From NCBI GenBank assembly GCA_026710625.1, contig JAPOQQ010000004.1:1-32206 (forward strand): 32,206 nt of DNA. The letters are read 5' to 3'. The notes below the pieces were generated by a model that had not been told where the DNA came from, did not search any database, and worked only from the letters and a program-made list of their open reading frames with translations. The stretch comes from Candidatus Dadabacteria bacterium (GTDB lineage Bacteria; Desulfobacterota_D; UBA1144; Nemesobacterales; Nemesobacteraceae). The position numbers were made by a program, and so were the translations under genes. Shown piece by piece: positions 1-32,206 of the stretch. Positions within the stretch are counted from its first letter, which is position 1, and every line of letters begins with the position of its first letter.

Positions 1-147
1 AACTTCGTGGCCAGGGATTCGCTATCAAAAAAATCCAGGAATAACACGGAAGTACTCGAGGACAGGGTGGGGGAGAGAATAGCTTCAAGGCTTTATGAGA
101 TGTGCACCCTGCTTTTCGTTGAGGGAAGTGATTACAGGAAAGGTTGA
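1..147 (+). CDS. C-terminal end of an unidentified protein
   Basis: Frame 1 is open from the first base to a TGA at 145-147, giving the last 48 residues of a protein whose start lies outside the window. The tail contains the run DRVGERIASRLYEM, predicted to be an amphipathic helix, and ends FVEGSDYRKG. Such a helix near the C-terminus is reminiscent of LptE-type outer-membrane lipoproteins, but this is a guess and I do not assign a function. A candidate intrinsic terminator follows about 50 bases downstream, which supports this being a real gene end. Confidence 0.5.
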   Translation, partial: NFVARDSLSKKSRNNTEVLEDRVGERIASRLYEMCTLLFVEGSDYRKG

Positions 148-196
148 ATCCCCTCCTAAAATATTAGCGGGTTCAATCGAAATCCAAAGCTGATGC

Positions 197-235
197 ACCA
201 CCGCTAGGGCGGTTGTCCTGATTTTCTTTATTTTG
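197..235 (+). terminator. Candidate intrinsic terminator
   Basis: Bases 197-204 (ACCACCGC) pair with 209-216 (GCGGTTGT) around a TAGG loop with one mismatch. A T-rich stretch follows from about 220 to 234. It sits between the end of the partial first gene and the toxin-antitoxin promoter, where a terminator would be expected. Confidence 0.4.
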
Positions 236-270
236 ACCTTTTCCGCAATTTTTATCTCAGACAATTTCTA

Positions 271-314
271 GTAAAAACTAATAAAATTATTGAAATATTG
301 TAAAAACTATTAAT
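271..314 (+). repeat. Pair of 15-bp direct repeats, candidate antitoxin operator
   Basis: GTAAAAACTAATAAA at 271-285 and GTAAAAACTATTAAT at 300-314 match at 13 of 15 positions and start 29 bases apart. The second copy overlaps the -35 element of the promoter called at 298-326. Ribbon-helix-helix antitoxins usually bind short repeated sites in their own promoter, so an autoregulatory operator is the natural reading, but this is inferred from position only. Confidence 0.5.
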
Positions 315-326
315 TTTTGCTATCTT
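298..326 (+). promoter_or_regulatory. Extended -10 promoter of the toxin-antitoxin operon
   Basis: A -35 element TTGTAA at 298-303 is followed, after a 17-bp spacer, by TATCTT at 321-326. It is preceded by TGC at 318-320, the extended -10 signature. Transcription would start near 333, just before the Shine-Dalgarno GGAGGTG at 335-341 and the ATG at 347. Confidence 0.5.
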
Positions 327-346
327 TTAATATCGGAGGTGATGTT

Positions 347-613
347 ATGGCTAAGGAGAGAAGCGGGTCATCTGATATGGTAAATATCTCCGCGCAGATT
401 CCTGCTGAAATCGCCGAAATACTAGGCAAGGTATCCAGAGCGGAGGAAAGGTCAAAAAGCTATTACGTAAGAAAGGGGTTAGAGCTGTTTTTAATGGCTA
501 GGCTGGAAGATCTTGAGGATTATGAAGATGCTGCCAAAGCTTATAAGGAATTTCTGGCCTCCAGAGAAAAAACAGTTTCCTTTTCTGAACTCAAAAAGGA
601 ACTGAATCTCTAG
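347..613 (+). CDS. RelB/CopG-like ribbon-helix-helix antitoxin
   Basis: Predicted antitoxin of a type II toxin-antitoxin pair, expected to neutralise the adjacent RelE-like toxin and repress the operon. The protein is 88 residues from ATG 347. That start is preferred over the in-frame TTG at 317 because GGAGGTG lies six bases upstream and TTG 317 lies within the promoter. After a short basic lead, the segment MVNISAQIPAEI fits the DNA-binding beta strand of the ribbon-helix-helix fold. Two helices follow, with SKSYYVRKGLELF forming the second. The acidic C-terminal half (LEDLEDYEDAAKAYKEF, then SELKKELNL) fits the toxin-wrapping region seen in RelB/DinJ/StbD-type proteins. The stop is four bases before the toxin start, so co-translation is likely. 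Confidence 0.8.
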   Translation: MAKERSGSSDMVNISAQIPAEIAEILGKVSRAEERSKSYYVRKGLELFLMARLEDLEDYEDAAKAYKEFLASREKTVSFSELKKELNL

Positions 614-617
614 AATT

Positions 618-881
618 ATGTGGAAGGTGGAATTCAGCGAAAAAGCCGTAAAGCAGTTTGCCGAATTGCCTAGAAATATTCAGCAAAACATTGTTAAAGC
701 CATAGAGGAGAAACTGTTGGTTAATCCTGATTTCTATCTTTCCCGGCTGTCGGGTCATATGGGAAGCTTTTATAGATTCAGGGTCGGTAACTATAGATTA
801 TTGTGTCTGAGGCGAGATGAAGAGATATTTGTTATGGTTCTCGGGCACAGAAAAGATATTTACAAGAGCATGTCAACATGA
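618..881 (+). CDS. RelE/ParE-family toxin
   Basis: Predicted toxin of 87 residues, the usual length for RelE/ParE proteins. The opening WKVEFSEKAVKQFAELP, the central FYRFRVGNYRLLC and the final VLGHRKDIY are the standard landmarks: a helix pair followed by beta strands carrying conserved basic residues. RelE members cleave ribosome-bound mRNA, while ParE members of the same fold poison gyrase. The combination RVGNYRLL and GHRKDIY favours the RelE side but does not prove it. The start follows the antitoxin stop by four bases. The gene converges on the deacetylase-like gene at 891 with only nine bases between stops and no obvious terminator. Confidence 0.82.
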   Translation: MWKVEFSEKAVKQFAELPRNIQQNIVKAIEEKLLVNPDFYLSRLSGHMGSFYRFRVGNYRLLCLRRDEEIFVMVLGHRKDIYKSMST

Positions 882-890
882 CTTGTTGCT

Positions 891-1925
891 CTAGAACTCC
901 CAGAACTTCGAGTAAATCCTTCTGATTTCCAAGACGGTGTGTTCGCAGGTTGTCCGCTTAGGATCAAAACTGGTATCCGACACCTTAAGATCGAGTATCT
1001 CCTCTATGACTGACTTCATGATCAGTCCCATTTCCGCGGTGTTGTAGCCGCCCTCAAGCAAAAAGGCGATATTTCCATGGCATTGCTTTTCGGCGAGTTG
1101 CATAACGAATCTTGTAAGCCTGGCGAAACCTTCCGAGGTAACAAGCATTCCTCCCAGCGGATCGACTTGGTAAGCGTCAAAACCCGCGGAGATGAGAATG
1201 AACTCCGGGGCGTACTGCTCCACCACGGGTCCGAGGATCTCGGTGAATATCCTAAGGTAGTCTTCATCGCCCAGCATCGCGGGACAGGGGACGTTAACCG
1301 TGTACCCGAGCCCGTCTTTGTATCCTAGTTCCTTGAGGCTTCCGGTGCCGGGGTAAAACGGGAACTGGTGCACCGAAAAGTAGAGCACACTGTCTGAATC
1401 ATAGAAGATGTGCTGGGTGCCGTTTCCGTGATGCACGTCCCAGTCTATGATCAGGACTCTTTCAAGGCCGCAATTGGCCAAAAGATGTGCCCCCGCGACG
1501 GCCACGTGATTAAACAGGCAGAACCCCATCGCCCTGTCGTGTTCAGCGTGATGTCCGGGAGGGCGGGCGAGTACGAACGCGGTATCGATTTTCCCTGAGA
1601 GAATGTCGTTTGCCGAGCATATAAGCCCCCCGGAGCCCGCAAGCGCGGCGTCGAAAGAAGCCTCGCACGTAGAAGTGTCGGCATCAAGCTGCGAGAACTC
1701 TTTGCCGGAGGTGCTTTTGACCATGTCGAAATAGGGCTTGCTGTGTGCGAGGGTGATCTCTTCCTCCGTAGCAGGCCTTGTATCGGCGGAAACCGTTTTC
1801 TCCATAAGACCCGAACTCTCAAGCGCCCCCAGAATGCTGGTCAGTCTTTCGGGACACTCCGGATGTCCGGGAGGGTTCTGGTGAGCCAGAAAAAGATCGT
1901 TACTTACTATCGAGAGTCTCTTCAT
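891..1925 (-). CDS. Histone deacetylase-like amidohydrolase (AcuC/HDAC superfamily)
   Basis: Zinc-dependent deacetylase-fold enzyme of 344 residues. Visible active-site elements are RPPGHHAEH with catalytic His125-His126, DWDVHHGNGT with zinc ligands Asp163 and His165, SAGFDAY with Asp250 as the third ligand, and EGGYN with the transition-state Tyr294. All key residues are present, so the enzyme should be active. Bacterial members deacetylate acetyl-lysine proteins, acetylpolyamines or other acylated amines, and the sequence alone does not choose. It is the last gene of the long minus-strand block. Its start overlaps the 3' end of folC by 26 bases, which implies translational coupling. Confidence 0.9.
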   Translation of the reverse strand: MKRLSIVSNDLFLAHQNPPGHPECPERLTSILGALESSGLMEKTVSADTRPATEEEITLAHSKPYFDMVKSTSGKEFSQLDADTSTCEASFDAALAGSGGLICSANDILSGKIDTAFVLARPPGHHAEHDRAMGFCLFNHVAVAGAHLLANCGLERVLIIDWDVHHGNGTQHIFYDSDSVLYFSVHQFPFYPGTGSLKELGYKDGLGYTVNVPCPAMLGDEDYLRIFTEILGPVVEQYAPEFILISAGFDAYQVDPLGGMLVTSEGFARLTRFVMQLAEKQCHGNIAFLLEGGYNTAEMGLIMKSVIEEILDLKVSDTSFDPKRTTCEHTVLEIRRIYSKFWEF

Positions 1926-3174
1926 TTTGGAGCACTTGTTTAAGATAACCTATTAGATAAAAGGAACCACAAACGCAGGCAGCTTCTCCGTAGCCGAGAA
2001 GCTTTTTATATGCCTCCCGGGGATCTTTTACCATCTCGACCGAGTCGAACTGTCCTCGGGTAAGCGCCAGAATTCTTTCCGTTTCCAAAGACTTCCTGAC
2101 TCCGGCGAGTTCCGTTATGATCAGTTTTCCCGAAATGCGGGAGAGCGTTTCGGTGAACCCTCCGATGTCCTTGTTATCAAGCATTGTTATCAGGAAATTG
2201 AATTTTTTCCCCGGATGATAAAACTCAAGCGACTTAACGAGGTTCTCCCCCGCGGCGAGGTTGTGCGCGCCGTCGATTATAACGGGAGTTTCCCTGTTTA
2301 AATATTCCATTCGTCCCCCTAGACTGACTTCCGAAAGAGCCTCTTGTATTTTTTCGGGGTCTGTTCTGTAGCGGGTATGCATTGTCAGCAGCTCGGCTGT
2401 CGCTATGGATATAACGGCGTTTTCCACCTGGTGTGTGCCCGCGAGGGAAATTTTAAGTCCGGGAATATTCCACCTGGGTCCCATGTAATCAAAGCCCAGA
2501 TCTTCTTTTTCCCTGTAAGAGAACTCTGCTCCGATTCTGTGGCATACTGAGGAGTTCTCCCGGACCCTGCGCTCGATTACCGAGAGAGCCTCGCCCGTGC
2601 ATCCGGTCACCATTAGGGCGTTTTTTTTGATTATTCCGGCTTTTTCCCCGGCAATCTCACCCAAAGTGTTTCCCAGGTATTCGGTGTGGTCAAAGGACAC
2701 ATTCGTTATAACGCCTGCCAGGTGATCGCATACGTTTGTCGAGTCCCACCTTCCGCCCATTCCCACTTCAAGCACGCCTACGTCTATTGACTTGCCGTTG
2801 AAATAAAGAAACGCGGCTGCGGTGAGCGTTTCGAAATAACTGAGCTCCACGCCAATCCTGGTGCAGGCGGCAAAAACTGTGCCGAGAATCTCTTCAAGCT
2901 GCTCCCTGGTTATTTCCTCTCCGTCTACTTTTATTCTTTCCGTGACATCGATTAGGTGAGGGGAAGTGAAGAGACCTACGCAATAGCCGTTTGCCTCGAA
3001 TATTGAAGTGATACAGGCCGCCACGGACCCCTTGCCGTTAGTTCCGGCAACGGCGATGTAATCCTTTTTCCTGTGAGGAGATCCCAGTTCTTCAAGAACC
3101 GCGGTGATTCTCCCGAGTCCCGGTTTTACGCTGTCCACTCCCTTTAGGCGGAGTCTGTCGAGATTCTGAAACAT
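1900..3174 (-). CDS. folC: Bifunctional dihydrofolate/folylpolyglutamate synthase
   Basis: Adds glutamate to dihydropteroate and then to folates, using ATP, in the cytoplasm. The protein is 424 residues, normal for FolC. The P-loop AVAGTNGKGSVAA lies at about 41-53. GLFTSPHL, EVGMGGRWDSTN and the Mur-ligase-type FDHTEYLG motif follow, and IIDGAHN opens the C-terminal domain. Together with folP upstream in the same block it covers two consecutive steps of folate synthesis. A 111-base gap with an inverted repeat separates it from acpS, so the downstream pair folC and deacetylase may have its own signal. Confidence 0.95.
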   Translation of the reverse strand: MFQNLDRLRLKGVDSVKPGLGRITAVLEELGSPHRKKDYIAVAGTNGKGSVAACITSIFEANGYCVGLFTSPHLIDVTERIKVDGEEITREQLEEILGTVFAACTRIGVELSYFETLTAAAFLYFNGKSIDVGVLEVGMGGRWDSTNVCDHLAGVITNVSFDHTEYLGNTLGEIAGEKAGIIKKNALMVTGCTGEALSVIERRVRENSSVCHRIGAEFSYREKEDLGFDYMGPRWNIPGLKISLAGTHQVENAVISIATAELLTMHTRYRTDPEKIQEALSEVSLGGRMEYLNRETPVIIDGAHNLAAGENLVKSLEFYHPGKKFNFLITMLDNKDIGGFTETLSRISGKLIITELAGVRKSLETERILALTRGQFDSVEMVKDPREAYKKLLGYGEAACVCGSFYLIGYLKQVLQNEETLDSK

Positions 3175-3213
3175 TTTGGGTTTACCGAGTTAAAGATAGC
3201 ACATGCTGGCTTG

Positions 3214-3273
3214 AGATCCCGCCCGGATTGCAGGAACGGTTTTTTCAAATCCGTAAGGACAGGGCGGAGATCT
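3214..3273 (-). repeat. Imperfect inverted repeat between acpS and folC
   Basis: AGATCCCGCCC at 3214-3224 and GGGCGGAGATCT at 3262-3273 are near-perfect reverse complements separated by about 37 bases. In the minus-strand transcript this would be a long stem just upstream of folC. It lacks a T-run after the second arm, so it is not a classical terminator. An RNA structure or a two-sided operator are both possible. Confidence 0.35.
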
Positions 3274-3285
3274 GAATTTAAGCAG

Positions 3286-3663
3286 TCAGTCCTCAAGTAT
3301 AACTACGGCGACGGAGTATTCACCGTCATGTGATATGGTGGTATGAATTCGGGTCAGGCCCCTTTGGTCGGCGATTTCCTTTGTGCTTCCCCGAAGGTCT
3401 ATGAAGGGTTTCCCAAGCTCGTTGCGCATGACCGCTATGTTGTGAAATTTTATGCCGCGTCTGAACCCGGTCCCGAGCGCCTTGACAAAGGCTTCTTTGA
3501 CCGCGTAGTTGGCGGCGTAGCTTATGTTTCTGTTTTTACCGTTACCGTTCTGGGCGAGTTCATCATCGGTGAAGACTTTTCGGAGGAATTTCTCCCCCCA
3601 TCTCTCAATAAGGTTCTCTATGCGACTGTTGCGAACCATGTCGATGCCTATGCCTGAAACCAT
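3286..3663 (-). CDS. acpS: Holo-[acyl-carrier-protein] synthase
   Basis: Transfers 4'-phosphopantetheine from CoA to apo-ACP, activating fatty-acid synthesis. The 125-residue length is typical for the trimeric AcpS class. The N-terminal GIGIDMV contains the metal-binding Asp8. The second signature, YAVKEAFVKALGTG at 53-66, contains Glu57. It lies 27 bases downstream of pdxJ in the same direction, as in other genomes where pdxJ and acpS are neighbours. An AAGG sequence about nine bases before the ATG can serve as ribosome binding site. Confidence 0.93.
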   Translation of the reverse strand: MVSGIGIDMVRNSRIENLIERWGEKFLRKVFTDDELAQNGNGKNRNISYAANYAVKEAFVKALGTGFRRGIKFHNIAVMRNELGKPFIDLRGSTKEIADQRGLTRIHTTISHDGEYSVAVVILED

Positions 3664-3690
3664 ATCTTTTCGCCTTGTTACAGAAAAATA

Positions 3691-4404
3691 CTATAGCAGG
3701 TTGATCATGTCTCTTACGGCTTTCCCCATTCCGGAGAGAACTGCCCGTGAAATTATGCTGTGGCCGATGTTGAGTTCCTCAATCCCGTCTATTTGTGAAA
3801 CCGCGGTCACGTTTACGTAGTTTAGCCCGTGACCGGCGGATACCCTGAGTCGGTGGGAGAGGGCGTCTTCCGTTGATTTTCTGATCTTATCAAGCTCCAT
3901 CATCATCCCGGTCTCATCGCGGGCGTTTGCGTAACTTCCGGTGTGGAGTTCAACCATATGAGCGCCAGTCTGCGCGGAGGCGCTTAGCTGGTCGGGGTCG
4001 GGGTCTATGAAAATGCTTACAAACAGTCCGGAGCTCTTCAGTTTTTCAATTCCCGCGGCAATTCTCTCCGTATCCCCGAGCACGTCAAGTCCTCCTTCGG
4101 TAGTTATCTCCTGCCTTTTTTCCGGAACAAGGGTCACGACGTCGGGAAGCGTCTCGCACGCAATTTCAATCATTTCATCCGTTACGGCCATTTCCATGTT
4201 AAGCTTCGTCCGCACCGTCTGTCTCAGCAGAAGAAGGTCCCTTTCCTGGATGTGTCGGCGGTCTTCACGAAGATGAACCACTATTCCGCTTGCTCCGGCG
4301 AGTTCAGCCTGCGTGGCGGCGGTCACGGGGTCGGGTTCGTCTCCCCTCCTTGCTTGTCTCAGGGTTGCTACGTGGTCAACGTTTACATTCAGTCTGGTTT
4401 TCAT
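3691..4404 (-). CDS. pdxJ: Pyridoxine 5'-phosphate synthase
   Basis: Condenses 1-deoxyxylulose 5-phosphate with aminoacetone 3-phosphate to form pyridoxine 5'-phosphate, the last ring-forming step of the DXP-dependent vitamin B6 route. The protein is 237 residues and has the TIM-barrel family signatures: [18 protein letters not shown] at the N-terminus, [11 protein letters not shown] with the catalytic His, LNMEMA with the catalytic Glu, [19 protein letters not shown], and a C-terminal VSAGHGLNY followed by ELNIGHSII. Its ATG immediately follows the glmM stop with no spacer, so the two are translationally linked. Confidence 0.96.
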
Positions 4405-5787
4405 TTACAGATTTCCTGTTCCTATGTTCTCGCTTATTACGGAAGATACGCGGGAAGCAATTCCGTTTATCAGGGTTTCGTCTTCCCCCTCCACCATTAC
4501 CCTTGCCAGCAGTTCGGTCCCGGAATATCTGAGGTTTATTCTTCCTTTGTCTCCAAGGATTTTTTCAGATTCCCTGACGAGTTCAACAAGTCCCGGGATC
4601 TGCTCAAAAGGTTTTTTCTCCTTGATTTCGAAGCTGTTAAGAATCTGCGGAAACAGGTCTATGATCCCGGCGAGCTCAGAAAGCGATTTCCCCTTTTTTT
4701 TCATTATGCCCAGAATCTGAAGCGAGGCCAGCAGACCGTCTCCCGTGGTGGAGTGGTCAAGAAACAGCAGATGACCTGATTTCTCACCCCCCAGGTTTGC
4801 CCCCAGGCCTCTCATTGCTTCTACCACGTACCTGTCTCCCACGCGGGTTCTCTCAAGTCTGAGACCCTTTTTGCTGAGGTAATTCTCAAGGGCCATGTTG
4901 CTCATCTGGGTAGCGACCACGGTGTCCGTTGCCAGGGTTCCGGTTTCAAGCATTTCGGATGAGCAGATCGCAAGCACGTGGTCGCCGTCAACCTCATTTC
5001 CGTTTTCATCGCAGAAAACAACCCTGTCTGCGTCTCCGTCAAGCGCTATTCCTATGTCGGAACCGCTTCGCACCACTTCTTCGCAGAGTATTTCGGGCCG
5101 CAGGCTTCCGCAGTTAACGTTTATGTTCGTTCCATTGGGATCAGTGCCGATCGTGATTACCTCGGCTCCGAGTTCCTCGAAAATTATGGGGGCGACCTTG
5201 TACGCCGCTCCGTTGGCGCAGTCAACCACGATTTTCACTCCGTCGAGCGTAAGATTGTCGGGGAAAGTGTTTTTGAGAAATACTATGTAGCGTCCGACCG
5301 CGTCCTCGATTCTTTTCGCCTTTCCCGTGAGGGAAGGGGGGCTTAACTCTTTTTCTCCGAGAACCATGTTCTCTATCTCGGCCTCTGTTCTGTCCGGGAG
5401 TTTGAAGCCCGTGGAATCGAATATTTTTATTCCGTTATCGGTGTAGGGGTTATGTGACGCGGAGATAACCACGCCGGCCGTGGCTCTCATGTTTGAAGTA
5501 AGAAAGGCTATCGCCGGAGTCGGCAGGGGACCCACGAGCAGCACGTCTGCCCCCATGGACGTTATGCCCGAAGCTATTGCCTGTTCAAAGACGTAACCTG
5601 AGAGGCGGGTGTCTTTGCCGACGAGTATTTTTACGTGGCCGCCCGTTTTCCCGGACAGATATTTTGTCAGCGCTTTTCCGAGGGCAAGCGATATCTCGGG
5701 GGTCATCGGATAGGTGTTGGTAACCCCCCTTATTCCATCGGTTCCAAAAATCTTTCTTTCGGGAAATTCAGATGCGGAATTGTTCAT
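4405..5787 (-). CDS. glmM: Phosphoglucosamine mutase
   Basis: Converts glucosamine-6-phosphate to glucosamine-1-phosphate on the route to UDP-GlcNAc, peptidoglycan and LPS. The 460-residue protein has the four-domain alpha-phosphohexomutase layout: FGTDGIRG near 14-21, the phosphoserine loop ISASHNP with Ser111, the metal loop DGDADR at 250-255, a sugar-binding GEKSGHLLF, and the phosphate-binding RYSGTE near the C-terminus. It follows cdaR by three bases. In Firmicutes, GlmM binds and inhibits the cyclase CdaA, so the cdaA-cdaR-glmM order may reflect a physical complex. Confidence 0.97.
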   Translation of the reverse strand: MNNSASEFPERKIFGTDGIRGVTNTYPMTPEISLALGKALTKYLSGKTGGHVKILVGKDTRLSGYVFEQAIASGITSMGADVLLVGPLPTPAIAFLTSNMRATAGVVISASHNPYTDNGIKIFDSTGFKLPDRTEAEIENMVLGEKELSPPSLTGKAKRIEDAVGRYIVFLKNTFPDNLTLDGVKIVVDCANGAAYKVAPIIFEELGAEVITIGTDPNGTNINVNCGSLRPEILCEEVVRSGSDIGIALDGDADRVVFCDENGNEVDGDHVLAICSSEMLETGTLATDTVVATQMSNMALENYLSKKGLRLERTRVGDRYVVEAMRGLGANLGGEKSGHLLFLDHSTTGDGLLASLQILGIMKKKGKSLSELAGIIDLFPQILNSFEIKEKKPFEQIPGLVELVRESEKILGDKGRINLRYSGTELLARVMVEGEDETLINGIASRVSSVISENIGTGNL

Positions 5788-5790
5788 GAT

Positions 5791-6747
5791 TTATGTCTTG
5801 GGAGATTCTTCGACAGCGGGCGCTTTGACCTTGACCCTTATCCTTTTCGGAGTGACGCTGGTAAGTTTCAGCAGGTTTGAATTCGGGTAATCAACCTTTA
5901 CCTGGAGTCTTTTCTGTCCGCCTTGGCCCATCCCCGCCCCGTCTATGTAAACCTTGATATCGTCGCTTGTAAGATTGTTAATAGTCTTGTAGGGACCGTT
6001 AAATACCAGCGTGGCCTTGAGGTCGGAAGTAGTGCTGTATTCGAGTTCTCCGAAATTGCGGGGAACTATGTCGACGTCCCGAAACTCCTTGGTCAGTATT
6101 ATGTCTTTTATGTAAACGGTTACGTTCACATGATCGCCTTCGAGGACTTCCATGTACTGGGAGGGCAGCTGCAGCTGCGCCGGTGCCGTGAACTCGGCTT
6201 TTTCGCCTTCAAGCTTTATTTTTGCCGTTTCTATGGTTTCCAGTTTGCTAAGCTGCGAAGCGGGTCCTTTTACCTTTACGGATCGCGGGACAACTTTTAT
6301 TTTTTTCGATATCTCGTAACCGGAGTCCGGTTCTCCGAGCACGGGTTTCACCTTGAATTTTTTCGTCACGAGATTGTCTATGTTAAGAGAGAGCTTTGAG
6401 GGTCTCGCCGCGACTATATCGATTCCTCTGGGAACTATCTGCGAAGCCGCGCGCCTCAAGTCTATTTTAAGAACACCCCGTTCCGTCTTCTGCAGATCAA
6501 CGGGGATTGACTTGTTTGAGAAGGCAAATGAAGAGAGCAGGTTTCTAGACCCCCTGAGAGAGAGGTCAACGTTTTCGGGAGCATTGTTCACGATAATAAG
6601 GTCTTCAGGCAGACCACTTAGGTGAAGCGGAATCCTGACGTCCCTTTCCACGTCAAGTTCAAAGTTCGTAAATGCCCAGAGAATTACGGCCAGCGCAAGC
6701 GCGATTGTTTTTTTTGCAAGACCTTGAAAAAAAGGTTTTTTCTCCAT
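5791..6747 (-). CDS. cdaR: YbbR-domain protein, CdaA regulator
   Basis: Membrane-anchored, mostly extracytoplasmic protein of 318 residues. A basic N-terminus (MEKKPFFQGLAKK) leads into one hydrophobic helix at about 14-27, which should act as an uncleaved anchor. The rest is beta-rich and can be read as repeated YbbR domains, with recurrent segments of the type PENVDLSLRGSRNLL, PRSVKVKGPASQLSKL, DLKATLVFNGPY and PKRIRVKVKAP. In Gram-positive bacteria CdaR binds and modulates the diadenylate cyclase CdaA. Here its start codon overlaps the cdaA stop by one base, which supports the same partnership. It lies three bases upstream of glmM. Confidence 0.88.
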   Translation of the reverse strand: MEKKPFFQGLAKKTIALALAVILWAFTNFELDVERDVRIPLHLSGLPEDLIIVNNAPENVDLSLRGSRNLLSSFAFSNKSIPVDLQKTERGVLKIDLRRAASQIVPRGIDIVAARPSKLSLNIDNLVTKKFKVKPVLGEPDSGYEISKKIKVVPRSVKVKGPASQLSKLETIETAKIKLEGEKAEFTAPAQLQLPSQYMEVLEGDHVNVTVYIKDIILTKEFRDVDIVPRNFGELEYSTTSDLKATLVFNGPYKTINNLTSDDIKVYIDGAGMGQGGQKRLQVKVDYPNSNLLKLTSVTPKRIRVKVKAPAVEESPKT

Positions 6748-7544
6748 CAGGCTTTTCCCGCTTGGCTTACTTTTATGCCGCTCGGGCTCTCGGGGGTAAG
6801 TTCAGAAACCAGGCTCGACTTTAGCAGTCTGTCGTTGGCAATTCTTTTAAGTTCTCCGTCTGCAGCCAGCGAAATTTTCCCCGTTTCCTCGGACACGATT
6901 ACCACGACGGCGTCAGTCTCCCTGGATAGCTCTATTGCAGCCCTGTGCCTTGTTCCGAGTTCTGTTCCCAGTTCGAGGTCAGTACTGATGGGGAAAAAGC
7001 ACCCGGCTGAAAGAATAACTTCGTCTTTGATTATCACTCCTCCGTCGTGAAGAGGGGATGCCGGATTGAAAATGGTTATGAGCATCTCGCTTGATAAGCT
7101 GGCGTTAATGGGTCTTCCGGGGAAGATTCTGAGGCTCTCCTGCCTTTCAATGGCTATCAGCGCTCCGATCTTCCTTGAAGAGAGAAAAGAACAGGCATGC
7201 ACCAGTTCTTCTATCATCGCTTCGTTTGCGGCGTGTTTTACGAAACTGAAGAGAAGAGGTTTTTTCCCTATGTTCGCAAGCCCCCTTCTTAGATCATCCT
7301 GGAAGAGAATTATTATTATGAGGATAGCGAAGCCGAGAAAGTGGGTAAGCACCCAGTTAAGCGTGAAAAAACCCCATTTTCTCGAAACGAAGTAAAGAAC
7401 TGCCATCGCCACGAGTCCGAGGAGAATCTGCGAGCTTCTGGTTCCCTCTATGGCCTTCAGTATGTAGAAGAATATTATGGCGACGATCAGGATATCCAGA
7501 CTGTCAGAAAAGAATCGAAAGTTCTGTATGGTAGAGTCTGTCAT
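6747..7544 (-). CDS. cdaA: Membrane diadenylate cyclase
   Basis: Makes the second messenger c-di-AMP from two ATP. The 265-residue protein has three hydrophobic segments (about 16-30, 38-54 and 66-82) and then the DAC domain. The catalytic motif appears as PLHDGGVII at 164-172, where most CdaA proteins have DGA. The second motif, RHRAAIELS, is intact at 199-207. Asp167 and Gly168 are retained, so activity is expected; the Ala-to-Gly change is worth noting. The gene begins three bases after the folP stop and overlaps cdaR by one base. Confidence 0.92.
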   Translation of the reverse strand: MTDSTIQNFRFFSDSLDILIVAIIFFYILKAIEGTRSSQILLGLVAMAVLYFVSRKWGFFTLNWVLTHFLGFAILIIIILFQDDLRRGLANIGKKPLLFSFVKHAANEAMIEELVHACSFLSSRKIGALIAIERQESLRIFPGRPINASLSSEMLITIFNPASPLHDGGVIIKDEVILSAGCFFPISTDLELGTELGTRHRAAIELSRETDAVVVIVSEETGKISLAADGELKRIANDRLLKSSLVSELTPESPSGIKVSQAGKA

Positions 7545-7547
7545 CTC

Positions 7548-8435
7548 CTAGTTAACCCCATATATGCTTCTTACCGTCCGAATCGCCTGCACTGTTTCAA
7601 GTACATCATGAACTCTTACGATAGAAATGCCCTTGAGCATTGATATTATTACTGAACAGACGGATCCTATCAATCTTTGCTCAGCAAGCGGGCTCCCAAG
7701 GATTTCTCCTATAAAGGATTTTCGTGAGGTTCCTAGGCAGACCGGAAACCCGAGCTGGCAGAATTCCTCGAGCCTTCTTATGATCTCGAGGTTCTGCGGG
7801 GTGGTTTTTCCGAATCCGATACCCGGGTCAATTATTATATGGTCCCGCGGCACTCCCGCCGCCATGGCCGCTTGAGCTGAATTCAAAAGAAAGTCCGCTA
7901 TATCGGGAATAAGCGAACTGTATTGGGTTTTTTCCTGCATGTCCAACGGTCGCGAACTCGTGTGGGTGAGTACGATTGCGGCTCCTTTTTCCGATACTTT
8001 CTGCGCTACTTGCGGTTCGAAACTCAGTCCGCTTATATCGTTTACCATCGAGGCTCCGCACTTAAGCGCCTCCTCGGCGACAGCCGCTTTTGTGGTGTCA
8101 ACGGATATTACGGTGTCAAATTCCGCCGAAGCCGCCTCTATTGCCGGTATAACCCTCTCAAGCTCCTCTTCTGTGCTCACGCCGAGAGAACCCGGCCTTG
8201 TGGATTCTCCTCCTATGTCAATAATGTCGGCCCCGTCTTTGATTAAAGAGGCGATTCTCGCGAGAGCCTTTTGCGGATCGTTGTACTTTCCGCCGTCATA
8301 AAAGGAGTCCGGCGTCATGTTCACGATTCCCATGACAAGGGGTTTTTCGCTCAGATCCAGTTCTTTTGAACCGAGTTTTATCAAATGATTTTCTGGTGCG
8401 TTCTGATTTGCCTTATGGACTGAAGACTTTAGCAA
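7548..8435 (-). CDS. folP: Dihydropteroate synthase
   Basis: Joins p-aminobenzoate to the pterin diphosphate to give dihydropteroate, and is the sulfonamide target. The protein is 295 residues from a TTG start at 8435, which has GGGAG about ten bases upstream. No ATG lies before the conserved core, so a non-ATG start is required; a second TTG 17 codons later is an alternative. Family motifs are VMGIVNMTPDSFYDGG, DIIDIGGESTRPGS, SMVNDISGL, IIDPGIGFGKT and GTSRKSFIG, and SIVRVHDV closes the barrel. It lies between ftsH and cdaA, about 70 bases after ftsH. Confidence 0.95.
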   Translation of the reverse strand: MLKSSVHKANQNAPENHLIKLGSKELDLSEKPLVMGIVNMTPDSFYDGGKYNDPQKALARIASLIKDGADIIDIGGESTRPGSLGVSTEEELERVIPAIEAASAEFDTVISVDTTKAAVAEEALKCGASMVNDISGLSFEPQVAQKVSEKGAAIVLTHTSSRPLDMQEKTQYSSLIPDIADFLLNSAQAAMAAGVPRDHIIIDPGIGFGKTTPQNLEIIRRLEEFCQLGFPVCLGTSRKSFIGEILGSPLAEQRLIGSVCSVIISMLKGISIVRVHDVLETVQAIRTVRSIYGVN

Positions 8436-8504
8436 ACGGCTTTTACTCCCGGTTCTGCGAGAACAGCTGAAAAACAGCGGCGGGGCAGGGGAAAGCCGTA
8501 GGGA

Positions 8505-10355
8505 TCAGACCCTGCCGGTTATATCAAACGGCTTTTTCACTTCCGGCTTGAACTCCCGTGGTCTTGACACCAGCTCGTCAAGCTCCGCCGAGTCTATGAC
8601 TTCTTTTTCAAGAAGCAGGGAAGAGAGATCATGCAGAAGATCCAGATTGTCTTCGAGGAGCTTCATTACCTCGTTGTAGCTTTCGTTCACGATCTTCCTT
8701 GTTTCTTGATCGATCTGCACCGCGGTATCTTCGCTGTAATCGCTTTTTCTCGATATTTCCCTGCCTAGGAAAGGCTGCTGTTCCCCTTTGCCGAAAGTTA
8801 CCGGCCCCACAACTTCGCTCATTCCCCATTCGCATACCATTTTTCTGGCTATGTCGGTAACTCTCTCAAGATCGTTTGCCGCGCCGCTGGTTCTTTCGGA
8901 GAACACAATTTCTTCGGCGGCCCGGCCTCCCAGAAGCACCTTTATGGTGGAAACCAGATAACTCCTCGAAAGGGTGTACTTGTCTTCAAGGGGAAGCTGC
9001 TGAGTAACTCCGAGAGCCATTCCTCTCGGTATGATCGTCACCTTGTGTATGGGATCGGCCTCGGGAGTCAGTTTCGCCACGAGCGCGTGTCCGGCTTCGT
9101 GATAAGCGGTGATTTTCTTTTCTTTTTCGCTTATCAGCATGCTTTTTCTCTCAACCCCCATTGTGACCTTGTCTTTTGCGTACTCAAAGTCTTCTGTGGA
9201 GATCTTCTCCTTGTCGTTGCGGGCAGCGTGAAGAGCCGACTCGTTGACCAGATTTTCAAGGTCGGCTCCGGAAAAACCCGGGGTGGACCTGGCGATCACC
9301 GAAAGATCAACGTCATCAGCCATCGGGGTGTCTTTCGAATGAACGACCAGGATGGCTTCTCTTCCCCTGACATCCGGTCTCGGGACGACAACCTGGCGGT
9401 CAAACCTCCCAGGCCTGAGAAGTGCCGGGTCAAGCACGTCCGGGCGGTTCGTGGCGGCCATGACTATAATGCCTTCATTTCCTTCGAAGCCGTCCATCTC
9501 GACCAGAAGCTGGTTAAGGGTCTGCTCCCTTTCGTCGTGACCTCCTCCGAGTCCCGCTCCCCTGTGTCTTCCCACGGCGTCGAGTTCGTCAACGAATATT
9601 ATGCAAGGGGCGTTTTTCTTGGCCTGTATGAACAGGTCCCTTACCCTTGAAGCTCCGACTCCAACGAACATTTCCACAAAGTCACTCCCGCTTATGATGA
9701 AAAACGGCACTCCCGCTTCTCCGGCTATGGCTTTTGCGAGAAGGGTTTTCCCCGTTCCCGGGGGACCGACCAGCAGAACTCCCCTTGGTATTCTTCCTCC
9801 AAGACGAGTGAATTTCTCCGGACTTTTCAGGAACTCCACTATTTCGCTTACTTCCTCTTTTGCCTCCTCAACTCCGGCCACGTCCTTGAAGGTGATCTTG
9901 TTCTGGCCTTCGCCGAGCATCCTGGCGCGGTTTTTTCCGAAGCTCATCGCCTTCGTGCCCCCGGCCTGCATCTGTCTCATGAAAAAGACCATCAGGGCGA
10001 CCAGTATGAAGAGCGGACCCCAGTTTATCAGTATCTGGGTAAGCGAACTCTGTTTGCGATGGGAAAAACTGAACTCCACGCCGTTTTCCTCAAGCTTTGC
10101 GATAAGGAGTTCTCCCGCGGGGCCGGTGGTTGTGAATCCGCGGTCTTCTGGGTCTGCGTTTTTAAGTTCTCCCCTTATTATGTTTTCGCCGAACTCTACC
10201 CTTGCTAGCCTGTCATGGTCCAGGTGTTCCAGGAACTTGCTGTAGGATATCTCCGAGTAGACGTTCGCCGAGGTGTTCATGAACTGGTACACGGCGAACA
10301 CTCCGACAAATATGGCCACCCAGAGCACAAGGTTTTTAAAAATGTTTGCTGACAT
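8505..10355 (-). CDS. ftsH: ATP-dependent zinc metalloprotease FtsH
   Basis: Inner-membrane AAA+ protease that extracts and degrades misfolded membrane proteins and some regulatory cytosolic proteins. It is 616 residues, close to the E. coli length. The two transmembrane segments at about 6-26 and 108-126 flank a periplasmic domain. The AAA module has Walker A GPPGTGKT at 197-204, Walker B IIFVDE at 252-257 and the second region of homology [20 protein letters not shown]. The zinc site HEAGH lies at 419-423. AAAGGA upstream of the ATG is a credible ribosome binding site. It heads the long minus-strand block. Confidence 0.98.
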
Positions 10356-10410
10356 ACGTTATTCCTTTGCCTTTACACAATTTTCACGCGGATAAATATA
10401 TCCAAAAGAT

Positions 10411-10439
10411 AAAATAACATAGTTAAAATTTCATTTCAA
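10411..10439 (-). promoter_or_regulatory. Candidate promoter of the ftsH block
   Basis: Read on the minus strand, TTGAAA (10439-10434) and TATTTT (10416-10411) are separated by exactly 17 bases, in the AT-rich gap between cysteine synthase and ftsH. Transcription would start near 10404 and give a leader of about 50 bases before the ftsH ATG. Confidence 0.35.
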
Positions 10440-10448
10440 ACCGATTTT

Positions 10449-11360
10449 CTAATCGTAAAGGTCGGTCCCCAGATACATTTCTCCGCTGTCACAGAAAGTT
10501 ACAAGCACTTGGCCGCCGTCCTCAAGTTCTTCTGATATCCCAAGGGCTGCGCTGAGAGAGGCTCCAGAAGATATTCCAACCAGTATTCCTTCCTCGGAAG
10601 CGAGAGCTTTGGCGCATTTACGGGCATCTTCCGTTGAGACCGCGTAGATCCTGTCGATCACACCGGTATCAAGTTTCTCGGGAACAAACCCGGGCGATAT
10701 TCCGCAGATGCCGTGAGGACCTTCCTTTCCCTCGGAAAGAGTAGGGCATTCTGTGGGTTCGACCACCACTACCTTGAGGTCGGGATAGATCTTTTTGAGT
10801 TCGGAACCCACTCCCATTACCGTTCCCCCGCTTCCGACTCCGCACACAAAGGCATCAAGACGCCCCGGTATCTGGTTTTTTATTTCTTTCGCGGTCTCCT
10901 CGCGGTGAATCTCTATGTCCGCGGTGTTTTTGAACTGGTCAAGGAAATAGGAATCCGGGTTTTCGCGTTCTATCTCGCGGGCCTTTTCTCTCGATCCTCG
11001 AAGCCCTAGACCTGGATCGGTAAGAACCACCTGCCCCTTAAACGCTTCTACTACCTGGATTTTCTCTTTTGCCGTATTCTCGGGCATAACAACGGTGAAG
11101 TCGTAGCCGCCTGCCCGGCAGCAGAGGGCCAGTCCTATCGCGGTATTTCCACTTGACGCCTCGATTACGGTTGTTTTACCGGGTTCTATCAGGTTTTCAT
11201 GCTCGGCTTGTCTGAGCATGGCGATACATGCCCTGTCCTTTATGCTGCCCGCGGGGTTTAAGTTCTCGAGCTTTGCCCATATCTTTGAGCGTCTGTTTTT
11301 CGGCACGCTTCTGAGCCTTATTACCGGAGTATTGCCGATGTGGTCAATCAGGTTTGCCAT
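10449..11360 (-). CDS. Cysteine synthase (O-acetylserine sulfhydrylase), CysK/CysM family
   Basis: PLP enzyme forming cysteine from an activated serine and a sulfur donor. The protein is 303 residues, nearer the length of CysM. The lysine that binds PLP is Lys41 in NPAGSIKDRA. The substrate loop is EASSGNTAIGL, and the phosphate-binding glycine loop is GVGSGGTVMGVG. SSGAS near the C-terminus contacts the pyridine ring. The family also contains cystathionine beta-synthase-like and phosphoserine-using enzymes, so the exact acceptor substrate is not fixed by sequence. It follows the 70-residue ORF by 34 bases. No clear Shine-Dalgarno precedes its ATG. Confidence 0.9.
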   Translation of the reverse strand: MANLIDHIGNTPVIRLRSVPKNRRSKIWAKLENLNPAGSIKDRACIAMLRQAEHENLIEPGKTTVIEASSGNTAIGLALCCRAGGYDFTVVMPENTAKEKIQVVEAFKGQVVLTDPGLGLRGSREKAREIERENPDSYFLDQFKNTADIEIHREETAKEIKNQIPGRLDAFVCGVGSGGTVMGVGSELKKIYPDLKVVVVEPTECPTLSEGKEGPHGICGISPGFVPEKLDTGVIDRIYAVSTEDARKCAKALASEEGILVGISSGASLSAALGISEELEDGGQVLVTFCDSGEMYLGTDLYD

Positions 11361-11394
11361 TTACGTGTTTTTCGTGCGGATTTTCCGTGCTTGG

Positions 11395-11607
11395 TCAATA
11401 CACAAGAAAAGGGATTATGTCTTTCAGCGCGCTGCCGTCTTTGCTTTTGATCTCGGCCAGTATCTCTCTTATCTGCTCCCACGTCACGTCTTCTTTTCTG
11501 ATCTCGTTTTTGAGTTTCAGAAGAAGCACCTTTACTTCCTGGTCCGTCACGTCTTTTACGTATGAACTGAGAGCGTCCATCGCTTCATCTTCAGAAAAAT
11601 GTGTCAT
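11395..11607 (-). CDS. Small unknown helical protein
   Basis: A 70-residue ORF that I do not recognise. It has no cysteines, no membrane segment and no signal peptide. It is rich in charged residues and predicted to be almost entirely helical (SEDEAMDALSSYVKDVTDQE, then VKVLLLKLKNEIRKED and a third helix). The codon pattern is compatible with a real gene, and it lies 34 bases upstream of the cysteine synthase in the same direction, so the two probably share a transcript. It is divergent from the PBP1A gene across an 87-base gap. Confidence 0.55.
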   Translation of the reverse strand: MTHFSEDEAMDALSSYVKDVTDQEVKVLLLKLKNEIRKEDVTWEQIREILAEIKSKDGSALKDIIPFLVY

Positions 11608-11660
11608 TGGTCTAATTGCCGATTAAAATAACCCAAAAAGCTTTTTTAAGGTAACCTTTT

Positions 11661-11690
11661 TTCAACTTGATTTCCACGGAATTGTATACT
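11661..11690 (+). promoter_or_regulatory. Candidate promoter directly abutting the PBP1A start
   Basis: TATACT at 11685-11690 is a good -10 hexamer. The element at the usual -35 distance (TTCAAC at 11661-11666) is weak. A transcript from it would begin near 11697, on top of the GTG at 11695 and just before the ATG at 11701, so the mRNA could be leaderless. No Shine-Dalgarno is visible. Confidence 0.3.
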
Positions 11691-11694
11691 CCCG

Positions 11695-14280
11695 GTGCAA
11701 ATGAATTTTAACAGAGGGATCAATCTTGCTGGTAAAGAACCGGGCAAGCTTCCCCGTTTCCGTTTTTTCTTGCCCGCGGCCTTTGCGGTTGCGTGTCTGG
11801 TCGGGACTCTTGCGGTCTATGTCTATTTCTCAAAAGACCTCCCGGACCTGCGTGATCTCACAAGGTATCAACCCGCTATTCTAAATGAGTTCTATTCATC
11901 CGAAGGGGAACTGATAGCGCAGTCCGGGCTTGAGAGAAGGGCGCTTGTAAATCTCGAGGATATGCCACCTCACGTAGTAAACGCCTTCATAGCCGTCGAA
12001 GACAGGAGGTTCTACCAGCACAGCGGCGTGGACGCGAAAAGCGTTGTGAGGGCCCTTTTGCAGAACCTGATTACCGGGAGAATCGTCTCCGGCGGAAGCA
12101 CCATTACGCAGCAGATAACCAAAAACCTCATTCTGGGTCCCGAAAAGGCCTACAGCAGGAAGATAAAAGAAGCTATTCTCTCATACAGGATAGAAAGGAA
12201 TCTCTCCAAGGACGAAATACTCTATTTGTACCTAAACCACATATACCTTGCCGACGGCGTCTACGGGGTTGAGATGGCGAGCCGGAATTACTTCGGAAAA
12301 TCTGCAAAAGACATAAACATAGCCGAGGCGTGCCTGCTGGCGGGAATTCCGCGAAGACCGGAGATGTACTCACCCAGAGTCAATCCCTCCAATGCGCTTA
12401 AAAGGCAGAAAACCGTGATAAACATAATGCACAGCCAGGAGTTCATAACCGACAGACAGAAGCGCAAAGCCCTGGCATACAAGATAAAAATCATTCCGAA
12501 GCGGGAACCCAGAGGGGAATACATAGCCCCTTACTTCATTGAGTACGTAAGGGAATATCTTGAAAAGAAAGTCGGCAGGAAGGCCTACGAGAAGGGCGGT
12601 TACAAGGTTTACACGACCCTTGACATGGACCTGAACCTCGTGGCTTACAGAGCCATAAGAAGGGGAATACGCAACACTGAAAAAAGACAGGGCAGAACCA
12701 GGTTTACCATCGCCAGGCTCAGAACCGTCGAGAAGATCGAAGAATTCAAAGAACAGCAGCGCCACCTCGTTTTTCAGGACGGAAAAACATACAGGGCCGT
12801 TATTACAGTCACGGGAGACGTAGACGGGAAAACTTCTTTTGCGACCGCAGAAGTCGGGGGCGAGAAATGGAAATTCAGATACATAGTCGACCCGGAGAGG
12901 TATCTTCCCCCTCCCGATGGCACCTACCTTCTCCCCGAGAGACTGCAGCCAGGGGACGTTATAAAGGTGAGAGTGTCTGTAAGCGATGAGAAGGTGACCG
13001 ATATAGTTCCCCTGTTTTGGCCGCAGACCCAGGGGGCCCTGGTCGCCATGGACGCGAGGGGCAACGTCATCTCAATGGTGGGGGGGTATAATTTCGGACT
13101 CTCGAAGTTCAATCGGGCTATTCAGGCGAAAAGGCAGCCGGGTTCCGCGTTCAAGCCTTTTCTTTACTCGGCGGCTATAGACAAGGGGTATACGCAGACG
13201 AGCAAGCTTCTTGACGTGCCGATTATCGTGGATGACTGGGTTCCGGAGAACTACGACGAAGAATACATGGGATCGATTTTCTTCAGGGAATCTCTTGTGA
13301 ATTCAAGGAACCTTTCTTCGATCAGGCTTATAATGGACGTAGATCCGCGGTATGTGGCGAGTTATTCCAGGCCCTTCGGGTTTGGGTCCAGAATCAATCC
13401 CTATCCCTCGCTCGCTTTGGGAAGTTCCGAAGTGACTCTGCTGGGAATAACTACGGCATATTCTGTTTTCGCAAATTCCGGGATATACAGGAAACCGAAT
13501 TTCATACTCAGGATCTATGACAGGAACGGAAGCCTGATTGAGGACAACACCGGGGAGGTGTATCTGCGGTACGAGAGGAGGCTTAAGCAGGGCGAGGAGT
13601 CTGGGGAATGGCATTACGAGGAGCGTCTTTCGCCGCAGCCTAGCGAGGGCAGGTCGCAGTTTCTAGGCCTTTTGGCCGAGGACCAAAGAGACTTCGTTAC
13701 CGCGGGGGAGTTCGGGTTTTTTATCAAGAAAGTCCCCATCCATTACTTCGGCAATACGGAAGAGTTTAAGAGGGTTATAAGCCCCGAGACTGCGTATATA
13801 ATGACGGACATGATGAAGGCAGTTATATCGGAGGGAACGGGACTGCTCGCCAATTCGCTTAATTCCAAGGCAAAAATCGCGGGCAAGACAGGGACCACAA
13901 ATGATTATACGGATGCGTGGTTCATAGGATACAGTCCCATGGTTGTCGCCGGAGTGTGGGTTGGAAAGGACGATAACACCTCGCTTGGAGATAAGGAGTC
14001 GGGATCTCTGGCCGCCGTTCCGGTCTGGAAAGAGTTTATGAGCAGGGCGCTTGATAAATACAATGAGCGCAAAGAATTTGAGGTTCCATCCGGCATAAAA
14101 ATCAGGAAGACCCCTCTGGGGGAAATTTCATTCAAGGTCAAGCCGACCATGTCCAAAGACGAGGTGCTCAAGGGATTGAGGATGATGGTAGTAGAATCTG
14201 GGGAAAAGAAAGCGGAGCGCTCACAAGACGATTACAAGAAAATAAGGTCTCTTTTCAAGCGAGATAAGGAAGATGAATAA
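11695..14280 (+). CDS. mrcA: Penicillin-binding protein 1A (bifunctional transglycosylase/transpeptidase)
   Basis: Inner-membrane enzyme that polymerises and cross-links peptidoglycan. The protein is 861 residues from GTG 11695, or 859 from ATG 11701. Numbering here is from the GTG. One transmembrane anchor lies at about 24-45. The GT51 domain has VEDRRFYQHSGVD with catalytic Glu102 and GGSTITQQITKNL at 133-145. An OB-like insert follows at about 330-440. The transpeptidase has SAFK with Ser484 and Lys487, SRN at 537-539 and KTGT at 731-734. All active-site motifs are intact. The end converges on purU. Pieces of a diverged second copy lie at 15477-15674. Confidence 0.96.
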   Translation: MQMNFNRGINLAGKEPGKLPRFRFFLPAAFAVACLVGTLAVYVYFSKDLPDLRDLTRYQPAILNEFYSSEGELIAQSGLERRALVNLEDMPPHVVNAFIAVEDRRFYQHSGVDAKSVVRALLQNLITGRIVSGGSTITQQITKNLILGPEKAYSRKIKEAILSYRIERNLSKDEILYLYLNHIYLADGVYGVEMASRNYFGKSAKDINIAEACLLAGIPRRPEMYSPRVNPSNALKRQKTVINIMHSQEFITDRQKRKALAYKIKIIPKREPRGEYIAPYFIEYVREYLEKKVGRKAYEKGGYKVYTTLDMDLNLVAYRAIRRGIRNTEKRQGRTRFTIARLRTVEKIEEFKEQQRHLVFQDGKTYRAVITVTGDVDGKTSFATAEVGGEKWKFRYIVDPERYLPPPDGTYLLPERLQPGDVIKVRVSVSDEKVTDIVPLFWPQTQGALVAMDARGNVISMVGGYNFGLSKFNRAIQAKRQPGSAFKPFLYSAAIDKGYTQTSKLLDVPIIVDDWVPENYDEEYMGSIFFRESLVNSRNLSSIRLIMDVDPRYVASYSRPFGFGSRINPYPSLALGSSEVTLLGITTAYSVFANSGIYRKPNFILRIYDRNGSLIEDNTGEVYLRYERRLKQGEESGEWHYEERLSPQPSEGRSQFLGLLAEDQRDFVTAGEFGFFIKKVPIHYFGNTEEFKRVISPETAYIMTDMMKAVISEGTGLLANSLNSKAKIAGKTGTTNDYTDAWFIGYSPMVVAGVWVGKDDNTSLGDKESGSLAAVPVWKEFMSRALDKYNERKEFEVPSGIKIRKTPLGEISFKVKPTMSKDEVLKGLRMMVVESGEKKAERSQDDYKKIRSLFKRDKEDE

Positions 14281-14281
14281 G

Positions 14282-14335
14282 CAGGTAACGGAGAAACGAC
14301 TGGGTGGAATTCATTTTCTCGAACTTCGGTTACCT
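14282..14335. terminator. Possible shared terminator hairpin between convergent genes
   Basis: AGGTAAC at 14282-14288 pairs with GTTACCT at 14329-14335, and inside it GAGAAA pairs with TTTCTC. This gives a long imperfect stem in the gap between the PBP1A stop and the purU stop. It has no long U-tract, so termination is only suggested by position. Confidence 0.25.
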
Positions 14336-14359
14336 CAAAGCTCCAGGGAGTTTAGAGGG

Positions 14360-15229
14360 TCATTTATTGAACATTATTGTTCTGTTTTTGTATATCAGAA
14401 TTTCTCTGTTGATGTGAGACCAGATTGCTTGTGAAAGAACCTGTTTCTCCAGATCCTCTCCCTTTCTTACCAGGTCGTTTATGGAATCGTTGTAGTTTAC
14501 CCGTATTACATCCTGCTCTATTATGGGTCCGGAATCCAAATCCTCGGTTACGTAATGACTCGTTGCTCCAACGATCTTGACACCTCTTTTGTAGGCGTTG
14601 TGGTAGGGACGCGCTCCGGGGAAGGCGGGAAGGAAGGAATGGTGAATGTTGATTATCTTGTTTTTGTAGTGTGAGACAAAATCCTCGCTAAGTATCTGCA
14701 TGTACCTGGCAAGCACTATGAAATCCACTTTATAGTCCGCGAGAAGCTCAAGCTGACTGGCTTCCACTTGCTCTTTGTTATTTTCTACATCCGAGAACAC
14801 ATAAAAATCCATGCCGTAGCGGTCAGCAACAGGTTTGAGGTTAAGATGATTGCTTATAATGAGGGGAACTTCCACATTCCACTCCCTGACTCTTAACCTG
14901 TATATGATATCGGAGAGACAATGTGGGAGTTTTGAGACGAAAACCGCCATGCGCAGCACTCTCCCAGTGAAAAATATGTCGAATTTTATATCGAATTCTG
15001 AAGCTACTTCCTCTTGGAAACGTTCGGAGAATTCCTCTTTGGGAATGGAAAATTTCTCCATTTCCCACTTTACACGAACAAAGGTGACCTTGTCGTCCAT
15101 GTCCATGCAGTGCTGCATTTCATATATGTTGCCGCCATGCTTGGATATGAAGTCGATTATTGCGCGGAGAAGACCCGGGCGGTCAGGAGAATGTGTAAGC
15201 AGTACTGCTTGTTCAGATTTTTCTGGCAT
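14360..15229 (-). CDS. purU: Formyltetrahydrofolate deformylase
   Basis: Hydrolyses 10-formyl-THF to formate and THF, balancing the one-carbon pool and feeding formate to purine synthesis. From ATG 15229 the protein is 289 residues, typical of PurU. The N-terminal ACT domain (LLTHSPDRPGLLRAIIDFIS onward, to about 85) senses amino acids such as glycine and methionine in E. coli. The formyltransferase-fold domain contains ARYMQILS, NIHHSFLPAFPGARPYHNAY and GATSHYVTEDLDSGPII, the family's catalytic region. In-frame GTG 15238 and TTG 15241 lie nearer an AGGGGG ribosome binding site at 15243-15248, so the true start may be up to four codons longer. Confidence 0.95.
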   Translation of the reverse strand: MPEKSEQAVLLTHSPDRPGLLRAIIDFISKHGGNIYEMQHCMDMDDKVTFVRVKWEMEKFSIPKEEFSERFQEEVASEFDIKFDIFFTGRVLRMAVFVSKLPHCLSDIIYRLRVREWNVEVPLIISNHLNLKPVADRYGMDFYVFSDVENNKEQVEASQLELLADYKVDFIVLARYMQILSEDFVSHYKNKIINIHHSFLPAFPGARPYHNAYKRGVKIVGATSHYVTEDLDSGPIIEQDVIRVNYNDSINDLVRKGEDLEKQVLSQAIWSHINREILIYKNRTIMFNK

Positions 15230-15262
15230 GATTAGCACCAAGCCCCCTGTAATGAAAATGCC

Positions 15263-15294
15263 ATTATACCTTAAAAAGAGATATAGTCCTACAA
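15263..15294 (-). promoter_or_regulatory. Candidate purU promoter
   Basis: A perfect TATAAT -10 box is present on the minus strand (15268-15263). The nearest -35-like sequence, TTGTAG (15294-15289), is 20 bases away, longer than ideal. A start near 15256 would give a leader carrying the AGGGGG at 15248-15243. It lies immediately beside the scar at 15299. Confidence 0.4.
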
Positions 15295-15298
15295 GTTT

Positions 15299-15478
15299 TT
15301 AAAACAGCCCCCTAAACAATCCCCCGTCAACTTGTATAGTAGTTCCAGTCATGTAACTTGCTTTCTCAGAAGCAAGAAAACAGGCTAGGGCGGCCAGTTC
15401 TTCAGGGGTGCCTATTCTTTGCAGGGGAATATCTTTCTCCATCTCTTCTATGGCTTTTTCGTATTCAATGCCTGATTG
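15299..15478 (-). pseudogene. 3' remnant of a diverged SDR gene copy
   Basis: The minus strand encodes the last 59 residues of a short-chain dehydrogenase ending in [10 protein letters not shown] and a TAA stop. It aligns without gaps to the 3' end of the intact SDR gene (15301-15478 against 21150-21327). I count 27 mismatches in 178 bases, about 85% identity, but only two amino-acid differences. Nearly all changes are therefore synonymous, so this copy diverged while still under selection and was cut off later. The upstream part is missing and is replaced abruptly by PBP1A-related sequence at about 15477. Confidence 0.88.
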
Positions 15479-15674
15479 GGTCCCGGAGAATTACGGCGGT
15501 CACCGTTCCAAATTGGAGAAAGTACATGATCCGGCATAAAAATCAGAAAAATTCCTCTAGGGCAAATTTCATTTAAGGTCAGCCCAACCATGTCCAAGGA
15601 TGAAGTGATCAGGGGATTGAGGATAAAGGTAGGATTTCATCAAGAGAAACCAGAAATGAATGGAAAAGCAGGTA
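15477..15674 (+). pseudogene. Collapsed 3' remnant of a diverged PBP1A gene copy
   Basis: Three blocks of PBP1A-like sequence lie in order. Bases 15477-15498 match 13237-13258 (WVPENY). Bases 15497-15529 match about 14011-14040 (AAVPVWKEFM read as AVTVPNWRKYM). Bases 15529-15632 match 14088-14191 without gaps. In the last block I count 17 mismatches in 104 bases, about 84% identity, encoding SGIKIRKIPLGQISFKV. A further weak match, ATGAAT then AAGCAGGTA, reaches about 15674 and corresponds to the end of the PBP1A gene near 14274-14286. The internal deletions leave it non-functional. The divergence equals that of the adjacent SDR remnant. Confidence 0.85.
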
Positions 15675-15728
15675 TATTTACGGCAACATATTGGCAAGGG
15701 CAAGAATTACTCAGCATGGGATTGTAAC

Positions 15729-16451
15729 ATGGCCGACAGATCTGATATCGAATGGACTGACGCGACATGGAATCCGGTGACGGGCTGCACTAAAATCACG
15801 CGTGGTTGCGACAACTGCTACGCTGCGCGTTTTGCAGAACGATGGCGTGGTGTCAGTGGTCACCCCTACGAACAAGGCTTTGACTTGCGTTTGTGGCCAT
15901 CGCGACTTGATCAGCCATCACGGTGGCGAAAACCTCGTATGATTTTTGTCAATTCGATGAGTGATTTGTTTCATAAACACATCCCGCAATGGTTCATTGA
16001 CGAAGTTTTTCAACAGATGGAAAATGCGGACCACCACATCTATCAGATATTGACGAAACGAAGTTCACTCATGCGGGATTATCTGAAACACAGGTACTCG
16101 GATAGTACGGTTCCGAAGCATATCTGGTGCGGTGTTTCAGTGGAAGACCAAACGGCTACAAGCAGAATTCTGCATCTTCAAACAACACCGGCTACGGTTC
16201 GCTTTTTATCTATTGAACCGCTGTTAGGTCCACTGGGTGATATTGACTTGAAAGGGATTTCGTGGGTTATCGTCGGCGGAGAGAGCGGTCCTGACGCTCG
16301 TTCTTTGCATCTTGATTGGGTTTGCGATATCCGTGATCAGTGTGCCTCAACAGGCGTCCCATTCTTCTTCAAACAATGGGGAGGGCGAACACCCAAGGCT
16401 GGTGGTCGCCAACTTGAAGGTGTAGAACATAACGCTATGCCTAACTACTAA
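15729..16451 (+). CDS. DUF5131 (phage Gp37/Gp68-like) three-Cys-motif protein
   Basis: Member of the DUF5131 family, found in phages and accessory regions; its molecular function is not established as far as I know. The protein is 240 residues from ATG 15729. The in-frame ATG at 15660 is rejected because it lies in the PBP1A remnant and would add unrelated residues. The family hallmark is present at 14-31: WNPVTGCTKITRGCDNCY with Cys20, Cys27 and Cys30, spaced C-x6-C-x2-C and suggesting an iron-sulfur or zinc site. Further family segments are FVNSMSDLFH, ILTKR, WCGVSVEDQ, FLSIEPLLG, WVIVGGESGP and PFFFKQWGG. The ribosome binding site is weak. The partner gene tcmP follows after 15 bases. Confidence 0.88.
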   Translation: MADRSDIEWTDATWNPVTGCTKITRGCDNCYAARFAERWRGVSGHPYEQGFDLRLWPSRLDQPSRWRKPRMIFVNSMSDLFHKHIPQWFIDEVFQQMENADHHIYQILTKRSSLMRDYLKHRYSDSTVPKHIWCGVSVEDQTATSRILHLQTTPATVRFLSIEPLLGPLGDIDLKGISWVIVGGESGPDARSLHLDWVCDIRDQCASTGVPFFFKQWGGRTPKAGGRQLEGVEHNAMPNY

Positions 16452-16466
16452 ACGGAGGAATTATTC

Positions 16467-17723
16467 ATGTCTTCTTTCGAGTGGCATCCTAGTGAGCCAC
16501 CCCCTCAGATTGAACCACATAGCAAGGCGAAACTGGAGGTGTTGCGCAGATACATCCAGGAATATTTCGATAAGTTGAACGTCTATCCGCAACGGGAGGA
16601 ATTCAGGTTTGATCTAATCGATGGTTTTGCCGGAGGCGGCACATTTCATGATGGAAATACTGAAATCTCAGGTACGCCCTTGGTCATGTTAGAGGAAGCA
16701 GAAAAAGCGGAAGAGCGTTTAAACAGGAAACGGAAAAAGCAACTACACATCAATTGTAAATTCTATTTTGTTGACAAAGAAAGAGCTCATACGGATCACC
16801 TTAGAAAAGTTCTCAGAGAGCGTGGATATAAGATTGATGAAGAGAAAATTGTTGTCCGAACCGGTCTTTTCGAGAATGAAGTCAAAGATATTCTCCGTTC
16901 AATTAAACAAAGACAGCCTCGTATTGGACGTGCCATTTTTCTTCTCGATCAGACCGGTTTCTCTCAGGTGGAATTATCGCTCGTCTATAGGATTTTGAAC
17001 GAGTTGCCAGCCGCCGAAGTCATACTGACATTTGCTGCAGATGCACTTGTCAATCATCTGGCAGAAACACCTGAGATGGTCAAGGCGGTTTCCCCGCTTC
17101 AACTGACTGAATCATACATAGGAGACCTGATACAATATAAGGAAAGGGCTGGTGGAAGGGCCCTAGTTCAGAGGACGTTGCGCAATCATATAAGGACAGT
17201 GACCGGGGCAGAATATGACACTCCATTTTTTATTCGCCCTAGAGAGTCTCGCCGTGCACTATGGTTTCTCCATCTGTCAAGACATCCTACCGCGCGAGAT
17301 GTCATGATTCAACTGCATTGGGATATTCAGAATAGGTTTGAGCATTATGGTCCCGGCGACTTCAGTATGCTAGGGTGGGATGCATTAAGAGACTCCTCAA
17401 ATCTGCATTTGTTTCGATTCGGCGATCTTGACAAGAAACAGATGCAAGACCAGCTTTTGGACTCACTTCCAGAGAAGTTATATAGTTTGATATCTGAACA
17501 GCCTATTACCGTAGATGCGATGCGTCATATATTTGCAAATCAGACTGCCGCTCGATTTTCCGATCTTGATCAGATTGTCCTTCAGCTTGTTAGAGAAAAA
17601 GAGTTTCAAATTCTAGATCCAGAAGGCAAAGTGCGTTCACGGTTGCTAAAGCATTTGAAGCCTACGGACCTAATTGCGCTACCTCCAACTTTATTACTTC
17701 CGGGATTCTCTCGCATACGGTGA
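16467..17723 (+). CDS. tcmP: Three-Cys-motif partner protein TcmP
   Basis: TcmP proteins are defined by their association with DUF5131 genes. The protein is 418 residues with a strong GGAGG ribosome binding site ten bases before the ATG. The N-terminal half looks like a Rossmann-fold methyltransferase: FDLIDGFAGGGTF at 48-60 resembles a SAM-binding loop. FYFVDKE at 99-105 has an acidic residue at the expected end of strand two, and AIFLLDQTGFSQV at 156-168 occupies the catalytic-motif position. This assignment is my inference from motif order. The C-terminal half (about 250-418) is helical and unassigned. It converges on the ORF ending at 17843. Confidence 0.82.
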   Translation: MSSFEWHPSEPPPQIEPHSKAKLEVLRRYIQEYFDKLNVYPQREEFRFDLIDGFAGGGTFHDGNTEISGTPLVMLEEAEKAEERLNRKRKKQLHINCKFYFVDKERAHTDHLRKVLRERGYKIDEEKIVVRTGLFENEVKDILRSIKQRQPRIGRAIFLLDQTGFSQVELSLVYRILNELPAAEVILTFAADALVNHLAETPEMVKAVSPLQLTESYIGDLIQYKERAGGRALVQRTLRNHIRTVTGAEYDTPFFIRPRESRRALWFLHLSRHPTARDVMIQLHWDIQNRFEHYGPGDFSMLGWDALRDSSNLHLFRFGDLDKKQMQDQLLDSLPEKLYSLISEQPITVDAMRHIFANQTAARFSDLDQIVLQLVREKEFQILDPEGKVRSRLLKHLKPTDLIALPPTLLLPGFSRIR

Positions 17724-17747
17724 ATTTCCTTTTTGGTAATTATTTTA

Positions 17748-17770
17748 GGTCAAATCTCCAGATGGAGACC
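17748..17770. other. Small bulged hairpin between convergent genes
   Basis: GGT plus CTCCA at 17748-17760 can pair with TGGAGACC at 17763-17770, leaving a five-base bulge. It lies in the 119-base gap between tcmP and the convergent unknown ORF. No U-tract follows on the plus strand, so a terminator role is weakly supported. The rest of the gap shows no gene. Confidence 0.2.
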
Positions 17771-17842
17771 ACTTCCTTGCCAGCACCATGCTCTTCCCCC
17801 TATTTGAATACTCTTATCTCAAAAGAATGCTTCTCTCTGGGG

Positions 17843-18256
17843 TCAAGTTTGGTCGGGATTTAACGTATTATATTGGGGAATATAGAAACTCACGGACTTA
17901 ATCAGTGTGTCCAATTGAGCTACGGTGCAGGGACTCATATAAGGGAATAGAAAGCCCATAAAGGTTTTTTTTGAACCTTTATGGTAAAAAAAGTCGTTGA
18001 GATTGTAAGAAAGTAATACCTTGATGTTACGACCGTTTTTTAGAGTAACAAGAAATATTTTGTTCTGGTAATCTTTCACTAGCTGTATGGGGAAATTATC
18101 TGACTCTACACGACATGATATAGTTGGGGATAAATGAAGAACCACCTTGATCGGACAAGGTTCCCGCAAACGTAAGTTCTCTATATGAGTGATACTTGTA
18201 TTTTCCAAGAAAATTGGCTCATTTGGTTTCGGAGGAGGATTATTTAAGAACATCAT
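17843..18256 (-). CDS. Unknown small protein coupled to the type IIG enzyme
   Basis: A 137-residue ORF I do not recognise. Its ATG overlaps the stop of the type IIG gene in an ATGA arrangement, so it is almost certainly translated from the same mRNA. It has no signal peptide, membrane segment, helix-turn-helix or zinc-binding cysteine pair that I can see. The composition suggests mostly beta strands (IKVVLHLSPTISCRV, KIFLVTLKNGRNIKVLLSY), followed by a hydrophobic GFLFPYMSP segment and a short tail. It could be a specificity or stability partner, a nuclease inhibitor, or a degraded fragment of a longer protein. No family evidence decides between these. Confidence 0.6.
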   Translation of the reverse strand: MMFLNNPPPKPNEPIFLENTSITHIENLRLREPCPIKVVLHLSPTISCRVESDNFPIQLVKDYQNKIFLVTLKNGRNIKVLLSYNLNDFFYHKGSKKTFMGFLFPYMSPCTVAQLDTLIKSVSFYIPQYNTLNPDQT

Positions 18257-21081
18257 TGCTTTCTACTTTTTGAAACGGCTTTCCTCTTTCGCTTTATTGG
18301 CTTTATCTCAGTTTCTAGGGGCGCCCGATTCTTTTCGTAAAGCATGAACAGATGTTCGACACGTTCACGCTCTGAAGTGAAGCCGGTGTGGCGATAGAAT
18401 CTATCTACGGTTCGGTCAAGAACTTGATGTGCGTGGCGCAGACTAGGGGGCATCAAGTTAGGATCATAGAGATTAGCTAATGTAGTGTCTGGATAAGCCA
18501 TACGGGCGTCGAGAACGGCTTGTGCCAACGGTTCAAGTCTCGACATGTCTTTACCTTGCGGGGGCAATGGAAAAGTGTTGTAGACTACTCCGACGGAGTA
18601 CATGTAATCGCTTTTCATGCGTCCGGCCACGGTTCGTAACCAAGCCATGTGCATAGCTGAAGTCAGCAACGCGAAATCCACAAGAGTAGCATCGGGAAGC
18701 AGGCGAAGCTTATTGCTTGGGATTACTGGTGGTTCGAGCCAACCGATGGGGACATACTCCCGCCGTTCCGAACTGACCTCTGGAATGACCAGAAACGGGG
18801 CCGTGGGGAGAACTTCGACATTGTATCGAGTTGGGAAATCAGCAATTGCTAGAGTGCTCTTGCGTTTGCTCTTCAATCTGTAATTGCGAACTAAGGCCAT
18901 ACGTTTTCGAACATTCGGCAATTTTTTTAGTACATTTGGTGATGCCTCTTGCAAAGCCAGTATCCAGCGCTCACTACCCTGTAAATACTCGCGGGCACCA
19001 ACATAGGGTCGCATAAAAGATACTGCCTCTGGTTCATCTTCTAAAAACAAAATACGTTCCTCTGCATTGAAAATATAGTGGCCATTATCTATTGGTTGTG
19101 TACCACTTGCTAATTTTGTCATCCCGTTGATTGGTTTGCTCTCCTCGCAAACCGTTATATGGGGGTTAGAAAGTCCAGCAGCATCAAACAGATAGGGTGA
19201 AAGCACCTTGTGCCGGGTTTCCTCTGGTTCGCCATTAATGTCAGGGTAGCTGGACAGGCGTTTTTCCGGTTTTGCTTTTTCCCGTCTATCCAGCCCGATG
19301 ATTACGACATGGACGTGTGCTTTGCCCCGCACGTCAGAACCCCAGGCGAAGGTCCGGTGGGCAAAGCTGATTTCGAGCTTGAGACGGTCAAACAACACCG
19401 GCCAAAGTTGTGCCACCTGCTCGCCCTGCGTAATGGAATTAGTCGCCACGAATCCGATTCGCGCCGAGGTGTTTTGAACATGTTCTCCGGCTTTTATAAA
19501 CCAGGCGGCGACATAATCCAGACTGCCGCCGCTTTTACCCAGACCGGCTACTTTGCGAACTTGCGCGCGCTGGTCAGGTGTCTGAAATTTCGCGCCCACA
19601 AAAGGCGGATTGCCGAACAGATAGTCGCAGCGCTCCGGTGGCAGAATCTCGGTCCAGTCGGTCTCCAAGGCGTCTCCGTGTCGAATATTGGGCGATTCTT
19701 TCAGCGGAATACGTGCGTAAGTCTCCCCGAACTCTAGGCTCAACCGGTTATTCATGATATGGTCCATCATCCAAAGGGCGGTCTCGGCGACCCTCACCGG
19801 GAATTCACCGAGTTCAATACCGTAGAACTGGTTCACATTCACCAGGGAGAGTATCTCCATGTAAAATTCTCTCTGTCGTCCTGATCTGGTTTCCGTCGTG
19901 CGGATTTCACGCGTGCGAAGCTCACGGATTACCTCTATTTCAAGCAGACGGATTTCTCTGTAAGCGATGATCAGAAAGTTCCCGCAGCCACAGGCCGGAT
20001 CGAAAAAGGTAAGGCTGCCGAGCTTCTTCTGAAACTCCCGAAGCCGTTTTTCGCGGTTGTTCTTCAATGCCTTGATTTTCTCGAATTCAGCGCGGAGTTC
20101 ATCAAGAAACAGCGGTTCAATCACCTTGAGGATGTTTTTCTCAGTAGTGTAGTGCGCGCCTTGGGCGCGACGCTCGACCGGTTCCATGACCGACTGGAAA
20201 AGCGCGCCGAAAATCGCGGGAGATATGTTCGACCAGTCAAAATAACAGGCCTCAAGCAGCCGCTCGCGCATTGTTTTGGTAAAAGAAGGGATACGCAGGG
20301 GTTCACGGAAAAGGTCGCCGTTTATGTAGGGAAAGCCCGCGAGGTCTTCGTCAAGCGTTGTAGAACGCTCGTCATCCGGCGTATCCAGAACCTGGAAAAG
20401 CTGGGCAAGCAGAGGCCCCAGATCAGAACCGTCTTCCCTGGTACGTGTCTCGATGAAATCTAGGAACATGTCGCGCGGCTCGAAAATACCTGTGTCGTCG
20501 GCAAACAGGCAGAAAACGATCCGTACCAGGAAGCGTTCTAGGTCGTGGCCGCGATACCCCGCCTCATCAAGCGCGTAGTGCAACCGCCCGACAAGTTCAG
20601 CCGCCTTGACATTGACCGGGTCTTGGTCGCGGAAAGTCTTGCGTTCCACACCGATAATAAATCCGAACTTCTCAACATGGGTTGAAAGGTCAGGCAACGT
20701 AAAACGAAGCAGCTTCCTTTCGTCACGGTCGAGAAATTCGAAGTTTTGGAAATCGCTTACGAGTATGTAACGCGGGCGGTCTTTTTCAGGCAAAGCATCA
20801 AAGTAATCTCCTGCCTGCTTGCGGGCGGGATTCAGATCACGACCTGCGCTTTTTTGTTCGACCAGCAGCATCCCCGGCCAGAACAAGTCAATGAATCCCG
20901 AACTGTTATCCAGTTTCTGCACATGTTCTTCGTAACGTGCGACAGAACGGCGTTTAACGCCGAATATTTCAAAAAAATCGTTGTAGAAACTTTGCATTTC
21001 TCCTTTCTCGTAGGAAGCATCCGCCCATTGGCGAGAGAACTCGGCTGCACGACTTCGGATTTCATTCCAGGATAAGCGCAT
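18253..21081 (-). CDS. MmeI-like type IIG restriction-modification enzyme
   Basis: A single 942-residue polypeptide, close to MmeI in length, predicted to both cut and methylate DNA. The N-terminal nuclease has Asp65 in FIDLFWPG and Glu75-x-Lys77 in LLVEQKSAG, the D-x9-E-x-K spacing known from MmeI. The adenine-N6 methyltransferase core has the SAM motif FFDPACGCGNF (Asp361) and the catalytic motif NPPF at 491-494, followed by GKSGGSLDYVAAWF. The region from about 620 to 850 should hold the target-recognition domain. Such enzymes methylate one strand for self-protection. No Shine-Dalgarno precedes the ATG; a TATAAA lies five bases upstream. Confidence 0.9.
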   Translation of the reverse strand: MRLSWNEIRSRAAEFSRQWADASYEKGEMQSFYNDFFEIFGVKRRSVARYEEHVQKLDNSSGFIDLFWPGMLLVEQKSAGRDLNPARKQAGDYFDALPEKDRPRYILVSDFQNFEFLDRDERKLLRFTLPDLSTHVEKFGFIIGVERKTFRDQDPVNVKAAELVGRLHYALDEAGYRGHDLERFLVRIVFCLFADDTGIFEPRDMFLDFIETRTREDGSDLGPLLAQLFQVLDTPDDERSTTLDEDLAGFPYINGDLFREPLRIPSFTKTMRERLLEACYFDWSNISPAIFGALFQSVMEPVERRAQGAHYTTEKNILKVIEPLFLDELRAEFEKIKALKNNREKRLREFQKKLGSLTFFDPACGCGNFLIIAYREIRLLEIEVIRELRTREIRTTETRSGRQREFYMEILSLVNVNQFYGIELGEFPVRVAETALWMMDHIMNNRLSLEFGETYARIPLKESPNIRHGDALETDWTEILPPERCDYLFGNPPFVGAKFQTPDQRAQVRKVAGLGKSGGSLDYVAAWFIKAGEHVQNTSARIGFVATNSITQGEQVAQLWPVLFDRLKLEISFAHRTFAWGSDVRGKAHVHVVIIGLDRREKAKPEKRLSSYPDINGEPEETRHKVLSPYLFDAAGLSNPHITVCEESKPINGMTKLASGTQPIDNGHYIFNAEERILFLEDEPEAVSFMRPYVGAREYLQGSERWILALQEASPNVLKKLPNVRKRMALVRNYRLKSKRKSTLAIADFPTRYNVEVLPTAPFLVIPEVSSERREYVPIGWLEPPVIPSNKLRLLPDATLVDFALLTSAMHMAWLRTVAGRMKSDYMYSVGVVYNTFPLPPQGKDMSRLEPLAQAVLDARMAYPDTTLANLYDPNLMPPSLRHAHQVLDRTVDRFYRHTGFTSERERVEHLFMLYEKNRAPLETEIKPIKRKRKAVSKSRKQ

Positions 21082-21086
21082 GGCGG

Positions 21087-21116
21087 TTTATATTTTCAAT
21101 CGAAATGCTTCCATAA
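21087..21116 (-). promoter_or_regulatory. Candidate promoter abutting the type IIG start
   Basis: On the minus strand, TATAAA ends five bases before the ATG at 21081, and a weak TTATGG -35-like element lies 18 bases further upstream. A start at the usual distance would coincide with the ATG. An alternative AT-rich block (TATATATAAC) lies further upstream, so the assignment is tentative. Confidence 0.25.
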
Positions 21117-21147
21117 TCGGGTGGTTATATATATTATGAAAATGAGA

Positions 21148-21327
21148 TCAAAACAGTCCTTTGAGAAGTCCTCCGTCTACTTGGATAGTTGTCCCAGTCA
21201 TGTAGCTTGCTTTTTCGGAAGCAAGAAAGCAGGCTAGGGCGGCTAACTCCTCAGGAGTTCCTATTCTTTGCAGGGGAATATCCTTCTCCATCTCTTCTAT
21301 GGCTTTTTCATATTCAATACCCGACTG
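21148..21327 (-). repeat. Right-hand member of the imperfect direct repeat flanking the island
   Basis: This 3' end of the intact SDR gene repeats 15299-15478 in the same orientation at about 85% identity. The two copies bracket the accessory genes from about 15675 to 21081. Homologous recombination between them would delete the island and leave a whole hybrid SDR gene. Confidence 0.8.
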
Positions 21328-21939
21328 CGCGGCTCTTTTTTCTGCAAGCACCTTTATTCTGTCCGTGTAGATTCTTCCGGGGCAGATGTTATTCACTAGG
21401 ATGTTGTCTTTTGCCAGTTCGTTTGAGAGAGTCTTCGAGAAGCCTATAAGCCCAGCACGGGAAGTATTCGAGAGTATCAGTCCATCTATCGGTTGCTTAA
21501 CGGCTATTGAGGTTATGTTAACTATTCTTCCCCAGTTCCTCTTCTTCATCAGAGGAACTACTTTCTTCGCCAGGTAAATGCCGCTTAGAAGGTTAAGCTC
21601 CAAGGCGTTCTGCCAGTCGGGTGATTCGAAGTCGTCAAAAAAGCCGAAAGGGGGGCCTCCGGCGTTGTTTATCAGAATATCTATCCCACCGAATGTTTGC
21701 ACGGTGGTTTCTATTACTTGGTCAACCTGTTCTTTACTCGTTACGTCGGCCGTGGAAGCAAGGACATCTACCCCAAAACTGGTTTTTATCTCGGAAGCAG
21801 TGCGTTCTATTTCCTCTTCTGAACGCGAGAATATGGAGAGATTTACTCCTTCATCTGCAAGAGCGGTGGCTATTGCCTTTCCGATTCCCTTGCTTGACGC
21901 CGCTACCAAGGCGACTTTTCCCTTTATACCAAGGTCCAT
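21148..21939 (-). CDS. Atypical short-chain dehydrogenase/reductase-like protein
   Basis: Rossmann-fold protein of 263 residues with SDR architecture: nucleotide loop AASSKGIG at 13-20, ADVT at 64-67, NNAG at 91-94 and Ser144 in NITSIA. The catalytic Tyr and Lys of the S-x12-Y-x3-K pattern fall on Ser157 and Arg161 (SNTSR), so both are replaced, and the usual TG of the TGxxxGIG loop is AA. The FabG-like SDR subgroup with imperfect motifs has the same features. It may be an enzyme with altered chemistry or a binding protein; the end VDGGLLKGLF is normal. Its start lies 12 bases after the FmdB stop, so the two are co-transcribed. Confidence 0.88.
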   Translation of the reverse strand: MDLGIKGKVALVAASSKGIGKAIATALADEGVNLSIFSRSEEEIERTASEIKTSFGVDVLASTADVTSKEQVDQVIETTVQTFGGIDILINNAGGPPFGFFDDFESPDWQNALELNLLSGIYLAKKVVPLMKKRNWGRIVNITSIAVKQPIDGLILSNTSRAGLIGFSKTLSNELAKDNILVNNICPGRIYTDRIKVLAEKRAAQSGIEYEKAIEEMEKDIPLQRIGTPEELAALACFLASEKASYMTGTTIQVDGGLLKGLF

Positions 21940-21951
21940 AAGCTATGTTTT

Positions 21952-22311
21952 TTAGTCTTTTGCTTTCTTCTTTGCTTTTTTGGTATCAGACTTTATTGAG
22001 TCAAAGACCTTAGCGGGATCGGAAGGGCCGGTTTCTACCGACGTGGCCGAAGCGTTTTCAGAAGATGCGGTTGTATCTGCGAGTGCTTCTCCAGAGCCTT
22101 GATCTTTCAATTGCTTGGGCTCGGATATTTTTTTCTTTCCGTAATCGGTTTCATACCAACCCGAGCCTTTCAGATGAAAAGCGGAAACAGAGATGAGTCT
22201 TTTGAGTTTTCCTCCGCATTCCTCGCACTTTTTTGCGGGCTTGTCATTAAAGCCCTGCAGGATCTCGAAGACGCCTTCACACTTTTGGCATTGATATTCG
22301 TAAATAGGCAT
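21952..22311 (-). CDS. FmdB-family zinc ribbon protein
   Basis: Small protein of 119 residues. The N-terminal zinc ribbon MPIYEYQCQKCEG...CEECGGKLKRLIS carries two CxxC pairs (Cys8, Cys11, Cys29, Cys32), the signature of the FmdB/regulatory zinc ribbon family. The conserved FHLKGSGWYETDY follows. The tail from about 65 to the end is low-complexity, rich in Ser, Ala, Glu and Lys, and probably disordered, ending KKAKKKAKD. A regulatory role was suggested for FmdB in amidase expression, but the general function is unknown. It is the first gene of a pair with the SDR gene. Confidence 0.88.
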   Translation of the reverse strand: MPIYEYQCQKCEGVFEILQGFNDKPAKKCEECGGKLKRLISVSAFHLKGSGWYETDYGKKKISEPKQLKDQGSGEALADTTASSENASATSVETGPSDPAKVFDSIKSDTKKAKKKAKD

Positions 22312-22407
22312 GGCTTATAAAATCTCCCATATTTTCAGAAAATCATCCGGACATATGAGAAAAAATCAAGAACGTCGGCAAAATAGGGCGCTTATCAGCT
22401 AACTTCC

Positions 22408-22440
22408 CCAGATTTGTCCATATTTGTCTATAGATTTGCA
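22408..22440. repeat. Three near-repeats of ATTTGTC-like decamers
   Basis: Within the gap between fmdB and lutC the sequence reads ATTTGTCCAT, then ATTTGTCTAT, then, after AG, ATTTGCAT. These near-identical units look like a tandem regulator-binding site or a simple local duplication. Otherwise the 244-base gap from 22321 to 22564 is AT-rich and holds no gene I can support. Confidence 0.3.
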
Positions 22441-22564
22441 TAAGTTTACATAATATACATTATCGGACGTTGGATATTTTTACTGGAGGATTCGAAATAG
22501 AGGGTCATTTAGAGTGTATTTATGAGTAATTAAAGGGAATTAGAGATAAAAGCTGATAGATTTT

Positions 22565-23191
22565 TTAGACAATTATAACTATTGCTCTTCCTGGGCCATG
22601 AACTCCAAGAGTAAGATTAAGTTCTATGTCGGCCGTCCTGCTCGGTCCAGTTATAAAAGAAATACACGTACATAATTCATCATAATTTTTTTTGTAAGAT
22701 TTTCCTAGCTTTGCAAACAGAGCATGAATATTCGAAACTATGGTTTCCTTTTTAAGTATCGCGATGTGCACAGGAGGCAGAAGCGAAGTAAGTCTCGGCT
22801 GCTCTGGACCGGACAGCAAGACTAAAGTCCCTGTGTCAGCAATAGCGAAATCAGCTCCAGTTATTCCTATATCTGCGCTTGCGAGATCAGTTTCATGGGT
22901 AAGTTCAAGTGATTTCAAGGGTTCTGTATTCCAGAAGGAAACCGACTGAGCATCAAATTCCCGGATAAGTTCGTTTATTTTGTCAATCAATCTTCCTTTT
23001 TCTTCAAGAAGATGAACTTCTCCGGACACCATTTTAAAGTTTGCTATAAAATCGTTTTGTAACTTGCTTTGATCAATAGATAATTGAGGGTTTAAAAAAG
23101 TCTTTTCCGTACTTTTGCTTATCCCTTTCTCTTCTGTTGCTATAGAACTTAAGTTTTGTAGTATAACTTCCTTGGATTCTTTCAAAATCAT
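22565..23191 (-). CDS. lutC: Lactate utilization protein C (LUD domain)
   Basis: Third subunit of the LutABC lactate oxidation system, a soluble LUD-domain protein. The start is placed at ATG 23191, one base after the lutB stop (TAAGATG), giving 208 residues. The longer open frame back to 23320 lies inside lutB and adds 43 residues unlike the family. LUD landmarks are ADIGITGADFAIADTGTLVLLSGPEQPRL, PPVHIAIL and the C-terminal FITGPSRTADIELNLTLGVHGPG, which carries the conserved GPSRTADIE signature. Synthesis probably depends on translational coupling with lutB, because no strong Shine-Dalgarno is seen. Confidence 0.92.
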   Translation of the reverse strand: MILKESKEVILQNLSSIATEEKGISKSTEKTFLNPQLSIDQSKLQNDFIANFKMVSGEVHLLEEKGRLIDKINELIREFDAQSVSFWNTEPLKSLELTHETDLASADIGITGADFAIADTGTLVLLSGPEQPRLTSLLPPVHIAILKKETIVSNIHALFAKLGKSYKKNYDELCTCISFITGPSRTADIELNLTLGVHGPGRAIVIIV

Positions 23192-23192
23192 C

Positions 23193-24632
23193 TTACTGGT
23201 GTTCCATTTTTGCCGAATATTTCTCTTTCCATCTTCGTCTGAAGGGTTTTTTCGAGAAAGCAGGAAAGTTTTTTTCTTTAGTCCACTTTGAAAAAGGATA
23301 TGGAAGCCCCTGTAATTCATTCTCTTTTTGGTAGAAATACTGCAGAAAGACCATCATTCTCCCTGCAAGATTATAGTAAAACGGCTTGCTGAAAACAAAA
23401 CTCCAGATCCGAAAAGCCATTTTCTCCATAAATTGTGCCGGATTTGGCTTTCCTTTGGTTTTTTCCACTACCCTCTGCCTCAGAGAAAGAAGAACATGAG
23501 GAAAATCGATTTTTACCGGGCATACATCCCTGCAAGCTCCACAAAGAGAGGATGCAAATGGCAGATCCGCGGTTTTTTGCAAATCGTTTAACTGGGGGGT
23601 TATTACGGCCCCTATCGGCCCCGAGTAAACCCATCCGTAGCTGTGCCCCCCTACTTGCCTGTATACCGGGCATATATTGATGCAAGCTCCGCATCTTATA
23701 CAGTAAAGTGATTCTCTGGTTTCTTTTGACTTTGCTATGTCGCTTCTTCCGTTATCAAGAAAGACCAGGTGAAACTGCCGGGGACCATCACTCTCCCCTT
23801 CCCTTCTGGGACCCGTTATGAGAGAAACGTAGGTGGAGGATTTCTGACCCGTAGCGCTTCTCGCCAGCAGGCTCAAAAAAATGGAGAGCTGTTCAAACTT
23901 GGGTACGATCTTTTCTATTCCCATGATAGCTACGTGTATGTCTGGATACGTAGTTGCCAGTCTGGCGTTGCCCTCGTTTTCCACGATTGTTATCGTTCCC
24001 GTTTCGGCTACGGCGAAATTAACTCCGGAAATCCCCATATCGGCCGAGAGAAACTTCTCTCTAAGCTCTTTTCTTGCTATGTTGGTGAGTTCCTGGGGTT
24101 CTTCATACTCAGGCACTCCGAATTTCTCGGAGAAAAGCTTCGATATGTCCTCTTTGGTTTTGTGGATTGCGGGGGTAATTATGTGAAAGGGATGATCATT
24201 GCAAAGCTGCACTATGTACTCTCCGAGGTCTGTCTCTACCGTGTTTATCCCGCTCGATATGAGGTGCCTGTTAAGTTCTATCTCCTCTGTGGCCATTGAT
24301 TTGCTTTTCACGACGTTTCGGACGTTGTTTTCTCTGGCTATATTGACCACTATTGAGGAGGCTTCTTCGGCATTTTTTGCCCAGTGTACCTTGCCCCCTA
24401 CCCTGGTAACGCTTTCTTCAAGCTCCAAAAGATAGCTATCCAGGTTGTTGATTACCTGTTCTTTTATTCGCCTGGCTTCAGATCTGAGTTCTTCCCACTC
24501 GGAAACCTCGCTTATCGCTTTTTTCCTGGAGTTTCTTGATCTGTCAGTGAAATTCACAAGAGCTTTTTTCAGTTTTGGGCTTTTGAGAGCCTCTGCGGAA
24601 TTTTTCTTGAAGTCTATGCGTTCAGTAATCAT
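23193..24632 (-). CDS. lutB: Lactate utilization protein B (iron-sulfur, LUD domain)
   Basis: Iron-sulfur subunit of L-lactate oxidation to pyruvate, 479 residues. The N-terminal LUD domain includes VKSKSMATEEIELN at 108-121 and SADMGISGVNFAVAETGT at 196-213. Two ferredoxin-type clusters follow: Cys311, Cys314, Cys317 and Cys321 in CIRCGACINICP, and Cys364, Cys367 and Cys371 in CGACRDVCP. GGHSYGWVYSGPIGAV between them is conserved in LutB. The start overlaps the lutA stop by four bases (ATGA). Confidence 0.95.
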   Translation of the reverse strand: MITERIDFKKNSAEALKSPKLKKALVNFTDRSRNSRKKAISEVSEWEELRSEARRIKEQVINNLDSYLLELEESVTRVGGKVHWAKNAEEASSIVVNIARENNVRNVVKSKSMATEEIELNRHLISSGINTVETDLGEYIVQLCNDHPFHIITPAIHKTKEDISKLFSEKFGVPEYEEPQELTNIARKELREKFLSADMGISGVNFAVAETGTITIVENEGNARLATTYPDIHVAIMGIEKIVPKFEQLSIFLSLLARSATGQKSSTYVSLITGPRREGESDGPRQFHLVFLDNGRSDIAKSKETRESLYCIRCGACINICPVYRQVGGHSYGWVYSGPIGAVITPQLNDLQKTADLPFASSLCGACRDVCPVKIDFPHVLLSLRQRVVEKTKGKPNPAQFMEKMAFRIWSFVFSKPFYYNLAGRMMVFLQYFYQKENELQGLPYPFSKWTKEKNFPAFSKKPFRRRWKEKYSAKMEHQ

Positions 24633-25381
24633 TTAGTGTCCTCAAAGGCAATGAGCTCGGCCAGATGAAGCACTTTTACGGGCATTTTCTTTCTGGATAT
24701 AAGTCCCTTTATATTCATAAGGCATCCCATATCGGTCGAAACTACAGCGTCTGCCCCTGAATCCAGGATCGAGTCTGTTTTTTCCTGAAGCATGGATTTT
24801 GATACTTCCGGATACTTAATTGAAAAAGTTCCTCCAAAGCCGCAGCAGGCATCAGCCATCTCCATTTCAACAAGTTCAACTCCGTTTAGGGACTTGATAA
24901 GTTCGCGAGGCTGAGAGTTTATCCCGAGTTCTCTGAGCGTATGGCAGGAGTCATGAAACGTAACCCTGCCCCTATATGCCGAGTTAAGACTGAGAGTTTC
25001 TTTTCGCTGGAAAACAAATTCTGAGAACTCATAAATGTTGGATGAAATCTTCTCCACGCGGGACAGTTTTTCGGGGTCATTACGGAAAAGTTCCGGGTAA
25101 TAGTGTTTTACCATGGATACACATGAACCCGAGGGACACACGATTGCTTCATCCCCGTCGCCAAAGACATCGAGAAAATGAGAGGCGACTTTTTCGGTTT
25201 CTTTTCTGTGACCGGAGTTAAAAGCAGGCTGTCCGCAACATGTCTGGTTTTGCGGAAATTTGACTTCCAGCCCCATGCCTGAGAGAACTTTCAGCATCGC
25301 TTCTCCTACTTGGGGAAAAAAATTATCTACAAGGCAGCTTATGAAAAGACGGATTCTCTGTTTTTTTTCGGGCAGGGTCAT
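24629..25381 (-). CDS. lutA: Lactate utilization protein A (CCG-domain iron-sulfur protein)
   Basis: First subunit of LutABC, 250 residues, resembling the CCG-repeat part of glycolate oxidase GlcF and heterodisulfide reductase HdrB. Two cysteine-rich repeats are visible: Cys48-Cys49-Gly50 in QTCCGQPAFNSG, and Cys179-Cys180-Gly181 in ADACCGFGGTFSIKYPEVS. Each has an upstream cysteine partner (FISCLVDNFFP near residue 16; FHDSCHTLRELG near 146). Together these form the ligands for a [4Fe-4S] centre. It is the first gene of the lutABC operon and is divergent from the HIT gene. Confidence 0.94.
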   Translation of the reverse strand: MTLPEKKQRIRLFISCLVDNFFPQVGEAMLKVLSGMGLEVKFPQNQTCCGQPAFNSGHRKETEKVASHFLDVFGDGDEAIVCPSGSCVSMVKHYYPELFRNDPEKLSRVEKISSNIYEFSEFVFQRKETLSLNSAYRGRVTFHDSCHTLRELGINSQPRELIKSLNGVELVEMEMADACCGFGGTFSIKYPEVSKSMLQEKTDSILDSGADAVVSTDMGCLMNIKGLISRKKMPVKVLHLAELIAFEDTK

Positions 25382-25452
25382 ACTTCATATAAGATAACTT
25401 TAACCTGCGGGATTTCTACAAACCGTCATTCTTTATAAATCCATCCGCTATT

Positions 25453-25481
25453 TTGACATCAGAGCTAAGTTGGTGGACAAT
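25453..25481 (+). promoter_or_regulatory. Promoter of the HIT gene, abutting its start codon
   Basis: A perfect -35 TTGACA at 25453-25458 and GACAAT at 25476-25481 are separated by 17 bases. Transcription from it would begin at about 25488, one base before the ATG at 25489. This argues that the upstream in-frame TTG at 25453, which is part of the -35 box, is not the start, and that the message may be leaderless. Confidence 0.45.
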
Positions 25482-25488
25482 CACGTGC

Positions 25489-25830
25489 ATGAGCACGATT
25501 TTCACACAGATAATAAACCGAGAGATTCCGGCCGACATAGTATACGAAGATGAAGTCTGTCTGGCCTTCAAGGATATAAACCCCCAAGCTCCTGTTCATG
25601 TCCTTCTCATACCGAAAAAGGAAATAGTTTCAATGGCGACTGTTGAGGCTGAAGATCAGACGGTCCTGGGACACCTTATGGTTAAGGCTTCGGAAATAGC
25701 CTCAATGCTCGGTCTTAGCGAGGGCGGATACAGGCTTGTCGTAAACACGAACGAGGATGCAGGACAAAGTGTTTTTCACCTGCACGTACATATTCTCGGC
25801 GGAAGGAAACTCACCTGGCCCCCGGGATAA
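25489..25830 (+). CDS. HIT-family nucleotide hydrolase (HinT-like)
   Basis: Histidine-triad protein of 113 residues, the usual HinT length. Purine nucleoside phosphoramidates and aminoacyl-adenylates are substrates of characterised HinT proteins. Landmarks are FTQIINREIPADIVYED at the N-terminus, AFKDINPQAPVHVLLIPKK in the middle, and HLHVH with His97, His99 and His101 near the end, followed by ILGGRKLTWPPG. The ATG at 25489 is chosen because the family begins just there and the promoter overlaps the longer frame. It is convergent with ileS, with 27 bases between the stops. Confidence 0.95.
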   Translation: MSTIFTQIINREIPADIVYEDEVCLAFKDINPQAPVHVLLIPKKEIVSMATVEAEDQTVLGHLMVKASEIASMLGLSEGGYRLVVNTNEDAGQSVFHLHVHILGGRKLTWPPG

Positions 25831-25857
25831 TTTGATATTTTCTAATCTGTTAATGGA

Positions 25858-28677
25858 CTAGATCCCAAGTGCTGATGCATCCCTCTCACTTAAGAATCTT
25901 CCGTTTGACCTTTTCTTTACGGTTCTTCCCCTCTTCCAAGACCGCTCGCATCTAGGTTCCTCGGAAAGATCCGTAAGTTCCACATGGGTTTCTTCTCCCG
26001 CTGAGACCTCAAATCTGCTTACTCCGCAGAGATCTTCAAGCTCCGGTTCGAACTTCTTTATCTCGTCAAAAAGATCTTTGTTAACCGTCACCAAAAGAGC
26101 AGCGTCAAGGGGATTGTTTATGCCACCCTCCCCTCGCGCATCCTCGAGGGCTTTGAGGCATAGTTTCCTTATATCCATAACATCATTCCAGGTTTTATCG
26201 GCCTCGACTTTCTCAAAACGTGGGAATATTTCAAGGTGTACGTTGGCATCATCGTCTTTTTTCAGGGATTTATAAGCTTCAAAGGACGTGTGGACCAAAA
26301 TTGGGGCAAGAAACTTTATGATTCCGTCGGCTATTTGGTACATGACCGCTTGGGCTCGTCTTCTTTTCTTGCTGTCCTTTTTTTCACAGTAAAGCCTGTC
26401 TTTTATGCACGCGAGGTAAACGGCGCTCATCTCGTCGCAGCAAAAAGAGAAAATAAGATCGCTTGCCTGCTTGTAGCTAAAGCCTGAATAGGCATCCAAG
26501 GTTTCGTTCGCGAATCTGGTAAACTCACAGTACGCCCAGTGGTCAATCGAGTACCTGTCATCCTCTTCGAATTCAATGCTGTCCTGCGCCGGGTCAAAGT
26601 CACTTAAGTTTCCAAGCAGAAACCGTATTGTATTCCTTATTTTTCTGTATTCATCCGCGGCGATGTCGAAAAACTCCCAGTCGACTTTTATATCGTTTGA
26701 GTAGCTAAGCGAGCTTACCCACCATCTGCATATGTCCGCCCCGTATTTACTCAGAATATCTTCAACCTCGATCGCGTTGCCGCCGGACTTGCTCATTTTT
26801 CTGCCCCGGGCGTCCACCATGAATCCATGGGTAAAAAGCGCGCGGAAGGGAGGTTCTCCGGTTGCTCCCAGAGCTACAAGAAGCGAGGACTGGAACCATC
26901 CCCTGTGCTGGTCCGAACCCTCAAGGTACATATCCGCCGGGTACCCGAGATCTCTTGCGTTGAGGACCGAGTTCCAGGACGACCCCGATTCAAACCACAC
27001 GTCAAAGACATCACCGCCTTTTAAGAGGTTTTCTAAGCCCTCTTTTGAGGTAAGCCAATCCGGGGCTTCGGGATCGTCTTGCGGATCATAGTTATCAAGA
27101 AGCTGGTGCGGTTCGGAGAAAAACCAAACGTCAGAACCCTTCTCTCTTATCTTTTCGGCTACAGCAACAACCATTTTCACCGTCATGACCGCCCTTCCCT
27201 CTCCGTCCGTGAAGTACGGAAGCGGAAGCCCCCATGATCTCTGTCTCGATATGCACCAGTCTGGCCTTGACTCAAGCATTCCGCCGAGGCGGCTTCTGCC
27301 CCAATCGGGATAGAAGTCAACGTTTTTCCCGACTGCGTCAATGGCGATTTCTCTGAGGGTCTTTCCGGCCTCGCCAAAGGGTTTGTCCATGTGTATGAAC
27401 CACTGATCTGTTGCTCTGAATATGGTAGGGGTCTTGCTTCGCCAGTCATGCGGATAACTGTGAATATAGGGTTCTGAATGAAAAAGGTTTCCGGTATCTG
27501 TAAGTATCTGGGTTATTAATTTATTACTTTCCCAGACCCCCTTCCCTCTCAGCCATTCCGGTACCGTATCGTCAAAAGTGCCGTCTTCTCTAACGGGGCA
27601 GTAAATATCAAGTCCTTCCTGAAGACCGGTTCTGTAGTCCTCATCGCCGTGACCAGGGGCTGTATGGACACACCCGGTGCCAGTTGAGAAAGTCACGTAA
27701 TCAGCCGTTACTACGACTGATTTTCTTTCAATAAACGGGTGGTTGCATGATATGCCCCGTTCCGACAACTCTTCCCCCAGACAGGAACCGATTTTTTCGT
27801 AATCTTTTCTTCCCGATTTCTCGAAAACTTCTTCGCAAAGTGCCTCGCCGATAATTAGATTTTCACCTTCCGGGGACCTGTAAAGACCGTATTTCCCCTT
27901 CGAGGCCACGGCGACGGCAAGGTTCGCCGGAAGGGTCCAGGGCGTTGTAGTCCATATCATAAGGCATACCCTCTCGACTTGTTCCACGTTAAGGGACGGG
28001 GGCAGCGCCGTCGGGTCGTCAATTTCAAACAGCACGTAGACGCTTTTATCCTCTCTTTCGTGGTATTCAAGTTCAGCTTCGGCAAGGGCGGTGCGGTTTT
28101 CGATTGACCAGTGGACAGGTTTCAGATCCCTGTAGACAAGTCCTTTCTCAAGCAGTTGCGAGAACGCTTCCAGCACCCCGGCTTCATAATCGGGGGTCAT
28201 GGTCAGATAGGGTTTTTCGTAATCTCCAATTGTGCCGAGACGGATCATCTGCTTTGACTGCGTTTTTACGTATTTTCTCGCGTATTTGCTGCAGTTGCGC
28301 CTGATTGAAAGTGCCGGCATGGAAGCCGCGTCTTCTCCGAGTTCCTTTAAGACCTTGTGCTCTATCGGAAGACCGTGGCAATCCCAGCCGGGAACAAACT
28401 CCACGTTAAACCCTTCCATTATCTTTGATCTTACGACCAGGTCTTTCAGGACCTTGTTAAGCAGGTGTCCCAGATGAATGGGGCCGTTTGCGTAAGGGGG
28501 CCCATCGTGGAAAAGGAACTTTTCGCGGTTGCGGCTTTTTTCGCGGATTTTTGCGAAGAGGTTTTCCTTCTCCCATGATTTCTGGATTACAGGCTCTTTC
28601 TGCTGCAGGTTGGCCTTCATCGGGAAATTGGTTCTGGGAAGGTTAAGGGTGTCTTTGTAGTTTATTTTTTCCTGCAT
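25858..28677 (-). CDS. ileS: Isoleucyl-tRNA synthetase
   Basis: Charges tRNA-Ile and edits mischarged valine. The 939-residue protein has HLGH at 68-71 (the HIGH motif), KMSKS at 627-631, an intact editing domain with WTTTPWTLPANLAVAV, and the anticodon-binding domain. The C-terminal zinc module is degenerate. Where bacterial IleS usually has CERCW and then LCxRC, this protein has Cys910-E-R-Ser913-W and L-Ser930-E-R-Asp933. Only one of the four metal ligands therefore remains. No Shine-Dalgarno is evident before the ATG. It lies 80 bases downstream of the unknown acidic ORF. Confidence 0.97.
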   Translation of the reverse strand: MQEKINYKDTLNLPRTNFPMKANLQQKEPVIQKSWEKENLFAKIREKSRNREKFLFHDGPPYANGPIHLGHLLNKVLKDLVVRSKIMEGFNVEFVPGWDCHGLPIEHKVLKELGEDAASMPALSIRRNCSKYARKYVKTQSKQMIRLGTIGDYEKPYLTMTPDYEAGVLEAFSQLLEKGLVYRDLKPVHWSIENRTALAEAELEYHEREDKSVYVLFEIDDPTALPPSLNVEQVERVCLMIWTTTPWTLPANLAVAVASKGKYGLYRSPEGENLIIGEALCEEVFEKSGRKDYEKIGSCLGEELSERGISCNHPFIERKSVVVTADYVTFSTGTGCVHTAPGHGDEDYRTGLQEGLDIYCPVREDGTFDDTVPEWLRGKGVWESNKLITQILTDTGNLFHSEPYIHSYPHDWRSKTPTIFRATDQWFIHMDKPFGEAGKTLREIAIDAVGKNVDFYPDWGRSRLGGMLESRPDWCISRQRSWGLPLPYFTDGEGRAVMTVKMVVAVAEKIREKGSDVWFFSEPHQLLDNYDPQDDPEAPDWLTSKEGLENLLKGGDVFDVWFESGSSWNSVLNARDLGYPADMYLEGSDQHRGWFQSSLLVALGATGEPPFRALFTHGFMVDARGRKMSKSGGNAIEVEDILSKYGADICRWWVSSLSYSNDIKVDWEFFDIAADEYRKIRNTIRFLLGNLSDFDPAQDSIEFEEDDRYSIDHWAYCEFTRFANETLDAYSGFSYKQASDLIFSFCCDEMSAVYLACIKDRLYCEKKDSKKRRRAQAVMYQIADGIIKFLAPILVHTSFEAYKSLKKDDDANVHLEIFPRFEKVEADKTWNDVMDIRKLCLKALEDARGEGGINNPLDAALLVTVNKDLFDEIKKFEPELEDLCGVSRFEVSAGEETHVELTDLSEEPRCERSWKRGRTVKKRSNGRFLSERDASALGI

Positions 28678-28757
28678 TTTTATTTGACGGAAGTGTTTGC
28701 GTTTGCGCTGCGGTTCGGGAATTCGGGATTTCCGGTCAACTCTTCTTGCTTCGGTTA

Positions 28758-29093
28758 TCAGACGTCATCGAAAAAAGATTCGAATTCTTCAAGCAGGGCA
28801 TTTGAAAACTCTACCCATTCTTCCCATTCGTCCATGTAGTCTCTTGATTCATCAACTTTTTTCTTGACGATTATCCCGTTGTTGAATTTTTCCACAAGAA
28901 AATACCCGACTTTTTGGAGTTTTTTTTCAAGTATTGAAGAATACCGGTGTAGGATGAGTATTTTTTCTTCTTGGGCCTCCCTGTATTCCGCGATGAAATA
29001 GCCGTTATTCTGGGGTGAAGGCATATCCATTGTTACATGCTTAAACATAGTTGGATTTATGTTCTCAGCCTTCATTGATATATAGAGTTCCAT
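28758..29093 (-). CDS. Unknown small acidic protein
   Basis: A 111-residue ORF I do not recognise. ATG 29093 is chosen over the longer frame to 29123 because GGAG lies six bases upstream of it. The N-terminal part (MELYISMKAENINPT, then GYFIAEYREAQEEKILILHR) is predicted alpha/beta. The C-terminus is strongly acidic and helical (DEWEEWVEFSNALLEEFESF). It has no cysteine, signal peptide or membrane segment. It lies directly upstream of ileS in the same direction, so the two may be co-transcribed. Confidence 0.6.
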   Translation of the reverse strand: MELYISMKAENINPTMFKHVTMDMPSPQNNGYFIAEYREAQEEKILILHRYSSILEKKLQKVGYFLVEKFNNGIIVKKKVDESRDYMDEWEEWVEFSNALLEEFESFFDDV

Positions 29094-29222
29094 TCTTATC
29101 TCCGCCAAAAGGAAATTGTACAATATTTTTCGAATAATTTCTTGGGATCCGCGTCTATGCTTGTTAATGGAGGATCTAGGTTCATGGGAGAGTCATAACT
29201 AAGTCTAAAATTTGCTTGCCCT

Positions 29223-29232
29223 ATACGCGTAT
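29223..29232. promoter_or_regulatory. Perfect 10-bp palindrome upstream of the channel gene
   Basis: ATACGCGTAT at 29223-29232 is a perfect palindrome in the 254-base gap between the divergent unknown acidic ORF and the channel gene. It is followed by an AT-rich stretch with TTGGTT and TATCGT about 17 bases apart. A dimeric regulator site is possible. Apart from this the gap shows no gene. Confidence 0.25.
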
Positions 29233-29347
29233 TTTTGGTTTATTCTATTTAGTTTAATATCGTAAAGATCTTAAAGACAATCTTGAAAACAGAAACCGCC
29301 GGGACTTGTCTCTTCGTGGTTTAATCTCAGATTTTTGGGAGAAGAAC

Positions 29348-30028
29348 ATGGACAGTAAAAGCAATTTAAATGCATCAGAGAAAATCTTACGCCTGCTTGA
29401 AAACTACAGGATGTTCAACTTCATGTGCGCGTTATTGATTCTGCTGATTCTTACGGCCGTTTTGGAAGGCTATTCCTACGCGCATTCGCTGCTGAGCACT
29501 TTTGGCATGGTTGTATTTGCCGCTGGCGGTTACGCAGCGTGTACAAGCAGAAGATCATTAAAGATACTGGTTACCCTCGCCGTACCGTGGCTACTTTGCG
29601 AATGGTTTTTTCCGTCCAGCATGCTTGTTTATCTGAATTTTTTCTTCTTTTTTTACTTGATTGTACTTCTGGTCAGGATGGTCATCAACTCAGATGAAAT
29701 AACGTCAAACACCCTGTACGGGGCAGTCTGCATTTATCTTCTACTCGGACTTATGTGGGCTACATTATATGGATTTATCAACGAAATTTTTCCCGGGTCC
29801 ATTTTTTCGGGCATGCTCCCGGACGCATACCACCACCACAAGGAGATAAATGAATTCATTTACTTCAGCTACACGACGTTAACGACCTTGGGATATGGAG
29901 ATATAACGTCTGTAACTCCTGTGGGAAGACTAATAGCTGTTTTTGAGGCAATGACCGGGCAGCTTTTCCTCGCCTTCCTTGTCGCGAGACTTATATCCGT
30001 TTATTCATTAAAGCATATAAATAAGTAA
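29348..30028 (+). CDS. Potassium-channel-like membrane protein (Ion_trans_2 pore)
   Basis: Predicted integral membrane protein of 226 residues with about six hydrophobic segments. The last two flank a pore loop containing FSYTTLTTLGYGDITSVTP. TLGYGD is the potassium selectivity filter, so selective cation conduction is likely. No cytoplasmic RCK/TrkA-N or cyclic-nucleotide-binding domain follows: the protein ends soon after the final helix with YSLKHINK. ATG 29348 is used because GGGAGAAG lies just upstream; the TTG-type start at 29306 would add 14 unlikely residues. There is no arginine-rich voltage-sensor helix. Confidence 0.85.
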   Translation: MDSKSNLNASEKILRLLENYRMFNFMCALLILLILTAVLEGYSYAHSLLSTFGMVVFAAGGYAACTSRRSLKILVTLAVPWLLCEWFFPSSMLVYLNFFFFFYLIVLLVRMVINSDEITSNTLYGAVCIYLLLGLMWATLYGFINEIFPGSIFSGMLPDAYHHHKEINEFIYFSYTTLTTLGYGDITSVTPVGRLIAVFEAMTGQLFLAFLVARLISVYSLKHINK

Positions 30029-30096
30029 TTAAGAAATCCCCTGTTCACTCAGATGCTTGAGGCGTTATGAGGGGTGGTTAATAACTATGGCGACAC

Positions 30097-31452
30097 TTAA
30101 TTTCGGCGACTCGGAACTGTGCCGTCAAGGTTTGGAGATTTCCGGTACCGAAACAGGTCGTAGCCCAGAGCCAGCAGAATCAAGAGAAATTCCAACGGCC
30201 GTAACCACATTGCCTGCTGGTACGGTTGCATGGTGTATTCATTTAGGTTAAGTCCCGTAACGTAGCTGATCAGAACCGCAAGCGAAGCCGTCCACGCCCA
30301 GGTGCTCGGAAATATCGCCGCAAAAGGCAGAAGCCAAAGCAGGTACCACGGATTAATAACCGGCGACACTAAGAGCAGCATTCCATAAAGCCAGTCGCCC
30401 CGCGGTATGCCGGTTGCGCCACTTTTACGGTAACGCACGCTGTAGAATATCCAGAAGGCAGCGAATGCCAGACCGAGTATCAGTTTGCTCTCAAAGGCTC
30501 CCAATGCGGTTGTAAGCAGGCCAAATAACGCCGAATTGAACTCCCACTCCCTTGCGAACACTCCAAGTGACTCCATATCCGTGCCCCCGCTCAAGACAAA
30601 CGGTGCGTACAATGCCAAAACCACGGCTACGGACAGAACCCAGTACCTAATCCGGGCACGAAGCAATATCAGCGGTACCAGCACCAGCGCAAACACCTTG
30701 GCACCCATTGCCAGACCCAAGCATAGGGCGGTGCTTCGCCATCGCTGGTTTCTGGCAAGCACGATTGCCGCTAAGAGCAGACAGACACCGACCCCGTCGG
30801 GGTGCGCGGTGAAGGCAATCTCCTTTATGACCAGCGGACACCACGCGTAGAGCATGACGTTTCTAGCAGGTGCCAGACGCAGAAGCAGTGCTACGGTTGC
30901 TAGATCAACGACAATCAGAATTGATTGCAGCGCTGCGACGCTACCGGGATACAGCCAGTAACCGAACAGAAAGACGAACTGAGTAGTCGGGGCGTAGATG
31001 GTCTGTAATTCGGGATTGTTAATACGGTCAAGCACCCCGTGAAAAACTGCCGGAACTCCGGAGTCAACAAAAAATGCTTCCGGCGCGACGCCGTAAGGCG
31101 TTCCGGTTGTCGCAAAACGGTAGCCGTCCCAAAGGTATCTATAGAAATCATCCTCGAAAAAGGGCCCGCCGATCAGGCCGCAAATCCTGAACACCGCCGC
31201 CCAGAGGAGGATACGACCAAGCGGGAACCGCTCTCCGCTCCGGGAAATATAGAGGTAGAGACCGAATACCGGAAGGCCAGTCCATGCAACCAAGAGAAAA
31301 AACAAAGACAGCTCGGGCTCTCCGGGCTGCCGGGCAAGGAATGCCAGGGCGCCGTAACCCAACGCGCACCAGAATCCTACTATGTCCACCCATCGTCGCA
31401 CTGTGGTACCGGACTGCCTGCGCGCGCTTAGCGTGGATGTCATCTCAGACAC
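30097..31452 (-). CDS. Polytopic membrane glycosyltransferase, GT-C type (GT87/mannosyltransferase-like)
   Basis: Very hydrophobic 451-residue protein with about eleven to twelve membrane segments. The first large extracytoplasmic loop carries FFEDDFYRYLWDGYRFATTGTPY from about 98; Glu100-Asp101-Asp102 and the RYLWDG sequence are characteristic of GT-C enzymes that use lipid-phosphate sugars. Further family-like features are YAPTTQFVFLFGYWLYPGS, the intramembrane AHPDGVG and a late SPVINPWYLLWLLPF. A role in extracytoplasmic glycosylation of lipids or polysaccharides is inferred; the sugar is unknown. It converges on the channel gene with 68 bases between them. Confidence 0.75.
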   Translation of the reverse strand: MSEMTSTLSARRQSGTTVRRWVDIVGFWCALGYGALAFLARQPGEPELSLFFLLVAWTGLPVFGLYLYISRSGERFPLGRILLWAAVFRICGLIGGPFFEDDFYRYLWDGYRFATTGTPYGVAPEAFFVDSGVPAVFHGVLDRINNPELQTIYAPTTQFVFLFGYWLYPGSVAALQSILIVVDLATVALLLRLAPARNVMLYAWCPLVIKEIAFTAHPDGVGVCLLLAAIVLARNQRWRSTALCLGLAMGAKVFALVLVPLILLRARIRYWVLSVAVVLALYAPFVLSGGTDMESLGVFAREWEFNSALFGLLTTALGAFESKLILGLAFAAFWIFYSVRYRKSGATGIPRGDWLYGMLLLVSPVINPWYLLWLLPFAAIFPSTWAWTASLAVLISYVTGLNLNEYTMQPYQQAMWLRPLEFLLILLALGYDLFRYRKSPNLDGTVPSRRN

Positions 31453-31580
31453 CGAAGAGTTACCAGAGCAGGTTTTGGGTTAGAAGTAAGCGGTTGTTCT
31501 TCTGGAAGTGCGCAGAACGTAGAGAACAGTGCCCTTGGACGAGCTGGGCGACTTGGTTCTAACGCGGTGAAGTTGTAACC

Positions 31581-31589
31581 TGCTATAAT
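31581..31589 (+). promoter_or_regulatory. Extended -10 promoter upstream of the DUF547 gene
   Basis: TGC at 31581-31583 immediately precedes a perfect TATAAT at 31584-31589, the extended -10 form. No good -35 is seen at the expected distance. A start near 31596 would give a leader of about 110 bases to ATG 31709, containing a short possible hairpin (AAATGG with CCATATTT). The 256-base gap from 31453 holds nothing else I can support. Confidence 0.4.
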
Positions 31590-31708
31590 ATAAGAATTTA
31601 TAACATGGGAAATGGCCTTTTTCCATATTTGTTGTGGTGAATGGCTTGCTGTAGAACATCCCTATGGTACAACGAGAAAATACAGTTCGCATTGAAACCG
31701 GATACAGA

Positions 31709-32206
31709 ATGCGGGTGATTTTTATTGCCGTAATTATAATTGCCGCAGTGCTGTTCGTCGGCAACGCGAATGCTAGGTCCGCCAAGTTGAAACCGATTTC
31801 GTTCTGGGAAACCAGCGATGAAACCAGCGTAAAGCAGGTCGATCACAGCGCCTGGCAAGATATCCTGACCGCTTATCTGCGTACCCACAGCTCCGGTATT
31901 AACAAGTTTGACTACGCTGCGCTTAAGGCAAACGCAAAACACACCTCGAAGCTGGTCAAGTACTTAAACTACCTGCAGGGAGTTGACCCTAGGACCTATT
32001 CCCGGGCGGAGCAGAAAGCTTACTGGATCAATTTCTATAATGCCCTGACCGTGAAATTGGTGGTGGAGGCCTTCCCGGTTGATTCCATACGCGACATATG
32101 CAGAAACCGTGCTCCGGGTTCGGAATGCTCAGGTCCTTGGAATGAAGTCCATGCCAGAGTGGTCGGTCAGGACCTGACTTTGGACAATATTGAGAATGAT
32201 ATCCTT
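31709..32206 (+). CDS. Exported DUF547 protein, cut by the window edge
   Basis: The frame is open to the last base, giving the first 166 residues. From ATG 31709 the protein begins with a classical signal peptide: MR, a hydrophobic run to about residue 18, and a probable cleavage site after NANA. An in-frame ATG at 31664 would add 15 polar residues. The mature part shows DUF547 features: VDHSAWQDILTAYL, INKFDYAAL, QKAYWINFYNALTVKLVVE, and SIRDIC before PWNEV. DUF547 proteins are widespread exported proteins without a firmly established biochemical role. The end of the domain lies outside the window. Confidence 0.85.
   Translation, partial: MRVIFIAVIIIAAVLFVGNANARSAKLKPISFWETSDETSVKQVDHSAWQDILTAYLRTHSSGINKFDYAALKANAKHTSKLVKYLNYLQGVDPRTYSRAEQKAYWINFYNALTVKLVVEAFPVDSIRDICRNRAPGSECSGPWNEVHARVVGQDLTLDNIENDIL

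What the first reader, a model, noticed from the sequence alone, without database searches (positions are those of the whole stretch)
15729..17723. DUF5131-TcmP module: a recurrent gene pair of unknown function
A C-x6-C-x2-C protein of the phage Gp37/Gp68-like family sits 15 bases upstream of its partner TcmP, which appears to carry a SAM-methyltransferase-like fold. The pair is next to a restriction-modification enzyme and a recombination scar. The recurrent coupling is recognised in family names, but I know of no demonstrated function. A metal-site enzyme plus a methyltransferase-like partner suggests nucleic-acid modification or anti-phage defence.
Basis: partly seen in the sequence, partly recalled or inferred. 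Interest (0 to 1): 0.78.

Follow-up and report, generated by a model that had tools for sequence, protein, structure and literature searches.

The report
Mobile radical-SAM plus methyltransferase gene pair
Two neighbouring genes, found side by side in many microbes and on mobile DNA, appear to encode a radical-chemistry enzyme and a partner that methylates DNA or RNA, probably as part of defences against viruses and other invading DNA, but what they modify has not been shown.

Summary
DUF5131 (15729-16451) and TcmP (16467-17723) are intact, 15 bp apart, in an island with an MmeI-like type IIG restriction-modification gene. The island fills a purU/SDR insertion hotspot and carries two recombination scraps. 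The nearest named genome is a Candidatus Dadabacteria assembly.

New here:
- DUF5131's model best matches spore photoproduct lyase, viperin and other radical-SAM enzymes (Z up to 13.3).
- TcmP's model best matches the rRNA m6A methyltransferase RlmJ (Z 16.2); RlmJ's catalytic Lys and Asp align with conserved TcmP residues.
- TcmP lies within 800 bp of DUF5131 in 68 of 80 loci, in one reading frame with it in two.
- On three haloarchaeal plasmids a canonical-type radical-SAM gene takes DUF5131's place.
- Similar DUF5131 proteins can carry unrelated-looking TcmPs.

The pair is already catalogued: NCBIfam names TcmP; PADLOC lists candidate systems PDC-M30/M41. I propose a constant radical-SAM enzyme plus an exchangeable adenine-methylase partner that modify a nucleic-acid base. 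Substrate, chemistry and defence role are inferred.

The parts
15303..15480 (-). Scar 1: partial copy of the 3' end of the neighbouring SDR gene, between purU and the island
   Evidence: 15320-15469 matches 21169-21318 at 88.7%; the outer edges 15303 and 15480 were read by eye; shared with G012
15529..15632 (+). Scar 2: partial copy of the 3' end of the pbp1A gene
   Evidence: matches 14088-14191 at 83.7% over 104 bp
15664..17850 (+). Two-gene unit: the stretch that recurs at a different genomic place in relative G006
   Evidence: matches L057 9395-11580 at 87.2% over 2187 columns
15729..16451 (+). DUF5131 gene, spore-photoproduct-lyase-like radical-SAM fold, C20-x6-C27-x2-C30
16452..16466 (+). 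15-bp gap with a GGAGG ribosome-binding-site-like sequence before the TcmP start
   Evidence: read by eye
16467..17723 (+). TcmP gene: RlmJ-like methyltransferase domain (Lys22, Asp161) and a C-terminal region with a sub-threshold winged-helix match (residues 319-387)
17843..18256 (-). orf137, probably a shortened relative of a 455-aa gene at the same place in G012
   Evidence: 60% over 110 aa; no family match
18253..21081 (-). MmeI-type IIG restriction-modification enzyme; associated by place, not part of the two-gene unit
   Evidence: MmeI relatives at the same site in G008, G011 and (as two ORFs) G012

Best explanation
The pair is a mobile two-enzyme nucleic-acid modification module carried as defence-island cargo. 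TcmP binds its target, probably helped by its C-terminal winged-helix-like region, and methylates an exocyclic amine, most likely adenine N6 in RNA or DNA, using Lys22 and Asp161 as RlmJ uses Lys18 and Asp164. DUF5131 binds a [4Fe-4S] cluster through Cys20/27/30, cleaves SAM to a 5'-deoxyadenosyl radical and acts on the same base, perhaps on the methylated product, as a radical-SAM enzyme does after methylation in wyosine synthesis. DUF5131 is the constant part and TcmP the exchangeable, target-setting part. The mark helps the carrier in conflicts with phages or other mobile elements. Shown by sequence or model: pairing, shared reading frames, folds, conserved residues, partner replacement, hotspot location. 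Inferred: cluster, radical chemistry, substrate, order of steps, benefit.
For: Radical-SAM fold: pLDDT 90.4; spore photoproduct lyase Z 13.3 (rmsd 3.0, 194 aligned), viperins 11.5, RlmN 10.9; by my knowledge the first 40 rows are all radical-SAM enzymes and the best other row has Z 8.4. Three Cys in 78 of 78. TcmP: pLDDT 87.5; RlmJ Z 16.2 (rmsd 2.9, 213 aligned), Trm1 14.4; hhalign to four RlmJ sequences E 1.1e-6, prob 90.9, placing K22 and D161 on RlmJ's Lys and Asp; D161 in 63 of 63, K22 in 62 of 62 rows with a letter there; mutation of those RlmJ residues to Ala abolishes activity (abstract and passages of PMC3814359). Coupling: 68 of 80 loci, two of them in one reading frame. On all 3 haloarchaeal plasmid records that matched a haloarchaeal TcmP, a radical-SAM gene of PF04055 type precedes TcmP. 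Partner replacement: 9 of 22 locus pairs with DUF5131 at least 80% identical have TcmPs without a blastp hit at E<1e-3. Defence context.
Against: DUF5131 lacks canonical CX3CX2C spacing and does not match PF04055; its profile alignment to the haloarchaeal radical-SAM proteins is weak (prob 18.6) and to spore photoproduct lyases insignificant. Foldseek alone gives it no match at E<=0.001. The window TcmP reads D-Q-T-G, not DPPY, and Foldseek ranks Trm1 before RlmJ. DUF5131 also occurs without a nearby TcmP: 12 of 80 loci (two at contig ends, two with TcmP 1.6 and 3.0 kb away), a B. glumae conjugation operon and phage Bakery; the haloarchaeal radical-SAM gene also occurs without an annotated TcmP, and other haloarchaeal plasmids carry DUF5131. 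Several loci show no defence neighbours (G013, G025; L192, L195). Control neighbourhoods also gave PADLOC matches, 22 families against 109. The two shared reading frames are in metagenome bins, where an error could remove a stop. No substrate was tested.
Confidence: 0.45

Rival explanations
1. The pair modifies the cell's own rRNA or tRNA and so shields translation from toxins or antibiotics in inter-bacterial or plasmid conflicts, rather than acting in phage defence.
For: The nearest folds are rRNA/tRNA enzymes: RlmJ and Trm1 for TcmP, RlmN among the matches for DUF5131. Copies beside transposase, ICE or integrase genes on plasmids.
Against: TcmP is extremely variable (19% mean column identity) and replaceable, which is odd for an enzyme that acts on invariant rRNA.
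Confidence: 0.2
2. The pair marks the mobile element's own DNA or RNA, as self-protection or anti-restriction for the phage or plasmid that carries it; nearby restriction enzymes are rivals, not partners.
For: Convergent pair in phage Jablanski, near integrase and immunity-repressor genes; plasmid copies; a neighbouring restriction gene in a LexA/RecT-bearing stretch.
Against: The 80 loci come from genome assemblies, though plasmid or prophage contigs among them are not excluded; the local hotspot lies on a 1.59-Mb contig in G006. Only one phage record matched the window TcmP at E 1e-3, which may reflect divergence.
Confidence: 0.15
3. DUF5131 is a DNA-damage reversal enzyme of the spore photoproduct lyase type and TcmP guides it to lesions.
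For: Spore photoproduct lyase is the top structural match. One B. glumae pair lies a few kb from a DNA polymerase Y family gene and an error-prone DNA polymerase gene.
Against: TcmP keeps the catalytic pair of a methyltransferase, not needed for photoproduct reversal. No sequence match to the SPL family PF20903.
Confidence: 0.1
4. Toxin-antitoxin-like: TcmP methylation is harmful or signals infection and DUF5131 neutralises or erases it.
For: Variable partner beside a constant one; toxin-type genes stand nearby in some loci (HipA in G006; AbiE).
Against: Here the supposed antitoxin is the conserved partner and the supposed toxin the variable one; DUF5131 occurs alone.
Confidence: 0.1

Closest known systems
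NCBIfam TIGR04474 three-Cys-motif partner TcmP with Pfam PF07505 DUF5131 (phage Gp37/Gp68 family)
   Same: This is that pair: both models are met well above cut-off.
   Different: The curated names give no function; the window copy has D-Q-T-G where 48 of 63 relatives have D-P.
PADLOC candidate systems PDC-M30 and PDC-M41
   Same: Both proteins match the A and B components. PDC-M30 was predicted in 32 strains of a 100-strain P. aeruginosa panel, 68.8% of the 32 phage resistant (passages of PMC10855318).
   Different: Candidates without characterisation, as that paper says; the window TcmP matches the A models only moderately (best E 1.1e-18).
RlmJ, 23S rRNA m6A2030 methyltransferase
   Same: Closest fold by Z and aligned catalytic Lys and Asp.
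   Different: No PF04378 match for the window protein, D-[PQ]-x-G instead of DPPY, and a C-terminal region with a sub-threshold winged-helix match.
Spore photoproduct lyase and viperin (radical-SAM enzymes)
   Same: Closest folds to DUF5131.
   Different: Six instead of three residues between the first two cysteines; no PF20903 or PF04055 match.
Radical SAM mobile pair protein A (TIGR04471)
   Same: DUF5131 matches it at E 7.6e-22, the best curated link to radical-SAM proteins.
   Different: 77.9 bits against a cut-off of 355; its named partner is protein B, not TcmP.
Trm5 plus Taw1/TYW1 (wyosine synthesis)
   Same: A radical-SAM enzyme abstracts hydrogen from an already methylated base, m1G (passages of PMC7761594; that Trm5 makes the m1G is recalled). 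Proposed as a working analogy only.
   Different: No sequence relation was tested.

Membership tests
TcmP (TIGR04474) | Score above the curated cut-off | tested here: met
   198.8 bits against 53
DUF5131 (PF07505) | Score above the gathering score | tested here: met
   322.7 bits against 28.9
PDC-M30/M41 candidate defence system | Adjacent genes matching the A and B models | tested here: met
   B: 7.7e-101 (M41B) and 4.1e-100 (M30B); A: 1.1e-18 (M30A) and 1.4e-12 (M41A). PADLOC's own system rules and thresholds were not run, and M30 and M41 are not told apart
PDC-M30/M41 candidate defence system | Protects against phage | not testable with these tools
   needs an experiment
Radical SAM superfamily | Partial TIM-barrel radical-SAM fold | tested here: met
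   Z up to 13.3; best row that is not radical SAM 8.4
Radical SAM superfamily | Three invariant cysteines near the N-terminus that could hold a [4Fe-4S] cluster | tested here: met
   78 of 78; an alignment places them on the canonical motif with a three-residue insertion, weakly
Radical SAM superfamily | Canonical CX3CX2C spacing and PF04055 match | tested here: not met
   C-x6-C-x2-C; no PF04055 at E up to 1. So I say radical-SAM-like fold, not proven member
Radical SAM superfamily | SAM cleavage to a 5'-deoxyadenosyl radical | not testable with these tools
   needs an assay
Spore photoproduct lyase (PF20903) | Family profile match | tested here: not met
   not among matches at E up to 1
RlmJ (PF04378) | Family profile match and DPPY motif | tested here: not met
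   no PF04378 match; D-Q-T-G in the window, D-P 48 and D-Q 15 of 63
RlmJ (PF04378) | Catalytic Lys of motif X and Asp of motif IV | tested here: met
   K22 and D161 aligned; 62 of 62 rows with a letter and 63 of 63
RlmJ (PF04378) | Inserted helical subdomain | not tested
   no model coordinates were on hand to compare

The most novel reading that the evidence does not exclude
A modular base-modification system new in kind: one nearly constant radical-SAM enzyme works with interchangeable RlmJ-like adenine methylases, each setting a different target, so that methylation followed by radical chemistry makes a still unknown hypermodified base used in microbial defence. Some haloarchaeal plasmids run the same module with a canonical radical-SAM protein.
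Probability: 0.25. Interest if true: 0.9.

Novelty: new member of a known kind. Interest (0 to 1): 0.6.

Why it matters
The pair occurs in many bacterial phyla and in archaea, and tblastn with the window's DUF5131 matched 405 plasmid and 161 phage records, some of them radical SAM mobile pair protein A; yet no function turned up in the papers searched. Two concrete enzyme hypotheses with named residues (Cys20/27/30; Lys22, Asp161), natural fusions and natural partner swaps turn a pair of unknown function into one testable by a single expression and mass-spectrometry experiment. A new nucleic-acid base or a new defence chemistry could follow.

Tried and rejected
MAFFT alignment of the fused proteins with single-domain rows put TcmP rows on the radical-SAM half (motif aspartate matched in 0 of 61), so no complex was modelled and the interface is untested. 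Sequence profiles against the PDB gave nothing for DUF5131 and only E 0.57-1.6 for RlmJ and its Legionella homologue with TcmP, below unrelated hits. The viral structure library gave general methyltransferases and little else for TcmP. No E. coli genome matched the P. aeruginosa plasmid pair at DNA level. Pfam scans of neighbours showed little: Phage_integrase in 3 of 126 around pairs and not among the 25 of 145 families shown for 121 control proteins. The PADLOC scans give families, not proteins, and only 25 of 109 were shown, so 109 against 22 is a weak comparison. hhalign of DUF5131 to spore photoproduct lyase sequences was insignificant (a first try used a wrong reading frame for L185). 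Rampant transfer between phyla was rejected: the tree needs 20 label changes against 43.5 in shuffles, so the family largely follows phyla, although the window copy groups with a Pseudomonadales and a Synechococcus bin at 100/98 support; binning errors are not excluded. L071 and L072 first looked like a partner swap but share a TcmP (70% identical) once all copies are compared. One of five RlmJ loci (L181) was not used because my ORF caller missed it.

Full report
What is there. DUF5131 runs 15729-16451 (+) and TcmP 16467-17723 (+), with 15 bp between. Curated models name both: PF07505 E 2e-96 and TIGR04474 E 1.5e-58. PADLOC-DB matches them as the two parts of candidate defence systems PDC-M41/PDC-M30. 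The next large gene, 18253-21081 (-), is an MmeI-type IIG restriction-modification enzyme. The nearest named relative is a Candidatus Dadabacteria assembly (OX638332.1); its length and match position fit those of the unnamed same-genus genome G006.

The place. Between purU and the island lie a copied piece of the SDR gene (88.7% over 150 bp) and a copied piece of the pbp1A gene (83.7% over 104 bp). In the genus the purU/SDR junction is empty (about 60-70 bp) in 5 of 13 genomes (G001, G002, G005, G006, G007) and filled in G000, G008 and G011; in G012 the two sides lie on different contigs, each with part of the island. For the other four (G003, G004, G009, G010) the two searches did not give both genes at this site. 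All four filled sites carry an MmeI relative (in G012 as two ORFs), and two of the four (G000, G012) carry the pair. G008 adds bSEFIR, an Avs-like NACHT protein and a Schlafen-type protein. In G006 the site is empty but the pair sits elsewhere: window 15664-17850 matches L057 9395-11580 at 87%, among HipA, DUF4238 and FRG-domain genes. That comparison defines a two-gene unit without the restriction enzyme. In G007 a distant pair in reversed order stands beside another restriction-modification gene. The loci of G013 and G025 show no such neighbours that I could name.

Coupling. With a TcmP profile that I built by iteration from these and the genus loci, TcmP lies within 800 bp in 68 of 80: 46 downstream, 17 upstream, 3 on the opposite strand, 2 in one reading frame with DUF5131 (L100, L119). 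Of the 12 others, L102 and L108 end at a contig edge, and L070 and L079 have a TcmP 1.6 and 3.0 kb away. The TcmP halves of the two fusions pass the TIGR04474 cut-off; their DUF5131 halves are 59% and 58% identical to the window's and match TIGR04471 below its cut-off. Both fusions are in metagenome bins. The sample favours close relatives of the query.

DUF5131. The model is confident (mean pLDDT 90.4, pTM 0.88). Among solved structures the best matches are spore photoproduct lyase (Z 13.3, rmsd 3.0, 194 residues), then viperins (11.5), SuiB (11.1) and RlmN (10.9); the best row that is not a radical-SAM enzyme has Z 8.4 (which rows are radical SAM is partly recalled). Foldseek itself gives spore photoproduct lyase first, but only at E 7e-3. 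The three cysteines are invariant (78 of 78), and Cys205 is present in 77 of 78. The spacing C-x6-C-x2-C is not canonical and PF04055 is not matched. An independent hint comes from haloarchaeal plasmids. In Haloarcula JP-L23 the gene just upstream of TcmP matches PF04055 and has a CX3CX2C motif. Its 82% identical relative precedes TcmP in Halopiger, and match coordinates show the same in Natribaculum. These are all 3 haloarchaeal records of the 32 that matched the Haloarcula TcmP. In H. taiwanensis the same radical-SAM gene has no annotated TcmP beside it, and two other haloarchaeal plasmids carry DUF5131 (H17, H20). A profile alignment lays the DUF5131 cysteines on the haloarchaeal motif with a three-residue insertion, but the score is weak (E 1.3e-3, prob 18.6).

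TcmP. The model is confident (pLDDT 87.5, pTM 0.89). By Z the ten best matches are RlmJ and its Legionella homologue (16.2-15.5), then Trm1 (14.4-13.0), then others at or below 12.9; Foldseek ranks Trm1 first and RlmJ second. Profile-to-profile alignment to four RlmJ sequences gives E 1.1e-6, prob 90.9, and puts Lys22 and Asp161 on RlmJ's motif X lysine and motif IV aspartate. In E. coli RlmJ these are Lys18 and Asp164; mutation to Ala abolishes activity (abstract and passages of PMC3814359). Asp161 is present in 63 of 63 aligned TcmPs and Lys22 in 62 of 62 rows with a letter there. Motif IV reads D-P in 48 and D-Q in 15; the window has D-Q-T-G. Two weak TcmP hits (E 7e-4) overlap RlmJ genes found. 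A winged-helix model matches the C-terminal part below its cut-off (E 0.0017) and a relative, L059, above it (4.3e-7).

Constant and variable parts. Mean column identity is 51% for DUF5131 (78 rows) and 19% for TcmP (63 rows). Of 22 locus pairs whose DUF5131 proteins are at least 80% identical, 9 have TcmPs without a blastp hit at E<1e-3 and 13 have a hit; L081 and L088 share 92% in DUF5131. The nine pairs are not independent: they rest on seven loci (L081, L084, L085, L087, L088, L142, L143), of which L081 and L084 lie in one genome. The six tested partners (L081, L085, L087, L088, L142, L143) all pass the TIGR04474 cut-off. In Halopiger and Natribaculum the radical-SAM proteins are 82% and 84% identical to the Haloarcula one while the TcmPs are 28% identical to its TcmP. 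This pattern suggests that TcmP sets the target while the radical-SAM enzyme supplies a common reaction.

Mobility and surroundings. tblastn with the window's DUF5131 matched 405 plasmid records and 161 phage records. I picked hits by hand and read 19 annotated plasmid stretches that contain TcmP. A DUF5131 or radical-SAM gene is annotated beside TcmP in 17 of 19. Names I read as defence-related lie in the stretch in 7 of 19 (restriction endonuclease; CBASS; methyltransferase with helicase and GIY-YIG nuclease; DUF262; caspase-like and dGTPase; AbiE; CHAT with helicase). Integrase, transposition or conjugation names lie in the stretch in 13 of 19. These counts have no control. A further stretch and phage Bakery carry DUF5131 without TcmP. 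In phage Jablanski the pair is convergent and lies near integrase and immunity-repressor genes (both confirmed by models). With controls from the same contigs, 126 proteins around 18 pairs matched 109 PADLOC families at E 1e-15 and 121 control proteins matched 22; ORFs were called mechanically, proteins over 1100 aa were dropped from both sets, and families are not proteins.

Interpretation. The best-supported account is a two-enzyme nucleic-acid modification module. TcmP probably methylates an exocyclic amine, with adenine N6 the first guess from RlmJ; the Trm1 similarity leaves guanine open. DUF5131 probably performs radical chemistry on the same target. Wyosine synthesis is a precedent for a radical-SAM enzyme acting on a methylated base (passages of PMC7761594). 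The role in defence rests on context and on PADLOC's candidate listing. One survey predicted PDC-M30 in 32 strains of a 100-strain P. aeruginosa panel, 68.8% of the 32 phage resistant (passages of PMC10855318); that is a correlation. Another lists two PDC-M30 copies in PA14 (passage of PMC11878078). In S. meliloti a TcmP gene (SMa2243) follows the Hna defence gene SMa2245 in an expression table (passage of PMC12445080).

Novelty. The pair as such is known and named, and is already a defence candidate; the window copy is a new member. I found no paper that gives a function: searches, read as listings plus passages of a few papers, in a licence-limited library that lacks most subscription papers. 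The RlmJ-type catalytic residues, the partner replacement and the canonical radical-SAM substitute on haloarchaeal plasmids did not turn up there either.

Noticed in passing
window 15241-21148; L052-L055, L063-L067: The purU/SDR junction is an insertion hotspot in this Dadabacteria genus: empty in five of 13 genomes, holding restriction-modification and other defence-type genes in four.
   Followed up: partly
window 17843-18256: orf137 looks like a shortened relative of a 455-aa gene without a Pfam match that stands beside MmeI in G012 (L055 1576-2943).
   Followed up: partly
L009 (G005), L010 (G009): DUF5131 matches with internal stops in two genomes of the genus suggest loss of the module.
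   Followed up: no
L193, L196, L197: Three haloarchaeal plasmids carry two divergent radical-SAM genes; in L193 and L197 TcmP follows one of them, in L196 no TcmP is annotated there.
   Followed up: partly
L190 (B. glumae plasmid): A DUF5131-TcmP pair beside a further radical-SAM gene and a few kb from a DNA polymerase Y family gene and an error-prone DNA polymerase gene.
   Followed up: no
L175, L176, L191, L173, L071, L073: Two TcmP genes close together, in all but L173 beside one annotated or matched DUF5131 gene.
   Followed up: partly
L170 (B. glumae plasmid), L172 (Gordonia phage Bakery): DUF5131 without TcmP inside a conjugation operon and inside a phage replication region: a second lifestyle of the family.
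   Followed up: no
window 22565-25381: Lactate-utilisation genes (LUD-domain protein, LutB-type iron-sulphur protein, cysteine-rich-domain protein), ordinary.
   Followed up: no
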